This document shows positions 1 to 64,000 of a stretch of DNA of 64,000 bases, piece by piece; within the stretch, counting starts at the first letter, position 1, and the number at the start of each line of letters is the position of its first letter. The notes beneath the pieces were generated by a model. That model searched no databases. It had not been told where the DNA came from and saw only the letters and a program-made list of their open reading frames with translations. Source of the DNA: Fusobacterium varium (lineage in GTDB: Bacteria > Fusobacteriota > Fusobacteriia > Fusobacteriales > Fusobacteriaceae). The translations under genes and the position numbers were made by a program. Where the stretch lies: the NCBI GenBank assembly GCA_002356455.1, contig AP017968.1, forward strand, positions 3,844,001 to 3,908,000, given 5' to 3'.

Positions 1-1
1 G

Positions 2-97
2 AAAAAATCTCTTACTTATACAGCAGAAAATGGAAATAAACTTCATATAGCTATAGCAGCAAGAGATATCTTAAAAGAATATCATGATCTTTTCTAA
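2..97 (+). CDS. 3' end of an unidentified gene (partial)
   Basis: An open frame runs in from the left edge and stops at TAA 95-97, giving 31 residues that end AARDILKEYHDLF. I do not recognise the family. The helical, charged C-terminus and the clean stop just before the insertion element suggest a real gene whose body lies outside the window. No terminator of its own is obvious before the hairpin at the left end of the element. Confidence 0.4.
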   Translation, partial: KKSLTYTAENGNKLHIAIAARDILKEYHDLF

Positions 98-137
98 TTT
101 TATTATTATCTATATACATATTATTCAACTAAAAAAA

Positions 138-172
138 GCTGAGTAACATTTAAAAAAAATGTTTTACTCAGC
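138..172. repeat. IS left-end hairpin, copy 1
   Basis: GCTGAGTAA at 138-146 pairs with TTACTCAGC at 164-172, with a partly paired CATT/AATG inside, followed by a T-rich tract. It is present in both copies (second at 9815-9848), differing only by one A in the loop. It could be the transposase recognition hairpin, a terminator shielding the element from read-in transcription, or both. Confidence 0.7.
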
Positions 173-224
173 TCTCTTTTTTGTATAATATAGTTACCAC
201 CCTAATTATACAAAGGAGACATTC

Positions 225-1433
225 ATGCAAATCAAACATATTATCTCTAAAGTCAATATAACAAATCTTTTAGGTAAAATCAAGAAATATTTTAAAAATG
301 AACATTTTGAGGATGTTAAACAGACTATTCAAAAATTCTTAGCTTGTTCTATTGATAAATCTTTTCTCTCTCTTCAATGCCCTAAGTGTCATGAGGCGCA
401 TAAAATTAAAGTTACTTGTAAATCTAGATTTTGTCCTTCCTGTGGTAAACGTTATTCTGCTGTTTGAACTGAAAAAACTTCCACTTCTCTTATTGATGTT
501 AAACATAGAAGTGTCCTTTTTACTATTCCTGAAGAACTTAGAATGTTTTTCTTCTATGATAGAGACCTTTTAACTAAGCTTGCTTATGCTGTTAATGATG
601 TTTTTAAATATCAATTTCATAACATTAAAGCAAAAAATCAAAGAATTCATAAAATTTCAAAATATTCCTCTAAATACTTTACTAACTCAGATATCATTCA
701 TTATGGATTGATTACTGTTATTCATACCTTTGGGCGCGATCTTAAATGGAACCCTCATATTCATGCTATTGTTACTTTAGGTGGATTCAATAAAAACTTC
801 CAATTTCTTGAAAAAAAATATTTTCATGTCAATTCCATTGCTGGACAATGGAAAAAAATGGTTATTGATATTGTTAAATCTGGAAATTATGACAAGCCTG
901 AAATTAAAGCTAAAGCTTATGCTGCTGCTAACTACCTTTATCGCAAAAATACAAGATTCTTTTTCAATGTTGCAAAAAATGATTTAAATAATAATATTTA
1001 TGCAATTAAATATATTGGCAGATATCTGTCAAGAGCTCCTATCGCAGAATATAAAATTGTTGATTTCTATGATAATAAGGTTACTTTCTATTATGAAAGT
1101 CTTGCTGATGATAAACAAAGAATTGAGCTTACTTTAGATGTGGAAACATTTCTTTCCAAATTAATTATTCACATTCCCCCTAAACATTTCAAAATGATTA
1201 GGCGCTTTGGAATCTATTCTAGAAATATTAAATCAGAACTTAAAAACATCATGAAATTCATGAGAAAATATGTCTCTAAATATTCCAATTCTACTTTTTA
1301 TCAACTTGAAATATGGAACGCTTTTGGAGTAAATCCTTTTTATTGTTTTAAATGTAATGCCAGAATGAAAGTTAAAAAAATATCATATTTTAATATACAT
1401 ACAGGCTCCATTTGCTGGAAAGAATATCGCTAA
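225..1433 (+). CDS. IS91-family Y2 (HUH) transposase with in-frame UGA, copy 1
   Basis: A rolling-circle type transposase. Residues 1-80 hold a zinc-binding N-terminus with paired cysteines (CPKC, then C-K-S-R-F-C-P-S-C). The catalytic part has the HUH motif in NPHIHAI and the YxxxY motif in YIGRY. The frame is broken only by TGA at 465-467, after GKRYSAV. The same frame then stays open through 1433, making 402 residues if the UGA is read. Family members commonly have Trp here, and the four other Trp codons in the gene are all TGG. The start is ATG 225, behind AAAGGAG; a TATAAT at 184-189 lies just after the left hairpin. It may be a pseudogene or a recoded gene: copy 2 has the same stop. Confidence 0.75.
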
Positions 1434-1434
1434 A

Positions 1435-1455
1435 CAGCTGATTAACAATCAGCTG
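1435..1455. repeat. IS right-region hairpin, copy 1
   Basis: CAGCTGATT and AATCAGCTG are separated by AAC, a perfect 9-bp stem two bases after the transposase stop. The outer pair is C-G here and A-T in copy 2, so pairing is preserved although both bases differ. Confidence 0.75.
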
Positions 1456-1573
1456 TTTTGTGCTGTCAATTTTAATCTTATTCAATTAATATATCTAATA
1501 TGAATACAAAATAATTAACATTTTTTATTTTTTCAACAAATTTATCAAATTATAATTTCCTAAGAAACAAGAA

Positions 1574-1600
1574 AAAGAGGCCTTTTAAAAAGACCTCTTT
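1574..1600 (-). terminator. Terminator of the cold-shock gene
   Basis: AAAGAGG and CCTCTTT flank a nearly continuous stem with T-runs on both strands, 24 bp after the csp stop. It can work in both directions. Confidence 0.8.
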
Positions 1601-1623
1601 TTTCAGATCAATATTGATATAAC

Positions 1624-1824
1624 CTATTTAGCAGAAACCTCTACTGCCATAGGTCCTTTTTTCCCTTCTGATACTTCAAAAGTTACTTCTTGACCTTCTT
1701 CTAAAGTTCTGAATCCTTCTCCAACGATTCCAGTGAAGTGTACAAAATAATCTGCTCCATCTTCACTTGTTAAAAATCCAAATCCTTTTTCTTTGTTAAA
1801 CCATTTAACTGTACCTTTTAGCAT
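1624..1824 (-). CDS. csp: Cold-shock protein (CspA family)
   Basis: A 66-residue single-domain OB-fold protein that binds single-stranded RNA and DNA and acts as an RNA chaperone. Both nucleic-acid motifs are clear: RNP1 as KGFGFL and RNP2 as DYFVHF, in the order and spacing of the CspA family, and the length is typical. The start is ATG 1824 behind AGGTT. It is monocistronic, with its own promoter at 1935-1963 and a terminator at 1574-1600. The leader is about 100 nt, which is long for so small a gene and is typical of cold-regulated csp genes, where it influences translation. Which csp paralogue this is cannot be told. Confidence 0.95.
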
Positions 1825-1934
1825 TTTATAACCTCCAAAAAATCAAAAAATTCTCGTTCAGCGTTGAAGATATGAAAACTATAGAGAAGGCTCTACAATT
1901 TTTAAACAATCAGTAACCTTGAACAATTAATTAG

Positions 1935-1963
1935 ATTATACCCCACACATCCAATATTATCAA
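1935..1963 (-). promoter_or_regulatory. csp promoter
   Basis: On the minus strand TTGATA (1958-1963) is followed after exactly 17 bp by a perfect TATAAT (1935-1940). Transcription would start near 1928, leaving a leader of about 104 nt before csp. Confidence 0.85.
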
Positions 1964-1986
1964 GAACTTTTTATTCATAAGCAAAA

Positions 1987-2012
1987 AAGAGGAACATCAA
2001 ACAGTTCCTCTT
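1987..2012 (-). terminator. Terminator after rplQ
   Basis: AAGAGGAAC (1987-1995) pairs with GTTCCTCTT (2004-2012). On the minus strand the stem is followed by a T-run. It ends the alpha-type operon. Confidence 0.85.
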
Positions 2013-2039
2013 ATTTCTATTAATCTAATAAATTGCTTA

Positions 2040-2390
2040 TTAAACTAATTCAATTATAGCCATTTCAGCTGAGTCACCTTTTCTAACAGATGTTTTGATG
2101 ATTCTAGTGTATCCACCATTTCTCTCAGCATATTTTGGAGCTAGTTCATTGAATATTTTAGCAACAACTTCTTCATTTCTTAGGAAAGCAAAAGCATTTC
2201 TTCTAGAAGCCAAAGTATTTTTCTTACCAAAAGTTATCATTCTTTCAGCAAATTTTCTTAATTCTTTTGCTCTAGTAACAGTAGTTTCTATCTTTTCAGC
2301 ACTTAGTAAAGATATAGTTAAGTTTTTTAGCATAGCTTTTCTGTGGTCAGCTCTTCTTCCTAACTTTCTATATGACTTATTGTGATTCAT
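2040..2390 (-). CDS. rplQ: 50S ribosomal protein L17
   Basis: The protein has 116 residues, beginning [20 protein letters not shown], the conserved L17 N-terminus that contacts 23S rRNA near the exit tunnel. It is the last gene of the alpha-type cluster, 25 bp after rpoA and directly before a strong terminator. This is its usual place in bacteria. The length matches short bacterial L17 and nothing is unusual. Confidence 0.98.
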
Positions 2391-2415
2391 TAGTTAGCTA
2401 TCCTCCTTATCTTAA

Positions 2416-3393
2416 TTACTCAGGAGATCCATTCTGAGATAGATCATATCCTAATTCTTTCATTTTTTCTAGGATCTCATCTAAAGATTTTCTTCCCAGA
2501 TTTTTAATTTTTAGAAGTTCGTTAAGTGACAGTTTAGCCAATTGACTAACTTCCTCTATTCCAGCTTTCTTTAAACAGTTGAAAGATCTAACTGTTAAAT
2601 CAAGTTCTTCTATCTTTGTATTAAGAATATTGTCATCTTTTGCATGGCTTACAGGGTTTTCTTCTTCCTCTTCAGCTTCTACTCTTAGATTTTCCATTTT
2701 GTTTCCTAATTCTAAGAATGGATCAAAATGTAATTTTAATAATTCTACTGCATAAGATAGTGCATCTCTGATTTCAATACTTCCATCAGTTTCAATATCT
2801 AAAGTAAGTTTGTCAAAATCAGTCATTCTTCCTACCATTGTATCCTGTACACTGTAAGAAACTTTTCTGATTGGAGTGTAGATAGCATCAACAGCTATAT
2901 AATCCACAGCCCAGTCTTTTCTTTCTATTTCTTCTGATACTACAAATCCTTCTCCAGTATCAACTAAAAATTCCATGTCAAGTTCTCTATCTGTAGTTAT
3001 TGTACAAATAACTTGTTCAGGATTTACTATTTCTATTCCTACATCAGGTATTATATCAGCGGCTGTTACTATTTTTGGTCCTTTAACAGAAAGAGTCATT
3101 TTTCTTTCTCCAGTACTCTCGGCTTTAACAACGATTTCTTTTATATTAAGGATTATTTCAGTTACAGCTTCTTTTATTCCATCCATAACAGAAAATTCGC
3201 TTAAAACACCATCAATTCTTACTCCTTTAATAGCAGCTCCTGGGATAGAAGAAAGTAAAACTCTTCTCAAAGCATTACCAACAGTATGCCCATAGCCTCT
3301 ATATAAAGGTTCAACAATATATTGTCCTTTAAATTCACTCTCTTTTACTTCGGTAATATTAATACCCCTTGCATGTTTTTCAATTTTTAACAT
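2416..3393 (-). CDS. rpoA: RNA polymerase alpha subunit
   Basis: 325 residues. The N-terminal assembly domain (about 1-230) has the conserved GNALRRVLLSSIPG segment. An acidic linker (EAEEEEE, near 240) leads to the C-terminal domain (about 255-315), which contacts UP elements and activators, with helix-hairpin-helix residues LKIKNLGRKSLDEI. It lies between rpsD and rplQ, as in the classic alpha operon, so subunit supply is tied to ribosomal protein synthesis. Confidence 0.98.
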   Translation of the reverse strand: MLKIEKHARGINITEVKESEFKGQYIVEPLYRGYGHTVGNALRRVLLSSIPGAAIKGVRIDGVLSEFSVMDGIKEAVTEIILNIKEIVVKAESTGERKMTLSVKGPKIVTAADIIPDVGIEIVNPEQVICTITTDRELDMEFLVDTGEGFVVSEEIERKDWAVDYIAVDAIYTPIRKVSYSVQDTMVGRMTDFDKLTLDIETDGSIEIRDALSYAVELLKLHFDPFLELGNKMENLRVEAEEEEENPVSHAKDDNILNTKIEELDLTVRSFNCLKKAGIEEVSQLAKLSLNELLKIKNLGRKSLDEILEKMKELGYDLSQNGSPE

Positions 3394-3420
3394 TAAATCA
3401 ACTCCTATTAAAAGGGCTTA

Positions 3421-4008
3421 TTATCTAGAGTAGAACTCAACTATTAATGATTCATTTAGATCGAAATCTAAGTCATCTTTAGTTGGATTTTGAATAACTT
3501 TACCAGAGAAAGCTGCTTTATCAAGTTCTAGCCAAGCTGGAACTCTTGATTCTTCAACAGCAGTTTTGATGATATCTAAGTTTTTAGAATTTTCTATAAC
3601 AGATACTACATCTCCTACTTTTACTCTGTAAGAAGCGATATTAACTCTTCTTCCATTTACAGCTACATGACCATGAGACACAACTTGTCTAGCTTGTCTT
3701 CTAGTTTTTGCAAACCCAAGTCTGTAAACTACATTTTCAAGTCTTCTTTCTAGGTATTCGATTAAAGTCAAACCAGTAACTCCAAGTTTTCTAGCTGCTT
3801 CCTCGTATATTTTTCTAAATTGTTTTTCCATTACGTTATATATAAATTTAGCTTTTTGTTTTTCTCTTAATTGAATTGCGTACTCTGTAGGTTTTTTGTT
3901 AGCGTTTGGTCTTGGTCCTCTTTTAGAAGATTTATTAACTCCTAAAACTACTGGATCAATTCCTAGAGCTCTACATTTCTTCAATACAGGCTGTCTATTT
4001 CTTGCCAT
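3421..4008 (-). CDS. rpsD: 30S ribosomal protein S4
   Basis: 195 residues, a primary 16S-binding protein that starts assembly of the 30S body. The S4 RNA-binding domain is visible from about 88 (LERRLENVVYRLGFAKTRRQARQ). The N-terminal zinc-type cysteines of some S4 proteins are absent. In other bacteria S4 is the translational repressor of its operon; a candidate target is the structured leader at 4883-5055 before rpsM. Confidence 0.98.
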   Translation of the reverse strand: MARNRQPVLKKCRALGIDPVVLGVNKSSKRGPRPNANKKPTEYAIQLREKQKAKFIYNVMEKQFRKIYEEAARKLGVTGLTLIEYLERRLENVVYRLGFAKTRRQARQVVSHGHVAVNGRRVNIASYRVKVGDVVSVIENSKNLDIIKTAVEESRVPAWLELDKAAFSGKVIQNPTKDDLDFDLNESLIVEFYSR

Positions 4009-4072
4009 TTTTTAAATATTCCTCCTTTGTATTCAATTTGCCACAATACTTTTTTTTCAAAATAAAGCGAGA

Positions 4073-4462
4073 CTACACTCTTCTTCTTTTTGGTGGTCTA
4101 CAACCATTGTGTGGAACTGGAGTAACATCAGTAATTTTTGTTACTTCTAATCCAGCTGCTTGTAAAGATCTGATACAAGCTTCTCTTCCAGAACCTGGAC
4201 CTTTCACTTTAACTTCTACTTTTTTCATTCCATTTTCCATAGCTATGTTTGCTGCTTGTTCAGCTGCAATTTGAGCTGCAAATGGAGTTCCTTTCTTAGT
4301 TCCTTTGAAACCAGAAGTTCCTCCTGATCTCCAACTTACAACTTTCCCTTCTGCATCAGTAATAGCAACTATTGTGTTGTTAAAAGTTGAATGTATATGG
4401 GCAACTCCGTTAGGAATATTTTTCAATTTCTTTTTAATCTTAGCTACTTTCTTTTTAGCCAA
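4073..4462 (-). CDS. rpsK: 30S ribosomal protein S11
   Basis: 129 residues with the conserved core [18 protein letters not shown] and the C-terminal [13 protein letters not shown]. The protein sits on the 30S platform near the E-site mRNA. It lies between rpsM and rpsD in the usual order. The basic N-terminal [14 protein letters not shown] extension is normal. Confidence 0.98.
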
Positions 4463-4525
4463 CTTAAGCTACCTCCCTTGCTAATAGATCATAAACTTAA
4501 TCTATAAATTTCTAAAACGCTCTAA

Positions 4526-4882
4526 TTATCTTTTGATTGGTTTCTTAGGACCTTTAACAGTTCTTGCATTAGTTTTTGAACTTTGTCCTCTTACAGGTAG
4601 ATTCATTTTGTGTCTTAATCCTCTGTAACATTTGATATCCATAAGTCTTTTAATAGAAAGTCTTACGTCTTTTCTAAGATCTCCCTCTACCTTAACAGTT
4701 TCTATAATGGCTCTGATCTTATTTACTTCTTCTTCAGTTAAATCTTTCACTCTTGTGTCGAAGTTAACTCCAGCTTCAGTCAATATTCTTTGTGAAGTTG
4801 GTTTTCCAATTCCGTAAATGTAAGTTAAAGCTATCTCAACTCTCTTATTTCTTGGGATATCTACTCCTGCTATTCTAGCCAA
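4526..4882 (-). CDS. rpsM: 30S ribosomal protein S13
   Basis: 118 residues, starting [20 protein letters not shown], with the C-terminal [14 protein letters not shown] segment that reaches tRNA and the inter-subunit bridge. The Shine-Dalgarno is GAGGAGG, 7 nt before the ATG. It is the first gene after a 173-nt structured gap, which marks the start of the alpha-type unit. Confidence 0.98.
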
Positions 4883-5055
4883 AATTATTTCCTCCTCTTT
4901 CGAAAATTTATATATTTTGCTGGTATATTAACCAACTAAATACTTTCCTCGATATGTCCCAATTCCTATTTTGGGGATGGCTCTACAGCTCACCATATCT
5001 TTACAGCACTCCATTATCAGTACTTTTTTTAAACAAACTCTCTTAAATTACAAAA
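4883..5055 (-). promoter_or_regulatory. Structured leader before rpsM (candidate S4-type regulatory RNA)
   Basis: 173 nt without a gene separates rpmJ from rpsM, while neighbouring gaps are mostly much shorter. On the minus strand at least three stems can form in series: AGTACT/AGTGCT (5005-5024), CCCAA/TTGGG (4958-4975) and TGGT/ACCA (4921-4934), the last close to the Shine-Dalgarno. In E. coli the gap before rpsM is the S4-binding alpha-operon leader. The equivalence here is inferred from position and structure only. Confidence 0.5.
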
Positions 5056-5169
5056 TTACCCTTGAACTTGTTTGTGTTTAGGATTGTCACAAATCACTCT
5101 TACTTTTCCATGTCTTTTGATAACTTTGCACTTGTCACAAATAGGTTTAACTGATACTCTTACTTTCAT
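5056..5169 (-). CDS. rpmJ: 50S ribosomal protein L36
   Basis: 37 residues, [20 protein letters not shown] at the N-terminus, with Cys11, Cys14, Cys27 and His32 forming the zinc ribbon of the C+ type of L36. It lies between infA and rpsM, its standard position. The start is ATG 5167-5169 behind AAAGGAGG. Being zinc-dependent, it contrasts with the zinc-free S14 in the same cluster. Confidence 0.97.
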
Positions 5170-5193
5170 TAATCTGCCTCCTTTCGTGATTAA

Positions 5194-5415
5194 TTAATTT
5201 TTTTTCCTGTATACGATTCTACCCCTTGACAAGTCATAAGGAGAGATTTGTACAGTTACTCCATCTCCAGGTAAAATTTTAATATAATTCATTCTCATCT
5301 TACCAGAAATGTGGCCTAAAATAGTATGCCCATTTTCTAATTCAACTTTAAACATTGCATTTGGAAGGGCCTCTAAAATAGTACCTTCTAATTCGATAAC
5401 ATCTTTTTTCGACAT
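5194..5415 (-). CDS. infA: Translation initiation factor IF-1
   Basis: 73 residues with a single S1/OB domain; it occupies the A site during initiation. [19 protein letters not shown] and the core [20 protein letters not shown] are diagnostic. I start it at ATG 5415 because TAGGAGGAATT lies directly upstream. An in-frame start nine codons earlier (5442) would bury this Shine-Dalgarno inside the gene. It lies between map and rpmJ. Confidence 0.97.
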
Positions 5416-5495
5416 AATTCCTCCTATCGAACAGAACTTCAAATTATTATATCACTAAAAATATAAAAAGTCTAGTATTTTCTTGGTTTTTTTTC

Positions 5496-6260
5496 CTAAT
5501 CCAGCTCACTTAATATAATCGGTTTTCCATCAACGATCGCTACCGAGTGTTCGAAATGCGCAGACCTTTTTCCATCTTTAGTTACTATTGTCCATCCATC
5601 CTCTTTTACATTGATTTTGTATGTACCTGCATTAACCATTGGTTCTATTGCAAGAACCATTCCATTCTCAATTTTGATTCCTCTGCCTTTTCTTCCAAAG
5701 TTGGCAATTATAGGATCTTCATGCATAGCATGTCCTACTCCATGTCCTGCAAAATCCTTTACTACTGTAAATCCATTTTTCTCTACATAGCTTTGAACAG
5801 CATGTCCAATATCTCCTATTCTATTACCAGCTACAGCCATTTCAATACCGATCTCTCTTGATTTTTCAGTAACTTCCAGAAGTTTTCTAGATTCCTCATC
5901 TATTTCTCCCACTGGAAATGTTATTGCTGAATCTCCATAAAATCCATTTAATTCAGTAACTGTATCTATACTCACTATATCTCCCTCTTGAAGAATTCTA
6001 TCTCCTGGTATACCATGGACAACTTCTTCATTAACAGATATACATGTCCCTGATGGGAATGGAGCATATAACCCTTCCACTCCAATACATGCTGGTCTTG
6101 CTCCTTGTGATCTTATATAATCTTCTACTATTTCATTTATTTCTCTAGTAGATATACCTGCTTTGATATATTTAGGCAGAACATCTCTATACAGCCTTGC
6201 TATAATCTGATTAGATTTTTTTATCTGCTCTATATCTTCTAAACTTTTTATAAGTGACAT
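5496..6260 (-). CDS. map: Methionine aminopeptidase, type I
   Basis: 254 residues; removes the initiator Met from new proteins. The pita-bread metal ligands are all visible: Asp in SIDTVTEL, Asp in GFYGDSA, His in GHGVGHAMHEDP, Glu in LAIEPMV and Glu in FEHSVAI. There is no N-terminal SH3-type or zinc extension, so it is the short type Ia. It follows adk by 28 bp and precedes infA, the common adk-map-infA order. Confidence 0.97.
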   Translation of the reverse strand: MSLIKSLEDIEQIKKSNQIIARLYRDVLPKYIKAGISTREINEIVEDYIRSQGARPACIGVEGLYAPFPSGTCISVNEEVVHGIPGDRILQEGDIVSIDTVTELNGFYGDSAITFPVGEIDEESRKLLEVTEKSREIGIEMAVAGNRIGDIGHAVQSYVEKNGFTVVKDFAGHGVGHAMHEDPIIANFGRKGRGIKIENGMVLAIEPMVNAGTYKINVKEDGWTIVTKDGKRSAHFEHSVAIVDGKPIILSELD

Positions 6261-6288
6261 CTCAACTTCCTTTCTAAAATAAAATACA

Positions 6289-6930
6289 CTATCCTAGAAT
6301 ATCAAATATCTCTTTTGTTATATCTTCCATTTTTTTAGTTCCATCTATATCAACAAGTATCCCCCTTGATTGATAGAAATCAAATAATGGAGCTGTTTGA
6401 GAATGATATTCAGTCAATCTTTTTGTTACAGTTTCTTCATTATCGTCTTTTCTTGTGATTAAATCGGCTCCACAAAGGTCACATTTTCCTGCTACTTTTG
6501 GAGGATTAAATTTAACATGGAATGAAGCTCCACATACTGGGCATACTTTTCTTCCAACTATTCTTCCAAGTATAAGTTCATCTGGTACATTTAAAGAAAT
6601 AACTTTATCTAATTTAATTCCCATTTCTTTCATCAAAACTTCTAAAGCTTCAGCTTGAGCCAGAGTTCTTGGAAAACCATCGAGTATAAAGCCTTTCTTA
6701 CAGTCATCTTGTGATAATCTGTCTTTAATAATTCCAATAATTGTTGAATCTGGAACTAATTTTCCTTCATCCATGAATTTTTTTGCCTCAAGTCCCATAG
6801 CAGTTCCCTCTTTTATAGCAGCTCTCAAAATATCTCCAGTAGATATTTGAGGAATTCCATATTTTTCAATAAGGAATTTAGCCTGTGTTCCTTTTCCTGC
6901 ACCAGGTGCTCCAAATAACATAATATTCAT
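6289..6930 (-). CDS. adk: Adenylate kinase
   Basis: 213 residues; interconverts ATP, ADP and AMP. The P-loop is GAPGAGKGTQ at the N-terminus, and the LID domain has four cysteines in two CxxC pairs (CPVC and CDLC), so it is the zinc-stabilised long form. I start it at ATG 6930 behind AAGGAGAT; an upstream in-frame start (6978) adds 16 residues before the P-loop strand and has no good ribosome site. It is normally next to secY, but here 4.4 kb of accessory DNA separates the two genes. Confidence 0.97.
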   Translation of the reverse strand: MNIMLFGAPGAGKGTQAKFLIEKYGIPQISTGDILRAAIKEGTAMGLEAKKFMDEGKLVPDSTIIGIIKDRLSQDDCKKGFILDGFPRTLAQAEALEVLMKEMGIKLDKVISLNVPDELILGRIVGRKVCPVCGASFHVKFNPPKVAGKCDLCGADLITRKDDNEETVTKRLTEYHSQTAPLFDFYQSRGILVDIDGTKKMEDITKEIFDILG

Positions 6931-6969
6931 ATACAACATCTCCTTAAAATATTTTTTCATTACCTTACT

Positions 6970-6975
6970 ATTATA
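6970..6975 (-). promoter_or_regulatory. Candidate -10 element of the adk-map-infA operon
   Basis: A perfect TATAAT on the minus strand lies about 40 bp before the adk start. The -35 region is poor (GTGCAT at 17 bp). A promoter is expected because secY ends in its own terminator at 11251-11279 and the genes between are not one unit with adk. Confidence 0.5.
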
Positions 6976-7056
6976 CAATAATTAAGCAAAAAATGCACTA
7001 TTTTATAAAGCAGATACTTCATTTTTTCTGTATAGTATGTCAAACATATTCTATTT

Positions 7057-7536
7057 TTATATTATATCTCTTTCAGCTTTCTCTATTTTTGATAATGGCA
7101 GTTTCTTTCCTATAGCTCTTGTCAATTCACCTATATTTTTTATTTCAAAACCAGATAATACTATTTCTTCTCCATCCTTGCTTTTAATTGTGAATATATT
7201 ATAGGTCTTCTTTCCTATAGTCAAATTTCCAATGGTTATAGAGGATATTCTTTCCTTTTTTATAATAATTTTCTTTCTTTTAAATAATATATCAGTTTGA
7301 ATACTTTCTTCGTCTATTGTTATCAGTTGGTATTTTTCCAGATATTTTATTAATGGAATCATCCACCATATTACCAGTATCATAAATAAAATTTTAGTTA
7401 CTATTGAAATTCCAGCTTCCCATATTCTACTTTTTATTCCAAAAATTAAAAGTATTAAAGAACACATACCTAAGCACATTGTCCAGAAAAATCTAAATCT
7501 ATTTATACAACTTCTTACTTCTTTCTTGTTTTCCAT
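7057..7536 (-). CDS. Membrane protein with PH-like domain, function unknown
   Basis: 159 residues. Two hydrophobic segments lie at about 14-35 and 43-64, followed by a cytoplasmic beta-rich part (about 70-145) of alternating strands such as IIIKKERISSITIGNLTIG and IFTIKSKDGEEIVLSGFE. This resembles bacterial PH-like (bPH) membrane proteins, but I cannot name a family firmly. It stands alone between adk and a divergent gene. The Shine-Dalgarno GGAGAG precedes ATG 7536. Confidence 0.7.
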   Translation of the reverse strand: MENKKEVRSCINRFRFFWTMCLGMCSLILLIFGIKSRIWEAGISIVTKILFMILVIWWMIPLIKYLEKYQLITIDEESIQTDILFKRKKIIIKKERISSITIGNLTIGKKTYNIFTIKSKDGEEIVLSGFEIKNIGELTRAIGKKLPLSKIEKAERDII

Positions 7537-7678
7537 AATCTCTCCTTCTTTTTGTTTTCTTCTAAAATTATATAGTAATTCTCTTATAAATTCAATCTTC
7601 CATATTTTTATTATTATCCATATACATATTTTTCATAATATGATAGCATATAAATATATTTTATAAAGGGAGGAAATT

Positions 7679-8185
7679 ATGATACTTAATTTTAAATACA
7701 CACGAGATGAATATATAAAATCGAGAAGAAGCTACCTTTTTATGAATAAAACAGTTAAAAAACTTGATTTAACTCTAATTGGGCTTCTTATAATTTTTAC
7801 TATATATTTATTCATAAACAATGGATTTTCTACAATGTCTATTGTTCTTATTGTACTTCTTTTTATTGTTTCTGGCGTCTTTACAGTATTGTATATTTTT
7901 CAGCCTGGAATATTTTATGATAAGATAGATAAGTTTAAGCAACAATATCACCTTGAATTTAGAAACAACAAAATACTATTTAAAACTGATGATATTAACT
8001 CTGAATTAGAATGGAATTTTTATGAGGCACTCTGGGAAAATAAAAATTTCTTTTATATAATTCATTCAAAAGAAATGTATACTTTAATTCCAAAAAGAAT
8101 TTTTAACAATGAGATGGAAATAATAGAATTTAAAAATTTATTCATGAAATACAATGATAAAAAAATATACAAAAAATTTAAATAA
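7679..8185 (+). CDS. YcxB-like membrane protein
   Basis: 168 residues with the arrangement of the YcxB family: an N-terminal FKYTRDEYIKSRRSY segment, two adjacent membrane helices (about 30-75), and a C-terminal soluble domain with SELEWNFYEALWENKNFFYI and LIPKRIF. The function of the family is unknown. The Shine-Dalgarno AGGGAGG precedes ATG 7679. Its stop codon lies inside the left arm of the 110-nt palindrome at 8181-8290, which also provides a terminator. Confidence 0.75.
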   Translation: MILNFKYTRDEYIKSRRSYLFMNKTVKKLDLTLIGLLIIFTIYLFINNGFSTMSIVLIVLLFIVSGVFTVLYIFQPGIFYDKIDKFKQQYHLEFRNNKILFKTDDINSELEWNFYEALWENKNFFYIIHSKEMYTLIPKRIFNNEMEIIEFKNLFMKYNDKKIYKKFK

Positions 8186-8290
8186 GGATGACTTAAAAAG
8201 CTGTATAACTTTTAGTAATAAAAAAGATTGATATAATCCTTTTTTTAAAAATTCTAAAATTATATCTCTGCTTAATAATTCATCCTTATT
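8181..8290. repeat. 110-nt imperfect palindrome (possible MITE or two-way terminator)
   Basis: AATAAGGATGA at 8181-8191 is the exact reverse complement of 8280-8290. The arms go on matching inwards (AAGC with GCTT, TTTTAG with CTAAAA) to a central AAAAAAGATT/AATCCTTTTTT stem at about 8219-8246, which has the form of a terminator. Nearly the whole segment can fold into one long hairpin. It separates the converging YcxB-like and dehydrogenase genes. Confidence 0.7.
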
Positions 8291-8301
8291 TACTTATATT
8301 T

Positions 8302-9301
8302 TTACTTTTCCATATATTTTACTTCATTATCCAGAGGTTTTCCTTCCTGGAATCTCTTTATATTTTCCATAGTTACTCTAGTTATTTCTTCCACTGCTTC
8401 TTTAGTGAAAAAAGCCTGATGTGATGTTACAAGTACATTATTAAATGAGAGGAGTCTTCCTAAAATATCATCTTCTATTACCATATTTGAATAATCTTCA
8501 AAGAAATAGTCTGCCTCTTCTTCATATACGTCTAATGCGGCAGCTCCTATTTTTTTATCTTTTAATGCCTCTATCAAATCTACTGTATCAATCAGCATTC
8601 CTCTACCAGTATTTACTATCATTACTCCATCTTTCATCTTGTTCATAGAATTTCTATTTATCATATATCTAGTTTCCTTAGTTAAAGGGCAATTCAAGGA
8701 TATTATATCAGCTTCTTTATATAGAGTATCCAGATCAGTAAATTCAAATCCCAATTCTTTTGCTTTTTCATAATTAGGATATGGATCATAAGCTATAACT
8801 TTCATACCAAAGCCTTTTAATATCTTTATTAAGATTTGAGCTATTTTTCCAGCTCCTATTATTCCTGCTGTTTTCTCATGCAAATCATATCCCATAAGTC
8901 CTGTTATTGAGAAATTTCCTTCCCTTGTGCGAATATATGCTTTATGAATCTTCCTGTTTAATGTCATTATCATTCCAACAGTATATTCTGCAATAGAATA
9001 TGGTGAATAGGCTGGTACTCTCACTACTTTTATTTTTCCATCTATCTCTTTTAAAGATACATTATTATATCCTGCACATCTCAGCTATAAGTTTTACTCC
9101 ACATTCTACAAGTATATCTATTACTTTTTTATCTACAGTATCATTAACAAAAATAGAAATAATATCATATCCTTTTGCAAGATCAGCACTTTCTTCAGTC
9201 AATTTTCCAGTCAAATATTTTATATCAAATCCATAATCTTTATTATATTCATTAAAAAATTCCTTATCATATGGTTTTGTGTCATAAAATAGTATTTTCA
9301 T
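8302..9301 (-). pseudogene. D-lactate / D-2-hydroxyacid dehydrogenase, frameshifted
   Basis: NAD-dependent reduction of pyruvate to D-lactate, or a related 2-hydroxyacid reaction. The N-terminal part reads in one frame from ATG 9301 (behind GGAGG) as far as KLIAE. The family sequence A-x-R-C-A-G-Y-N-N continues in another frame from about 9081. A loss of two bases near 9082 explains both. The rest is intact: Rossmann motif GAGKIA, catalytic Arg in NTGRG, and His in VTSHQAFF. The restored length of about 333 residues is normal. It may be a real recent lesion or a sequencing error. The downstream part alone lacks the N-terminal domain. Confidence 0.85.
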
Positions 9302-9509
9302 AATTACCTCCATATATATCTTCTTTTATGATATATTTCGGAGTTTATTGCTCTTTTCTTTTTAATATATATTTTTTTTAATTTAAAACTTTATTTTTGT
9401 TTCATTGTCATTATTTTTATATCAACATTTTCACTATTTTCAACTTTATATCTTATATATTTTCTTTGCTGATCTATACTTTTAACAGTCATAAATAAAA
9501 TCAAAATTC

Positions 9510-9734
9510 TTATTTTTCAAGTACTTCTCTATTATTTTCATATATTCTTGTATATACTGCTTGAGCTGTTTCTCCTAATTCTGTTAGTTCATATTCATCA
9601 TCATAGCAGTAAGCTGCTATAAATTTAGCGATAGTTATAAGCACTCCCTCCACATCATACATATGAAGCATGTCATGAGCTTCATCAAAATTTTCATTTA
9701 TAAATCTTCTATCTTCATCTGTTAATTTCACCAT
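9510..9734 (-). CDS. Small acidic protein, function unknown
   Basis: 74 residues, strongly acidic and predicted mainly helical (DRRFINENFDEAHDMLHMYD and EYELTELGETAQAVYTRIYE), without membrane segments or cysteine pairs. The ribosome site GAGGTAAAAAG precedes ATG 9734. It lies between the broken dehydrogenase and IS copy 2. I recognise no family. Its codon use and good start argue for a real gene. Confidence 0.6.
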   Translation of the reverse strand: MVKLTDEDRRFINENFDEAHDMLHMYDVEGVLITIAKFIAAYCYDDEYELTELGETAQAVYTRIYENNREVLEK

Positions 9735-9900
9735 CTTTTTACCTCACTTATAGATTTTCTCTATAAATTATATTTTAATTTTTTTCTTCTGTCAAATATT
9801 CTAAAATAAAAAAAGCTGAGTAACATTTAAAAAAATGTTTTACTCAGCTCTCTTTTTTGTATAATATAGTTACCACCCTAATTATACAAAGGAGACATTC

Positions 9901-11109
9901 ATGCAAATCAAACATATTATCTCTAAAATCAATATAACAAATCTTTTAGGTAAAATCAAGAAATATTTTAAAAATGAACATTTTGAGGATGTTAAACAGA
10001 CTATTCAAAAATTCTTAGCTTGTTCTATTGATAAATCTTTTCTCTCTCTTCAATGCCCTAATTGTCATGAGGCGCATAAAATTAAAGTTACTTGTAAATC
10101 TAGATTTTGTCCTTCCTGCGGTAAACGTTATTCTGCTGTTTGAACTGAAAAAACTTCCACTTCTCTTATTGATGTTAAACATAGAAGTGTCCTTTTTACT
10201 ATTCCTGAAGAACTTAGAATGTTTTTCTTCTATGATAGAGACCTTTTAACTAAGCTTGCTTATGCTGTTAATGATGTTTTTAAATATCAATTTCATAACA
10301 TTAAAGCAAAAAATCAAAGAATTCATAAAATTTCAAAATATTCCTCTAAATACTTTACTAACTCAGATATCATTCATTATGGATTGATTACTGTTATTCA
10401 TACCTTTGGACGCGATCTTAAATGGAATCCTCATATTCATGCTATTGTTACTTTAGGTGGATTCAATAAAAACTACCAATTTCTTGAAAAAAAATATTTT
10501 CATGTCAATTCCATTGCTGGACAATGGAAAAAAATGGTTATTGATATTGTTAAATCTGGAAATTATGACAAGCCTGAAATTAAAGCTAAAGCTTATGCTG
10601 CTGCTAACTACCTTTATCGCAAAAATACAAGATTCTTTTTCAATGTTGCAAAAAATGATTTAAATAATAATATTCATGCAATTAAATATATTGGCAGATA
10701 TCTATCAAGAGCTCCTATCGCAGAATATAAAATTATTGATTTCTATGATAATAAGGTTACTTTCTATTATGAAAGTCTTGCTGATGATAAACAAAGAATT
10801 GAACTTACTTTAGATGCGGAAACATTTCTTTCCAAATTAATTATTCACATTCCCCCTAAACATTTCAAAATGATTAGGCGCTTTGGAATCTATTCTAGAA
10901 ATATTAAATCAGAACTTAAAAACATCATGAAATTCATGAGAAAATATGTCTCTAAATATTCCAATTTTACTTTTTATCAACTTGAAATATGGAAAACTTT
11001 TGGAGTAAATCCTTTTTATTGTTTTAAATGTAATACCAGAATGAAAGTTAAAAAAATATCATATTTTAATATACATACAGGCTCCATTTGCTGGAAAGAA
11101 TATCGCTAA
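9901..11109 (+). CDS. IS91-family Y2 (HUH) transposase with in-frame UGA, copy 2
   Basis: The second copy, also 402 residues if TGA 10141-10143 is read, with the same zinc cysteines, HUH motif (NPHIHAI) and YIGRY tyrosines. It differs from copy 1 at about nine residues (for example CPNC for CPKC, NKNYQF for NKNFQF, IWKTFG for IWNAFG) and a handful of silent sites. None of the changes adds a stop or shifts the frame, and the UGA is unchanged. The excess of replacement over silent changes does not show strong purifying selection. The copies may therefore be young relics or recoded genes. Confidence 0.75.
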
Positions 11110-11110
11110 A

Positions 11111-11131
11111 AAGCTGATTAACAATCAGCTT
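11111..11131. repeat. IS right-region hairpin, copy 2
   Basis: AAGCTGATT and AATCAGCTT with loop AAC. Compared with copy 1 both members of the outer pair have changed (C-G to A-T). Confidence 0.75.
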
Positions 11132-11250
11132 TTTTGTGCTGTCAATTTTAATCTTATTCAATTAATATATCTAATATGAATACAAAATAATTAACATTTT
11201 TTATTTTTTTAACAAATTTATCAAATTATAATTTCCTAAGAAAAAATAAA

Positions 11251-11279
11251 AAAGACACAACCTTTAAAGTTGTGTCTTT
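11251..11279 (-). terminator. Terminator after secY
   Basis: AAAGACACAAC (11251-11261) and GTTGTGTCTTT (11269-11279) form an 11-bp stem followed by a T-run on the minus strand. It closes the S10-spc transcription unit 15 bp after secY. Confidence 0.9.
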
Positions 11280-11293
11280 ATTTATATAAAGCT

Positions 11294-12574
11294 TTATATA
11301 AACCCTTTGTATTCTCTCATAACAAGATGAGCATTTATTTGCTGAACAGTATCTATTGCAACTCCAACTACAATTATTATCCCAGTTCCTCCAAAAAATA
11401 CTGGAAGATTAAAGGCAGTAAAAAGTGTATATGGAAGTATAGATATGATTGCTAAGAAGAAAGCACCACCCCAAGTTATTCTTGTCACGACACCTTCTAA
11501 ATACTCAACTGTTTCATTTCCAGGTCTTATTCCTGGAATAGTTCCTCCACCTTGCTTTAAGTTGTCAGCAACCTTTTCAGGATCGAAAACTATAGCTGTA
11601 TAGAAGAATGAGAAAAATATTATTACTGTTGCATATACTATCATATATACTGGATGTTTTTGGCTGAATACCATCGCTAATGTAGTTTTAAAAGTATATT
11701 GTGAAGGTATTGCATTTATAATTACTGATGGTATCATCATAACTACTGATGCAAAGATAACAGGCATTACTCCTGCACTGTTAAGTTTTAAAGGTATATA
11801 TGAGTTTTGACCCATTCCACCTTTTCCACTAAATCCTTTCCCTACATAGTGAATAGGTATTTTTCTTTGTCCCAATTGGAAAATTACTATCCCTGCTACT
11901 GTAATTACTGCTGCTCCTGCTATAAGGATAAGTACAGGTATAAGGAATTTACTTCCCTTCATTGTTTGAATTGTCTGAACTACACTAGAAGGTCCTCCAG
12001 ATATTACATTCAAGAAGATAAGTAATGAAACCCCATTTCCTATTCCTTTTATTGATATCTGTTCCCCTATCCACATAAGGAAAACAGTACCAGCAGTCAA
12101 AGTAACTACTGTAGTCAAGAAGAACAATGTTCCTGGTGTAGTAACCAGTCCCACAGACTGAAGCCACATACATACTCCAAAACCTTGAACTACAGCAATA
12201 GCTATTGTCAAGTATCTCGTCCATTGATTGATCTTGTTTCTTCCTGCTTCTCCATCTTTTTGAATTTCTTCAATTTTAGGAATAATTACAGCCAAAAGGC
12301 TGAAAACGATTGAAGCGTTAATATAAGGGACAATCCCCAGAGCGAAGATAGAAACTCTTTTAAAAGCTCCACCTGAAAACATATTAATGTATCCCAATAT
12401 ATCGCTTTGTGCTGTCATAGTTGCAAGTCTATCTACATCTATGCCAGGAGCTGGAATATATGTCCCAACTCTAGCAACTAAGAACATTAACAAGGTGAAG
12501 ATAATTCTATCTCTTAGCTCAGGAATTCTCCTAATGCTACTCAATTTTGCATAAAATTTTTCCATCAAAGTCAA
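11294..12574 (-). CDS. secY: Protein translocase subunit SecY
   Basis: 426 residues forming the channel of the Sec translocon in the inner membrane, with ten hydrophobic helices. Conserved segments include TYIPAPGIDV (plug region), INMFSGGAFKRVSIFALGIVPYI and IPGIRPGNETVEYL. The start is probably TTG 12574, with GAGGTGA seven bases upstream; the ATG three codons later is too far from it. It is the last gene of the spc unit here. In most bacteria adk follows directly. Confidence 0.97.
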   Translation of the reverse strand: MTLMEKFYAKLSSIRRIPELRDRIIFTLLMFLVARVGTYIPAPGIDVDRLATMTAQSDILGYINMFSGGAFKRVSIFALGIVPYINASIVFSLLAVIIPKIEEIQKDGEAGRNKINQWTRYLTIAIAVVQGFGVCMWLQSVGLVTTPGTLFFLTTVVTLTAGTVFLMWIGEQISIKGIGNGVSLLIFLNVISGGPSSVVQTIQTMKGSKFLIPVLILIAGAAVITVAGIVIFQLGQRKIPIHYVGKGFSGKGGMGQNSYIPLKLNSAGVMPVIFASVVMMIPSVIINAIPSQYTFKTTLAMVFSQKHPVYMIVYATVIIFFSFFYTAIVFDPEKVADNLKQGGGTIPGIRPGNETVEYLEGVVTRITWGGAFFLAIISILPYTLFTAFNLPVFFGGTGIIIVVGVAIDTVQQINAHLVMREYKGFI

Positions 12575-12611
12575 AACAACTTCACCTCGCTTCTCAAACT
12601 AACAATAAAAA

Positions 12612-13091
12612 CTATTTGTTGTTTCCAGCAACATCAGCAAATGTTTTAACTTCTAATATTTCTACAGATCCACCTTTTGCTTCAATAGCAGCTTTAGCTG
12701 ATCCAGAAACTTTATGAGCTTTAACAGTTACTTTTTTATCAAGTGATCCATTTCCTAGCACTTTGATTCCATCTTTTAAATCTCTTACTAATCCACTTTC
12801 GAATAAAACTTCTGGAGTAACTACTGCTCCATCTTCAAATTTATTCAATAAATCCAAGCTTATTAAAGCATATTCTTTTTTGAATATAGCATTTGAGAAA
12901 CCTCTTTTTGGAACTCTTCTATAGATAGGCATTTGTCCACCTTCGAAGTAAGTTTTAACTCCTCCACCCGCTCTCGAGTTTTGTCCGTTACTTCCTTTTC
13001 CAGATGTTTTTCCTAATCCAGAAGATTCTCCTCTTCCAACTCTTTTTCTAGCTTTTCTAGGTACAGAAGGCATTAATTCATTTAATTTCAT
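12612..13091 (-). CDS. rplO: 50S ribosomal protein L15
   Basis: 159 residues, starting [21 protein letters not shown], with the glycine-rich [19 protein letters not shown] tail that threads into 23S rRNA, and a globular C-terminal domain. It lies between rpmD (1 bp away) and secY, as in the classic spc operon. The length is slightly above the usual 144-150 because of a longer C-terminus. Confidence 0.97.
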
Positions 13092-13092
13092 C

Positions 13093-13278
13093 TTATGCTT
13101 GCACCTCCTCTACTTTAAGTAAGTAAGAAACTTGAGCTAGTTTTCCTTTTAACTCAGGAGTTTCTACATGCTCCACTACATCGTTCATCTTCTTAAGCCC
13201 TAGCGACTTTACAGTTGCTATGTGGTTAGGCTTTCTTCCGATTATGCTTTTCACAAGCTCTATTCTAAGCTTTACCAT
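13093..13278 (-). CDS. rpmD: 50S ribosomal protein L30
   Basis: 61 residues, [33 protein letters not shown], the short bacterial L30 with the ferredoxin-like fold. It lies between rpsE and rplO with gaps of 12 bp and 1 bp, which indicates translational coupling with rplO. Confidence 0.96.
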
Positions 13279-13290
13279 CTAAATTCCCTC

Positions 13291-13794
13291 CTAGCTTAAG
13301 ATATCTTTAACTTCTTTTCCTCTTTGAGCAGCTATTTTTTCAGCTGATCTTAACATTTTCAATGCTTCAACAGTAGCTCTTGCTACATTGTGCTTATTTC
13401 TAGAACCTTTGATTTTTGTTAAAATATCATGAACTCCTACAAGTTCTAATATTTCTCTTGCTGCAGATCCAGCAATTACTCCAGTTCCTTCATATGCAGG
13501 TGCCATCCATAAAGCTGTTGCACCCCATTTTCCAGTGATTTCATGAGGAATAGTTTTTCCTTTTAAAGAAACCTCTACCATGTTCTTTTTAGCAGAAGCG
13601 ATAGCTTTCTTTATAGCATCAGGTACACCATTTGCTTTCCCTAATCCTAATCCGATTTTTCCTTCTCCATCTCCAATTGCTGCTAAAACTGAGAAAGATA
13701 TTGTTCTTCCTCCTTTAGTTGTCTTAGAAACTCTTGAAATTTTCAATAATTTTTCTTGATATTGTTTTTCTTCTCTATTTGCTAACTTAGACAA
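13291..13794 (-). CDS. rpsE: 30S ribosomal protein S5
   Basis: 167 residues. The double-stranded RNA-binding-like domain carries the conserved VSKTTKGGRTISFSVLAAIGD loop, known as the site of spectinomycin resistance, followed by GKANGVPDAIKKA. The C-terminal domain has EGTGVIAGSAAREILELVG. It helps keep decoding accurate on the 30S subunit. Standard order rplR-rpsE-rpmD. Confidence 0.98.
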   Translation of the reverse strand: MSKLANREEKQYQEKLLKISRVSKTTKGGRTISFSVLAAIGDGEGKIGLGLGKANGVPDAIKKAIASAKKNMVEVSLKGKTIPHEITGKWGATALWMAPAYEGTGVIAGSAAREILELVGVHDILTKIKGSRNKHNVARATVEALKMLRSAEKIAAQRGKEVKDILS

Positions 13795-13819
13795 GTGAAA
13801 TCCTCCTCTCTCTAAAGAT

Positions 13820-14188
13820 TTAGAAGCTTAATCCTGCTTCTCTAGCTGCTTCTGCAAGAGCGGCTATTCTTCCTGTGTATTTATACCCAGATCTATCAAA
13901 TACTATAGCTGTTATCCCTTTTCCTGTTGCTCTTTCTGCAAGTGCTTTACCAACAGTTTTTGCAGCTTCAACATTTCCACCATTTGCAATATTTGCTTTT
14001 AATTCTTTATCTATTGTAGATGCAGAAACTAATGTTACTCCATTCACATCGTCGATTAATTGAGCAAAGATATTGTTGTTTGATCTATATACAGAAAGTC
14101 TTGGTCTATCAGCTGTACCAGAAATTTTACTTCTGATTGATAAATGCTTTCTTGTTCTTACAGCTTGTCTATCTACCTTCTTAAACAA
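13820..14188 (-). CDS. rplR: 50S ribosomal protein L18
   Basis: 122 residues; binds 5S rRNA and joins it to the central protuberance. The core [24 protein letters not shown] and the C-terminal [21 protein letters not shown] are diagnostic. It lies between rplF and rpsE. Confidence 0.97.
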
Positions 14189-14217
14189 CTGTCTTACCTC
14201 CTTATAGTTAAGCTACC

Positions 14218-14775
14218 TTACGACTTTTTACCTTCTTTTCTTCTAATAACTTCATCAGAATATTTAACACCTTTTCCTTTGTAAGGTTCAGGTGGTCTTT
14301 TAGCTCTGATGTTAGCTGCTACTTGACCTACTACTTCTTTTTCGATTCCTTCGATATGAATAGTAGTATTTTTTTCTACAGTGAATTTGATTCCAGGAAT
14401 CTCATCAATGATTACAGGATGAGAAAATCCTAAAGATAATTCTAATCCTTTTCCTTTTTCAGCAGCTCTGTATCCAACCCCTACTAGGTTTAAAGTTTTC
14501 TTAAATCCTTCTGAAACTCCAACTACCATGTTATTTAATAGAGCTCTAGTTGTTCCATGTATAGCTCTAACTTCTGGTAAATCATTAGGTCTTTCAATAA
14601 CGATTTCGTTCAAACTTTCATGATGTTTTTCTTCTTTTGCATGTTTTATTACTAATTCTTTGTTAAATTCTTTCTTTAAAGTACCTTTAGGACCTTTTAC
14701 AGTAACTTCATTTCCATTAACTGTAACTTCAACTCCAGAAGGCACAACAATAGGTTTTTTACCTACTCTTGACAT
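14218..14775 (-). CDS. rplF: 50S ribosomal protein L6
   Basis: 185 residues, with two copies of the L6 fold: [19 protein letters not shown] at the start, and [23 protein letters not shown] in the second half, ending [18 protein letters not shown]. It sits near the factor-binding site of the large subunit. About eight residues longer than the usual 177, from a lysine-rich insertion near residue 45. Confidence 0.97.
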
Positions 14776-14800
14776 TTACTAGACACCTCCTAAGTTTTAA

Positions 14801-15196
14801 TTACCAAACAAATGCAAGTATTTCTCCACCTACGTTTTCTCTTCTAGCTACTCTGTCAGTAACGATTCCCTTAGAAGTGGATACAATAGCAATTCCTAGT
14901 CCTGATAAAACTCTTGGCATTTCTTCAACTGAAGAATACACTCTTCTACCTGGTTTAGAAATTCTTTTTATTCCTTTGATAATTCTGTCTTTACCATCAT
15001 ATTTTAAGTACACTCTTATACTTTTTTTGTTCCCATCAGTAACAACTTTATAGTTTGCAATGTAACCTTCTTCCTTAAGAATTTCAGCTATTTTGTCTTT
15101 TAAAGTTGAATGAGGTATATCTACTTTTTCATGCATTACTGCATTTGCATTTCTGATTCTTGTTAACATATCAGCGATTGGATCTGTTAAATACAT
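14801..15196 (-). CDS. rpsH: 30S ribosomal protein S8
   Basis: 131 residues, starting [18 protein letters not shown], with the C-terminal [20 protein letters not shown] loop that binds helix 21 of 16S rRNA. In enterobacteria S8 represses the spc operon by binding the rplE message. No such site was verified here. Confidence 0.98.
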
Positions 15197-15222
15197 CTAC
15201 GAAAATCCTCCTTCCTATCAAA

Positions 15223-15510
15223 TTACCAAGATGATTTCTTAACTCCTGGTATAACTCCAGCTCCTGCAAGCTGTCTGAATTTTACTCTTGAAATTCCAAA
15301 TTCTCTCATGAATCCTCTTGGTCTTCCGTCTAACTGACATCTATTTCTTTTTCTAACTGCTGAAGAGTCTTTTGGAAGTTTGTTTAATTCAAACATAGCT
15401 TCCATGTCTCCCTCTGCAACTCTCTTTTTAAGTTCTGCTCTTTTTTCAGCATATTTATCACATAGTTCAGCTCTTTTCGCATCTCTAGCGATCATTGACT
15501 TCTTTGCCAT
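15223..15510 (-). CDS. rpsN: 30S ribosomal protein S14, zinc-free type
   Basis: 95 residues, [16 protein letters not shown], ending [21 protein letters not shown]. It lacks the CxxC pairs of the short 61-residue form, so it is the long zinc-independent (C-) form. It lies between rplE and rpsH as usual. Confidence 0.97.
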
Positions 15511-15532
15511 CTATTCCTTACCCTCCTCACTA

Positions 15533-16084
15533 TTACTTTTTGAAAGGCATTCCAAACGCCTTAAGTAAAGCTCTTCCTTCTTCGTCATCTTTTGCAGAAG
15601 AAACCATAGTGATAGACATTCCTAAAAGTTTATCAACTTTATCAAATTCAATTTCAGGGAAAACTAATTGATCTCTTAATCCTAGAGAGTAGTTTCCTCT
15701 TCCATCAAATGCATCAGCTGGAACTCCTTCGAAGTCTCTTACTCTTGGAAGAACTACATTCACTAATCTATCTAAAAAGTCGTACATTCTTTCTTTTCTT
15801 AAAGTAACTTTTGCTCCGATTGGCATTCCTTCTCTTAACTTAAATCCAGCTTCAGATTTCTTAGCTTTTCTTACTAGTGGTTTTTGTCCAGAGATGATAG
15901 TTAAATCTCCCATAGCTGCATCTATTAATTTTACATTTTGAGTAGCTTCTCCTACTCCCATGTTCACAATTATTTTTTCCAGTTTTGGACATTCCATAAT
16001 GTTATTAATTCCTAATTCTTTCATAAGAGCTGGAATTATAACATCGTTATACAATTTGTGATATCTAGAAACGTATTTAGACAC
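15533..16084 (-). CDS. rplE: 50S ribosomal protein L5
   Basis: 183 residues; binds 5S rRNA and the P-site tRNA. Conserved [39 protein letters not shown] and [20 protein letters not shown] segments are clear. Standard place between rplX and rpsN. Confidence 0.98.
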
Positions 16085-16102
16085 TTACGTTTTCCTCCCT
16101 TC

Positions 16103-16444
16103 TTATAGAACTTCTCCAGATACTTTAGAGTATCTTACTTTTTTACCATCTACTACTTTATGACCAACTCTTGTAGGTTTTCCTGCTTTTTCATCAAAAA
16201 GCATAACTTTTGATGAGAATATAGCAGATTCCTTAGTTACAACTCCACCTTGTGGGTTTATTGGAGTTGGCTTCATATGTTTAGTAATCATGTTTATTCC
16301 TTCAACTACTACCTTCCCTTTTTTAGGGAATACTTTTACAACTTTACCTGTTTTACCTTTGTCTTTTCCAGAGATAACATATACTAGGTCTCCAGTCTTT
16401 ACATGTAATGTTTCAGGTACAAATTTGATCTTAGGTTTAGCCAC
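16103..16444 (-). CDS. rplX: 50S ribosomal protein L24
   Basis: 113 residues with an N-terminal KOW motif ([21 protein letters not shown]) and [11 protein letters not shown]. An early assembly protein at the tunnel exit. It is a little longer than the usual 103 residues. It lies between rplN and rplE. Confidence 0.97.
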
Positions 16445-16465
16445 GACTATTAGCCTCCTCTCTTA

Positions 16466-16834
16466 TTAGATTACTTCAGGAGCTAGAGATACTATTTTCA
16501 TAAAGTTTTTTGCTCTTAGCTCTCTTGCAACTGGTCCAAATATTCTTGTTGCTTTTGGTTCATTATTAGTATTGATTATAACTCCAGCGTTATCGTCAAA
16601 TTTTATATATGATCCATCTTCTCTTCTTAATTCTTTTCTTGTTCTTACTATTACAGCTTTTACTACGTCACCTTTTTTAACGTTTCCACCAGGGATTGCT
16701 TCCTTAACTGATGCGACAACGATGTCACCAATTCTTCCGAATCTTTTTTTAGATCCACCAAGAACTCTTATAATCATAAGTTTCTTAGCTCCAGAGTTGT
16801 CAGCAACATTAAGGATAGTTTGTTGTTGTACCAT
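16466..16834 (-). CDS. rplN: 50S ribosomal protein L14
   Basis: 122 residues, [20 protein letters not shown], with [20 protein letters not shown]. It contacts 16S rRNA in an inter-subunit bridge and is the usual first gene of the spc part. Only 30 bp separates it from rpsQ, and no separate promoter was found. Confidence 0.98.
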
Positions 16835-16864
16835 TAAAATATCCTCCTCTCACAATAATTGGAA

Positions 16865-17116
16865 TTATCTAGCTTTCTCGACAATCTCTACTAGTCTCCA
16901 TCTCTTATCTCTTGATAATGGTCTAGTTTCCATAATTCTTACTTTATCTCCAGTTTGAGCTACATTATTTTCATCGTGAGCTTTAAACTTAGTAGTACTT
17001 TTTACTCTCTTTTTATAGATAGGATGTAAAGTCATTGTTTCTATTGCAATAACAATTGTTTTATCCATCTTGTCAGAAACAACTATTCCTTCTCTAACTT
17101 TTCTTTCGTTTCTCAA
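16865..17116 (-). CDS. rpsQ: 30S ribosomal protein S17
   Basis: 83 residues, OB fold, with [21 protein letters not shown] and [19 protein letters not shown]. An early 16S-binding assembly protein and the last gene of the S10 part, after rpmC. Confidence 0.97.
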
Positions 17117-17167
17117 GACATTAACCTCCTCTTCCTAAGAATCAAAACATCTATAAACTGAACGAGA

Positions 17168-17350
17168 TTATCTTTCATTTAAGATTGTGTTAATTCTAGC
17201 AATTTCTCTTCTAACTTCTCTAATTTTAGCAGTGTTAGTAAGTTGACCTAATGAAAGTTGGAACTTTAGGTTGAATAATTCTTCCTTAAGCTCTTTACAC
17301 TTAACAACTAAGTCTTCAGTAGACATTTCTCTTATTTCCTTAGCTCTCAT
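17168..17350 (-). CDS. rpmC: 50S ribosomal protein L29
   Basis: 60 residues, two helices: [20 protein letters not shown] and the conserved [13 protein letters not shown]. It lies at the tunnel exit near L23. Its ATG shares a base with the rplP stop, giving tight coupling. Confidence 0.97.
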
Positions 17351-17772
17351 TAGTTTTCACCACCATTCTCTTTCTTTACGATTTTACAACTGATTGGAAG
17401 TTTCATCGCAGCTTTTCTCAAAGCTACTAATGCTCTTTCTTCAGTTACTCCTGAAACCTCAAACATGATTCTTCCAGGTTTTACAACTGCTACCCAACCT
17501 TCAACATTTCCTTTACCTTTACCCATTCTCACTCCAGCTGGTCTAGCTGTGATTGGTTTATCTGGGAATATTCTGATAAAAGTTTTTCCTTCTCTTTTAA
17601 AAGTTCTGTTGATAGCAACCCTACATGATTCTATTTGTCTATTAGTAATCCAGTGTGGCTCAAGAGCTTGTAGTCCGTAATCTCCGAATGCTACAGTATT
17701 TCCTCTTTGAGCAGTACCTTTCATTCTACCTCTAAACATTTTTCTATGTTTTGTTCTTTTTGGCATTAACAT
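17350..17772 (-). CDS. rplP: 50S ribosomal protein L16
   Basis: 140 residues, [19 protein letters not shown], with the conserved [19 protein letters not shown] and [20 protein letters not shown]. It positions tRNA near the peptidyl-transferase centre. ATG 17772 gives the usual ML-PKR start, two bases after the rpsC stop; a second ATG lies two codons later. Confidence 0.98.
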
Positions 17773-17774
17773 GA

Positions 17775-18431
17775 CTACGCTTCTCCTCCTTCCCTTTTAG
17801 TTGGAAGAACTTCACCATGGAAAACCCATACTTTTATTCCTAGAGCTCCATAAGTAGTGTGAGCTGTTGCTACTGCATAATCAATATCAGCTCTTAGTGT
17901 ATGTAAAGGAACTTTACCTTCAACTACCCATTCAGCTCTGGCAATTTCTGCTCCATTTAGTCTTCCAGAAACCATAACTTTGATTCCTTTAGCTCCAGCT
18001 CTCATAGCTCTCATAATAGCTTGGCTTACAGCTCTTTTATATGCTACCCTTTTTTCAATTGAAGTAGCAATATTTTCTGCAACAAGTACAGCATCTTTAT
18101 TAAATTCTTTTACTTCTTGAACTTTAACTGTTACTTTTTTACCAGTTAATTTTTCAAGTGATACTCTAAGATTATCTATCTCAGCACCTTTTCTTCCTAT
18201 GATTATACCTGCTTTTGCAGTATAAACAAGAACAACTACATTAGAAGGAGAAGTTCTTTCGATCTTTACCTTCGATATCCCTGCATGGAAGTAGTTCTTC
18301 TTGATAAGTTCTCTGATTTTTACATCTTCATGGAAGTACTTAGCGTATTCCTTCTTATCTGCATACCAGTTAGAATCCCAAGATCTTGTTATTCCTAATC
18401 TTAGTCCTCTAGGGTCTACTTTTTGTCCCAC
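17775..18431 (-). CDS. rpsC: 30S ribosomal protein S3
   Basis: 218 residues, [21 protein letters not shown] type II KH domain ([15 protein letters not shown], about 75-90) is followed by the C-terminal domain ([21 protein letters not shown]). It lines the mRNA entry channel. Standard place between rplV and rplP. Confidence 0.98.
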
Positions 18432-18448
18432 AGTCTTACCTCCTTAAA

Positions 18449-18781
18449 CTACTTTTCAGAAACTGCCACTACAATGTGAGCTGTTGGTTTTCTGATTATA
18501 TCCGCTCTTCCCATAGCTCTAGGCATTATTCTTTTAAGAGCTGGTCCATCATTAATCATTATTGTTGAAACTACTAACTTATCTTCATCCATTTTGAAGT
18601 TGTTAGTTGCATTAGCAACAGCTGATGCTAATGTTTTCTTTATTATTCTAGCTGCTTTTTTGTTTGTAAACTCTAGAATATCTAATGCTTCTAGCGCTGA
18701 TTTTCCTCTTACTAAGTCAGCTACTAACCTAGCTTTTCTAGGAGACAATCTTACGAATCTAGTTATTGCTCTAGCTTCCAC
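18449..18781 (-). CDS. rplV: 50S ribosomal protein L22
   Basis: 110 residues; its beta hairpin lines the exit tunnel and is a known macrolide-resistance site. I start it at GTG 18781 (MEARAITRFVRLSPRKAR) because AAAGGAGG lies seven bases upstream. An in-frame ATG ten codons earlier (18811) would place the Shine-Dalgarno inside the gene and add residues unlike the family. The length then equals the usual 110. Confidence 0.96.
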   Translation of the reverse strand: MEARAITRFVRLSPRKARLVADLVRGKSALEALDILEFTNKKAARIIKKTLASAVANATNNFKMDEDKLVVSTIMINDGPALKRIMPRAMGRADIIRKPTAHIVVAVSEK

Positions 18782-18833
18782 TAGTCCAACCTCCTTTATA
18801 TCATACATCAATAAAATTTAGTATTTTATATTA

Positions 18834-19112
18834 TTATTTTTTCTTCTTTTTATCCACACCGTGTCCGTAGTAAGTTCTAGTTGGTGCAAACTCACCTAGT
18901 TTGTGTCCAACCATTTGCTCAGTTACGTGAACAGGTATGTGCTTTTTACCATTGTACACACCAAAAGTGATTCCAATGAAATTAGGGAATATAGTCGATC
19001 TTCTTGACCAAGTTTTAATTACTGCTTTTAAGTTTTCAGTTGCAACTGCATCTTCAACTTTTTTCATTAAGTGATGGTCACAGAAAGGTCCTTTTTTTAA
19101 TGATCTAGCCAT
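18834..19112 (-). CDS. rpsS: 30S ribosomal protein S19
   Basis: 92 residues, [20 protein letters not shown], with [23 protein letters not shown] in part and [16 protein letters not shown]. It sits in the 30S head with S13. Standard place between rplB and rplV. Confidence 0.98.
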
Positions 19113-19136
19113 TACCTATTAGCCTCCTCTCGAAAA

Positions 19137-19967
19137 TTATTTATCGTTTCTTCTTCTTACGATAAATTTATCTGTAGTTTTCTTACCTCTAGTTTTAACA
19201 CCCATTGCAGGTTTTCCCCAAGGTGTTAAAGGAGCTTTTCTACCTACTGGATTCTTACCTTCTCCTCCTCCATGAGGGTGATCAACAGGGTTCATTACAG
19301 ATCCTCTTACATGAGGTCTTTTACCCATATTTCTGTTTCTTCCAGCTTTACCGATTTGAACTAAGCTATGTTCAGAATTTCCTACTTCTCCGATAGTTGC
19401 CATACATTCACCGTGAATTAATCTAAGTTCACCTGATGGTAACTCTATGTGACAGTAAGTTCCTTCTTTAGCAACAAGTCTTGCTGCTGTTCCTGCGGAT
19501 CTTACTAATTGTCCACCCTTTCCTCTTTGTAGTTCAATATTGTGAATTTGAACCCCTACTGGCATGTCTTTTATTTTAAGTGCATTTCCTGGTTTAATCT
19601 CAGCTTGAGATCCTGCCATAACCATGTCGCCCTTTTTTAATCCTTTAGGTGCTAGTATATATCTTTTCTCTCCATCTACATAGAATAGAAGAGCAATATT
19701 AGCAGTTCTGTTTGGATCGTACTCGATAGATTCTACTCTAGCTGGTACATCAAGTTTGTTTCTTTTGAAGTCGATAATTCTGTAAAGTCTTTTGTGTCCT
19801 TTTTGTCTGTCTCTACAAGTTCTGTGTCCATAGTTGTCTCTACCATAAGCAGATTTTAAAGGTACAGTTAAAGACTTTTCAGGTCTTACATTATCTAAAT
19901 CTTCATTGACTAATCTAGACATGTGTCTTGTTCCATTAGTCATTGCTTTCATTTTTCTAATAGCCAT
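19137..19967 (-). CDS. rplB: 50S ribosomal protein L2
   Basis: 276 residues; a primary 23S-binding protein needed for subunit association and peptidyl transfer. The OB and SH3-like domains are followed by the catalysis-linked [19 protein letters not shown] loop with its conserved His. Standard place between rplW and rpsS. Confidence 0.98.
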
Positions 19968-20021
19968 TTTTGCTTAACCTCCGTTTAGACCTATATATAT
20001 CTTTAGCCGTTTTACAGTATT

Positions 20022-20309
20022 TTATACTTCTTTAAAGTAAGTTATTGTATTTCCTTGAGCTAATTTAACGATTGCCTTCTTTTTAGCTTGAGTTTTGTAA
20101 AGTTTCATTCCATGTCTTTTAGTAACAGGTTTACTGTTAAGAGTTGATACTGTTTCAACCTTTACATTAAATAATTCCTCAATTGCTTTTTTGATTTGAA
20201 TCTTGTTAGCTTTTGGGCTCACTTCGAAAGTGTACTTGTTGTACTCTCTTCTAAGTGTTTCAGTTTTCTCAGTTATTACAGGTTTTTTTACTATATCATA
20301 TGATGTCAT
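20022..20309 (-). CDS. rplW: 50S ribosomal protein L23
   Basis: 95 residues, DIVKKPVITEKTETLRREYNK in part, ending with the basic RHGMKLYKTQAKKKAIVKL loop. It docks trigger factor and SRP at the tunnel exit. The start overlaps the rplD stop by one base. Confidence 0.97.
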   Translation of the reverse strand: MTSYDIVKKPVITEKTETLRREYNKYTFEVSPKANKIQIKKAIEELFNVKVETVSTLNSKPVTKRHGMKLYKTQAKKKAIVKLAQGNTITYFKEV

Positions 20310-20941
20310 TATCCAAGCACCTCCTCTATTGTAGTTAGTGCCTCTTTAGTAAGAATTACTTTTTCTTGTTTTAGAAGCCAGTATACACCAATTTCATTCG
20401 GTTGTAATACAACTGCATTTTCAAGGTTTCTTACTGATAAGTATAAATTGTAATCTGCTTGTTCAGCAAGATCATTTACTACGAATAATTGCTTTGTAGT
20501 TGCATTTACTGCATTTGTTAAAGCTATTATTGTTTTTGTTTTTGGTGTATCAATTGTACCATCAAGTACAAGGATATCTCCATTAGCTACTTTAGCTGAT
20601 AAAGCTGATCTTAGAGCTAGGTTTCTAACTTTTTTGTTAACTTTTTTCTCATATGATCTTGGGTGAGGACCAAATGTAACTCCTCCTCCTACCATATGTG
20701 GAGCTCTGATAGTTCCTTGTCTTGCTCTACCAGTTCCTTTTTGTTTGAAAGGTTTTCTTCCCCCTCCTCTAACCATTGCTCTAGTCTTAGTAGCTGCAGT
20801 TCCTTGTCTAGCAGCTGCTAATTCTGCAGTCAATACTTCGTGAAGTACTGCTTGATTAGGTTCAATCCCAAACACTGTATCTTTAACTTCAACAGTTCCA
20901 GTTTGAGTTCCTGTCAAGTCATATATGTTTAAAACTGCCAT
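20309..20941 (-). CDS. rplD: 50S ribosomal protein L4
   Basis: 210 residues, with the tunnel loop [19 protein letters not shown] and [21 protein letters not shown]. In E. coli L4 also represses the S10 operon through the leader RNA. Here an unusual structured gap precedes rplC (21599-21787), and it is a candidate site for such control. Confidence 0.98.
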
Positions 20942-20971
20942 TATTTTCCTCCTTCCACATCTACTAACCTA

Positions 20972-21598
20972 TTATTTTTTTACTGCTGGTTTAACTACTA
21001 TATAACTGTTTTTTGATCCAGGCACTGCACCTTTGATCAATAGTAGATTGTTTTCAACATCTACTTTCACTACTTTTAAGTTTTGAACAGTTACAGTTGC
21101 ATTTCCGTATTGTCCAGCCATTCTTTTACCTTTAAGAACTTTTCCTGGCCATGATGACATTCCGATAGATCCTCCAAGTCTGTGGTTTCTAGAAACCCCG
21201 TGAGACGCTCTGTTTCCACCGAAGTTATGTCTTTTCATAACCCCTGCTGTACCTTTACCTTTTGAAGTACCAGTAATATCTACATACTCCACTTCAGCTA
21301 AGACATCAGCTTTGATTTCTTGACCAAGTTCAAAACCTTCTACAGAGTCTACTCTTAATTCTTTTACAAATCTTTGAGGATTAACTCCTGCTTTTTTGAA
21401 GATTCCCATAATTGGTTTAGTAGTGTTTTTTTCCTTTTTCTCATCAAATCCTAATTGTAGAGCTGTATATCCATCATTTTCTACAGTCTTCTTTTGAAGA
21501 ACATAGTTAGGACCAGCTTCAACAACTGTTACTGGAATGAATTTTCCATCCTCAAATATTTGAGTCATTCCAATTTTTTTTGCTAAAATTCCTGACAT
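20972..21598 (-). CDS. rplC: 50S ribosomal protein L3
   Basis: 208 residues, MSGILAKKIGMTQIFEDGKF, with the GTSKGKGTAGVMKRHNFGG loop that reaches the peptidyl-transferase centre. I start it at ATG 21598 behind TGGAGG. An in-frame upstream extension to 21679 runs back through the structured gap and is not family-like. Confidence 0.97.
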   Translation of the reverse strand: MSGILAKKIGMTQIFEDGKFIPVTVVEAGPNYVLQKKTVENDGYTALQLGFDEKKEKNTTKPIMGIFKKAGVNPQRFVKELRVDSVEGFELGQEIKADVLAEVEYVDITGTSKGKGTAGVMKRHNFGGNRASHGVSRNHRLGGSIGMSSWPGKVLKGKRMAGQYGNATVTVQNLKVVKVDVENNLLLIKGAVPGSKNSYIVVKPAVKK

Positions 21599-21787
21599 TG
21601 TTTTTACCTCCATCAAATAATATATTGGTTGACAACTTGACCTCGTGGTTCTACTGTCTAGCTTTAAAAAAAGCGTCAACTTGTATTATTCTGTAAGGAT
21701 AATTTGGATTTCGATAACCATCTTATCAAGCACAATCAAATTACCCGAATTAAAACCGTGAGTGCTTTTTGAAGAAATCATAATCTA
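21599..21787 (-). promoter_or_regulatory. Structured gap between rpsJ and rplC (candidate leader RNA)
   Basis: 189 nt without a gene inside an operon where most gaps are below 60 nt. On the minus strand GTTGAC (21675-21680) can pair with GTCAAC (21628-21633), enclosing a GCTTT/AAAGC hairpin (21661-21674); the lower stem ends about 16 nt before the rplC Shine-Dalgarno. Further upstream GATAA can pair with TTATC. Regulation by L3 or L4 is a guess from position. Confidence 0.45.
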
Positions 21788-22099
21788 TTAGATTTGTTTG
21801 ATTTCTATCCCAACACCAGCTGGCAAGTTAACTGCTGTTAACGAAGCGATTGTCTTTTGTGTAGAATTATTAATTTCTACCATTCTTCTGTGTACTCTCA
21901 TTTCAAATTGTTCTCTTGAATCCTTGTTTACATGCACTGATCTTAAAACAGTGTACTTTTTAATTTTAGTAGGTAATGGCATAGGTCCTGCAATCTCTGC
22001 TCCAGACTTTTTAGCAACCTCCGCTATTCTTTTAGCTGATTGATCTAATAAAGTGTGGTCATAAGCCTTTAAGTAGATTCTTAATTTGTTAGAAGCCAT
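21788..22099 (-). CDS. rpsJ: 30S ribosomal protein S10 (NusE)
   Basis: 103 residues, [20 protein letters not shown] and [20 protein letters not shown] are diagnostic. It works in the 30S head and, as NusE, in transcription antitermination. First gene of the cluster, with AAGGAGGTG before ATG 22099 and a promoter at 22162-22189. Confidence 0.98.
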
Positions 22100-22161
22100 C
22101 TATTCTTTACACCTCCTTCAAAATCATCTTTAAGGATCAAATATCCTTATACACTCTAAGG

Positions 22162-22189
22162 ATTATATCATAGTTATAAGAAAAAGCAA
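22162..22189 (-). promoter_or_regulatory. Promoter of the S10-spc operon
   Basis: On the minus strand TTGCTT (22184-22189), a 16-bp spacer and a perfect TATAAT (22162-22167). The short leader contains an AAGGAT/ATCCTT hairpin before the rpsJ ribosome site. Confidence 0.7.
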
Positions 22190-22344
22190 AGCTTTTTTTT
22201 AATTTTTCAGATATTTTTTTACATCTTTCTCAACATAAGTTAAATTCATGATTTTATAATAATTTTCTTATGATTTTTTTCTTTCAAAAATATCTTTTTT
22301 GAAATTTTTTTCATATTTTTTTATATACTTTTTAATCTTATGTA

Positions 22345-22719
22345 TTAAATTTCTGAAAAATATTTTCTTATATTCTTTATAGTATAGAGCAATATAAAAA
22401 GTATTATAAAAACTATCATCTCCTCCACAGTTATTATCATTCCCGGAAGCAGAGTCACAACAAAGGAAAACAATATACTGAAAAGAAAGATTTCTCTGGC
22501 TCTTTTCCTTCCTTGAATTAAAAATACTCCTGCTGTGATATACAAAATACTTCCTAATATATATTCAGCTGAAAATATTAATCTTCCATATAAATTTATT
22601 TCTGGAATATCTTCCAATTTTAAAGGGAAAAGTATAACTGTTATTCCTGCCAAAAGTTTCAAAGCTGCTGCTACTACGATTATTAATCCAATACTTCTCA
22701 TTAAAAATGGTTTTTTCAT
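22345..22719 (-). CDS. Small four-helix membrane protein, function unknown
   Basis: 124 residues, almost entirely four hydrophobic segments (about 8-30, 45-67, 73-95, 99-117) joined by short charged loops. AGGAGG precedes ATG 22719. It stands alone between the S10 operon promoter and the permease gene. No family is recognised. The 145-bp AT-rich stretch after the S10 promoter holds nothing else that I can identify. Confidence 0.65.
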   Translation of the reverse strand: MKKPFLMRSIGLIIVVAAALKLLAGITVILFPLKLEDIPEINLYGRLIFSAEYILGSILYITAGVFLIQGRKRAREIFLFSILFSFVVTLLPGMIITVEEMIVFIILFILLYTIKNIRKYFSEI

Positions 22720-22869
22720 CTTTCCTCCTAATATCCATATTTTCCCAGCATCCTTATTGTATCACATCAAGTTGCTTAATTATTATTTCATATAAATATT
22801 ATTTTAAAACCACTTCACTAAAAAATTATATTTTATTCTTAAAATTTAATTTTCATGCTTTATTTTAAA

Positions 22870-22920
22870 AAATAAAAAAGAGAAATCTATCAGACAATAA
22901 ATTCTAATTTCTTTCTCTTA
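22870..22920 (-). terminator. Terminator after the APC permease
   Basis: AAGAGAAAT and ATTTCTTTCTCTT form a broad stem with an A-rich flank (T-run on the minus strand) just after the permease stop. The stem is imperfect. Confidence 0.5.
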
Positions 22921-22925
22921 GTATT

Positions 22926-24257
22926 TTATTTCATTTCATCTTTTTTCTTTAAAAATATTAAAGCTGCCGCTACAACAAGTAAGCATATTCCAATATATAT
23001 TAAAGTACGAGGATTTTGCAGTCCTCCTATTATAATAATCGCCGAACCTATCATTGCCAGTACAGGAATTACCATTCCTCTTATTACTCCTTTCACTTCA
23101 CCCTTTTTGTAGAGTTTTATAACATGAACATAAAGTATTATATATATGATGTAACTCGCTACTATAGGTATTTCAGATACATCTGAATTGGGAATTAGAT
23201 TATTTTTTTGTGTTATATAGTTTATCCAACTCCATATTCCACTTACAACTATCGCAATAACTGCTGAATATATAGGTATATTTGTTTTTTCATTTATTAT
23301 TTTAAGTTTATCTGACTTTGGAAGCATATCTCTCAATGCCAGTGAATATGGCAGACGTATAAAGCCCAGTACAAATCCATTGAGAGTCCCCATTACAGAA
23401 ATAACTATAAATGTTAATACTACCTTAGCTCCATTTGCTCCAAAAATTTTCATTGCTGCAATATTTACGTGATTATCTCCTTGTTTCATTATATTTTCAG
23501 GACCCACCAATATACTTATTCCTACAAAATATAATATATATGCTACAAGAACAAATACAGGACCTATTGTCAGTGCAAGGGGAAGATTTCTTTTCGAATT
23601 TTTCAATTCATGAGCTATAGAAGTAGAAACGACCCAACCATCATATGAAAATGCTACTGGTGCAAGAGCTGCCAGCCATACTGCAGGAGATGCAGCTTCT
23701 GCTGTTTTTTCTGCTGCCAATACTATATATGGATCTCCATAAATAAATCCAGCCATTGCTATTGCTCCCAAAGGAATCATTTTTATTATTGTGGACCCAT
23801 TTTGAAAATATCCTCCCACAGCTGATGAAAGTATATTTATTATAAAACAAAATATCGCTGCTAAAGCTCCTATTATTCCCAGTGTTTCAGCTGTTCCCTC
23901 TATATTAAAAAGCATACATATGTATACTGCTGCTACCCATGAAAGTACCCCAACTAGAGATGGATAATATATAAATACCTGAAACCACCCAAAAGCACAA
24001 GCTGTTTTTCTCCCAGAATATTCATCAGCATATGTTATAAGTCCTCCTGCTTTTGTAGTTCTAGAAGCCAGTATACTTATAGATAAACTTCCAAATATTA
24101 TTCCAACTGCTGCTATCGAAAATACTAATATTCCTTTTATTATACTTCCACCAGTATATATCAATATATTGTCACTTTTAAAAAATATCCCTGAACCAAT
24201 TACTATTCCTACTATCATTGCAATAGCTGTAAATAACCCATACTCTCTTTTCTCCAT
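22926..24257 (-). CDS. APC-family amino acid permease
   Basis: 443 residues with about twelve membrane helices. The N-terminus YGLFTAIAMIVGIVIGSGIFFKSD in part, with its unwound GxGIF helix 1, and the later AFSYDGWVVSTSIAHELKNSKRNLP (helix 6 and following loop) mark the amino acid-polyamine-organocation superfamily, closest in look to the LAT/SteT-type exchangers. The substrate cannot be read from sequence. Monocistronic, on the minus strand. Confidence 0.88.
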   Translation of the reverse strand: MEKREYGLFTAIAMIVGIVIGSGIFFKSDNILIYTGGSIIKGILVFSIAAVGIIFGSLSISILASRTTKAGGLITYADEYSGRKTACAFGWFQVFIYYPSLVGVLSWVAAVYICMLFNIEGTAETLGIIGALAAIFCFIINILSSAVGGYFQNGSTIIKMIPLGAIAMAGFIYGDPYIVLAAEKTAEAASPAVWLAALAPVAFSYDGWVVSTSIAHELKNSKRNLPLALTIGPVFVLVAYILYFVGISILVGPENIMKQGDNHVNIAAMKIFGANGAKVVLTFIVISVMGTLNGFVLGFIRLPYSLALRDMLPKSDKLKIINEKTNIPIYSAVIAIVVSGIWSWINYITQKNNLIPNSDVSEIPIVASYIIYIILYVHVIKLYKKGEVKGVIRGMVIPVLAMIGSAIIIIGGLQNPRTLIYIGICLLVVAAALIFLKKKDEMK

Positions 24258-24336
24258 TAAGCTTTCCTTTCAATTTCTGTAAAAATTTATTCTGTTGAAT
24301 TATACCTCAAAACTCATTTTTTTCAAAGATATTATT

Positions 24337-25065
24337 TTAAAATGATTTTTTAAAGAAAAACTTAACTTTAATTTTTTTGATCATTCTTAACAATGGATAT
24401 CCTTTCAATATCCATAATTTTCTTATTTCTTTAAACCCTTCAAGGAATTTTTTTCTTTTCTCATCAAGTGGTTCAGAACATTTATTTTCCCAACACTTAT
24501 ATACTCCTGATATATCTACTTTTCTTAAAATTTTTTTTAATTTTTTCGGAATATATCTTGTAGATATACATGATTGAAAGTCTATCATATAAGGGTATCC
24601 ATTTTTTCCCATTATTATATTCCCTAAATTTCTAAGATCAAGATGTACTATCTCCCTTTCATGCATCTCTCTTACATTCTTTTCTAAAGTAATAAAAAAA
24701 TCTCTTTTAATATTCTTACATTGTTTTAAAGGCTTCCCTTTTATATAGGCAAAAGACAGTGTATATGGTGAAAGAAATTTTACCTGTTTAGTTACTGACT
24801 TATTCCCTTCTAACTTTTTTAAAGTTTTTCCTTCAATATTAATAGTAAATCTTCCAAAAATATTTTTTATCAACCATGGTGACCCTGAAAAATCTTTTAT
24901 AGTGAGGTCAATTTTATTGTCACAGTATCTAAATACTGTAGCATTTGCAAATTGCCCTTTATTTAATAAAATAAGGTTTTCTTTTTTTATCTCTAAACTT
25001 TTATATTTCTTTTTTAAAAGATTTATTACTTTATTTTTTACTTTATCTATATTTTTATCGAGCAT
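24337..25065 (-). CDS. Lipopolysaccharide-kinase-like (RIO/WaaP type) protein
   Basis: 242 residues with a minimal protein-kinase fold. The catalytic loop HLDLRNLGN lies at 141-149 and the metal-binding IDF at 161-163; a candidate ATP lysine is in TIKDF (about 57). This pattern is that of KDO kinase, WaaP and RIO-like kinases, so a role in phosphorylating lipopolysaccharide core sugar is possible, but a protein substrate cannot be excluded. The basic C-terminus (KKIKVKFFFKKSF) suggests membrane contact. The promoter is overlapped by a perfect 18-bp palindrome, so it is probably repressed by a dimeric regulator. Confidence 0.75.
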   Translation of the reverse strand: MLDKNIDKVKNKVINLLKKKYKSLEIKKENLILLNKGQFANATVFRYCDNKIDLTIKDFSGSPWLIKNIFGRFTINIEGKTLKKLEGNKSVTKQVKFLSPYTLSFAYIKGKPLKQCKNIKRDFFITLEKNVREMHEREIVHLDLRNLGNIIMGKNGYPYMIDFQSCISTRYIPKKLKKILRKVDISGVYKCWENKCSEPLDEKRKKFLEGFKEIRKLWILKGYPLLRMIKKIKVKFFFKKSF

Positions 25066-25102
25066 ATTTTCCCTCTATTTACGATATTATCTATAATTCT
25101 TC

Positions 25103-25131
25103 ATTATACTCTCGATTGACTATATAGTCAA
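25103..25131 (-). promoter_or_regulatory. Promoter of the kinase-like gene
   Basis: On the minus strand TTGACT (25126-25131), 17 bp, then TATAAT (25103-25108), about 38 bp before the ATG. The -35 hexamer lies inside the palindrome at 25115-25132. Confidence 0.75.
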
Positions 25132-25153
25132 TGCTTTTTGACTATTCAGTCAA
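25115..25153. promoter_or_regulatory. Paired dyad operators at the kinase-like gene promoter
   Basis: ATTGACTATATAGTCAAT (25115-25132) is a perfect 18-bp palindrome. Twenty-two bp upstream (centre to centre) TTGACTATTCAGTCAA (25138-25153) repeats its TTGACT/AGTCAA half-sites. They cover the -35 element and the DNA just behind it, about two helical turns apart, as for a TetR- or MarR-like repressor dimer pair. No regulator gene is adjacent. Confidence 0.65.
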
Positions 25154-25182
25154 CTAAATTAGGATTTTAAAGGATAAAAAAA

Positions 25183-25205
25183 GAGACCAGCATAATGCCG
25201 ATCTC
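25183..25205 (-). terminator. Terminator after tuf
   Basis: On the minus strand GAGATCGGCAT and ATGCTGGTCTC pair along their whole length with two G-T pairs, followed by a run of seven T. Confidence 0.9.
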
Positions 25206-25237
25206 AATATTTTGATTTTTGGATTTAGCTAACTAAA

Positions 25238-26422
25238 TTATTTAGTAATTTCAGCAACTACACCAGAAGCTACTGTTCTTCCACCTTCTCTGATTGCAAA
25301 TCTTAATCCTGTTTCCATTGCGATTGGGTGGATTAATTCTACTCTCATTTCTATGTTATCTCCTGGCATTACCATTTCTACTCCTTCTGGTAATGTTACT
25401 GCTCCTGTTATATCTGTTGTTCTGAAGTAGAATTGTGGTCTGTACCCTGAGAAGAATGGTGTATGTCTTCCTCCCTCTTCTTTTGTCAATACATATACTT
25501 CTGATCTAAATCCTGTATGTGGTAGGATTGATCCTGGTTTTGCAAGTACTTGTCCTCTTTCTACATCTTCTTTTTTAGTTCCTCTTAGCAGTGCTCCTAT
25601 GTTATCTCCTGCTTGACCTTGATCAAGTAGTTTTCTAAACATTTCTACTCCTGTACATGTTGTCTTTGCTGTAGGTTTGATTCCTATTATTTCTAATTCT
25701 TCTCCTACTTTTACTATTCCTCTTTCTACTCTTCCTGTTACAACTGTTCCTCTTCCTGTTATTGTGAACACGTCTTCTATTGGCATCAAGAATGGTTGAT
25801 CTACTGCTCTTTCTGGAGTTGGGATATACTCATCTACTGCGTTCATTAGCGCCATTATTTGATCTACCCATTTTTGTTCTCCATTTAATGCTCCTAGTGA
25901 TGATCCTGTTATTACTGGAATGTCATCTCCTGGGAATCCATACTCTGTTAGTAATTCTCTTACTTCCATTTCTACTAATTCTAGTAATTCTGGATCGTCT
26001 ACCATATCTGCTTTATTTAAATATACTACAATATATGGAACTCCAACCTGTCTTGATAGTAGGATGTGTTCTCTTGTTTGTGGCATAGGTCCATCTGCTG
26101 CTGATACTACTAGAATAGCTCCATCCATTTGAGCTGCTCCTGTAATCATGTTTTTTACATAGTCAGCATGTCCTGGACAGTCAACGTGAGCATAGTGTCT
26201 TTTTTCTGTTTCATACTCAATGTGAGCTGTATTAATTGTGATTCCTCTTTCTCTTTCTTCTGGAGCTACGTCGATTTTATCAAAATCAACTTTTTGAGCT
26301 AGTCCTAAGTCTGATAAAACTTTAGAGATAGCTGCTGTTGTAGTTGTTTTTCCGTGGTCAACGTGTCCAATTGTTCCAATGTTTACATGGGGTTTGCTTC
26401 TTTCGAATTTTGCTTTAGCCAT
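25238..26422 (-). CDS. tuf: Elongation factor Tu
   Basis: 394 residues, the usual length. It delivers aminoacyl-tRNA to the ribosome with GTP. G1 is GHVDHGKT, G2 is [10 protein letters not shown]3 is DCPGHADY and G4 is NKAD; domains 2 and 3 are complete to the end [16 protein letters not shown] start it at [11 protein letters not shown] (ATG 26422, behind GGAGG); a start nine codons earlier would include the ribosome site. It is the only protein gene of a tRNA-Thr, tRNA-Glu, tRNA-Tyr, tuf unit with its own promoter and terminator. Confidence 0.98.
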
Positions 26423-26530
26423 TCTTTTTTTACCTCCGAAATGTCTCATTTATTATTTTAAGTTTATATTGCCTTACTTATTTAAAAAAAAATCCACACA
26501 ATATGCTTCTGCATTCTAGTGTAGTAATAA

Positions 26531-26615
26531 TGGTGGTGAGGGAAGGATTCGAACCTTCGAAGGCAGAGCCGTCAGATTTACAGTCTGATCCCTTTGGCCA
26601 CTCGGGAACCTCACC
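26531..26615 (-). tRNA. tRNA-Tyr (GTA)
   Basis: An 85-nt tRNA with encoded CCA. Acceptor GGTGAGG pairs with CCTCACC, the anticodon loop is CTGTAAA (GTA), and a long class II variable arm is present as expected for bacterial Tyr. It lies directly before tuf. Confidence 0.96.
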
Positions 26616-26634
26616 GATTATTATATTGTTGTAG

Positions 26635-26709
26635 TGGTACCCCGTAGGGGAATCGAACCCCTGTTGCCAGAGTGAAAATCTGATGTCCTTACCACTGAAC
26701 GAACGGGGC
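26635..26709 (-). tRNA. tRNA-Glu (TTC)
   Basis: 75 nt with encoded CCA. Acceptor GCCCCGT pairs with ACGGGGT, anticodon arm CAGA-TTTTCAC-TCTG gives TTC, and the T-loop is TTCGATT. Part of the tRNA-tuf unit. Confidence 0.96.
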
Positions 26710-26717
26710 ATCATATA

Positions 26718-26793
<76 letters not shown>

Positions 26794-26841
26794 ATTTCAT
26801 ATTGTTGTTTTGGTGTCCTTTTGTTCTCTCGGACATTTGTT

Positions 26842-26870
26842 ATATTACAATATTTTTCATATTTTGTCAA
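26842..26870 (-). promoter_or_regulatory. Promoter of the tRNA-tuf unit
   Basis: On the minus strand a perfect TTGACA (26865-26870), exactly 17 bp, then TAATAT (26842-26847). A TGTCC/GGACA hairpin lies between it and tRNA-Thr. Confidence 0.85.
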
Positions 26871-26927
26871 ACCTTTTTTTCTTATTTTTTTTAAATATTT
26901 TCATTGACCGCTACAACCTTAACATTT

Positions 26928-27776
26928 TCAATGCTTTTCATTATTTTTAATTTTAAAAATTTTTTTCATTTCTTCTTCACTATATTCTCTTATTGATTTC
27001 ATATTTTCTATTAAATCTTCTTCCATTTCAATTTTTTCTTTTCTTTCTGAAAGTTCTTTTACTATTTCCACATTTTCAATTCCATTTTCTGCAAATATTT
27101 TTTTCACATTATTTAAAGCCTCTATAGAAGCAGGTTTTACCCAACTTTCTGCCCCTCTTCTAGCTAATGAATTGAGCTGAATTTTAGTAAATTTTATAGT
27201 TCTTAAAAACTCTGCCATCCTTTTTATATGTTCTTCTCCATCGTTTAATCCTTCTATTATAAAAGTTTCCAAATAGATTCTTCCTTTAAATACAGCAGAT
27301 AATTTTTGGAGTCCAGACATAATCATAGATATATGTATATCTTTTGAAGGTCTGTTTATTTTATGAAATATATCATCATCTACACTATTCAATGTAGGTA
27401 TTATAAGATCTGCTCTCTGCACTTCCTTTATAACTTCATCATTATTTAAAAGAAGACTGTTTGTTATTAAGCATACACTTACATCAGTATTATCTTTTAT
27501 CCAATTGATAATCTCTCCCAAGTCTTTACTAAGTGTAGGTTCCCCACTTCCCGAAAATGTTACATAGTCAGGTTTTACATCTTTTAATACTGCTTTTATC
27601 TCATTTTCAACTTCTTTTATATCTTTAAAGCTCTTTCTTTTATCTGCAAGTTTTGGAGTAGCTCCACATTCGCAAAATACACAATTCATATTACAGCTTT
27701 TAGGCTTTACCAAATCCACCCCCAGAGAGATTCCTAATCTCCTAGATGGAACAGGTCCAAAAACATGTTTATACAT
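26928..27776 (-). CDS. Radical SAM protein, COG0731 (wyosine-synthetase-like) family
   Basis: 282 residues. The N-terminus has the family signature HVFGPVPSRRLGISLGVDL followed by CNMNCVFC, a CxxxCxxC that binds the 4Fe-4S cluster, and the SAM-binding FSGSGEPTL. Members of this family are annotated as wyosine [tRNA-Phe imidazoG37] synthetase-like, but the bacterial ones have no proven reaction. I start it at ATG 27776, behind GGGAGG located in the end of yvcK. The two genes overlap by eight bases and are translationally coupled. The C-terminal 40 residues are charged and helical. Confidence 0.85.
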   Translation of the reverse strand: MYKHVFGPVPSRRLGISLGVDLVKPKSCNMNCVFCECGATPKLADKRKSFKDIKEVENEIKAVLKDVKPDYVTFSGSGEPTLSKDLGEIINWIKDNTDVSVCLITNSLLLNNDEVIKEVQRADLIIPTLNSVDDDIFHKINRPSKDIHISMIMSGLQKLSAVFKGRIYLETFIIEGLNDGEEHIKRMAEFLRTIKFTKIQLNSLARRGAESWVKPASIEALNNVKKIFAENGIENVEIVKELSERKEKIEMEEDLIENMKSIREYSEEEMKKIFKIKNNEKH

Positions 27777-28740
27777 AAAATTCCTCCCAATTTTCAATTA
27801 GAGAATAAATCGTTGATGCAAGTTTATAAGGATGATGTCTTACCATTCCCTTGGAGTCTATTTCCAAAATATCCCTGTCTATTATTTTTATTTTGCTCTT
27901 TTCTAATTCATCTCTGTCCAGAATTACTCTGTCACTATTCATCATTCTATATCTTTCAAGGATTTCCTTTGGAATTTCTCTAGAATCTACAATAACTTCA
28001 TCAATTATTCCTTCCTCAACGTTTTTATTTATTGCTTTTATATGATCTGAAACTGTATATCCTTCTGTTTCTCCAGGCTGCTGCATTGCATTACATATAT
28101 ATATTTTTTTACCTTTACATTTTCTCAAACTTTCTTTTATTCCATCTAAAAGTAGATTAGGAATTATACTTGTGTAAAGGCTTCCTATTCCAAATATAAC
28201 AAGATCAGCTTCCTCTAAAGCTTTAAGATTTTCTTCTGGTGCTTCTACTGGTTCTTTATAGAAGATTCTTTTTATTTTTTCTCCTGTTACAGGAATATTT
28301 GACTCTCCTTCTATTATCTTTCCATTCTCTTTCTCAGCCATAAGAATGACTTTTTCACTTGTAGCTGGAAGTATTTTGCCTTTTATATTAAACAATTTTC
28401 TAAGATTATCTACTGCACTTCTTATATCTCCTGTTAATTCCTTCATTGCTATTATCAGAAGATTTCCCAATGGGTGCCCTCCTAAAAAGCTGTCTTTTTT
28501 AAATCTATATTGAAAAACCTCTTCAATTAAAGGTTCTACATCACTTAATGCTACCATTACATTTCTAATATCTCCAGGAGCAGGAACATCAAACTCTTTT
28601 CTTAAAAGCCCACTGCTTCCGCCATCGTCTGCCACAGTAACTATAGCTGTCAGATCCACTGGAAGATATTTCAATCCTCTTAATACAACTGAAATTCCAC
28701 TTCCTCCACCTATTACAACAACTTTGGGTTTTTTATCCAT
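27769..28740 (-). CDS. yvcK: YvcK/CofD-like gluconeogenesis factor
   Basis: 323 residues of the YvcK family, UDP-sugar-binding proteins needed for growth on gluconeogenic carbon and for cell shape in other bacteria. Conserved VVIGGGSGISVVLRGLK, TVADDGGSSGLLR, APGDIRNVMVALSD and GGHPLGNLLI are all present. ATG 28740 lies nine bases after GGGAGG; a TTG two codons earlier is too close to it. Coupled to the radical SAM gene. In Firmicutes yvcK usually sits with rapZ and whiA, which are absent here. Confidence 0.9.
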   Translation of the reverse strand: MDKKPKVVVIGGGSGISVVLRGLKYLPVDLTAIVTVADDGGSSGLLRKEFDVPAPGDIRNVMVALSDVEPLIEEVFQYRFKKDSFLGGHPLGNLLIIAMKELTGDIRSAVDNLRKLFNIKGKILPATSEKVILMAEKENGKIIEGESNIPVTGEKIKRIFYKEPVEAPEENLKALEEADLVIFGIGSLYTSIIPNLLLDGIKESLRKCKGKKIYICNAMQQPGETEGYTVSDHIKAINKNVEEGIIDEVIVDSREIPKEILERYRMMNSDRVILDRDELEKSKIKIIDRDILEIDSKGMVRHHPYKLASTIYSLIENWEEFYV

Positions 28741-28792
28741 TTTCAAGTACCTCCCACTGCTTCTTAATTAATTATCCCTCGAAAATAAAAAA

Positions 28793-28819
28793 AAAGCAAC
28801 CTAATATTTAGATTGCTTT
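28793..28819 (-). terminator. Terminator after the four-tRNA cluster
   Basis: AAAGCAA (28793-28799) and TTGCTTT (28813-28819), with TAA/TTA inside, then a T-run on the minus strand. Confidence 0.8.
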
Positions 28820-28828
28820 ATCCTCACT

Positions 28829-28902
28829 TGGAGGCGACGACCAGATTTGAACTGGTGATGGAGATTTTGCAGACCTCTGCCTTACCGCTTGGCGACGTCG
28901 CC
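28829..28902 (-). tRNA. tRNA-Cys (GCA)
   Basis: 74 nt with encoded CCA. Acceptor GGCGACG pairs with CGTCGCC, anticodon loop TCTGCAAAA centred on GCA. Last gene of the Val-Asp-Phe-Cys cluster. Confidence 0.95.
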
Positions 28903-28916
28903 TTTATAAATTTTGG

Positions 28917-28992
28917 TGGTGCCCAGAGGCGGAATCGAACCACCGACACGGGGATTTTCAGTCCCCTGCTCTACCGACTGAGCTATCTGGGC
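28917..28992 (-). tRNA. tRNA-Phe (GAA)
   Basis: 76 nt with encoded CCA. Acceptor GCCCAGA pairs with TCTGGGC, anticodon arm GGGGA-CTGAAAA-TCCCC gives GAA. Confidence 0.96.
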
Positions 28993-29018
28993 ATTTAACA
29001 GTCAGTAAGAAATAAAAA

Positions 29019-29095
29019 TGGCGGGAGTGACGAGGGTCGAACTCGCGACCTCCTGCGTGACAGGCAGGCGCTCTAACCAACTGAGCTACACCCCC
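29019..29095 (-). tRNA. tRNA-Asp (GTC)
   Basis: 77 nt with encoded CCA. Acceptor GGGGGTG pairs with CACTCCC with one G-T pair; anticodon arm CTGC-CTGTCAC-GCAG gives GTC; discriminator G as is normal for Asp. Confidence 0.95.
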
Positions 29096-29102
29096 AGCAT
29101 AA

Positions 29103-29178
29103 TGGTGGTCACAATAGGACTTGAACCTATGACCCCCTGCTTGTAAGGCAGGTGCTCTCCCAACTGAGCTATGCGACC
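29103..29178 (-). tRNA. tRNA-Val (TAC)
   Basis: 76 nt with encoded CCA. Acceptor GGTCGCA pairs with TGTGACC with one G-T pair; anticodon arm CTGC-CTTACAA-GCAG gives TAC. First of the cluster; a TATAAT on the minus strand lies about 15 bp upstream with a weak -35. Confidence 0.95.
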
Positions 29179-29452
29179 ATTTCTTTAACTGTGCTTAATT
29201 ATAATACCTCATTTTACTCAATAAAGCAATTTGAGTTATTAGAGTTTATAGCCAATTATCTAAAATTATTTTGTTATTTATATTAAAACCTTTTATTATC
29301 TTCATTTTATAAAAAAATATATTTTTTCTTCTGAATTTATCTATAATTTGGAAATTTTCCAAGCAATCCTTGATATCACTGAGTTCACAAAAAATTTCAA
29401 TAAAAACAGTATAACAAATATAGTTATACTGTCCTTTATTTAATATTAGCAT

Positions 29453-29920
29453 TTATAAATCTTCTCCATTACTATGTATAACTTTTTTATACCAGTAAAA
29501 TGATTCTTTTTTACTTCGTTTTAAAGTTCCTCTTCCCTCATTATCTTTGTCTACATATATAAAACCATATCCTTTCCCCATTTCTCCAGTTGTAAAAGAT
29601 ATACAATCAATGCAACCCCATGGAGTATATCCTATTACTTCCACTCCATCCATTGCAGCTCTAGTAAAGAGGGTTATACAACAAATTGCAAAATATCTAA
29701 AATTTTTTATAGGATCATCTGATAATCTCCCTGCATTTCCACTGTATTTCTCTAAAGAAATCGTTTTTAATCTTTCGATATCACCCATTTTCACAGCATC
29801 CATAAGTTCTTGCTCATAACGAACTGAAATATGGAATTCATCATTTTCTCTTTGAGAAAAGATATCTTCTGTATAATCTGAAAGTATGTTTTTTTCTATA
29901 TCTTTTCTATCCTTATTCAT
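29453..29920 (-). pseudogene. Chimeric relic: AraC-type regulator N-terminus joined to GH1 6-phospho-beta-glucosidase C-terminus
   Basis: One intact frame of 155 residues made of two unrelated parts. Residues 1 to about 90 ([45 protein letters not shown]) resemble the region before the HTH in AraC/YesN-like regulators that are often found beside sugar genes. Residues from about 94 ([52 protein letters not shown]) are the C-terminal end of a family 1 6-phospho-beta-glucosidase. The HTH and the whole catalytic part of the glucosidase are missing. A deletion between two neighbouring same-strand genes, joined in frame near 29641-29655, explains it. A function is unlikely. Confidence 0.8.
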
Positions 29921-29925
29921 AAATT

Positions 29926-30594
29926 TTACAGTACTCCATATTTTTTGAATGCCTCTGTACTGGACATTCCATTTTCTATTTCTTCTCTTACTTTCTTTTC
30001 AGCTCTGACTTTTTCTAATGATTTAGCTATTACCTCTTCTTCTATCTTTTTGGGAACAATCAAGACTCCATCCATATCTGCAACTACTAAATCACCAGGA
30101 TTTATCCATACAGCTCCTATCTCAATAGGGCATCTATAATCAACTATTTTAGTTCTTACTGATGAATCCTGTGCAAATCTTCCTCTGCTGAATACTGGAA
30201 AATCCTGTTCCAACATCATCTTAGTATCTCTATGATATCCATTTATTACAGCTCCTGCTGCTCCTCTTTTTTTAGCTGTTGCTGTTAAAATCTCTCCCCA
30301 GTAAGCACACCTCATATTTCCACCATGAGCTATATAGACATCTCCCTCTTGAAGCTGATCTAAAGCTTCAGTCAATTTTCCAAAAGGCTCACTTTGCTCT
30401 CCATATACATCTATCATATTTACTGGCATAGCCCTTCCTGCTATCTTCATTTCCAAAAGAGCAGACTGTATTTCTGGAAATAAAATCTGATGATAGTACC
30501 CCATTCCATCTAATATATCCCCAATAACTGGTGTATAAAGTTCTCCCTTTACAAGTTCAAAAAGTTCCTTGTCATTATTCCATTCTTTCATCAT
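29926..30594 (-). CDS. RraA-family protein (HMG aldolase / demethylmenaquinone-methyltransferase-like fold)
   Basis: 222 residues. Family marks are GDILDGMG near the N-terminus, [36 protein letters not shown] with the Arg-Asp pair that in aldolase members binds substrate and metal, and [14 protein letters not shown]. RraA proteins include RNase E inhibitors and 4-hydroxy-4-methyl-2-oxoglutarate or oxaloacetate-decarboxylating aldolases. The preserved Arg-Asp suggests an enzyme; the substrate is unknown. It lies five bases upstream of the chimeric relic, which suggests a former sugar or acid catabolic locus. Confidence 0.8.
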
Positions 30595-30664
30595 ATTTCC
30601 CCCTTGTTTAGTAGATATTTTGATTATATCACTTTTGTTTTACAATGAAAACAGATATATAAAA

Positions 30665-30684
30665 AGACAGATCAATGATCTGCC
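30665..30684 (-). terminator. Terminator of the mutS2-holB operon
   Basis: GACAGATCA and TGATCTGCC form a hairpin whose minus-strand side is followed by a T-run, just at the holB stop. Confidence 0.75.
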
Positions 30685-31596
30685 TTAAATTTTTAAAAAT
30701 AGCTCTAAAAGCACAAGTTTCATGTTGACAGGATATCTCAGCATTCCCTTTAAAGTAAGTCTTTTTTCCAACCCCTGCATATCTCCTAATACATAGATTG
30801 TATACTCTATGATTTTTCTGTACAACTCTTTATCTGAAGTTCCCCTCATTATTTCTTCTACCAAAAATATCTTTTCTTGTGGAGATATGTAATATCTTCC
30901 TTTAATAAAATCTCTAATACATTTGTATATTCCTGTCTTATGCTCTAATTCTTTGGTTTCAGTGTATTTCTTGAGAAAATTCCCTATATTTCCATAAAAT
31001 TCAGATTCATTCAAATTAATCTCTGAATTTTTAAACCCTTTTATATCTTCACTATTTCCCATATAGAATGTATAAGTAAAATCATCTACATCTAATTCTT
31101 CAGCATTTCTTTTTTTTATTTTCACCAGTATACTTCTTGATTTTATTGTAGGAAGTATATTCAGACTGCTGCTTAAAAGAATAAAAAAGCTGCCTTCATT
31201 AGGTTCTTCTATAAGCTTCAAAAGAGAGTTTCCAGCTTCTTTTTTCATCTTTTGAATATCTTTTAATATAAATATTTTTTTTCCGCCTTCATATGAACTG
31301 GATGAAGACTTGTATGCAAGCTCTCTGACAGCATCTACTTTTATACCACTAGGATCATCTAATATTTCTAAATCACTATAAATAAATTTATCTATCTTTC
31401 TGCATACATTACAGGTATCACAAAAATCTCCTTCCAGAGTTTCGCAACACAATCCTTTAGTAAAATAAAGAGCAAATTCCATAAGCTGTTCAGTATCACT
31501 TCCATAGAAAAGATAAGTCCCTGATTTCTTATCAGACTTTAATTCATTTCTAAAAAAAGTTTTAACTTCTTCATTAGAAACGATATCTTTTATCAT
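30685..31596 (-). CDS. holB: DNA polymerase III delta' subunit (clamp loader)
   Basis: 303 residues. It has the AAA+ clamp-loader form without a usable P-loop (LFYGSDTEQLMEFA replaces G-x4-GKT), as is normal for delta'. Zinc-module cysteines are at about 50, 59, 62 and 65. GNSLLKLIEEPNEGSFFILLSS and the PTIKSRSILV segment (SRC position reads SRS) complete the match. It starts on the last base of mreB. Last gene of the operon. Confidence 0.85.
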   Translation of the reverse strand: MIKDIVSNEEVKTFFRNELKSDKKSGTYLFYGSDTEQLMEFALYFTKGLCCETLEGDFCDTCNVCRKIDKFIYSDLEILDDPSGIKVDAVRELAYKSSSSSYEGGKKIFILKDIQKMKKEAGNSLLKLIEEPNEGSFFILLSSSLNILPTIKSRSILVKIKKRNAEELDVDDFTYTFYMGNSEDIKGFKNSEINLNESEFYGNIGNFLKKYTETKELEHKTGIYKCIRDFIKGRYYISPQEKIFLVEEIMRGTSDKELYRKIIEYTIYVLGDMQGLEKRLTLKGMLRYPVNMKLVLLELFLKI

Positions 31597-32627
31597 TATC
31601 TTTCAGCCTTCTCTATTTTTCTAAGAATATTCAACTGATCAAGAGCCAGTCCAGCACCTTTTACTACACTTTCAAGCGGATTATCAGCAAGTCTCACATT
31701 AAGGTTAGTAAATTTAGCTATCATTTCTGGAAAGTTTCTGATAAGAGAACCTCCTCCAGCCATAACTATTCCTTTATCAACTATGTCAGCTGCAAGTTCA
31801 GGCGGAGTTCTTTCAAGAACGTATTTTACACAGTCTACAACTTCCATAAGAGAATCATTTATAGCCTCTCTTACTTCTTCTGAAGTTATTTCAACTGTTT
31901 TAGGAAGTCCTATAATCAGATCTCTACCTTTAATAGTCATTTTTTCTTCTTCTTCCAAAGGCAAAGCTGTTCCTATTCTTATTTTTATCTCTTCAGCTGT
32001 CTTATCTCCTATAAGAAGATTATGAGTTTTCTTTACATATTTGATGATATCATTATCAAAGTTGTTTCCAGCTGTTCTTATAGTTTTGCTTACTACTGTT
32101 CCTCCTAAGGAAATAACAGCCACATCAGTAGATCCTCCGCCAATATCTATTATCATATTTCCTTCAGGCACGGATATATCAAGTCCCGATCCAAGAGCTG
32201 CTGCTCTTGCCTCTTCTATCAGATATGCTCTCTTTGCTCCAGCAGATATTGCAGCTTCAAGTACAGCTCTTTTCTCTACTCCTGTTACATCAATAGGAAC
32301 ACATATCATAATTTCAGGCATAATAAAACTATATGAACCAAAAACCTTTTTAATAAAGTATTTTATCATAGCTTCAGTAATGTCATAGTCAGCTATAACT
32401 CCTTCACTAAGAGGCTTTACAGCTACAATAGTATCTGGAGTTTTTCCAAGCATTTCTTTAGCTTCGTTTCCTACTGCCAGTACTTTTCTGCTTTCTCTTT
32501 CTACTGCCACTACTGATGGCTCATTTAAAACTATTTTTTTATGTTTTTTACTGTAAACCAGTGTATTTGCCGTTCCTAAATCTATTCCTATACTTCTGTT
32601 CAATCTAAAATTTGGGAATAATCTCAT
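31596..32627 (-). CDS. mreB: Rod-shape-determining actin MreB
   Basis: 343 residues with the actin-type ATPase motifs IGIDLGTANTLVY (phosphate 1), MIDIGGGSTDVAVISLGG (phosphate 2) and IVMAGGGSLIRNFPEMIA (adenosine). It forms membrane filaments that guide lateral wall synthesis, fitting a rod-shaped cell. No mreC or mreD follows; instead it sits between mrnC (ATGA overlap) and holB. It could be an Mbl-type paralogue. Confidence 0.95.
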   Translation of the reverse strand: MRLFPNFRLNRSIGIDLGTANTLVYSKKHKKIVLNEPSVVAVERESRKVLAVGNEAKEMLGKTPDTIVAVKPLSEGVIADYDITEAMIKYFIKKVFGSYSFIMPEIMICVPIDVTGVEKRAVLEAAISAGAKRAYLIEEARAAALGSGLDISVPEGNMIIDIGGGSTDVAVISLGGTVVSKTIRTAGNNFDNDIIKYVKKTHNLLIGDKTAEEIKIRIGTALPLEEEEKMTIKGRDLIIGLPKTVEITSEEVREAINDSLMEVVDCVKYVLERTPPELAADIVDKGIVMAGGGSLIRNFPEMIAKFTNLNVRLADNPLESVVKGAGLALDQLNILRKIEKAER

Positions 32628-33007
32628 CGCTTTTCACCCTCTATACATTTTTTTATTGCTAATTCAATCAAATCTTCTCTTCCATCAACATAAAATCCAG
32701 CTATAAGTGCTTCAAAAGCTGTTGCTTCTTTATATTCTAAAACTGAGCATGACTTGGGAAAAGTCTTTATATTCCCATTTTTTGCTCTATTTCCCAGCAT
32801 CTGATATTTTTCCTCTAATAGAGGAACTATTTCCTTGTATAATATACTCTGTTTCTTGGCATTGACACACTCCTTAACTCTTTTATTGAGATTCTGGAGA
32901 TTCAGTCCTTTATTTATCCAATATTTTCTTATACAGAGTTCCCAGACAGCATCTCCAAGGTATGCCAGCACTACTCCACTTGTTTCTTTTAGATCTACAT
33001 GCTCCAT
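32624..33007 (-). CDS. mrnC: Mini-ribonuclease III
   Basis: 127 residues consisting of one RNase III catalytic domain without the dsRNA-binding domain. The signature LAYLGDAVWELCIRKY carries the metal-binding Asp; the second acidic cluster is in EATAFEALIAGFYVDGRE. It matures 23S rRNA in Bacillus. It overlaps cysS by 13 bases, the same neighbour as in Firmicutes. Confidence 0.93.
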   Translation of the reverse strand: MEHVDLKETSGVVLAYLGDAVWELCIRKYWINKGLNLQNLNKRVKECVNAKKQSILYKEIVPLLEEKYQMLGNRAKNGNIKTFPKSCSVLEYKEATAFEALIAGFYVDGREDLIELAIKKCIEGEKR

Positions 33008-34416
33008 GTAGTTGTATCCTTTCCATCTTTGATTTTTATACCTATTTCTGCCAGTCTATCTCTAATTTTATCAGACATAGACCAGTTCTTGTCAGCTCTT
33101 GCTTCTCTTCTTAATTCAAGAATAAATTCAACAAGCTCAGAAGTCAGATTTCCAACTTCATTATCAAGTTTAAGTATAACTCCTAAAACTTCCTGCATTA
33201 TATTAATAACATAGTCTACAGTTTCTTTTACAGTTGTTTTTCCTTTTGTACTTAGTCTATCCCCTTCAAGTGCTTTATTTAATTCCTTAATAAGTTCAAA
33301 TATAGCTCCAAGCCCTTGTGCAGTATTAAAGTCATCATCCATAGCAGTTACGAATTTTTCACTTGAAGATTTTAGTACTTCTGCCAGTTCAGCACAGTCT
33401 GATCCATCCTCTTTTGTATCTGCTGCCAGTGCATCTTTAGCTCTTAATAAAGCATTTTCTATTCTTTCCAGTGATGACTTAGCTTGATTTAATTCATAGT
33501 TAGAGAAATCCATAGGTTTTCTGTAATGAGCTCCAAGTATGAATAATCTTATTACTCTTCCTTCAAATTGATCCAATACTTGTCTAAGAAGCATAAATGT
33601 TCCTGACTTAGACATTTTTTCTCCATTAATATTGATGTATCCATTGTGCATCCAGTATCTTGCAAATTCTCCTCCACAAGAACATTTAGATTGTGCTATT
33701 TCATTTTCATGATGTGGGAATATTAAATCCTGTCCTCCACCATGTATATCAAATGTATCTCCTAAATATTTATGTGACATTGCCGAACATTCAATATGCC
33801 ATCCTGGTCTTCCTTTTCCCCAAGGAGAATCCCAGCTTGGTTCCCCTTCTTTTGCTGCTTTCCAAAGAGCAAAGTCCACAGGAGATTTTTTTATATCTGC
33901 GACTTCTATTCTTGCACCACTTTTAAGATCATCTACATTTTGTTTAGAAAGAGCTCCATATCCATCTTTATATTTTTCTACATTGAAGTATACATCTCCT
34001 TCTGCCTCATAAGCATATCCTTTTTCTATAAGGTTCTGAATTATTTCTATCATATCTCCAATATGCTCAGTTGCTTTAGGTCTTATCATTCCAGCTTCTT
34101 TAAGATTTACCTTTGAAGTATCCTCAAAGTATGCTTTTATATATTTTTCAGCTATATCTTTAAGAGAAACCCCTTCTTCATTAGCTCTTCTTATCATTTT
34201 ATCATCTACATCTGTAAAATTTTGTACATACTTTACTTTATATCCTCTATATTCAAAATATCTTCTTACTGTATCAAAGAATATAGCTGGCCTTGCATTT
34301 CCAATATGAATATAATTATATACAGTAGGCCCACAGACATACATTGACACTTCTCCTTCTTTTACAGGTTTGAATTCGTCAATTTTTCCACTGAGGGTGT
34401 TATATATTTTTATCAT
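32995..34416 (-). CDS. cysS: Cysteinyl-tRNA synthetase
   Basis: 473 residues, class I. The HIGH motif appears as HIGNARP, preceded by the zinc Cys in MYVCGPTVYNY; the zinc site continues with CSAMSHKYLGDTFDIHGGG and HHENEIAQ, and KMSKS is present as EKMSKSGTF. The DALR domain and C-terminus are complete. It overlaps its upstream neighbour by ATGA. Confidence 0.97.
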   Translation of the reverse strand: MIKIYNTLSGKIDEFKPVKEGEVSMYVCGPTVYNYIHIGNARPAIFFDTVRRYFEYRGYKVKYVQNFTDVDDKMIRRANEEGVSLKDIAEKYIKAYFEDTSKVNLKEAGMIRPKATEHIGDMIEIIQNLIEKGYAYEAEGDVYFNVEKYKDGYGALSKQNVDDLKSGARIEVADIKKSPVDFALWKAAKEGEPSWDSPWGKGRPGWHIECSAMSHKYLGDTFDIHGGGQDLIFPHHENEIAQSKCSCGGEFARYWMHNGYININGEKMSKSGTFMLLRQVLDQFEGRVIRLFILGAHYRKPMDFSNYELNQAKSSLERIENALLRAKDALAADTKEDGSDCAELAEVLKSSSEKFVTAMDDDFNTAQGLGAIFELIKELNKALEGDRLSTKGKTTVKETVDYVINIMQEVLGVILKLDNEVGNLTSELVEFILELRREARADKNWSMSDKIRDRLAEIGIKIKDGKDTTTWSM

Positions 34417-35657
34417 TTTATCCTCCTTAATAGTTTCTCTATATTTTTAGAATCAGTTTCTGCTTCAAAAATTATTTCATTACCAATTCCTGTTATGTTT
34501 AAATCTGTTTCTTTCAGTTCTTCTATACCAAAATTACTATAAATATCCAAAGAACCATATAGAAATTGTCCTCTTACCAATGCAGTTGGAGAAATATTTT
34601 CCACAAAACTGTCTTTTCCATAAATAAGTGTATTTTCATCTTTAAAAAATAATTTTGCTCTCTTTGAAATACGATATCCATCTTCTGTTTTAAACATACT
34701 CAAAGCTTTTCTTATTTTTTCAGCATCTTTTAATGGAATCATCACAGTTGCATTACTACTGTCAGCTATTATTTCTCCATCTATTTCTTTAAGAAGTTCT
34801 GATGGTTTTGCTCCTATAAATCCCTGCCACATAGCAAGTATTATGTCTTCATTACTTCCAAGAGTATATGAATTAAAAATAAGCTTTTCAAGTTTTGAGA
34901 AATCTTTCATTGAAAGATACAAAGTATTTTTTCCAGCATACTTTAATAATTTTCTCTCTTCTGGCTGATCATTGAAGGCAGCAAATATACTCTTATCTCC
35001 AATAATCTTTCCCTGTAATTTTACTATATTTTTATCTACAGTTCCAGTTAAAGATATAACCTCTATACCTAAATCTTTAGTTTTTGTATTATTATAAATA
35101 AGAACTCCAAGAGTGTTATCTCTAGTTTCATCTATTATATTTTCTATTTTAGCATTATAAGTTCCTTTTTTGTTAATTATTTTTTTCAAAACTGATTTAT
35201 TTTCAGAAAAAATTATCAGTCCTCTATGAAAACACATGTATATATCTTTTTTAAGTCCATATTTTTCCATATATTTATTCTTTAGTCTGTAAAATTCTCC
35301 ATCTTTATCAAAATATTTTACACTGTCTTTTAAAATAAAGAAATACCAGTATCCAGTATCTACAACCACTGCTGTTTTTAATTCTCTATTATAAAAATCA
35401 GAATCAGAAAAAGCATATACTTTTGAAATATATTTTTTAGTTTCTTCAAATTTTTCATAATCTGTTTCTTTTCCAGCTGCATCCATCAAAGGCATTATTT
35501 CTTTAAAATCTTTATCTGCTATCCCTTCATTTGCATATATTATTTTTGTATCTTCTGTTATAAATTCTCTTGGAGATACTTTATACCCAAATCTATATCC
35601 CGCTAGAAAACCAACAAAAATAATTATAACAAAAAGCAGTATATATCTTTTTTTCAT
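34413..35657 (-). CDS. Membrane-anchored exported protein, function unknown
   Basis: 414 residues. An N-terminal signal anchor (KKRYILLFVIIIFVGFLAGY) is followed by a large soluble domain of alternating strands and helices, without cysteine pairs or recognised catalytic motifs. The domain would be periplasmic. It may belong to a fusobacterial lineage-specific family. It is coupled to cysS by ATGA (its stop is TGA) and lies 12 bp after the nitrilase, so it is an integral part of the operon. Confidence 0.75.
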   Translation of the reverse strand: MKKRYILLFVIIIFVGFLAGYRFGYKVSPREFITEDTKIIYANEGIADKDFKEIMPLMDAAGKETDYEKFEETKKYISKVYAFSDSDFYNRELKTAVVVDTGYWYFFILKDSVKYFDKDGEFYRLKNKYMEKYGLKKDIYMCFHRGLIIFSENKSVLKKIINKKGTYNAKIENIIDETRDNTLGVLIYNNTKTKDLGIEVISLTGTVDKNIVKLQGKIIGDKSIFAAFNDQPEERKLLKYAGKNTLYLSMKDFSKLEKLIFNSYTLGSNEDIILAMWQGFIGAKPSELLKEIDGEIIADSSNATVMIPLKDAEKIRKALSMFKTEDGYRISKRAKLFFKDENTLIYGKDSFVENISPTALVRGQFLYGSLDIYSNFGIEELKETDLNITGIGNEIIFEAETDSKNIEKLLRRIK

Positions 35658-35669
35658 AAGCTATTCTCC

Positions 35670-36500
35670 TTACTCAAATCTATTTTTTTGTATTCTTTTT
35701 AATTCTCTTATAGTCAAATCTATTTTTTCTGATTTAAATACAGGTGCACTTATTCTTGCTCTTCTTATACAGCATGAATCTATACAGCAGTACAAAGTGT
35801 CTTCCTTAAAGTAATCAGCTTCTTTTACTACTTCACCACATGGATCTATTACCATAGAATTTCCAAAGAATGTCACTCCATCCTCTACTCCTGCTCTGTT
35901 GGTCATTATATTAAATACACCATTAGATATAGAACTACTTTTTAATAAAGCTTTCCATGTTGATGATACAGAAGATTTATTTACTCCTAGTCTTGCAGGA
36001 GCATTAGCTATAGAAAATATATATTTAGCTCCATCCTGTGAAAGAATATAATGAGCTGATTGATGCCATGCATCTTCACATATAAGCATTCCCATTCTTC
36101 CGAATTTTGTATCAAATGCTCTTATCTTATCTCCACTTCCAAAATATCTTCCTTCAAAAAACATTCCATAATCAGGAAGATATACTTTTCTATGTTTATG
36201 TATAATTTTTCCATCTTCAAGATAATAGGCTGTATTATATGGATATTCCTCTTCTCCCATCTCAGCCATACCAAATATTATACTTATCTTCTTACTTTTT
36301 TCCAGCAATATATCTGGAACATTCTTCATAGCTGTTTCAAAAACTATATCTTCCAGCATATACCCATTTAATACCAGTTCAGGAAATATTATAATGTCAT
36401 CTCCTGCCACTATACCCTTTTCAATTAACTCTATCATTTTTAATAAATTCTGTTCTGTATTTCCCAATACAGGTTTCATCTGTTCTATACGAATATTCAT
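35670..36500 (-). CDS. Nitrilase-superfamily carbon-nitrogen hydrolase
   Basis: 276 residues. The catalytic triad is visible: Glu in IIIFPELVLNG, Lys in HKHRKVYLPDYG and Cys in GMLICEDAWHQ. The layout resembles the glutaminase-type or omega-amidase branches, including those fused to NAD synthetase, but the amide substrate cannot be told. It starts eight bases after ispD. Confidence 0.88.
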   Translation of the reverse strand: MNIRIEQMKPVLGNTEQNLLKMIELIEKGIVAGDDIIIFPELVLNGYMLEDIVFETAMKNVPDILLEKSKKISIIFGMAEMGEEEYPYNTAYYLEDGKIIHKHRKVYLPDYGMFFEGRYFGSGDKIRAFDTKFGRMGMLICEDAWHQSAHYILSQDGAKYIFSIANAPARLGVNKSSVSSTWKALLKSSSISNGVFNIMTNRAGVEDGVTFFGNSMVIDPCGEVVKEADYFKEDTLYCCIDSCCIRRARISAPVFKSEKIDLTIRELKRIQKNRFE

Positions 36501-36508
36501 AACTCCCC

Positions 36509-37210
36509 CTATTTAAGAGATAACAAATCTTCTAATGTAGTTATCTTTATATTGTCATAATCTCCTGTAATGACTTTTACTTTTTCTCCTGTTCTCTCTA
36601 CAAGAGAAGAATCATCTGTTCCAAGAAACTTTTCATCCTCTGCTTTTTTATATGCTTTTTTTAATATATCTCCTCTAAATGTCTGTGGTGTATGAACAGA
36701 TATAAGACCTGCTCTGTTTGGGGTAGCAAGAATTTCTCCATCTAATCCTATTACCTTTATTGTATCCTTTACAGGCACTCCTATTACTGCTCCAGCAAGT
36801 GTTTTATCATTGTCAAGTGCTGCACAAGTCATTTCTATATATTTTTCTTTCATAAAAGGCCTCACTCCATCTTGTACTAATATATAAGTGCTCCCTTCAT
36901 CTTCCTTCAAAGCATTATAAATGGAGTTTTGTCTTTCTTTTCCTCCCGCAAGAATTTTTTTTACTTTTTTTATATTATATTTATTGCATTGTTTTTTTAC
37001 TAAGTCAATATTATTTTCATTAGTTACAATAATTATTTCATCTATCAAAGAAGATTTTTCTGCTGTTTCCAAAGGAAAAACAAACAGTGGTTTTCCATTA
37101 TACTCAAAAAACTGTTTTGGATAATCCAATCCCATTCTTTTTCCAATTCCAGCAGCAGCCAGTATGAGAGTTATTTTCTTTTTTTCTATTTCAGAGTCAC
37201 TACTGTACAT
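36509..37210 (-). CDS. ispD: 2-C-methyl-D-erythritol 4-phosphate cytidylyltransferase
   Basis: 233 residues of the MEP isoprenoid pathway; joins CTP to methylerythritol phosphate. The nucleotide-binding LILAAAGIGKRMG, with PKQFFEYNGKPLF, and VQDGVRPF are typical. It starts at ATG 37210 behind GGAGG inside the end of mutS2, a 25-bp overlap. The first ten residues are slightly longer than usual. Confidence 0.93.
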   Translation of the reverse strand: MYSSDSEIEKKKITLILAAAGIGKRMGLDYPKQFFEYNGKPLFVFPLETAEKSSLIDEIIIVTNENNIDLVKKQCNKYNIKKVKKILAGGKERQNSIYNALKEDEGSTYILVQDGVRPFMKEKYIEMTCAALDNDKTLAGAVIGVPVKDTIKVIGLDGEILATPNRAGLISVHTPQTFRGDILKKAYKKAEDEKFLGTDDSSLVERTGEKVKVITGDYDNIKITTLEDLLSLK

Positions 37211-39522
37211 CCTAATCCTCCCTCTCCATGTCCTCCTATTCTATATTCTTTTACATAAGGACAATTTTTCAGGTAATTAAGTATTCCTTCTCTAAGTGCT
37301 CCAGTTCCTTTTCCATGTATTACATAAACCTCATTATATGAATTCATAACAGCTCTATCCAGATATGTTTCAAGTTCATAAACAGCTTCATCTACCATTT
37401 TTCCTCTCAAATCAATTTCGCTTCTTACAGCTGTCTTCTTATGTGAAAATGAATTATATACTTTCTGTTTTTTTTCTTCTACTACTTTTATATCATCAAG
37501 TGATACTTCCAGTTTTAATATTCCTGCCTGTACTTGTACTGTTTCTTTAGAAAGATTTATTTTAAGTACATTTGCAAATTGATTAAGACTATTAACAAAT
37601 ACTCTTTCTCCTACTTTAAAATCTACTTTTCTTGCAACTTTTGGCTTTTCTGCAACCGTTTTACTTTTATCATCCTGAAGAGCAGATCTAAGCATATTCA
37701 AACTTTTTTGAACATTTTTAATATCTTCTTTTTTATTGTCTTCTTTTTGTATTTTTTCAACTAGAGCTGCTGCTTTAGACTGCATCTCTTTCATCATTTT
37801 ATCTGCTTTTTCATAAGCTTCTCTCAATATGTCATTTTTTTCTTTTTCCAAAACTCTAAGTTTTTCTTCAAAAACCTCTTTATCTCTCTGGGCAGCTTCT
37901 TTCAGAAATTCTACCTGTTTTTTCATAATATCAAGCTCATCAGCCTTATCCTTAATATTGCTTATCATTTTTTCTATTTTTTTATTATCATCACTTATAT
38001 AACTCTTTGCTTTGTTAATCACCTCTTCAGATACTCCAAGTCTTCTGGCAATAGTAAGTGCATTACTTTCTCCAGGAATTCCTATTAAAAGTCTGTATGT
38101 AGGAGAAAGAGTTTCAACATTGAATTCCATTGATGCTGTTTCTATTCCCTCTTCATTGTACCCATGAGCTTTTACTTCACTATAATGAGTAGTTATTATT
38201 GATTTACATTTTTTATCTTTCAGATAATCTATAACAGCCATAGCAAAAGCTGACCCTTCAGCAGGGTCTGTTCCTGATCCTAATTCATCCAGCAATACAA
38301 GAGAAGCTTTTGTCACATTTTCAAGTATCTCCTGAACATTTTTTAAATGAGCAGAGAATGAAGATAGTGACTGTTCTATACTCTGTTCATCACCTATATC
38401 AGCATAGACTCCTGTAAAAAATCCAATACTTGAATGTTCATGTGCTGGAATAGGTATTCCACTCAAAGCCATCAATGTCAGAAGTCCAGCCGTTTTCAAT
38501 GCAACTGTTTTTCCTCCTGTATTTGGTCCTGTAATAAGAAGAGTATTATAATCTTTTCCTATTTCAAAGGTAAGAGGAACAACTGATGAAACAGGGATAA
38601 ACGGATGTCTTGCATCTACTAAAGTTAAAATTTCTCTGTTATTTATATTAGGTACTACACATTTTTTTTCTATACCATACATAGCTCTGGCATTAAGTAT
38701 ATCCAAAGTAATAACAGCTTCTCCTACTCTATCTATATCATCTTTGCTGTTTCTTATATAATCAGTTATCCTAAGCAGTATCTTTCTTATTTCTTCTTTT
38801 TCTCTTATCTCTAATTCTCTATTCTTATTATTTAGAGCTACTATTGACAAAGGTTCAATAAACACTGTCTGTCCACTTGATGATCTATCATGTTCAATCC
38901 CTTTTATCTGCCCTTTAAAGTCTGCTTTTACAGGAACTACACTTCTTCCATCTCTTTCAGTAATTATTTTTTCCTGAAATACTTTAGCAAATTGAGGTTC
39001 ATTAAAAAGTTCATCAAATTTTCTTTTGATGTTCATTGCAAGAGTCTTTTTATGTATTCTGATGTCTCTCAAATCAAGAGAAGCATCATCTTTAATCTCT
39101 TTGTTATTATCAATAGCTTTATTAATAATATCTTCTACTCCTCTTAAAATAGGTACATCATTAAATTTATCTCTTAAATCTTTATATTTGTTCAGATCAT
39201 CCAGTCTGTTTTTAAAAACTCTGAAAAGTCTCAGATTATGATTTATATCCCATAAATCTTCTACATCCAGATATGTTCCTATCAGCTGTGATTTTTTTGT
39301 CATTTTACAAATATCTTTCATTCCAGCTGTTTCTAATCCGCCATCAAATTTCAAAAAATCTGTGAAATCTCTTAAGATATCAAGCTCTCTATTTAAAGAG
39401 CTGAAATCTTTGAAAGGTTCAAGCCCCAATATTTTATAATGGTTCTCTTCTATAGCACTATAATTTGAAATTTCTTCTCTTAGTTTATCAAATTCCAAAA
39501 CTGTATAACTATGTCTATTCAT
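37186..39522 (-). CDS. mutS2: Endonuclease MutS2
   Basis: 778 residues. The N-terminal lever/clamp part is followed by the ABC ATPase (Walker A GPNTGGKT, about 330; Walker B LVLLDELGSGTDP), a long coiled coil (about 510-620) and a C-terminal Smr nuclease domain with DLRGKMVDEAVYELE and VIHGKGTGALREGI. It lacks the mismatch-binding domain of MutS and acts against recombination intermediates or rescues collided ribosomes in other bacteria. The start is ATG 39522 behind AAGGTGG. First gene of the operon. Confidence 0.96.
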   Translation of the reverse strand: MNRHSYTVLEFDKLREEISNYSAIEENHYKILGLEPFKDFSSLNRELDILRDFTDFLKFDGGLETAGMKDICKMTKKSQLIGTYLDVEDLWDINHNLRLFRVFKNRLDDLNKYKDLRDKFNDVPILRGVEDIINKAIDNNKEIKDDASLDLRDIRIHKKTLAMNIKRKFDELFNEPQFAKVFQEKIITERDGRSVVPVKADFKGQIKGIEHDRSSSGQTVFIEPLSIVALNNKNRELEIREKEEIRKILLRITDYIRNSKDDIDRVGEAVITLDILNARAMYGIEKKCVVPNINNREILTLVDARHPFIPVSSVVPLTFEIGKDYNTLLITGPNTGGKTVALKTAGLLTLMALSGIPIPAHEHSSIGFFTGVYADIGDEQSIEQSLSSFSAHLKNVQEILENVTKASLVLLDELGSGTDPAEGSAFAMAVIDYLKDKKCKSIITTHYSEVKAHGYNEEGIETASMEFNVETLSPTYRLLIGIPGESNALTIARRLGVSEEVINKAKSYISDDNKKIEKMISNIKDKADELDIMKKQVEFLKEAAQRDKEVFEEKLRVLEKEKNDILREAYEKADKMMKEMQSKAAALVEKIQKEDNKKEDIKNVQKSLNMLRSALQDDKSKTVAEKPKVARKVDFKVGERVFVNSLNQFANVLKINLSKETVQVQAGILKLEVSLDDIKVVEEKKQKVYNSFSHKKTAVRSEIDLRGKMVDEAVYELETYLDRAVMNSYNEVYVIHGKGTGALREGILNYLKNCPYVKEYRIGGHGEGGLGCTVVTLK

Positions 39523-39612
39523 TTCTACCACCTTGTTATATATTTACGTTCATTTTATTATATCACAAATCTCTATTTTTCTTAAAGAAAGTTAAAGAAA
39601 TTTAAAAAAAAC

Positions 39613-39641
39613 TTGATATTTTCTTTATTTAATGATACAAT
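39613..39641 (+). promoter_or_regulatory. rpmB promoter
   Basis: TTGATA (39613-39618), 17 bp, TACAAT (39636-39641). The start of transcription falls at or inside the hairpin at 39645-39668. Confidence 0.8.
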
Positions 39642-39644
39642 TAT

Positions 39645-39668
39645 TTGCAATTGTGTGTTCAATTGCAA
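39645..39668 (+). promoter_or_regulatory. Leader hairpin before rpmB
   Basis: TTGCAATTG and CAATTGCAA are separated by six bases, a perfect 9-bp stem that ends about 6 bp before the GAGG ribosome site of rpmB. It may be an operator in DNA or a translational control hairpin in RNA. Confidence 0.55.
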
Positions 39669-39688
39669 TCAGGAAAGAGGTGACAAAG

Positions 39689-39946
39689 ATGCAAAGATGT
39701 GAAATCACAGGAACTGGAATTATCAGTGGTAACCAAATTTCTCACTCTCATAGACTTACTAGAAGAGTATGGAAACCAAATTTACAAGTTACTACTATCG
39801 TTGTAAACGGATCTCCAGTTAAAGTTAAAGTTTGTTCAAGAACTTTAAAAACTTTAAGAGGTGCCAGCGAAGTTGAAGTAATGAATATTTTAAAAGCTAA
39901 TGCTTCTACTTTAAGTGCTAGACTTGCTAAATTCTTAAGCAAATAG
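39689..39946 (+). CDS. rpmB: 50S ribosomal protein L28
   Basis: 85 residues, [20 protein letters not shown] followed by [12 protein letters not shown] start it at ATG 39689 behind AAAGAGGTG; an in-frame ATG at 39632 lies inside the promoter and is not real. The full zinc-cysteine pairs of C+ L28 are absent. Monocistronic, divergent from mutS2, with a terminator right after it. Confidence 0.96.
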
Positions 39947-39966
39947 TCTTAACAATGGGATACCTT

Positions 39967-40008
39967 TAATAAAAAAAGACAGCTTAAAAAAAGCATGTCT
40001 TTTTTTTA
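39967..40008 (+). terminator. Terminator after rpmB
   Basis: AAGACAGCTT and AAGCATGTCTT form a stem followed by eight T, 20 bp after the stop. Confidence 0.85.
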
Positions 40009-40102
40009 TATCTTTTATTTTAATCCTGCCAAACCACAGCAATGGAAAACAGGAAATTATTTTTCTTTTAGTATATACTTTAAACATGAGAGGAGATGTA
40101 CC

Positions 40103-40963
40103 ATGGATTGGATATTTTATCTGCAAAATGCTATTGATTATATAGAAGACAATATTCTTGAAACTATTGATTACAATGATGTAGCTGAACATATTGGTTT
40201 TTCTAATTTTCATTTTCACAGAACTTTTGCACTTCTTACAGGAATAACAGCAAATGAATATATCAAAAGGAGAAGATTATCTATGGCTGGAGAAGAACTT
40301 TCTATGTCTAATGCTAAAATTATTGATATCGCATTTAAATATGGGTATGAAACTCCAGAAAGTTTTTCAAAAGCATTCAGCCGTTTTCATGGTTTCAATC
40401 CAAGTGAAGCTAAAAAATCTGGAACATCTCTAAAGAAATTCTCTCGTTTTTCTATTAAAGTAAAAATTGAAGGAGGAAAAATTATGGATTATAAGATTGA
40501 AGAAAAAGGTATAATGAGATTTTTAACTGCATCTAAAAGCTTTTTAAACGAGATAATAAATGAAAAAGAAAATAGGGATATTTCTAATTTTTGGACTGAA
40601 TGTTTTGACAATGGAACTATAAATACTCTTAAAAAAAATTCAATTGACAAAGGTATATATGGAGTATGCCTTCCTATGTCCAAAGAATGTGACAGCTTCA
40701 AATATGGTATTGGAGTAATCAGCAACAATATTAACAGTACCACTGAAGGATTTGAAATCTGGACAGTTAACCCTTCCATGTGGGCTGTTTTTAAGTGTAT
40801 AGGCAACAATGGACAATGTATATCTGAGATGTGGGAGAGAATATTCAGTGAGTTTTTACCTGCTTCTCCTTATAAAATGACTGAACAGGCTGACTTAGAA
40901 TATTATTATGAAAATGATGAAAATATATTTTGTGAACTGTGGATCCCTGTTGAGAAAAAATAA
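40103..40963 (+). CDS. AraC-family regulator with GyrI-like effector domain
   Basis: 286 residues. The N-terminal half has two helix-turn-helix motifs of the AraC/XylS type (YNDVAEHIGFSNFHFHRTFA and DIAFKYGYETPESFSKAFSRFHGFNPSEAKK). The C-terminal half (from about 125) is a GyrI-like small-molecule-binding domain with the conserved ends WTVNPSMWAVFKC and EYYYENDENIFCELWIPV. Such Rob/SoxS-type proteins sense amphipathic drugs. I start it at ATG 40103 behind AGGAGAT; upstream in-frame codons overlap the rpmB terminator. Confidence 0.92.
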   Translation: MDWIFYLQNAIDYIEDNILETIDYNDVAEHIGFSNFHFHRTFALLTGITANEYIKRRRLSMAGEELSMSNAKIIDIAFKYGYETPESFSKAFSRFHGFNPSEAKKSGTSLKKFSRFSIKVKIEGGKIMDYKIEEKGIMRFLTASKSFLNEIINEKENRDISNFWTECFDNGTINTLKKNSIDKGIYGVCLPMSKECDSFKYGIGVISNNINSTTEGFEIWTVNPSMWAVFKCIGNNGQCISEMWERIFSEFLPASPYKMTEQADLEYYYENDENIFCELWIPVEKK

Positions 40964-40976
40964 ATATATAGCATAA

Positions 40977-41022
40977 AAAATGAGAATAACTAAGTTTTAA
41001 TAACTTTAGTATTCTCATTTTC
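40977..41022. terminator. Two-way terminator between the AraC gene and barrel gene 1
   Basis: AAAATGAGAAT-ACTAAGTT and AACTTTAGT-ATTCTCATTTT form a long stem with T-rich tracts on both sides, serving the two converging genes. Confidence 0.9.
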
Positions 41023-41029
41023 TTTTAAT

Positions 41030-41689
41030 TTAGAAATTGAATTTGTACCCAATTGATAGTGTTACTCTTGAATAGTCTAAATCATCTTTAATTCTTTCAT
41101 TATAATTATTCATTTCTACTTTAGCTTTATTTATTTTATACATTAAATCTATTACAAAATTATTATACTCAGCTCCTGCACCAATTCCATAATATAATCC
41201 ATTTTCTACTTTTGTAAGAAGCTCTCTTGAATAACCAGGTTCACTAGCTTTTGAAGATGCAGTTTTAATAACTTTAAAGTTCCCCCTTTCATCATTAAAT
41301 GAATATCCTAAATCTGCTTTTAAATATGGTTTAATATTTCCTTTCACAGGAATGTTATACTTAGCTGTTATATATATAGGAACTGATTTATAACCAGACA
41401 TTTCATATTTTTCACTAAAGTTATTAGAACTTGTTTTAGGGTCACCATGATCTTGATAAGATAATCCAAATCCTAGTTCTAAATTAGAATATACCTCTCT
41501 CATTACTTCCACTGTCAGTTCATAACCAAAATCATCTCCCTTTTCTTTATTTAATTTTAAGGTATTATATTTTGTCTCATCAAATCTTTGAAGTATATCT
41601 GCTCCTGCTTTTAAATATACATTTGTTCCTTCTGCTGCCAAGCTTACACATGATAATGCTGCTAATCCTAATAATACTTTTTTCATCAT
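41030..41689 (-). CDS. Outer-membrane beta-barrel protein 1 (phase-variable candidate)
   Basis: 219 residues. The signal peptide MMKKVLLGLAALSCVSLAAEG is followed by amphipathic strands alternating aromatic and polar residues (VYLKAGADILQRF, YGIGAGAEYNNFVIDLMYKI), ending SRVTLSIGYKFNF with the terminal Phe recognised by the BAM machinery. The size fits an eight-stranded barrel of the OmpA/opacity type. It is paralogous to 46684-47379. I start it at ATG 41689 because the same ribosome site AAAGGAGAG precedes both. No fixed strong promoter was found; the best one lies in the invertible segment at 41792-41951 and points away. Confidence 0.88.
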   Translation of the reverse strand: MMKKVLLGLAALSCVSLAAEGTNVYLKAGADILQRFDETKYNTLKLNKEKGDDFGYELTVEVMREVYSNLELGFGLSYQDHGDPKTSSNNFSEKYEMSGYKSVPIYITAKYNIPVKGNIKPYLKADLGYSFNDERGNFKVIKTASSKASEPGYSRELLTKVENGLYYGIGAGAEYNNFVIDLMYKINKAKVEMNNYNERIKDDLDYSRVTLSIGYKFNF

Positions 41690-41765
41690 AAATATCTCTC
41701 CTTTATATTTTTTATAGAATATAGAATATCCATTATAACGTTCTCTTTTCCTACGCAAATAAAAA

Positions 41766-41977
41766 GTTCTTCTTTAGGTATAAAAGCGAACTTTTAATTA
41801 AATATATTTCATATAAAAATTCTGTTTTTAAGTTTTTTTTAAAAAAATTTTTAAAATAAAATTTAAATTTCATTTGCTTAACTATGTATTTTGTGTTATA
41901 AAATTAATATAGAAATATAGATTGTTTTGCTCTGTTTGTTTATAAATTTATGTTCGCTTTTATACCTAAAAGGGAAC
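41766..41977. promoter_or_regulatory. Putative invertible promoter upstream of barrel gene 1
   Basis: Two 26-bp sites at 41766-41791 and 41952-41977 lie in inverted orientation. Their inner 19 bp are exact reverse complements (left TTTAGGTATAAAAGCGAAC). Each site is itself a dyad of form GTTC-N18-GAAC. Between them are 160 bp holding a plus-strand promoter, TTGCTT (41874-41879), 17 bp, TATAAA (41897-41902). As assembled it points towards the terminator at 42011-42045, away from the barrel gene; inversion would aim it at the gene. The same design occurs at 47462-47673. Inversion itself is inferred. Confidence 0.75.
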
Positions 41978-42010
41978 TCTTGATATTTTTTAATTTTTGC
42001 GAATAAATTA

Positions 42011-42045
42011 AAAAGACCAGTTGACAATTTATCAACTGATCTTTT
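42011..42045. terminator. Terminator after brnQ, facing the invertible promoter
   Basis: AAAAGACCAGTTGA (42011-42024) pairs with TCAACTGATCTTTT (42032-42045). It ends brnQ on the minus strand and, on the plus strand, would stop transcripts from the OFF-oriented promoter. Confidence 0.85.
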
Positions 42046-42054
42046 CATATTTTG

Positions 42055-43350
42055 CTATTCTTCTACATCTAAAACCTTTGTTTTTACTATAAATAACCCT
42101 ATTATCATCCCTACTATTGATGGTACAAGCCATGCAAATCCATACTCAGATAAAGGCATCTTGCTTAAAATTATTTTAAATACAGGAATATCCAACCCAC
42201 CATTTACTAAAGTTTCCATTAGGCTAAAAAGAGATGCCATTAAAACTCCACCCTTAAAAGGTCCATCATTTGGAAGGAATTTTTTTATCAAACCTAAAAA
42301 AGTTATTACTATACATATTGGATAAATTACAGCAAACATAAAGGAAGCATACCCAACAATTCTATTGACTCCAAGAATTCCCAGTGCCCCTCCAACTATA
42401 CATACAACTATAAGCCACACTGAATATTTTATTTTCCCTTTTGTAAATTCTTCAACAAATTCTCCTGCTATAGTAGCTATTCCTATTCCTGTAGTCAGAC
42501 AAGCGAGTATGACAATAATTGCCAGAACTCCTGACCCTGCCTTCCCAAGAAGCTGTTCTACAAGAACTATCAGCATTGTTGCCATGGACATATCTGAAGT
42601 TACAAATTCATGTCCCGTTGCTCCTAAGTATAGCAATCCTATGTAGATAACTGTTAATCCTATAATAGCAACCAAAGCTGTAATATATATTCCCATATTT
42701 ATTTGTTCTTTTTTTATTTCCCCATCTCTTAGGGCATTAAAAAATAAAGCTGCACACATCAAGCCCAAAGTCAAATCCCCTGTGTTATACCCAGTTATAA
42801 GAGCATCCACAAAAGGTTTTTTTATTTCTGTTGGAATTGGTGTTCCTATTGGTTTAATAACTGCTGCTGCAACTATTATCAGCAACGCAATTAAAAGTGC
42901 TGGTGTCAGATATTTTCCAATTTTATCTACTACCGAATTGGCATCTTTAGCTATAAAGAATACAATTATAAAAAATATAAATATTGTTACTGGCATTGGT
43001 ACTTTGTCAGTTAATGCTCTAATTCCCATTTCATGCGTTGTTGCTGCTAATTTTGGCATAGTTGAAGTCATTGCAAGCATCAAAACCATTATCAGATAAA
43101 AAAAATTATAAAACCAAGGTGCAACAGGATTTAAAACATTTTTTACATTACCTCCAGAGTTATTCACTGCAATTACTGCAATTACTGGAAGTAATATCCC
43201 AGAACAGAATAATCCAAATGAACCTGACATCCATGCTGTTCCACTTACAAATCCTATTCCAGGTGGAAATATTAAATTTCCTGCTCCAAAAAAAGTTGAA
43301 AAAAGAGCAAACCCAACTACTATTCCTTTCTTAATTACCTTACTGTCCAT
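42055..43350 (-). CDS. brnQ: Branched-chain amino acid:cation symporter BrnQ
   Basis: 431 residues, about twelve membrane helices; imports Leu, Ile and Val with Na+ or H+. The conserved FALFSTFFGAGNLIFPPGIG near the N-terminus (in part) and later CLTTGIGIATIAGEFVEE are typical of the LIVCS family. It follows the amidohydrolase gene by 29 bp and is probably transcribed with it from the sigma-54-type promoter at 45028-45042, so uptake and breakdown may be linked. Confidence 0.93.
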   Translation of the reverse strand: MDSKVIKKGIVVGFALFSTFFGAGNLIFPPGIGFVSGTAWMSGSFGLFCSGILLPVIAVIAVNNSGGNVKNVLNPVAPWFYNFFYLIMVLMLAMTSTMPKLAATTHEMGIRALTDKVPMPVTIFIFFIIVFFIAKDANSVVDKIGKYLTPALLIALLIIVAAAVIKPIGTPIPTEIKKPFVDALITGYNTGDLTLGLMCAALFFNALRDGEIKKEQINMGIYITALVAIIGLTVIYIGLLYLGATGHEFVTSDMSMATMLIVLVEQLLGKAGSGVLAIIVILACLTTGIGIATIAGEFVEEFTKGKIKYSVWLIVVCIVGGALGILGVNRIVGYASFMFAVIYPICIVITFLGLIKKFLPNDGPFKGGVLMASLFSLMETLVNGGLDIPVFKIILSKMPLSEYGFAWLVPSIVGMIIGLFIVKTKVLDVEE

Positions 43351-43379
43351 AAATTTTTCCTCTCCTCTTTTTATTTATT

Positions 43380-44990
43380 TTAATCTTTCTGATATACTAT
43401 TCTTCCATTAACCATTGTAAAACTTACTTTTACATCCTTTATCTCATCTTCTGGAATATCATAAATATTTTTTTCAAGTCCTACCATATCTGCATATTTT
43501 CCAATTTCCAATGTTCCTTTTGTTTTTTCTTCAAATGACTGATAAGCAGCATTTATTGTAAATAGTCTCACAGCTTCATCCACAGTCAACTTTTGTGATG
43601 GCATCCATCCACCTTCTGGAAATCCTTTTATATTCTTACCTGTTACTGCAAAATAAATATTTTCCAAAATGTTAAAACTTACTACTGGTGCATCTGATCC
43701 TCCTGAAATATGCAATCCCCTATCTAACATTGTCTTCCATGCATATGATGAAAATGTTCTTTCTTTTCCTAGTCTTTCCTCTGCTATCTCCATATCAGTA
43801 TCTATAAAAACTGGCTGTATATAAGCTGTTATATTTCCTTTAACCATTTTATCAATGATTCTCTTGTTTGTTATCTGTGCATGAACTATTCCATCTCTCA
43901 TAGGGTTTGAAAGATTATCCCTGTTTACTTCATTCAAAATATCAGCTGCTATTTCTACAGCTCCATCACCTATTCCATGTACTGCTATCTGCATATTATT
44001 TTCTTTAGCTTTTTTGAAGAACTTTCTCAATTGGTTTTCATCTAAAATCTGTATTCCACAAGTTTCAGGGTCATCTGTATAAGGTTCATTCATATAAGCA
44101 GTACGAGCCCCCAGTGAACCATCTGAAATGACTTTTAAAGGACCTATTTTAAAATATTCTCCCCCTTGTCCTGTCCTATAACCTTTTGCTATAAATTCTT
44201 CAAAATTTTCATAAATAAAAAACATACATTGTTCATAGGTTCTAACTTTTAATTTTCCTTCTTTTTCAAGTTCGATATAAGCTATTATTACTTTTTCCCA
44301 ATCTTCTTCTGGAACTGCTGAAAAATAATCAGCACTATGTACCTGAGTTATCCCCTCTTTAAGAAAGTCTTCTTGTGCTGAAAGTATCATTCCCTTAATA
44401 TACTCAATAGTTGGCTTTGCCAAAGTTTTTCTATATATTGTAATTGAAGATTCTCTTAAAATTCCCTTTTCAATATCTATATATTCCATAGCTTCTTCTG
44501 CAACTTTATTTTCTAATATCAATTCCATAGCTTTAGAATTTACTATAGCTACATGAGCACACACCCTCAATAAAATTATAGGATATTCAGTAGATATTTT
44601 ATCCAAATCTTCTTTATAAATAAAATCTTTTCCATCTTTAAATTCTGATTGATTCCATCCCCACCCTATTAGCCATTCCTGACATAATCCATTTTTTTTA
44701 TAATGCTCTCTGCTTCTTTTGATAATTTCATCAACTGAATCTGAGCCATTAAGCCTTATGAATTTTTTTGTTTCTGCATAATCTAAAGCATGAAGATGTG
44801 TATCCACAAACCCAGGCAGAATCAATTTACCTTTCATATCAACCTTTTGTTTGGCATTTACTTTTTGAATATCTTTATCTTTTCCAAGAAAAGATATTTT
44901 TCCATCTTTTATTCCCACTGCTTCATAAATAGAATTATTCTTATCCATTGAGTGAAATTCTCCATTATACAATAACATGTCTACAATCAT
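43380..44990 (-). CDS. YtcJ-like metal-dependent amidohydrolase
   Basis: 536 residues of the amidohydrolase_3 branch. The first metal site is VDTHLHALDY (HxH), further ligands are in AVHGIGDGAVE and VHAQITNKRI, and the last Asp is in ISGGSDAPV. There is no signal peptide, so it acts in the cytoplasm, probably on an N-acyl or amide compound. A perfectly spaced -24/-12 element lies 38 bp upstream and a divergent activator gene beyond it. Pairing with brnQ suggests hydrolysis of amino acid derivatives, which is inference. Confidence 0.85.
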   Translation of the reverse strand: MIVDMLLYNGEFHSMDKNNSIYEAVGIKDGKISFLGKDKDIQKVNAKQKVDMKGKLILPGFVDTHLHALDYAETKKFIRLNGSDSVDEIIKRSREHYKKNGLCQEWLIGWGWNQSEFKDGKDFIYKEDLDKISTEYPIILLRVCAHVAIVNSKAMELILENKVAEEAMEYIDIEKGILRESSITIYRKTLAKPTIEYIKGMILSAQEDFLKEGITQVHSADYFSAVPEEDWEKVIIAYIELEKEGKLKVRTYEQCMFFIYENFEEFIAKGYRTGQGGEYFKIGPLKVISDGSLGARTAYMNEPYTDDPETCGIQILDENQLRKFFKKAKENNMQIAVHGIGDGAVEIAADILNEVNRDNLSNPMRDGIVHAQITNKRIIDKMVKGNITAYIQPVFIDTDMEIAEERLGKERTFSSYAWKTMLDRGLHISGGSDAPVVSFNILENIYFAVTGKNIKGFPEGGWMPSQKLTVDEAVRLFTINAAYQSFEEKTKGTLEIGKYADMVGLEKNIYDIPEDEIKDVKVSFTMVNGRIVYQKD

Positions 44991-45027
44991 TTTATACCCT
45001 CCTTAAATTTCAATGCTTTAATTAAAA

Positions 45028-45042
45028 GCAATTTTTATGCCA
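45028..45042 (-). promoter_or_regulatory. Sigma-54 (-24/-12) promoter of the amidohydrolase-brnQ unit
   Basis: On the minus strand TGGCATAAAAATTGC has GG and GC separated by exactly 10 bp, matching TGGCAC-N5-TTGC in all but one of the consensus bases. The start would lie near 45016, 26 bp before the gene, with AAGGAGGG as ribosome site. A divergent sigma-54 activator gene supports it. Confidence 0.8.
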
Positions 45043-45116
45043 ATAATTTTATTTGCCTAATTTTATCTAAAATATATAATTTTTATCTTTTTATCTCTTT
45101 TTATTCATTCAACAAA

Positions 45117-45156
45117 TTGTAAAATTTTTTACTATTTTATAAAAAATATTTTACAA
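45117..45156. promoter_or_regulatory. Candidate upstream activator site
   Basis: TTGTAAAAT (45117-45125) and ATTTTACAA (45148-45156) are perfect inverted 9-mers, about 75-115 bp upstream of the -24/-12 element and just before the activator gene. The place is right for binding by the Fis-type domain of the activator, and for autoregulation. AT-richness weakens the case. Confidence 0.5.
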
Positions 45157-45198
45157 AACTATTTTAAATATGTTAAAGTAGCTCAAGGGGGGAATAAA

Positions 45199-46596
45199 AT
45201 GCTTGAAAACTATATTGAATTAATAAAAATGATAGATAATTCTTTTGATGGAATAATGGTTGTAGATGAAAATTTGAAAATAAGATATTGTAAATACTTT
45301 TCCGCTTCTGGATTAGGAAGTGTTGATGTAAAAACAGCTATTGGAAAGACTCCGCTTGATATTTTTACCAATATTACAGAAGAAACTTCTACTTTCTACA
45401 GGGCCCTAAAATATGGAGAAGCTTGCCTTAACAATACCCAAGTAATTCTTTACAGCAATGGAAAAAAAGAACCAATAGTTGACAGTACAATCCCTATCAT
45501 TTTAAATAATAAAATCATAGGTGCTGTAAATACTGTACGTTTTGTTAGCAACTTTAAAAAGAATAACTTTACAAATCATTCAAATATAATAGCACCATGT
45601 TTTAATGACCTTTATACAATTAATGATATAATAGGAACTTCTGATGAAATACTTTCTTTAAAAAATAAGATTTCTAAAGTTTCAAAAACAGATTCAAATG
45701 TATTTATTTATGGAGAAACTGGAACAGGAAAGGAGATGGTAGCTCAATCTATTCATAGCAACAGTGACAGAAAAAATAAAATATTTATTTCTCAAAATTG
45801 TGCTGCTATACCTGATAATCTTTTAGAAAGTATCCTCTTTGGAACTACAAAGGGAAGCTATACAGATGCAATCAATAGACCTGGAATTTTTGAAATGGCA
45901 CATGGAGGAACAATCTTCCTTGATGAAATAAATTCTATGAATCTCAATATGCAGGCAAAACTTTTGAGAATAATAGAAGATAAAAAAATAACAAGAATAG
46001 GTGGAATAGAAACGAAAGAGGTTGATGTGCGTATCATTGCTGCCATTAATGAAGCTCCTGAAACTTGTTTAGCTGAAAAGAGAATTCGTCCAGATCTTTT
46101 TTACAGATTATCCAGTGTACAGATAAAAACACCTTCATTAGCTGAGAGAAATGAAGATATTGAAAACCTTGCTCAATTTTTTATTGAGTTTTATAATAAA
46201 AAAATGAATAAAGATATTAAAGACATTTCAAAAGATGTCTTTAAAATTTTCTATAACTATACATGGCCTGGAAATGTAAGAGAACTAAAAAATGTTATTG
46301 AAACTGCTTTTAACTTCTCTGCTTCAAAAACTATTGAACTTTGTGATATTCCAGAATATATAAAGAATTACAAAAAAGAACATAATCTTTTTAAATGCTG
46401 TAATTCCAATAATGAATATTTATATGAAGATACCTCTCTCAATACAGCACTTGAAAATTTTGAAAAAGATTATATATTGAAAGCTTCAAAAAATACTCTA
46501 TCTTTTTCAGAATTAGCAGATACTCTCAAAATATCAAGACAACTTCTAAATCATAAAATTAAAAAATATGATTTGAGAAAACATATTAATTACTAA
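45199..46596 (+). CDS. Sigma-54-dependent transcriptional activator (PAS, AAA+, Fis)
   Basis: 465 residues. A PAS sensor lies at about 1-115 (FDGIMVVDENLKIRYCKYF), the AAA+ domain at about 140-375 with Walker A GETGTGKE and Walker B GGTIFLDEI, and a Fis-type HTH at the C-terminus (FSELADTLKISRQLLNHKIKKY). The architecture and the RPGIFEMAHGG segment resemble RocR. The loop that contacts sigma-54 reads GSYTDA instead of GAFTGA. It is divergent from the amidohydrolase and very probably controls it. The ribosome site is GGGGGG, 6 bp before ATG 45199. Confidence 0.92.
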   Translation: MLENYIELIKMIDNSFDGIMVVDENLKIRYCKYFSASGLGSVDVKTAIGKTPLDIFTNITEETSTFYRALKYGEACLNNTQVILYSNGKKEPIVDSTIPIILNNKIIGAVNTVRFVSNFKKNNFTNHSNIIAPCFNDLYTINDIIGTSDEILSLKNKISKVSKTDSNVFIYGETGTGKEMVAQSIHSNSDRKNKIFISQNCAAIPDNLLESILFGTTKGSYTDAINRPGIFEMAHGGTIFLDEINSMNLNMQAKLLRIIEDKKITRIGGIETKEVDVRIIAAINEAPETCLAEKRIRPDLFYRLSSVQIKTPSLAERNEDIENLAQFFIEFYNKKMNKDIKDISKDVFKIFYNYTWPGNVRELKNVIETAFNFSASKTIELCDIPEYIKNYKKEHNLFKCCNSNNEYLYEDTSLNTALENFEKDYILKASKNTLSFSELADTLKISRQLLNHKIKKYDLRKHINY

Positions 46597-46599
46597 TAA

Positions 46600-46660
46600 T
46601 CAAAAGAGGATAACCTATGGGCATTTAATCCAGCCTTTTAGTTATCCTCCTTATTTTTTA
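46600..46660. terminator. Probable two-way terminator after the activator gene
   Basis: GAGGATAAC and GTTATCCTC form a 9-bp stem (about 46607-46649) between the converging activator and barrel gene 2, with T-rich sequence after it on the plus strand. The loop is long, so efficiency is uncertain. Confidence 0.6.
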
Positions 46661-46683
46661 TTTATATCTTTTCTTCATATTAA

Positions 46684-47379
46684 TTAAAAATTAAATTTAT
46701 ATCCAACTGATAATGTTACTCTTGAATAATCTAAATCTTTCTTAAATCTCCCCTCATCTGTATTGGCTTTTATTTCAGCTTTATTTATTTTATACATTAA
46801 ATCTATTACAAAATTATTATACTCTGCTCCAGCTCCTATTCCATAATATAGCCCATTTTTTATTTTTACTGAAACTTTTTCATCCTCAAAATAATCATAT
46901 GTTGCGTCTGAACCTCTAAAAGTATATTTAGCATCTCCATTATCACTATTAAAAGAATATCCTAAATCAGCTTTTAAATATGGTTTGATATTTCCTTCTA
47001 CTGGAAAGTTATACTTAGCTGTTACATATAAGGGAACTGATCTAAAACCTGGAATTTCATATTTTTCATATCCTGTGCCAATGGCACCTCCATCTCCTTC
47101 AAATTCTCCACTTTTTTTTATAGATTTTGGATCTCCATGATCCTGATAAGATAATCCAATCCCTAACTCAAAATTGGGATAAACTTCTCTCATTACTTCC
47201 ACTGTAAGTTCATAACCAAAGTCATCCCCTTTATCTTTGTTTAGCTTTTCTCCATCATATTTTACCTTATCAAATCTTTGGAACATATCTGCCCCTGCTT
47301 TTAAATATACATTTGTTCCCTCTGCTGCCAAACTTACACATGATAATGCTGCTAATCCTAATAATACTTTTTTAAACAT
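46684..47379 (-). CDS. Outer-membrane beta-barrel protein 2 (phase-variable candidate)
   Basis: 231 residues, paralogue of 41030-41689. The signal peptide MFKKVLLGLAALSCVSLAAEG and the strands near both ends are almost identical, including TNVYLKAGAD and GLYYGIGAGAEYNNFVIDLM, ending VTLSVGYKFNF. The central loops differ and are longer (for example GSDATYDYFEDEKV), as expected for surface-exposed variable loops. I start it at ATG 47379 behind AAAGGAGAG. The upstream segment 47462-47673 is a second putative invertible promoter, also pointing away. Confidence 0.88.
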   Translation of the reverse strand: MFKKVLLGLAALSCVSLAAEGTNVYLKAGADMFQRFDKVKYDGEKLNKDKGDDFGYELTVEVMREVYPNFELGIGLSYQDHGDPKSIKKSGEFEGDGGAIGTGYEKYEIPGFRSVPLYVTAKYNFPVEGNIKPYLKADLGYSFNSDNGDAKYTFRGSDATYDYFEDEKVSVKIKNGLYYGIGAGAEYNNFVIDLMYKINKAEIKANTDEGRFKKDLDYSRVTLSVGYKFNF

Positions 47380-47461
47380 AAATATCTCTCCTTTAATTAT
47401 ATTTTTATTATAGAATAGAATGTATATATATCTCCTTTTCACAAAAATTTCATAAAAAACT

Positions 47462-47673
47462 GTTCTCTTTTGTGTATAAAAGCGAACTTTTTAATATTTT
47501 TAATTTTACATTAAAAATAGTTTTAAAGGTATTTATAAGTACTTTAAAAAGAATTGAATACAAATTCGAATTGATTAATTGGAGATTTTATGTTATAAAT
47601 AAGTATAGGATTAGATAGTATTTTAATCTCTTTTTATATAAATTTATGTTCGCTTTTATACACAAATAGGAAC
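47462..47673. promoter_or_regulatory. Putative invertible promoter upstream of barrel gene 2
   Basis: Inverted 26-bp sites at 47462-47487 and 47648-47673 share a perfect 19-bp arm (left TTTGTGTATAAAAGCGAAC) and the GTTC-N18-GAAC form. They bound exactly 160 bp, the same as at barrel gene 1. Inside, TTGATT (47571-47576), 17 bp, TATAAA (47594-47599) points plus, away from the barrel gene. The arms differ from those of locus 1 at two adjacent central positions, and both arms carry the change. Confidence 0.75.
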
Positions 47674-47706
47674 CTTTGATATTTTTTAATTTTATAAGTT
47701 AATAAA

Positions 47707-47737
47707 AAAGGCCAACTGAAAATTTCAGCTGGTCTTA
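47707..47737. terminator. Terminator after the diguanylate cyclase, facing the invertible promoter
   Basis: CCAACTGAAA and TTTCAGCTGG form a tight stem with T-rich flanks on both strands, between the cyclase stop and the promoter switch. Confidence 0.8.
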
Positions 47738-47747
47738 TTTTTATATA

Positions 47748-49127
47748 TTATTTATCTTTCCAGAAAGCATATCCATCTCTTCCTCTGTTTTTTACTGTAT
47801 ACAAAACTGTATCAGCTTCATCACAAAGTTTTTCAAAAGTTTTTTCATTCCCATTCCAAAATGATATCCCCATACTGCATGTTATTTTCCTGCCTTTTTT
47901 ATTAGGTATATCTATTTCATTTATTTGGTTCCTTAATTTATTTATATATTCTTCTAAATGTTTTATATAATCAGCATTATATAATAGAATACAAAATTCA
48001 TCTCCCCCAAATCTTCCTACTATTCCATTTTTTCTAAATAAGTTCATAAGTATTTCAGCTACTTTTATTAAAACCATATCTCCAAAAAGATGTCCATAAC
48101 TGTCATTGATAGCTTTAAAATAATCTACATCCAATATAATAAAAGCTCTCAAAGAGGTGTCATCTGATTTTTTTAATTTTTCTTTTATGTGAGTAATTAC
48201 TGTTCCTTTATTATATATTCCTGTCATTATATCAAGTTCTGATCTGAATTCCATTTCTTTAGAATATTTTCTCACAAAAATCAATACTACCATTATTAAA
48301 AAAATCAACGAAATAGATGAAATAGAAAATTGCATTCCAATATGTAAAAGTTCCTTCAATAAAGACTTACTCAAAGTAACTCCGCTTTCTGCCAGCACCA
48401 TTTTCATTCTTGTAAAAAAATGATATGATAAACTCATAACTAAGATAACTATTATTCCTATAAAGACCAATAATATTTTATTGTTTTTTTCTTTTCTTTG
48501 GGATATTTCAACTATTCTTATCTGTCTTTGAAATCCTTTGATTTTTTCACTATCACTTATCATATAAATGGTAAGCAATACTCCAACTGAAGTTGTTACA
48601 TAAATTATATTATTAAGTTTAAAAGTTTCTGTAAATGTACTTAGTGGAGTCATACCAAGATTTGGAAACAAAAAATATAAAGCTGTATAAACTAAAAAAG
48701 AATGTATATAGGCACTTATTACAGTTATCACAGTAATAGCTGCTTTTTTATATTTATTCCATTTTATCATTTCAAATAGAATTCCTGATAAAAATCCAAA
48801 TGCCATCCTTGTTCCCATACTAAGTATAGTACTTGATACTGGAGTTCCACTAATAAAAGGAGAAAATATATAGTCTGTATATGCAACTCCTAATATAGAA
48901 GCTTTCCACATACTTGTAAGTCCAAAGATACCTCCTAGTACCATTCCTTCAAAAGGTCCTAGAAAAAAAGCTCCTGCTATTACAGGAATATGCATCAATG
49001 TTACTGTAAACGGTTTCATTTCAATATATCCTAAGGGTGAAAATGCTAAAAGTAATTCTATTGCAACCATCACTGAAAACTTATATAAATATAATGGATC
49101 ATCTTCTCTTTTTATTCTCTTTCCCAT
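47748..49127 (-). CDS. Membrane diguanylate cyclase with ECF S-component-like sensor
   Basis: 459 residues. Residues 1 to about 190 hold six hydrophobic segments in which LLLAFSPLGYIEMKPFTV followed by HIPVIAGAFFLGPFEGMVLGGIFGLTSM resembles the vitamin-binding S-component of ECF transporters. A further helix pair follows (about 215-290), with a short extracytoplasmic stretch between, then a GGDEF domain (about 300-459) with GGDEF at 374-378. The usual inhibitory RxxD is degenerate (RKNG). It should make cyclic di-GMP in response to a small ligand or membrane signal. Monocistronic, with a terminator before the second promoter switch. Confidence 0.85.
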   Translation of the reverse strand: MGKRIKREDDPLYLYKFSVMVAIELLLAFSPLGYIEMKPFTVTLMHIPVIAGAFFLGPFEGMVLGGIFGLTSMWKASILGVAYTDYIFSPFISGTPVSSTILSMGTRMAFGFLSGILFEMIKWNKYKKAAITVITVISAYIHSFLVYTALYFLFPNLGMTPLSTFTETFKLNNIIYVTTSVGVLLTIYMISDSEKIKGFQRQIRIVEISQRKEKNNKILLVFIGIIVILVMSLSYHFFTRMKMVLAESGVTLSKSLLKELLHIGMQFSISSISLIFLIMVVLIFVRKYSKEMEFRSELDIMTGIYNKGTVITHIKEKLKKSDDTSLRAFIILDVDYFKAINDSYGHLFGDMVLIKVAEILMNLFRKNGIVGRFGGDEFCILLYNADYIKHLEEYINKLRNQINEIDIPNKKGRKITCSMGISFWNGNEKTFEKLCDEADTVLYTVKNRGRDGYAFWKDK

Positions 49128-49288
49128 TTATATTACTCCAATTTGTCCACAATATACAGTATAAAGCAAGAATATTTCACCTTATTCTGTTATTCCAAGT
49201 CTATCATATATAAATTTAAAAGTCTATATTTATTTCTCAATAACATTCTTCAAAATACATTTTTTAATAAAATAAAAATCCAAAAAAA

Positions 49289-49321
49289 GAAAAAAGGCTG
49301 AACTTTATATGTCCAGCCTGT
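49289..49321 (-). terminator. Terminator after rpsR
   Basis: AGGCTG-AAC and GTCCAGCCT form a stem that is followed by a T-run on the minus strand, six bases after the rpsR stop. Confidence 0.85.
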
Positions 49322-49327
49322 AAGAAA

Positions 49328-49546
49328 CTATTTTTCAATTCTTGTATAAGGAATTAAAGCAATGTTTCTAGCTCTTTTGATAGCTTTAGCTATTCTTCTT
49401 TGTAACTTAGCATTAGCTCCAGTTACTCTAGAAGGATTGATTTTTCCTTTATCAGATACAAATCTCTTTAAAAGGTCTACATTTTTATAATCAATTTCTT
49501 CAGCTTTAACTCTTAATTTAGCTCTTCTTCTTCTGAATTCTGCCAT
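49328..49546 (-). CDS. rpsR: 30S ribosomal protein S18
   Basis: 72 residues with the conserved [19 protein letters not shown] and [18 protein letters not shown]. It pairs with S6 on the 30S platform. It follows rpsF by 41 bp; the ssb gene often found between the two is absent. Confidence 0.97.
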
Positions 49547-49587
49547 TTTTATAACCTCCTCTTGATTTTAACTAAATTCTAAAATAA

Positions 49588-49872
49588 TTAGTCTTGCTTA
49601 ACAATGATATATCTCATTACTTCTTCAGTAATGTTAAGCTTTCCTTCAACTGCTGATAATTGAGTTCCATCAATATCAAAAGTTGCTAGTACATAGAATC
49701 CAGTTTTTTTCTTATCAATAGGATAAGCTAATTTTCTTTCTCCCCATTTTTCACTTTTAGCTACTGTAGCTCCAGCTGCAGTTAAAATTCCTGTTACTTT
49801 TTCAACTACTGCGTCTCTACCCTCTTCTAAAATTGTTGGGTTGATGATGTACATAATTTCATATTTTTTCAT
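49588..49872 (-). CDS. rpsF: 30S ribosomal protein S6
   Basis: 94 residues, MKKYEIMYIINPTILEEGRD, with WGERKLAYPIDKKKTGFYVLATFD in part; a ferredoxin-like fold that binds S18. Short gap to rpsR. It lies 102 bp after ftsZ, so a separate promoter is possible, though none stands out. Confidence 0.97.
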   Translation of the reverse strand: MKKYEIMYIINPTILEEGRDAVVEKVTGILTAAGATVAKSEKWGERKLAYPIDKKKTGFYVLATFDIDGTQLSAVEGKLNITEEVMRYIIVKQD

Positions 49873-49974
49873 TTTTTAACCTCCTCCCTATGGTTTTAGC
49901 CCAAAACACATTGATTTTGAGCAGGGCACTAAATACTATACCATCTTTTGATGATTTTTTCAAGTATTTATTTA

Positions 49975-51048
49975 CTATTTTTTAGAACTTCTTATCCAAG
50001 GTGGAAGATCAAGTTCAGATCTTTTTACATCTGCTTCTTCAGGAGTAACAACTGTTACAGGTTTTTTAGCATCTACATTAATAAATGGTTCACTTTTCTC
50101 CTGTTCATTTACAAAATTATTAGCTATTATAGTAACCTGTACTCTATCTCCAACTTCTGGGTCAATAACAAGTCCAAACATTACATCATCAGCAGTTTTT
50201 CCAGCTGCATCTCTAATCATATCAGAAATAGTTTGAGCTTCCATAAGAGTTATATCTGGTGCTCCAGTTATGTTAATAAGTATTTTGCTTGCTCCAAGTA
50301 TAGATTTTTCAAGTAATGGAGACAATAAAGCTTTTTCAGTAGCTTTTACAGCTCTGTTTTCCCCTTCTCCTTCTCCAAATCCAAGCACAGCTACCCCAGA
50401 ATTCATCATTGTTGCTTTGATGTCAGCAAAGTCCAGATTGATAAGTCCATTACCAATCATGAGATCAGCAACTCCTCTAATACCTATTTTTAGAATATTA
50501 TTTGCTTCTTTAAATGCATTTTGTAAAGTTATTGTTTTATCTGGTAGTTCAAAAAGTTTGTCATTTGGTATTATTACTAAAGCATCTACAGCTTTTTTCA
50601 GATTTTCAACACCTATATCAGCATTATTTTTTCTTTTCTTTCCTTCAAATGAGAATGGTCTTGTTACAACTGCTACAGTTAATACTCCAAGTTCTTTTGC
50701 CACTTTAGCAATTACTGGTGCAGCTCCTGTTCCAGTTCCTCCTCCCATCCCTGCTGTTATAAAAAGCATATCTGTTTCTTCTAAAAGATTTTTAATTTTT
50801 TCTACATCCTCTTCTGCTGCCTGTCTCCCTATTTCAGGATCAGCACCAGCTCCAAGTCCTCTTGTTAATTTTTCTCCAAGTTGGATTCTTATGTCAGCCA
50901 GAGATTTATTTAAATCTTGAGCATCTGTGTTGGCAGCAATATATTCTACTCCTCCCACTCCAGATTCAATCATATCATTGATCGCATTTCCTCCAGCTCC
51001 TCCAGCTCCTAATACCTTTATCTTAACTAAATCTTGATCTATCAACAT
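49975..51048 (-). CDS. ftsZ: Cell-division tubulin FtsZ
   Basis: 357 residues. GTP-binding tubulin signature GGGTGTGAAPV and the N-terminal KVLGAGGAGGNAINDMI are clear; the C-terminal tail ends with LDLPPWIRSSKK, the conserved peptide that binds FtsA. I start it at ATG 51048 behind GGGGG; a start six codons earlier lacks a ribosome site. The linker is short, about 35 residues. Last gene of the dcw run. Confidence 0.97.
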   Translation of the reverse strand: MLIDQDLVKIKVLGAGGAGGNAINDMIESGVGGVEYIAANTDAQDLNKSLADIRIQLGEKLTRGLGAGADPEIGRQAAEEDVEKIKNLLEETDMLFITAGMGGGTGTGAAPVIAKVAKELGVLTVAVVTRPFSFEGKKRKNNADIGVENLKKAVDALVIIPNDKLFELPDKTITLQNAFKEANNILKIGIRGVADLMIGNGLINLDFADIKATMMNSGVAVLGFGEGEGENRAVKATEKALLSPLLEKSILGASKILINITGAPDITLMEAQTISDMIRDAAGKTADDVMFGLVIDPEVGDRVQVTIIANNFVNEQEKSEPFINVDAKKPVTVVTPEEADVKRSELDLPPWIRSSKK

Positions 51049-51078
51049 AATACCCCCTTTTATCATTTCCTTCTGAAT

Positions 51079-52380
51079 TTAAATAAAATTAGAAAACCAG
51101 TTTTTTATACTGCTGAGTGTTCCACTTTTCTTTTTGCTGTTATTTTTATCATTTTCTAGTAATTTATCCAAGTCGTCCTCTTCAGTCTCTTCTGTTATAA
51201 TTTTTGAAGGGTCTTCAGATTCATTCTGCTGCGAATAAAAACCTGACTGCATTTTGTTGTATTCCTCTTCCATTATTTCACTGAAGATTCCTATAACTGT
51301 AGCCATACTGGCATCTACATCCTCCAGACCTCGAAAAGCATGAGGAAGTACCTTTCTCACAACATATCCTGTTTTTTTATTTATTTTCTCAAGAAGCCCA
51401 TCGATAACAATAGCTCCTCCTGTTAATACCAAACCTTTTCCAAGGTATCCATTAAATCCAGATTCCTCAATAGTTTGAGTAATAAAACTGATTATGTCTT
51501 CTGTTCTTGCATCTATTATATTTTTTATATCTGCCACTGATACCTTTTTGGTATCACCACAGAATATATGTTCTTCATGTATATCTTTATCTTTTAATTT
51601 TGATAATATTTCAAAGGCTTCCTGTTTAGATATCTGGAACAAATAACTTATATCATTTACATAATGCATCCCACCTAAAGGAAGTGATTTTGAATAAATA
51701 AGTTTATCATTCTTAAATAGAATTATATCTGTTGAGCCCTCACCAATATCAATTAGAGCAACTCCCATTCTTCTATCTTCATCATCAAGAGAAGCTTTAG
51801 CAGATGCATAAGCATTTAGAAGAACGTGCTCTGCTTCCAGTCCTATTCTATTCACTACTTCTACTAACTTTTCTGCTTCTGCTTCGTCTATATATATAAG
51901 ATGAACATCTCCCTGCATCTCTTTTCCAGTAACACCTATTGGATTTTTGATTATTCCTGAATTATTTACTCTTATATTATATATTTCTCTTTTTAATACT
52001 CTTTCTTTTCCTGTAAGAAGTTCATGTTCAGCCATTCTAATTAATGTATCTACTTCTTTTTCACCGATTTCTTTTTCATCAAAAGAATATCTTACATTAG
52101 TAGTCCTTGATTTAATAGCCTCTCCACTTATTCCTATTGATATTTTTTCAATAGGGATATCAGTCTGTTCTCTTAATTGCCCTAATGCATAAGCCAAACA
52201 ATGGCTTAATTCTTCTGGATTTTCTACAACTGACTTTTTCATTCCACGACTTGGAACTTCTACATATCCCAATATTTTTAAATTTTCACCATCAGCAGAT
52301 AATTCTCCAGTGACAGCTTTTATTTTCATATTTCCCATATCTACTGCTGTTTTTATTATACTATCTCTATTATCTGTCAT
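51079..52380 (-). CDS. ftsA: Cell-division actin FtsA
   Basis: 433 residues. Actin-like ATPase motifs include AVDMGNMKIKAV, ALIDIGEGSTDIILF and GLVLTGGAIVIDGL, with the SHS2 1C domain between (about 85-165). The C-terminal amphipathic helix SSIKNWFSNFI tethers FtsZ filaments to the membrane. It overlaps ftsQ by 11 bp and precedes ftsZ. Confidence 0.95.
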   Translation of the reverse strand: MTDNRDSIIKTAVDMGNMKIKAVTGELSADGENLKILGYVEVPSRGMKKSVVENPEELSHCLAYALGQLREQTDIPIEKISIGISGEAIKSRTTNVRYSFDEKEIGEKEVDTLIRMAEHELLTGKERVLKREIYNIRVNNSGIIKNPIGVTGKEMQGDVHLIYIDEAEAEKLVEVVNRIGLEAEHVLLNAYASAKASLDDEDRRMGVALIDIGEGSTDIILFKNDKLIYSKSLPLGGMHYVNDISYLFQISKQEAFEILSKLKDKDIHEEHIFCGDTKKVSVADIKNIIDARTEDIISFITQTIEESGFNGYLGKGLVLTGGAIVIDGLLEKINKKTGYVVRKVLPHAFRGLEDVDASMATVIGIFSEIMEEEYNKMQSGFYSQQNESEDPSKIITEETEEDDLDKLLENDKNNSKKKSGTLSSIKNWFSNFI

Positions 52381-53065
52381 CGCTTTTATCCCCCAAACTT
52401 TTTACTATAAAGTCATTGAATCTCAAATCTATATACTCTACTTTTTTGCTTTTGACCAGTTCCGAATACAAAGTTTCTACAACTTTATATTTTTCTCTTT
52501 TTATCTCTTCATTGGTTTTTATTATTGTACCATCTACAAGGATTATTTCAATGCAATTTTTATCTTTTATGTAGATTTGAGACACTAATTCTTTTAATAG
52601 ATAATCATCCATCAAGACTAAAACATTCAGCAGACTTTTTATCTCTTCTTTTTCTTTTACTGAAATAAGAGGAATATCCTTTTTTTCTTTTTCGTTAAAA
52701 GTTCCAAAGACTACTCCTTCTGAATCCACTAAATATATTTTATCTTTAATCTGGGCATAGTAAAATAGCTCTTTTTCCTCTATACTTATAGTGAGCTCTC
52801 CCAATGTATTGTTTTCCACACTGGCATTTTTTACTCTGACATCTTTTTTTAACTCATCTTCTATACTCTTAAAATCTAAGTCCCATATGTTATTATTATA
52901 TGTTGTTTTCCCTAGTTCTGTCAATTCCCTTAATAATAATTTTGGGTCTCCTTTTACGTTAACCCTCTTTATCTTAAAAAAATCCAGCTTTAAGAATTTT
53001 GAAGGAATAGAGAAAATTAAAAAACTTATTCCTAATATTGTGAAAAGTCTTATTATAAATTTCAA
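52370..53065 (-). CDS. ftsQ: Cell-division protein FtsQ/DivIB
   Basis: 231 residues. One N-terminal membrane helix (about 5-22) is followed by a POTRA domain (FKIKRVNVKGDPKLLLRELTEL in part) and a beta domain with IYLVDSEGVVFGTF and YIDLRFNDFIVKS. It links the early and late divisome outside the membrane. Standard place between ddl and ftsA. Confidence 0.88.
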   Translation of the reverse strand: MKFIIRLFTILGISFLIFSIPSKFLKLDFFKIKRVNVKGDPKLLLRELTELGKTTYNNNIWDLDFKSIEDELKKDVRVKNASVENNTLGELTISIEEKELFYYAQIKDKIYLVDSEGVVFGTFNEKEKKDIPLISVKEKEEIKSLLNVLVLMDDYLLKELVSQIYIKDKNCIEIILVDGTIIKTNEEIKREKYKVVETLYSELVKSKKVEYIDLRFNDFIVKSLGDKSDDR

Positions 53066-53092
53066 AAAAATCTCCTCACTTTTAGACTTGAT

Positions 53093-53959
53093 TTATCTTT
53101 TAAATGTTTCTACCATTATTCTTACTACATCATCATAAGTATATCCTTTTAAAGTTGCCAGATCTGGAATAAGACTTGTTTTTGTCATTCCAGGAAGTGT
53201 ATTCACTTCAAGGAAATATACTTTGTCATCTTTAAGAATGAAGTCACTTCTTGATATTCCTGCCAATCCAAGCACATTATGCACCTTCACAGCATTTTCA
53301 AGAGCTTCATCATATGCTTTTTTATCTATTTTAGCAGGATACTCATGTACTGATCCCCCTTCAGCGTACTTTGATTCATAATCATAGAACTCATTTTTAG
53401 GAATTATTCTAAGTACTCCAATCCCTTCTCCATTAATAACTCCTACTGTAAGTTCCTCTCCCGTTATCATCTCTTCTATAACAATTTTTTTCCCAGCAAG
53501 TTCTGCAGCTGCTTTTTCTGCCTCTTCTTTATTATGACAAAAAAATATTCCTACACTTGAACCTTCTAAAGCTGGTTTAATTACAACAGGATATGAATCG
53601 ATATCTGATACTTTATCATAATTTTTTGCAACTCTTACTCCTGCACTTTCAGCAAGTTTTTTAGTGATAACTTTATCCATAGCTATTCCACTTGCCTCTG
53701 CTCCTGATCCAGTATATGGTTTTCCAAGCATATCAAGAAGCCCCTGCACTCTTCCATCTTCTCCAAATCCTCCATGAAATGCAAGATATGCAAAATCATA
53801 TTCATTTTCAATAAAAGCTGAAACAAGATTTTCTTTTGTAACATCGATTCCATATGCATCATAGCCTTGTTTTAAAAGACTTTCTAAAATTGCTTTTCCA
53901 CTTTTTAAAGAAACTTCTCTTTCAGAAGAAATTCCTCCCATAAATACAGCTATCTTCAA
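53093..53959 (-). CDS. ddl: D-alanine--D-alanine ligase
   Basis: 288 residues, ATP-grasp. VFMGGISSEREVSLKSG at the N-terminus, FHGGFGEDGRVQGLLDMLG with TGSGAEASGIAMDK, and FLEVNTLPGMT with the metal-binding Glu and Asn are diagnostic. It is of the short DdlB type. It makes the D-Ala-D-Ala end of the wall precursor. It lies between murB and ftsQ. Confidence 0.96.
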   Translation of the reverse strand: MKIAVFMGGISSEREVSLKSGKAILESLLKQGYDAYGIDVTKENLVSAFIENEYDFAYLAFHGGFGEDGRVQGLLDMLGKPYTGSGAEASGIAMDKVITKKLAESAGVRVAKNYDKVSDIDSYPVVIKPALEGSSVGIFFCHNKEEAEKAAAELAGKKIVIEEMITGEELTVGVINGEGIGVLRIIPKNEFYDYESKYAEGGSVHEYPAKIDKKAYDEALENAVKVHNVLGLAGISRSDFILKDDKVYFLEVNTLPGMTKTSLIPDLATLKGYTYDDVVRIMVETFKR

Positions 53960-53970
53960 AACTATTCCTC

Positions 53971-54822
53971 CTATTTATCCGAATTTTTAATGATTATTAT
54001 TTCTTCTTCAAGGTTTATTCCATATTTTTCACTTATAGTCCTTTTTACTAGTTTTAGTATTTCAGAAATATCTTTGAATGTAGCAGTACCTCTATTAACT
54101 ATAAAATTAGGATGTTTTTCTGATATTTGAGCTCCACCTATAACAGTTCCTTTCAGTCCAGCTTCTGATATAAGCCTTGCTGAAAAATCTCCATCAGGAT
54201 TCTTAAAAGTACTTCCAAGATTAGGAAGATCCAGAGGCTGTTTACTCTCTCTCAAAGCCTGTATTTCTATTACCTTTCGAAGATCAAATCCATCTTTGAA
54301 TCTAAATACAGCACTTATTATTATCCATTTTCTGCTTTGTATTTCTGTTCTTCTGTATGAAAAATCTAAATCTTCTTTCTTTATTCTTCTTATTTCATGA
54401 TTCTCATCAAATACTTCTATCTCACTTATACAGTCAAATATTTCGCTTCCATAGGCTCCACCATTCATGTAGACAAGTCCACCTACACTTCCTGGTATTC
54501 CAGCGAGATTTTCGAGCCCACTGTAATTATTTTTATTCATATAAGCAATAAGTTTATTAAAATCAAGTCCAGCCTCCACTTCTACCAGACCTCTTTCTAA
54601 TTCTTTTATATTATTGAATTCTTTCAGAGAAACAAAAGTCATATTTAAATTTCCCTCATCTATCAGGGTATTTGTCCCATTTCCAATAAGGAAAATATTA
54701 GTATTATTTTCAAATATCTCTTTAAGTTCATTTTTATCTTCTACTGTTATAAATCTTTTAGCTGTTCCTCCAACTTTCATATTAGAGTGCAGTTTCATTT
54801 CATGATTTTCAAGTATCTTCAT
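53971..54822 (-). CDS. murB: UDP-N-acetylenolpyruvoylglucosamine reductase
   Basis: 283 residues, FAD-linked, completing UDP-MurNAc. FLIGNGTNTLIDEG, LENLAGIPGSVGGLVYMNGGAYG, SFSYRRTEI with catalytic Tyr-Arg, and LGSTFKNPDG with the proton-donor Ser mark the short type II enzyme. It shares one base with the end of murC. Confidence 0.95.
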   Translation of the reverse strand: MKILENHEMKLHSNMKVGGTAKRFITVEDKNELKEIFENNTNIFLIGNGTNTLIDEGNLNMTFVSLKEFNNIKELERGLVEVEAGLDFNKLIAYMNKNNYSGLENLAGIPGSVGGLVYMNGGAYGSEIFDCISEIEVFDENHEIRRIKKEDLDFSYRRTEIQSRKWIIISAVFRFKDGFDLRKVIEIQALRESKQPLDLPNLGSTFKNPDGDFSARLISEAGLKGTVIGGAQISEKHPNFIVNRGTATFKDISEILKLVKRTISEKYGINLEEEIIIIKNSDK

Positions 54823-56180
54823 TATCTGTTTTTCCCTTCTAATTTATCAGCTATCCTGTGAGCTACTTTAGAGATATCTCCTGCTCCCATAAACATAAAT
54901 ACTTCATGCCCTTGGCAATTCAATACTCTTTCGTCTATTTTTTCACTATTTTTTTCAATTACTACTTTCTTATTTTTAAGGACATTTCCAAGATCTTCTA
55001 CTGTTACTCCAAACTCATCTTTTTCTCCAGCACTGTATATAGGAAGAATCAGTACTTCTTCAGCACCTTCAAAAGCATCAGTAAAGTTTTGAAGAAGAAA
55101 CTTTACTCTGCTGTAACGATGAGGCTGAAATATTATAGTAAGTTTTTCATGTTCTATAGACTTTGCTCCCTGAAGAGTTGCTTTAATTTCAGTTGGATGG
55201 TGTGCATAGTCATCTATTATTTTTATTCCTTTATCTTCATTACAATAAAGAATGTCATATCTTCTTTTTGACCCTTTAAAATTTTCTAAAGCTTTTTTCA
55301 GAAATTCCTCATCTACTCCAAACTTTTTAGCATAGTAGATAACTGGCAAAGAATTAAGAATATTATGATATCCTGGAATAGATATAATATATCTTCCTGC
55401 ATCTTTTCCTCTTATTGCTACATTGTAACTTGTTTTTCCATTTTCTATCTGAATATCATAAGCAAATATATCTGCATCTTTATCAATTATACTGTATGTT
55501 ACTATCTTTTCTTTTTCTTTTTTTTCAACTAATTTTTTTAGATTCTCACAGTCTATACATACTACTACTTCATTCTTAGTCTGATCAATAAATTGAGAAA
55601 AAGACTTATTTATATTTGCAAGACATCCATGAGTATCTAGATGATCTTCCTCTACATTAGTTATCACAGCATATGATGGCTTCATATACAAAAAAGAATT
55701 GTCACTTTCATCAGCTTCAGCAACAAAATATTCTGATTTCCCAGGTTTTGCATTTGACCCTATTTCTGGAAGTATCCCTCCAACTACAATTGTAGGATCA
55801 AGATTAAGCATAACTGATGACATCATAGAACTTGTAGTGGTTTTTCCATGTGTACCTGCTACTGCAATTCCAGTTTCATCATTTAGAAGCATAGCTAGAA
55901 GTTCTCCTCTTTTTACTATTTTAATTCCATTCTCTACTGCATATTTATATTCAGGATTGTCATGCTTTATGGCACTTGAAGCTATTACCATATCACATCC
56001 CTTTACATGTTCTCCTTCATGTGTATTATAAACAGTTATTCCCATATTTTCCAATTCTTCTGTAACATATCCTCTGCTCAGATCTGCTCCATTTACCTCA
56101 TAACCTTTTGTTTTCATTATTTTAGCAAGTCCGCTCATTCCTATACCATTTATACCAATAAAGTAAATTTTTTTCATCAA
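54822..56180 (-). CDS. murC: UDP-N-acetylmuramate--L-alanine ligase
   Basis: 452 residues, Mur ligase family. The N-terminal IGINGIGMSGLAKIM, the P-loop AVAGTHGKTTTSSM, the carbamylated-Lys region and the DDYAHHPTEI segment are specific for MurC. It adds the first residue of the stem peptide. It abuts murG. Confidence 0.97.
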   Translation of the reverse strand: MMKKIYFIGINGIGMSGLAKIMKTKGYEVNGADLSRGYVTEELENMGITVYNTHEGEHVKGCDMVIASSAIKHDNPEYKYAVENGIKIVKRGELLAMLLNDETGIAVAGTHGKTTTSSMMSSVMLNLDPTIVVGGILPEIGSNAKPGKSEYFVAEADESDNSFLYMKPSYAVITNVEEDHLDTHGCLANINKSFSQFIDQTKNEVVVCIDCENLKKLVEKKEKEKIVTYSIIDKDADIFAYDIQIENGKTSYNVAIRGKDAGRYIISIPGYHNILNSLPVIYYAKKFGVDEEFLKKALENFKGSKRRYDILYCNEDKGIKIIDDYAHHPTEIKATLQGAKSIEHEKLTIIFQPHRYSRVKFLLQNFTDAFEGAEEVLILPIYSAGEKDEFGVTVEDLGNVLKNKKVVIEKNSEKIDERVLNCQGHEVFMFMGAGDISKVAHRIADKLEGKNR

Positions 56181-57257
56181 CTAATTCCTCCAAATATCTA
56201 AATCATTTATAATTTTTTCCACAGCGTTGGATTTTTTTAAGGATCTTATCCTTACCCTCATAGACTTCAATGCTTCCTCATTTTTTACTAACTCAAGAGC
56301 CTTCTCAATTGCATTATCTGCCTCTGTATTTGTGTATACAAGAGCAGAATTATTTTCTTCTAATATCTTTGCATTGTCATATTGTCCAACTTTTAAAGAA
56401 TTATATGGAATAATAATTGATGGTTTCTCTAGTTCTACTATTTCAGAAATTGTCAAAGCACCTGCACGACATATTATCAAATCAGCAGCAGCCATAATAT
56501 TTATCATATTATTAAAATATGGTTTCACTGTATCAGACATCTTTGTTTTTACTATTCTTTTGCCAATATCTTCAAAGTTATTTTCTCCGGTTGCCCAGTA
56601 AACTCTTAACTTTTTATCTTCAAGAAACTTGTCCCAGTTCTTTATTACTGCTTCATTTATATCTTTTGCTCCCAGACTTCCTCCTGTTATAAGGATTACT
56701 TTTTCATCTTCTTCCAGTTTCAATCTTTCTCTCTCTTCATTTTCATTTACATAATTTATTTCTTCCCTCAGAGGATTCCCTGTTACATCAAATCTTTTTT
56801 GATATTTTAATGGAATATCATCATATGTTTTATCAAATGCTAAAAATGTTTTTTCTGCAAATTTATATAATACTTTATTTGTCCATCCTAAATTGGCATT
56901 CTGCTCTTGCAGGTAAACTTTTTTTCTTAAAAGTATACCTCCTATTATAGCAGGAACAGAAATATAATTTCCAAATCCTATTATTGCATCAGGTTTTTCC
57001 TTTGCAACTATTTTTATCCCTTGCCATACCCCTTTTATATATTTAAGTATACTTTTTATATTTTTAGGAGGTTTTATATCTAGACCAATAAATCTAAATC
57101 CTGCTTCAGGAACTATATCCTTTTCCATTCTGATACTGGTTCCTACAAAAAGGACATCTATATTTTTTAATTTAAGACCTTCTGCTACAGCCAGAGCAGG
57201 ATAAATATGCCCTCCTGTTCCTCCAGTCGTTAAAATAATTTTTTTCAAATTTCTCAC
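56181..57257 (-). CDS. murG: Lipid II synthase MurG
   Basis: 358 residues, GT-B glycosyltransferase that adds GlcNAc to lipid I at the inner membrane face. Glycine-rich TTGGTGGHIYPALAVAE at the start, ITGGSLGAKDINEAV, and ICRAGALTISEIVELEKPSIIIPY are diagnostic. Its ATG overlaps the murD stop (ATGA). Confidence 0.97.
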   Translation of the reverse strand: MRNLKKIILTTGGTGGHIYPALAVAEGLKLKNIDVLFVGTSIRMEKDIVPEAGFRFIGLDIKPPKNIKSILKYIKGVWQGIKIVAKEKPDAIIGFGNYISVPAIIGGILLRKKVYLQEQNANLGWTNKVLYKFAEKTFLAFDKTYDDIPLKYQKRFDVTGNPLREEINYVNENEERERLKLEEDEKVILITGGSLGAKDINEAVIKNWDKFLEDKKLRVYWATGENNFEDIGKRIVKTKMSDTVKPYFNNMINIMAAADLIICRAGALTISEIVELEKPSIIIPYNSLKVGQYDNAKILEENNSALVYTNTEADNAIEKALELVKNEEALKSMRVRIRSLKKSNAVEKIINDLDIWRN

Positions 57258-58561
57258 CTACCAAAAATTTCTCTTACTAATTCCTTGAATACTTCCCCTC
57301 TGTGTTCATAGCTATTGAACTGATCAAAGCTGGAAGTTGCTGGTGAAAGAAGTACGACCTGATGCTCATCAGGAGTAAATCTCCCTTTCATATTTAAAAG
57401 ACAGCTTCTCAAATCTCTAAGCAGAAATACTCTGCTGCTGTCATATCCTTTTTCTATAAGTATTCTGTTAATTTCATCTGCAGTTTCTCCTATAAGGTAT
57501 ACTTCCTTTGCATGAATCTTTATCAGATCTGCTAATGGAGCCCAATCAAGCTTCTTATCAAATCCGCCGCAAATAAGAATACATTGATCAAAAGCTTCTA
57601 CTGCAAATTTTGTTGAATCAATATTTGTTCCTTTAGAATCATTTATAAATTTTACTTTTCCATAATTAAAAAAGTCTTCCATTCTATGCTCAATGGTTTT
57701 TGTATTATATAAAAATTCTCTAATCTTTTCATTTTGTATACCTATTATTTTGGCTGTTGCTACAATAAAAAGTACATTTTCAAGGTTATGTTTTCCCTTC
57801 AATGAAAGTTCTGTACATTCTAAAATTTCTCCATCTTTTCCATAGAGTTTTCCATTTTCTACCCAAAAATCACACTCTTCATTAGTATTTTGAGATATTT
57901 TTATCTTTTTTCCAAGTATAAAATTCTCTCTTTCTACTACTTCTCTTGAATCAAGATTAAAAATAAAATAGTCATTTTCTGTCTGATTTTTACCTATATT
58001 AAATTTTGTTTTATAATAATCGTCTATATCCTTATACCTAGAAAGATGATCAGGAGTAAGATTTATTACCATAGTTATCCATGGTTTAAAATCAAGAAGA
58101 TTTTCAAGCTGGTATGAACTTAACTCTAAAACAATATAGTCTAAATCTTTATATCTTAAAAGTAATTCTGCATATGAAACTCCTATATTTCCAGCATACT
58201 CAGCTTTATATCCAGCATATTGGAGAAGTTCTGTTATTTTAGAAGTAGTAGTAGTTTTTCCATTTGTTCCTGTTACAGCAATTACTTTACTTTTTATTTC
58301 ATATTGTAACATATATTCATAACTTAATTCAATTTCATCTACTAATTTTATTTTTTTTTCTTTAGCTTTCATAACAAGCTCGTTATATGGTACTCCTGGA
58401 CTTTTAACAAAAATTTCAATTTCATCTAAATGTTTCATACCTTCTTTAGAAGGTATTCCTTTTTTATCATCAACAAGTATTACTTCATACCCCATATTTT
58501 TCAACAAATGTTCAGCTCCAAGGCCGCTTACACCAGCTCCAAAGACCATTGCTTTTTTCAT
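57254..58561 (-). CDS. murD: UDP-N-acetylmuramoylalanine--D-glutamate ligase
   Basis: 435 residues, Mur ligase with P-loop AVTGTNGKTTTTSKI and the C-terminal LLSPATSSFDQFNSYEHRG, which is specific for MurD. I start it at ATG 58561 (MKKAMVFGAGVSG) after GGAAGGG; an upstream frame to 58609 adds a basic stretch not seen in the family. It ends in TGA overlapping murG, which shows that this host uses UGA as stop. Confidence 0.96.
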   Translation of the reverse strand: MKKAMVFGAGVSGLGAEHLLKNMGYEVILVDDKKGIPSKEGMKHLDEIEIFVKSPGVPYNELVMKAKEKKIKLVDEIELSYEYMLQYEIKSKVIAVTGTNGKTTTTSKITELLQYAGYKAEYAGNIGVSYAELLLRYKDLDYIVLELSSYQLENLLDFKPWITMVINLTPDHLSRYKDIDDYYKTKFNIGKNQTENDYFIFNLDSREVVERENFILGKKIKISQNTNEECDFWVENGKLYGKDGEILECTELSLKGKHNLENVLFIVATAKIIGIQNEKIREFLYNTKTIEHRMEDFFNYGKVKFINDSKGTNIDSTKFAVEAFDQCILICGGFDKKLDWAPLADLIKIHAKEVYLIGETADEINRILIEKGYDSSRVFLLRDLRSCLLNMKGRFTPDEHQVVLLSPATSSFDQFNSYEHRGEVFKELVREIFGR

Positions 58562-58630
58562 GATATATCCCTTCCTTTTTTTCTGTTTCCTATATAGACG
58601 GAAAACCACGGGGGTTCCGTGGTTCTTTTA

Positions 58631-59719
58631 TTAGAGAATTCCTCTTAATCTTATTATTCCAAGTGCTACCATTCCAAATATCAAAGTTGTTATCCAGAAC
58701 CTCATTGTCACCTTTGTTTCAGCTAAACCGCTGAGTTCAAAGTGATGATGAATAGGTGCCATTTTGAATATTCTTTTTCCTCTCAGCTTAAAAGAGCCTA
58801 CCTGAAGTATAACTGAAAGAGCTTCCATCACAAATACTCCTCCTATTATTGGAAGAATAAGTTCCTGCTTCAAAAGAATAGCGACTACTCCTAGTACTCC
58901 TCCCAATGTAAGAGAACCAGTATCCCCCATAAATATTTGAGCTGGATAGAAATTATACCATAAAAATCCAAGTCCTGAACCACAGATAGTTGCCAAAAAT
59001 ACTGACATCTCTCCTGAACCTGGTATATAGAAAAGTTTCAAGTGTTCACTCATATTTACATTTCCTGTGAAATAAGAAATTGCTCCTAATATAGTAGAAC
59101 ATATTATCATTGGCATTATAGCCAGTCCATCCAATCCATCTGTTATATTTACAGCATTAGATGTACCCATAAGAATTATAAGTATAAAAATCAGCATACC
59201 TATGCTTCCTATATAAAACATACTTCCAGAAATCAGGGGATTGATTATTGAAAGATCAAATGTCCTGTCTCCTGTTAATCCTACCTGAGTTACAAAAAGC
59301 CATACCAACACGGCTATCATAGCCTGCCCTAAAAGTTTTTTCTTTCCTGAAAGCCCTTTTTTATTCACAGTAAATTTTTTATAATCATCAATAAATCCTA
59401 TAGATGCAAATCCCATCATAGCTACAAGAAGTACATCTATAAATGTATTAGATATATCTGATACCAAGAGATTTGTTACCAACATCACTATAACTATAAG
59501 AACCCCACCCATTGTAGGTGTTCCTTTTTTAGAAAGATGTGAAGCAGGACCATCATCTCTGATTTTTTCACCGAATTTTTTAACTTTTAGATAGTTTATG
59601 AATGGTTTTCCTAAGATCAAAACTAAAACGAAAGATAATGTAAAACTTATAAATCCTCTCAAATACATAGACTTTAAAAAAGCAAGACTTTCAAAGTACT
59701 CCCCTAATATATATAACAT
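58631..59719 (-). CDS. mraY: Phospho-MurNAc-pentapeptide translocase
   Basis: 362 residues, ten membrane helices. TPTMGGVLI, the metal-binding NAVNITDGLDGLA and FMGDTGSLTLGG are all present, with the HxHHH loop as APIHHHFELSG. It makes lipid I. It lies between murF and murD. Confidence 0.97.
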   Translation of the reverse strand: MLYILGEYFESLAFLKSMYLRGFISFTLSFVLVLILGKPFINYLKVKKFGEKIRDDGPASHLSKKGTPTMGGVLIVIVMLVTNLLVSDISNTFIDVLLVAMMGFASIGFIDDYKKFTVNKKGLSGKKKLLGQAMIAVLVWLFVTQVGLTGDRTFDLSIINPLISGSMFYIGSIGMLIFILIILMGTSNAVNITDGLDGLAIMPMIICSTILGAISYFTGNVNMSEHLKLFYIPGSGEMSVFLATICGSGLGFLWYNFYPAQIFMGDTGSLTLGGVLGVVAILLKQELILPIIGGVFVMEALSVILQVGSFKLRGKRIFKMAPIHHHFELSGLAETKVTMRFWITTLIFGMVALGIIRLRGIL

Positions 59720-59771
59720 TCTATTATTAATCTCCTCACTATATTTTTTCTGATTTTTTATTTATTTAAAA

Positions 59772-61058
59772 TTATTCTATTATCTCTTCAAGTTTCATTC
59801 CACGAGAACCCTTTAATAAAATAGAAGTTTTTTTCTGCTCCTTCAAGATAAGTTTTTTTATCTCTTCCTTTTCTGTGAAATGAGTTATTTTTTCTCTGTT
59901 TTTTTGTACATTTTCTAAAGCTTTTTTCATTCTCTCTCCATATAAATATATCTTATCTGTATGAATACTCAAAGCTTTTTCTATAATATTTTTATGATAC
60001 TCTATTTCTTTTTCTCCAAGTTCCAGCATATCTCCCAGAATGGTTATTTTTAAAGTATCATTGTACAGCTTGTCAAAAGTTTCAAGTGAGAAGCTTACTG
60101 ATATTGGACTAGCATTATATGCATCATTTATATATATAATATTTTCTTTTTCTATTTTTTGAAACCTCATTGGAGTAAGCTCAAGATTTTTTAATCCATC
60201 TTTTATTTTTTCATAAGGTACTTTCATTTTTTTACCTATTACCACAGCTATAGCTGCATTTATACAGTTATGCTTTCCATTTAGAGCTATCTCATATTTA
60301 TCTCCATTCAACTCAAATGAAAGTCCCTCATCACTGTCGCTAAAATCCTCAATCTGATAATTATTATCTTTTTCATATCCAACTTTTACTCCATCTAGCA
60401 TTTTTAGAAATGGATCATCACCAAAAATAATAAGATTTTCTTTTTCAACATATTTTACCAATTCGGTTTTTGCCTTAAACACATTTTCTCTGGTTTTTAA
60501 AAATTCTAAATGAGAGTCTCCTATATTAGTTATAACACCAATATCAGGCTGAGCTATATTAGATAATAAGTCTATCTCTCCAAAGCCGCTCATACCTAAT
60601 TCAAGAACTGCAACTTCATATTTATTATCCAACTGTAAAATTGTAAATGGAACTCCTATATGATTATTGAGATTTCCCATAGTTTTAGCTGTCACATATT
60701 CTTGTGACAGTATGGAATATACCATATCCTTAGTTGTAGTCTTTCCATTACTTCCTGTTATAGCAATAATTTTTATATTGAGAGCTTTCCTATATTTTTT
60801 AGCCAGTTCCTGCATACATTTTATAGTATTATCTACCTTAATTACTCTTTTATCATTTCCTTTATAATTATCAGCTATTACTAAAGCTGCCCCTTTACCA
60901 AGTACATCATTTACATAGCTGTTTCCATTATTTATAGCAAAAAACAGATCTCCCTTTTGGACTTTTCTGCTGTCCATAACAACATGACCTATTTCATTTT
61001 TTTCAACTACACTCTTTATTCCAAATATTTCATCCAGAATATTAAAAAGTATTTTCAT
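59772..61058 (-). CDS. murF: UDP-MurNAc-tripeptide--D-alanyl-D-alanine ligase
   Basis: 428 residues, Mur ligase with P-loop AITGSNGKTTTKDMV, LELGMSGFGEID and INDAYNASPISV, the last typical of MurF. It adds the D-Ala-D-Ala made by Ddl. I start it at ATG 61058 (MKILFNILDEIFG) with AAGGAATG upstream; a longer frame to 61118 is basic and unlike the family. murE is not in this cluster. Confidence 0.94.
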   Translation of the reverse strand: MKILFNILDEIFGIKSVVEKNEIGHVVMDSRKVQKGDLFFAINNGNSYVNDVLGKGAALVIADNYKGNDKRVIKVDNTIKCMQELAKKYRKALNIKIIAITGSNGKTTTKDMVYSILSQEYVTAKTMGNLNNHIGVPFTILQLDNKYEVAVLELGMSGFGEIDLLSNIAQPDIGVITNIGDSHLEFLKTRENVFKAKTELVKYVEKENLIIFGDDPFLKMLDGVKVGYEKDNNYQIEDFSDSDEGLSFELNGDKYEIALNGKHNCINAAIAVVIGKKMKVPYEKIKDGLKNLELTPMRFQKIEKENIIYINDAYNASPISVSFSLETFDKLYNDTLKITILGDMLELGEKEIEYHKNIIEKALSIHTDKIYLYGERMKKALENVQKNREKITHFTEKEEIKKLILKEQKKTSILLKGSRGMKLEEIIE

Positions 61059-61130
61059 TTTATCATTCCTTTTCCTTTTAAATACCTTTATTTTATCATT
61101 AAAAACTTTTGTATACAAGAATTTTCATAA

Positions 61131-61679
61131 TTATTTCAAACTTAATGCAAAATCATAAAGAGAATCAAAAATATCTATTTTTCTATCTCCAATTTTTTGC
61201 AGCGTTTCCATCCCATGTCCTGTTTTTACAAGAACAGGAGTAAGTCCAGCTCTGCTTCCTGCATCTATATCTGCAATAGTATCCCCTACCATGAAAGAAC
61301 TTGTTCTATCAATATTAAATTCTTTTATCGCTTCATCTAACATTCCTGTATTTGGTTTTCTGCATATACAGTCAATTTTATATTTTCCTATACCATTTTC
61401 AGGATGATGAGGGCAATAATAGAATTTCTCTATTATAACTCCATGTTTTTCCAATTCCTTTTTTATGTATTCATTTAATTTCTTGAGATCATCCTCTGTG
61501 TAATATCCTCTTGCTATACCTGACTGGTTAGTTACAACTGCCATTGTATATCCCAAAGATGAAAATATTTTTAAAGCTTCCACTACATTTTTTTCAAATT
61601 CAAAATCTTCTACTTTATGAAGATAATCTTTTTCAACATTTATAGTTCCATCTCTATCCAGTAAAATTGCTTTTTTCAT
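61131..61679 (-). CDS. gmhB: D-glycero-D-manno-heptose 1,7-bisphosphate 7-phosphatase
   Basis: 182 residues, HAD family. Nucleophile motif LLDRDGTIN, motif II VVTNQSGIARGYY, zinc loop CPHHPENG with CICRKPNTG, and motif IV MVGDTIADIDAG are all clear. It makes ADP-heptose precursors for lipopolysaccharide core, so the organism has an outer membrane with heptose. It heads the wall-division cluster, 72 bp before murF, perhaps joining envelope layers under one promoter. Confidence 0.92.
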   Translation of the reverse strand: MKKAILLDRDGTINVEKDYLHKVEDFEFEKNVVEALKIFSSLGYTMAVVTNQSGIARGYYTEDDLKKLNEYIKKELEKHGVIIEKFYYCPHHPENGIGKYKIDCICRKPNTGMLDEAIKEFNIDRTSSFMVGDTIADIDAGSRAGLTPVLVKTGHGMETLQKIGDRKIDIFDSLYDFALSLK

Positions 61680-61799
61680 TTACAACATCCTTTATTTCAA
61701 TATATTTTCTAAATATTTATTTTTAATAAAAAACGACCACTTAAAATGATACATTATATTTTATTGTTTGTACATAATTTTTTTCAAAAAATAAAAAAA

Positions 61800-61917
61800 G
61801 CTTGGCAAGTTCCTATCCTCCCGGGAGGCTTCCCTCCAAGTACTTTCAGCGTTTACGGGCTTAACTTCTGGGTTCGGAATGGGACCAGGTGTACCCCCGC
61901 AGCTATTCTTACCAAGC
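61800..61917 (-). rRNA. rrf: 5S ribosomal RNA
   Basis: 118 nt with terminal helix GCTTGGTA/TTGCCAAGC and the conserved CCCATTCCGAACCCAGAAG loop region. A T-rich tract follows at once on the minus strand and may end transcription together with the terminal helix. Confidence 0.95.
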
Positions 61918-61987
61918 TGTGTGTTTATCATTTCTAATAGACACTTGAAACTATATAGTAGCATACGCTTTCGCGCTTTTCAATCTT

Positions 61988-64000
<2,013 letters not shown>

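Follow-up and report, generated by a model that had tools for sequence, protein, structure and literature searches.

The window analysed here (64,000 nucleotides of the Fusobacterium varium Fv113-g1 genome) contains, upstream of a gene for an outer-membrane β-barrel protein, a promoter-bearing segment enclosed by two inverted sites, here called switch A. Its features, in window coordinates, are as follows.

41030..41689, minus strand: outer-membrane β-barrel gene 1, 219 aa (PF13505, OMP_b-brl, E 6.7e-13), predicted to be controlled by switch A
41766..41791, plus strand: left recombination site of switch A, on the gene side, matching a genome-wide site family
41792..41951, no strand assigned: putative invertible segment A, 160 bp, with homologous segments in the related genomes G008, G009 and G010 and at switch B
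41874..41902, plus strand: promoter in segment A (TTGCTT, 17 bp, TATAAA, TG-extended -10), conserved in five homologous loci
41952..41977, minus strand: right recombination site of switch A, inverted, with the 6-bp centre AGGTAT as in the left site
42009..42047, both strands: terminator-like hairpin (z -4.0 on the plus strand and -7.9 on the minus strand)

The left site of switch A reads GTTCTTCTTTAGGTATAAAAGCGAAC (41766-41791), and the right site (41952-41977) reads GTTCCCTTTTAGGTATAAAAGCGAAC on the other strand. These inverted 26-bp sites are identical at 23 of 26 positions with a perfect run of 19 bp, and the original prediction of two such sites with a 19-bp perfect arm enclosing 160 bp was exact in its coordinates. 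When the surrounding 2 kb were shuffled 200 times under a Markov model, the longest inverted repeat at the same spacing averaged 10 bp and never exceeded 13 bp. Together with the control counts for the site pattern (below), these shuffles rule out a chance repeat. Switch A has the arrangement of an inverton, i.e. inverted repeats around a promoter-bearing segment upstream of a gene.

We found the promoter elements of segment A at 41874-41879 (TTGCTT) and 41897-41902 (TATAAA), with TG preceding the -10 element. This plus-strand promoter is directed away from barrel gene 1, which lies on the minus strand; this is the OFF orientation. A consensus promoter scanner did not report it because it accepts only T as the sixth base of the -10 element, and matches resembling promoters in the region were not above those in shuffles. 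By a strict promoter score margin the state of switch A is ambiguous; the promoter is conserved nonetheless, and we accepted it because of this conservation in five homologous loci. A brnQ-like gene (42055-43350, minus strand) ends at the same hairpin as segment A faces, so the hairpin probably terminates transcription in both directions. Barrel gene 1 has its start codon at 41689, its stop at 41030 and a good ribosome-binding site, and 76 nt separate the switch A site from its ATG. Hence, the locus was assembled OFF as originally described, with a TTGCTT-17-TATAAA promoter pointing away from the barrel gene, a real terminator hairpin beyond it (placed at 42011-42045 and here found on both strands) and a leader beyond the site close to the 75 nt first estimated.

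The original prediction had also suggested that more 26-bp sites might be sought in the genome. A DNA search of F. varium Fv113-g1 (G000) found many partial site matches, paired about 150 bp apart, and a degenerate site pattern matched 47 times on the forward and 54 times on the reverse strand, compared to 2 and 2 for a reversed-pattern control. In G008, G009 and G010, there were 26-36 matches per strand and 0 for the control. Our script recovered 27 inverted site pairs in F. varium, or 28 with the imperfect pair L065b, and three further pairs have a degenerate partner (L058, L073 and L074), which gives about 28 to 31 in total. Within each of the 28 pairs, the 6-bp centres are identical. Among 12 Fusobacterium species genomes, the sites occur in F. 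varium, G008, G009 and G010, and the others have 0 or 1 match. Similarly, a strict site-pair pattern searched in 98 Fusobacteriota genomes was found in these same four, and the other 94 lack it.

Most of the F. varium switches face autotransporters of 1000-1400 aa (PF03797). Targets were assigned automatically, with those of L072 and L161 set by hand. The other targets are a FadA operon, a CHASE-GGDEF protein, an MBOAT acyltransferase, a glycosyltransferase, a sugar transferase, outer-membrane barrels, a chain-length-regulator-like protein and HU-like proteins. The original claim that the switch serves a surface protein holds up; the family faces mainly autotransporters and also outer-membrane barrels. 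The CHASE-GGDEF diguanylate cyclase (L059:6499-7845) has an invertible promoter in front of it, in the OFF state, and c-di-GMP signalling may be phase-variable too via this enzyme. Small HU-like gene pairs (PF00216) follow many autotransporters (L061:10029-10584, L063, L114, L116, L142, L149 and others), and several switches directly precede HU-like genes; these proteins might assist inversion as accessory factors or act as silencers. In many autotransporter leaders (L060-L072), a motif of approximately GAATTNGAGNT is conserved after the gene-side site.

Segment orientations were compared in the frame of the downstream gene. We found that the G008 segment at L130 aligns with the inverted L131 segment with a score of 123.5, compared to 32 in the same orientation and a shuffled maximum of 46, and the flanks outside the sites align in the ordinary direction. 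In G009, L145 is inverted relative to its paralogues, e.g. L151 (70.5 versus 18), and its promoter (TTGACT-17-TATTAT) points toward its autotransporter; L178 is likewise inverted relative to L154 (88 versus 61). These close copies with matching flanks, seen in both orientations, show that the site family inverts. Regulator operators around a fixed promoter, with no inversion, would be a different account of the paired sites, and one that fits a single orientation in all five homologues of the window locus and an OFF state at about 90% of callable loci; for the family it is rejected by the segments inverted between close copies with conserved flanks, and a regulator needs no centre identity within a pair while centres vary between loci. 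We consider it highly improbable. The invertible promoter that had been proposed is thus supported through its family, with both orientations present at L130/L131, L145/L151 and L178/L154, whereas the window locus itself is seen only OFF.

Promoter calls placed 65 of 71 clear switches OFF and 6 ON, with 17 of 88 ambiguous. Since the callable switches show this OFF bias, a free 50:50 flip is excluded. With about 90% OFF, switching may be rare, biased or condition-dependent, and the bias would reflect either a recombinase with a preference for OFF, like FimE of E. coli, or the loss of ON cells in culture.

In the sites of L060, L061 and L064-L072, outer (TTTAAT/TTATAT) and inner (GG/AG) arm alleles are shuffled among copies. 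We rejected simple inversion as the source of the mixed outer-arm alleles because they are shuffled independently of segment orientation; the mix in these autotransporter copies is probably due to exchange between copies.

For the centres, site pairs in the four genomes were taken by arms and spacing alone, with the centre ignored, and partner sites were compared; the loci had been collected by likeness to the site family, so the arms were selected for and the centres were not used. We found positions 11-16 identical between partners in 73 of 76 pairs, or 73 of 74 genuine ones, as the three exceptions comprise two mis-paired sequences and one hybrid locus (G010 L168:8644). Centres vary between loci (ATGTAT, ATACAT, ATATAA, ATCTAT, ATAGAT, ATGGAT, GTGTAT, GTATAT, AGGTAT and others). 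Partners match at position 13 in 96% of cases versus 42% when permuted, at position 14 in 96% versus 57% with shuffled partners, and at positions 11 and 16 in 97% versus 81% and 73% when permuted. Positions 9 and 10 are exactly at background and position 20 is near it (46% versus 37%). The matched stretch has a sharp 5' edge; matching is raised at position 17 as well, which makes seven bases possible. Six matched bases with arms free to differ are the mark of a tyrosine recombinase whose overlap spans 6 bp, and the sites have the short dyad arms and the matched overlap of 6-8 bp of Xer/Fim-type sites.

A real switch driven by a Hin/Mpi-type serine invertase, with 26-bp sites and a 2-bp overlap, has only a very slight chance of being correct. 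The 26-bp length and the central asymmetric dinucleotide do resemble hix sites, and F. varium encodes small serine recombinases both on plasmid C3 (200 and 220 aa) and on the chromosome (231 aa). However, partner matching spans six positions rather than two, and G008, G009 and G010 carry the sites with one large serine recombinase each (456-504 aa) and no small serine invertase; small enzymes, near the 190-200 aa of such invertases, are found in G000 and in none of these three genomes.

The only genuine switch with unlike centres (ATACAT and ATCTAT), G010 L168:8644-8820, sits between one switch of each centre type. It probably arose as a hybrid when tandem autotransporter loci recombined, and it is predicted to be locked OFF.

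Four neighbouring pairs of F. varium switches lie less than 15 kb apart, and in all four the centres differ, with 21% identity expected at random. Hence, insulation between neighbouring switches is suggested: diversified 6-bp centres may keep neighbouring switches from recombining, although four pairs are a hint and no result.

The original prediction had proposed searching the genome for a tyrosine or serine recombinase, and we found both classes in F. varium, including 13 PF00589 matches. All four site-bearing genomes contain a group of 198-aa tyrosine recombinases that consist of the catalytic domain only (PF00589). The type-one enzyme (C1:3156432) has an identical second copy (C1:3237238) and relatives 80-90% identical in G008, G009 and G010; the type-two enzyme (C1:1631168) lies beside FadA-type genes and is 96-97% identical in G008 and G009. 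Only the four genomes with the sites have relatives that reach 74% identity to these two chromosomal types. Across the remaining 57 genomes of the family, identity to the closest relatives does not exceed 57%, and no sites were found there beyond single pattern matches. Hence, the enzyme is assigned to the tyrosine type, because the overlap is 6 bp, 198-aa enzymes are present in all four genomes, and a small serine invertase is absent in three. The 198-aa tyrosine recombinases are the best invertase candidates, by their co-occurrence with the sites in what may be a single clade. The tyrosine-recombinase form first attributed to the sites is supported by the matched 6-bp overlap and by this recombinase content.

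A third tyrosine recombinase of 190 aa (C1:1916836) is 92-96% identical in all four genomes and has distant relatives in siteless species. We demoted it as an invertase since its conserved surroundings, with an HU gene next to it, recur in species that lack the sites. Most stretches surrounding the candidate recombinases have no switch sites; one recombinase copy is 3.5 kb from a switch. The genes for the identical 198-aa recombinase, C1:3156432 and C1:3237238 (L071 and L076), lie 81 kb apart in copies of one stretch, which also carries transposase-like genes and encodes a predicted secreted protein of 368 aa.

The window contains a second switch, B, before a paralogue of barrel gene 1.

46684..47379, minus strand: outer-membrane barrel gene 2, paralogue of barrel gene 1, predicted to be controlled by switch B
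47462..47487, plus strand: left recombination site of switch B, centre GTGTAT
47571..47599, plus strand: promoter in segment B (TTGATT, 17 bp, TATAAA), OFF orientation
47648..47673, minus strand: right recombination site of switch B, centre GTGTAT

Switches A and B and their homologues in G008, G009 and G010 form a set of five. The centre is identical in both sites of each, and it reads AGGTAT in A, GTGTAT in B, GTATAT in G009 and G008, and ATGTAT in G010; arm positions 5-7 mostly differ. All five are OFF, and comparison of the window locus across its homologues in the three related genomes gave no opposite orientation. A scan of genome collections with the barrel protein and with a site-pair pattern (which recovers 20 of the known loci) gave no second F. 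varium strain, in collections that may leave out near relatives. The uniform OFF state could mean that switch A is a relic locked OFF in a family that inverts elsewhere. This is unlikely in our judgement, since both switch A sites keep conserved arms, the promoter is conserved in all five homologues, and each of the five keeps identical 6-bp centres though the centres differ between them.

Taken as a whole, we hold with high confidence that 41766-41977 is a phase-variable promoter switch, flipped by a FimB-like tyrosine recombinase and one of about 28 in a regulon. What we infer from the DNA sequence is that the window locus inverts, which recombinase acts on it and that orientation sets expression ON or OFF. 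In the proposed mechanism, a tyrosine recombinase (C1:3156432 / C1:3237238, or the paralogue C1:1631168) would bind the approximately 10-bp arms of both sites, and strand exchange across the 6-bp overlap (site positions 11-16) would flip the 160-bp segment. In the assembled orientation, the promoter would fire away from barrel gene 1 into the terminator (OFF); after inversion, transcription would start near 41834 and give barrel gene 1 a leader of about 145 nt (ON). The approximately 28 switches would act as a regulon of autotransporters, FadA adhesins, outer-membrane barrels, a diguanylate cyclase, HU-like proteins and polysaccharide genes.

Three known systems invite comparison. FimB and FimE, which act on E. 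coli fimS, are catalytic-domain-only tyrosine recombinases of about 200 aa, and fimS has an OFF bias. Mpi of Bacteroides fragilis is a serine recombinase. The Fusobacterium switches resemble fimS in having a promoter on a short invertible segment before a surface-protein gene, small recombinases and an OFF bias; fimS (an invertible promoter with FimB and FimE, as cited in PMC11868660) is, however, a single locus with adjacent recombinase genes, whereas Fusobacterium has about 28 loci and candidates elsewhere on the chromosome. Like the Mpi capsule promoters, the family would be a regulon of invertible promoters at many loci that shapes the surface of a gut anaerobe, but its overlap and recombinase set suggest a tyrosine enzyme, and proteins are targeted more than capsules. 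Seven invertible elements are cited for B. fragilis in PMC7241687. The tyrosine recombinase RecV of Clostridioides difficile acts on several short regulatory inversions (flgB operon, cmrRST, pdcB and pdcC), with about seven described (PMC7241687, PMC7446863, PMC9286219). Both systems have scattered short regulatory segments, and RecV targets include surface structures and c-di-GMP enzymes; in contrast to RecV, the Fusobacterium switches belong to another phylum, comprise more loci, serve mainly autotransporters and all use a single site family whose 6-bp centres have diversified. In the open-access literature, we found no description of the Fusobacterium switch family, though the PhaseFinder survey (Jiang 2019), which covered 54,875 genomes as cited in PMC11868660, may list some of the loci. 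Multi-locus inversion is already known from Mpi and RecV; the Fusobacterium switches are a system of this kind in another phylum, with a larger number of loci and different targets.

F. varium Fv113-g1 was isolated from an ulcerative-colitis patient and has 44 autotransporters and 13 FadA paralogues (PMC5720691). Tentatively, and at a little under an even chance, a clade of Fusobacterium would have a promoter-inversion regulon that ranks among the larger ones run by tyrosine recombinases, at about 20-30 switches per genome, with centres diversified for insulation and adhesins kept mostly silent by the OFF bias, which would leave few surface adhesins displayed per cell at once. The site family yields two or three candidate recombinases and, in one strain, about 28 predicted switches that PCR can test directly. 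If many adhesins are set ON or OFF by a recombinase through inversion, the number of adhesin genes would be a poor guide to those present on a cell, and the switch state would need to be recorded with any data on expression, adhesion or immune responses for these bacteria.

Follow-up and report, generated by a model that had tools for sequence, protein, structure and literature searches.

The closest described counterpart of the promoter switches analysed here is the mpl family of Mycoplasma penetrans, in which, as here, many surface-protein genes each have an invertible promoter of their own, the short inverted repeats differ from gene to gene and one recombinase is implicated (PMC3047005, in the part of its text available). 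However, M. penetrans belongs to another phylum, and its mpl repeats are 12 bp long whereas the sites of Fusobacterium are 26-bp dyads. The mpl promoter inversions were reportedly described by Horino in 2009, with MYPE2900 as the recombinase. The fim, hyx and ipu elements of Escherichia coli (recombinases FimB, FimE, FimX, IpuA and IpuB) likewise combine tyrosine recombinases with short promoter segments, and ipuS of uropathogenic E. coli drives an autotransporter, according to the sections available of PMC6083910. In contrast to the three elements of E. coli, which have recombinase genes close by, Fusobacterium has dozens of switches and a recombinase gene that is mostly elsewhere.

In two further systems a single enzyme serves scattered loci, as is proposed for the present one, according to the accessible portion of PMC5903667: in Bacteroides fragilis one master enzyme, Mpi, inverts at least 13 scattered regions including polysaccharide loci, and in Clostridioides difficile the tyrosine recombinase RecV acts at several switches that are unlinked and have differing repeats. 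Mpi belongs to the serine recombinases, whereas the matched 6-bp block of the Fusobacterium sites fits a tyrosine recombinase; the C. difficile switches, seven in number, have mostly unrelated repeats, whereas Fusobacterium uses one site motif with a changing overlap. Among the open-access papers searched, no title or abstract describes invertible promoters, invertons, phase variation or DNA inversion in Fusobacterium, and in the available text of PMC11892184, an inverton survey of a defined gut community, the string 'fusobact' is absent. The switch set is apparently undescribed so far, and multi-promoter inversion itself has its precedent in M. penetrans.

The two barrel-gene switches of the window

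The window (the whole 64,000-nucleotide stretch of Fusobacterium varium DNA that was analysed) contains two outer-membrane barrel genes, each with a pair of inverted sites:

46684-47379, minus strand: barrel gene 2, outer-membrane beta-barrel (PF13505, from Pfam)
47462-47487, minus strand: left 26-bp recombination site of switch 2 (GTTCGCTTTTATACACAAAAGAGAAC read outwards), from sequence and arm pairing
47472-47477, minus strand: 6-bp centre ATACAC of the left site of switch 2, the putative overlap, from sequence
47571-47599, plus strand: promoter-like TTGATT-17-TATAAA of switch 2, facing away from barrel gene 2 (OFF) and conserved across five barrel switches
47648-47673, plus strand: right 26-bp recombination site of switch 2, from sequence and arm pairing
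47658-47663, plus strand: 6-bp centre ATACAC of the right site of switch 2, from sequence
47712-47732, minus strand: terminator-like stem-loop outside the right site of switch 2, on the minus strand only in the terminator scan
41030-41689, minus strand: barrel gene 1 (PF13505, from Pfam; product 68% identical to barrel 2)
41766-41791, minus strand: left 26-bp site of switch 1, centre ATACCT at 41776-41781, from sequence
41874-41902, plus strand: promoter-like TTGCTT-17-TATAAA of switch 1, directed away from barrel gene 1 (OFF), from sequence and conserved
41952-41977, plus strand: right 26-bp site of switch 1, centre ATACCT at 41962-41967, from sequence
42009-42047, both strands: terminator-like stem-loop outside the right site of switch 1, from the terminator scan

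The arms of switch 2 are 26 nt each, inverted with 160 nt between them and 88% complementary, and the 26-bp sites of switch 1 have the same 160-nt spacing. Read outwards from the segment, the sites are GTTCGCTTTTATACACAAAAGAGAAC and GTTCGCTTTTATACACAAATAGGAAC at switch 2 and GTTCGCTTTTATACCTAAAGAAGAAC and GTTCGCTTTTATACCTAAAAGGGAAC at switch 1; in this reading the centre is ATACAC in both arms of locus 2 and ATACCT in both arms of locus 1. The preliminary description of the window, which had claimed that locus 2 repeats the design of locus 1 and that TTGATT-17-TATAAA points away from barrel gene 2, was right on both counts, coordinates included. The terminator that it placed opposite is clear at locus 1, where both strands are listed, and weaker at locus 2, where only the minus strand is. 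Its proposal that gene and switch were duplicated together is supported; TTGATATTTTTTAATTTT occurs outside the right arm at both loci, and the two barrel proteins are 68% identical.

A strict promoter scan lists the barrel promoters of neither switch 1 nor switch 2, because it requires T as the final base of the -10 element. These putative promoters are called from their conservation, with TG ahead of the -10 element, across five barrel switches. A putative diguanylate-cyclase gene (47748-49127, judged GGDEF-like by eye) shares the strand of barrel gene 2 and stops immediately short of switch 2, and the switch 2 promoter in the OFF state faces its 3′ end in antisense.

A family of paired 26-bp sites

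The two switches of the window are members of a large family of promoter switches, with at least 104 inverted pairs of one 26-bp site in F. varium (G000, 28 pairs) and three sister species (G008, 24; G009, 28; G010, 24) and 13 further sites that are unpaired. Each site is an imperfect dyad (GTTC...GAAC), and each pair bounds a short segment that usually bears a promoter and mostly lies beside surface genes; promoter-like sequences resembling TTGACT-17-TATAAT were found in most segments by crude scoring.

With positions 13, 14 and 16 left free, the site pattern has 121 matches in the F. varium genome, summed over both strands so that one dyad site may count twice, where the reversed control has 3, which excludes a chance origin; the three sister species have 86-109 matches against 3-4. 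Matches in the other eight genomes of the genus are near the control level (nine against three in G011). When up to two mismatches were allowed across 96 genomes of the order, the four species had 63-99 matches and the other 92 genomes 0-2. Scans of genome contigs for the site pattern and for relatives of the recombinase were both empty, in a set that may omit records near the window.

For pairing, stretches around the sites were taken and inverted partners were sought by a score blind to the centre, all six positions of which were left free. Initially 102 candidate pairs were obtained, of which 95 had matching centres and 7 did not. Six were dropped by score or by hand, namely five non-matching pairs with an arm that did not resemble the site or with a wrong partner, and one matching pair (G000:3637670), and the G009 barrel pair was added by hand, leaving 97 pairs of which 95 matched. 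Of the two that did not match, G008:1702158 had been joined to its partner by chance and was removed and re-paired. Eight pairs in all, including G008:1702158 and G000:3637670, were set by hand or by best inverted match, a final step that leans towards matching because it looks at the centre.

The genes beside the 104 pairs, in crude classes drawn from N-terminal signatures, are 53 autotransporter-like, 10 sugar transferase, 6 HU-like, 5 small barrels, 3 MBOAT acyltransferase, 2 Wzz-like or other and 15 other genes, while 10 pairs have no open frame of 100 amino acids within 700 bp. Pfam, run on ten F. varium proteins, backs the autotransporter, HU-like (Bac_DNA_binding), MBOAT, sugar transferase and barrel classes in the examples tested. 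Promoter flipping would govern many surface genes of four species (autotransporters, capsule-type sugar genes and outer-membrane barrels), and a genome or transcriptome from one culture may therefore show one of many surface states.

In one subfamily of sites, AAA replaces TTT in one or both arms (GTTCGCAAAAGTATAT...) and the centres are still matched (G008:C1:196089, 497153, 998560, 1702158, 2493510, 2531178, 3183458 and 3448377). Pairs of small HU/IHF-like genes follow switched autotransporter genes (L082 8004-8559 and 12635-13187; L080 5980-6535; L081 10407-10956), and their products could possibly be helper proteins for inversion or silencing. At L076 7407-13999, one switch with a 207-bp segment heads what appears by eye to be an operon of HU-like, lipoprotein, FadA-like and autotransporter genes.

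Matched centres within a switch

Positions 11-16 of the site are identical between the two arms in 103 of the 104 pairs, with 16 different 6-bp centres. Among distinct arm pairs, 79 of 80 match, compared with 10.5 on average and 22 at most when partners were shuffled (10,000 shuffles); when the eight hand-set pairs are left out, centres match in 95 of 96. Just outside the centre the arms disagree more often, at position 10 in 12 and at position 17 in 14 of the 104 pairs, and the matched block is therefore 6 bp. At positions 7, 20 and 22 they disagree in 61, 56 and 44 pairs; the arms are therefore not merely recent copies of each other. For strand exchange by tyrosine recombinases the overlaps must agree over 6-8 bp, and for that by serine invertases over 2 bp. 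The claim of the preliminary description that the arm centres agree within a locus and differ between loci (ATACAC versus ATACCT) is strongly supported by these pairs from four species, and its claim that strand exchange needs identical overlaps is supported. It had also asked whether, genome-wide, each pair has a centre of its own and a barrel gene beside it; the arms agree in the same 103 pairs, and such a barrel gene accompanies 5 of the 104.

Each locus is very probably a promoter flip-switch run by a trans-acting tyrosine recombinase with a 6-bp overlap. The 26-bp site would consist of an arm of about 10 bp, the 6-bp overlap and another 10-bp arm, with two inverted copies bounding the promoter segment. 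A recombinase acting in trans would cut both sites at either edge of the overlap and exchange strands, turning the segment so that its promoter points towards the surface gene (ON) or away from it (OFF). The exchange would be completed only between identical overlaps, which would hold the two arms of a given switch to the same overlap even as that overlap drifts from one switch to another.

Within the centre, T at position 12 is constant (80 of 80 distinct arm pairs), as is A at position 15 in 79 of 80, the sole exception being locus 1 of the window, which may be weakened by the missing A15. The only mismatched pair, G010:C1:1564473-1564649 (L187), has the centres ATGTAT and ATAGAT and sits between neighbours of each centre kind. 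A mosaic origin was considered for it and rejected: in comparisons with seven neighbours or relatives the mismatches are spread along the segment, with no clean junction. The overlap rule thus has a test in nature in this pair, which under the rule should be frozen.

Centres have changed in both arms together. The barrel switches have ATACAC in F. varium, ATACAT in G010, ATATAC in G008 and G009 and ATACCT at the sister locus, in both arms in every case, and F. varium autotransporter switches whose segments are 94% identical have either ATACAT or ATCCAT, again in both arms. Clustering of the segments (single linkage at 75%) implies at least 13 such concerted changes. Self-complementary centres are rare, with 1 among 39 cluster-by-centre combinations as against 9.8 expected from column shuffles (P 0.0001); counted over just the 16 distinct centres, their shortage does not reach significance (P 0.098). 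A symmetric central pair of bases is flanked by non-complementary outer bases in 9 of 10 cases, and an asymmetric central pair by complementary outer bases in 21 of 29. Asymmetric overlaps would fit directional inversion, because a symmetric overlap would let the sites align either way. Arm bases 17-18 are swapped (TA/AT) between the near-identical switches G000:C1:1739892-1740068 (L082) and 687848-688024 (L201), as if exchanged at the overlap edge by past recombination.

These patterns could be read as an address code, by which one recombinase would run the 24-28 switches of each species: the 10-bp arms would be fixed, the overlap would have the form NTNNAN, its free bases would set the partners and its asymmetry would restrict the outcome to inversion, with new addresses arising by concerted change and with partial insulation between switches. 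This proposal is tentative and somewhat less likely to hold than to fail. On an alternative account of comparable standing, which falls a little short of an even chance, past inversions homogenise the overlap through heteroduplex resolved at replication, unlike overlaps are not blocked, and the centres drift neutrally with no isolating function. It is favoured by the sharing of the centre ATACAT among 12 of the 28 F. varium switches and by the finding that, of 12 neighbouring pairs of switches less than 12 kb apart, 2 share a centre where 2.6 are expected, so that no choice of centres to make neighbours differ is seen. The same figures tell against the suggestion of the preliminary description that different centres isolate neighbouring loci, a role that is weaker than the matched-overlap idea and is not supported in the form proposed. 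Yet homogenisation still requires inversion across mismatched overlaps, and both the scarcity of self-complementary centres and the occurrence of just one unlike pair among 104 point to functional constraint; homogenisation and the blocking of unlike overlaps can both hold. Under the flip-switch model with its overlap rule, the rule can be tested at scale with the sixteen natural overlaps of one site, which would also provide ready-made, partly orthogonal sites for one small recombinase.

Inversion and the candidate recombinase

Both orientations of a segment are observed in the family. The TTGTAA switch before a sugar-transferase gene (polysaccharide) at G008:912837 has its segment reversed relative to nine other copies, with 95-97% identity of the reversed segment to G008:287995 and G008:2355475 in the same genome and 82-88% identity to seven copies in G000, G009 and G010. 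The flanks on both sides are colinear in all nine comparisons, although G009:488180 aligns over only 51 bp on the gene side. The invertible promoter proposed in the preliminary description is thereby supported for the family, and for the barrel switches no flipped copy was found among the five aligned, all of which have the promoter directed away from the gene (OFF). In the family as a whole, 64 of the 104 segments were scored clearly OFF, 9 clearly ON and 21 unclear, and 10 had no gene call; 64 of the 73 clearly scored segments thus point away from the gene. The scoring is crude, in that two barrel segments were scored weakly ON whereas alignment places the promoter away from the gene in all five.

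The single orientation of the five barrel switches is what would be expected if the two in the window were fossils locked OFF while other family members still flip, and this reading, though improbable, gains from the decay of one arm at its ends in each of the G008 and G009 barrel switches and from the break in the otherwise constant A15 at locus 1. However, the two arms of each barrel switch still have the same centre, altered in concert from species to species, and most of the clearly scored switches of the family are OFF as well. On the flip-switch reading, the two barrel switches of the window would still invert today.

The F. varium genome has 13 matches to tyrosine recombinases and 6 to the resolvase family, two of the latter being small genes on plasmid C3. 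The candidate enzyme is a tyrosine recombinase of 198 amino acids (G000:C1:3156432-3157025, with an identical second copy at 3237238); PF00589 spans its residues 10-184, and at about 200 amino acids it consists of the catalytic domain only, as do Fim-type enzymes. The catalytic R, HxxR, H and Y of the candidate and its paralogues align with those of solved XerA-type enzymes. Orthologues with 80-90% identity are present in G008, G009 and G010 (80-100% across the four site-bearing species), while the best match in the other eight genomes of the genus is 51%; sites and an orthologue of 80-100% thus co-occur in the same 4 of 12 genomes of the genus. From this co-occurrence, the 198-residue protein is probably the recombinase that acts on these sites, although the several other tyrosine recombinases among the 13 matches tell against it. 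A paralogue with 74-76% identity is present in G000, G008 and G009, and was not found intact in G010.

At the seven loci of candidate and paralogue genes examined, no 26-bp site lies within about 1.5 kb, so that the enzyme would act in trans. One copy of the candidate lies about 3.5 kb from a switch; otherwise it is not beside its switches, and the Fim-type placement of a recombinase gene beside its switch is absent at all seven loci.

The length and dyad form of the sites resemble those of hix-type sites, and six resolvase-family genes are present, the two small plasmid C3 genes among them, so that the work might be ascribed to a serine invertase like Hin or Mpi, with 26-bp dyad sites and a 2-bp overlap. 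This is highly unlikely, since an overlap of 2 bp would impose no match at positions 11 and 16, where loci differ from one another but the arms of a locus always agree, and since the tyrosine candidate tracks the sites over 12 genomes, a comparison of distribution made for the tyrosine candidate alone. It is least likely of all, to the point of rejection, that the 26-bp dyads are operators at which a dimeric repressor loops DNA over the promoter with no inversion, as imperfect dyads flanking a short promoter-bearing segment might suggest, because operators do not need matched asymmetric inverted centres, yet 103 of 104 pairs have them, and because one member is reversed between colinear flanks.

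A block of about 5 kb containing the candidate recombinase gene and a partial autotransporter operon is present twice in F. varium (L063 1-6309 and L064 2151-7115, at G000:C1:3152000 and 3232000), with transposase-like genes at its edges.
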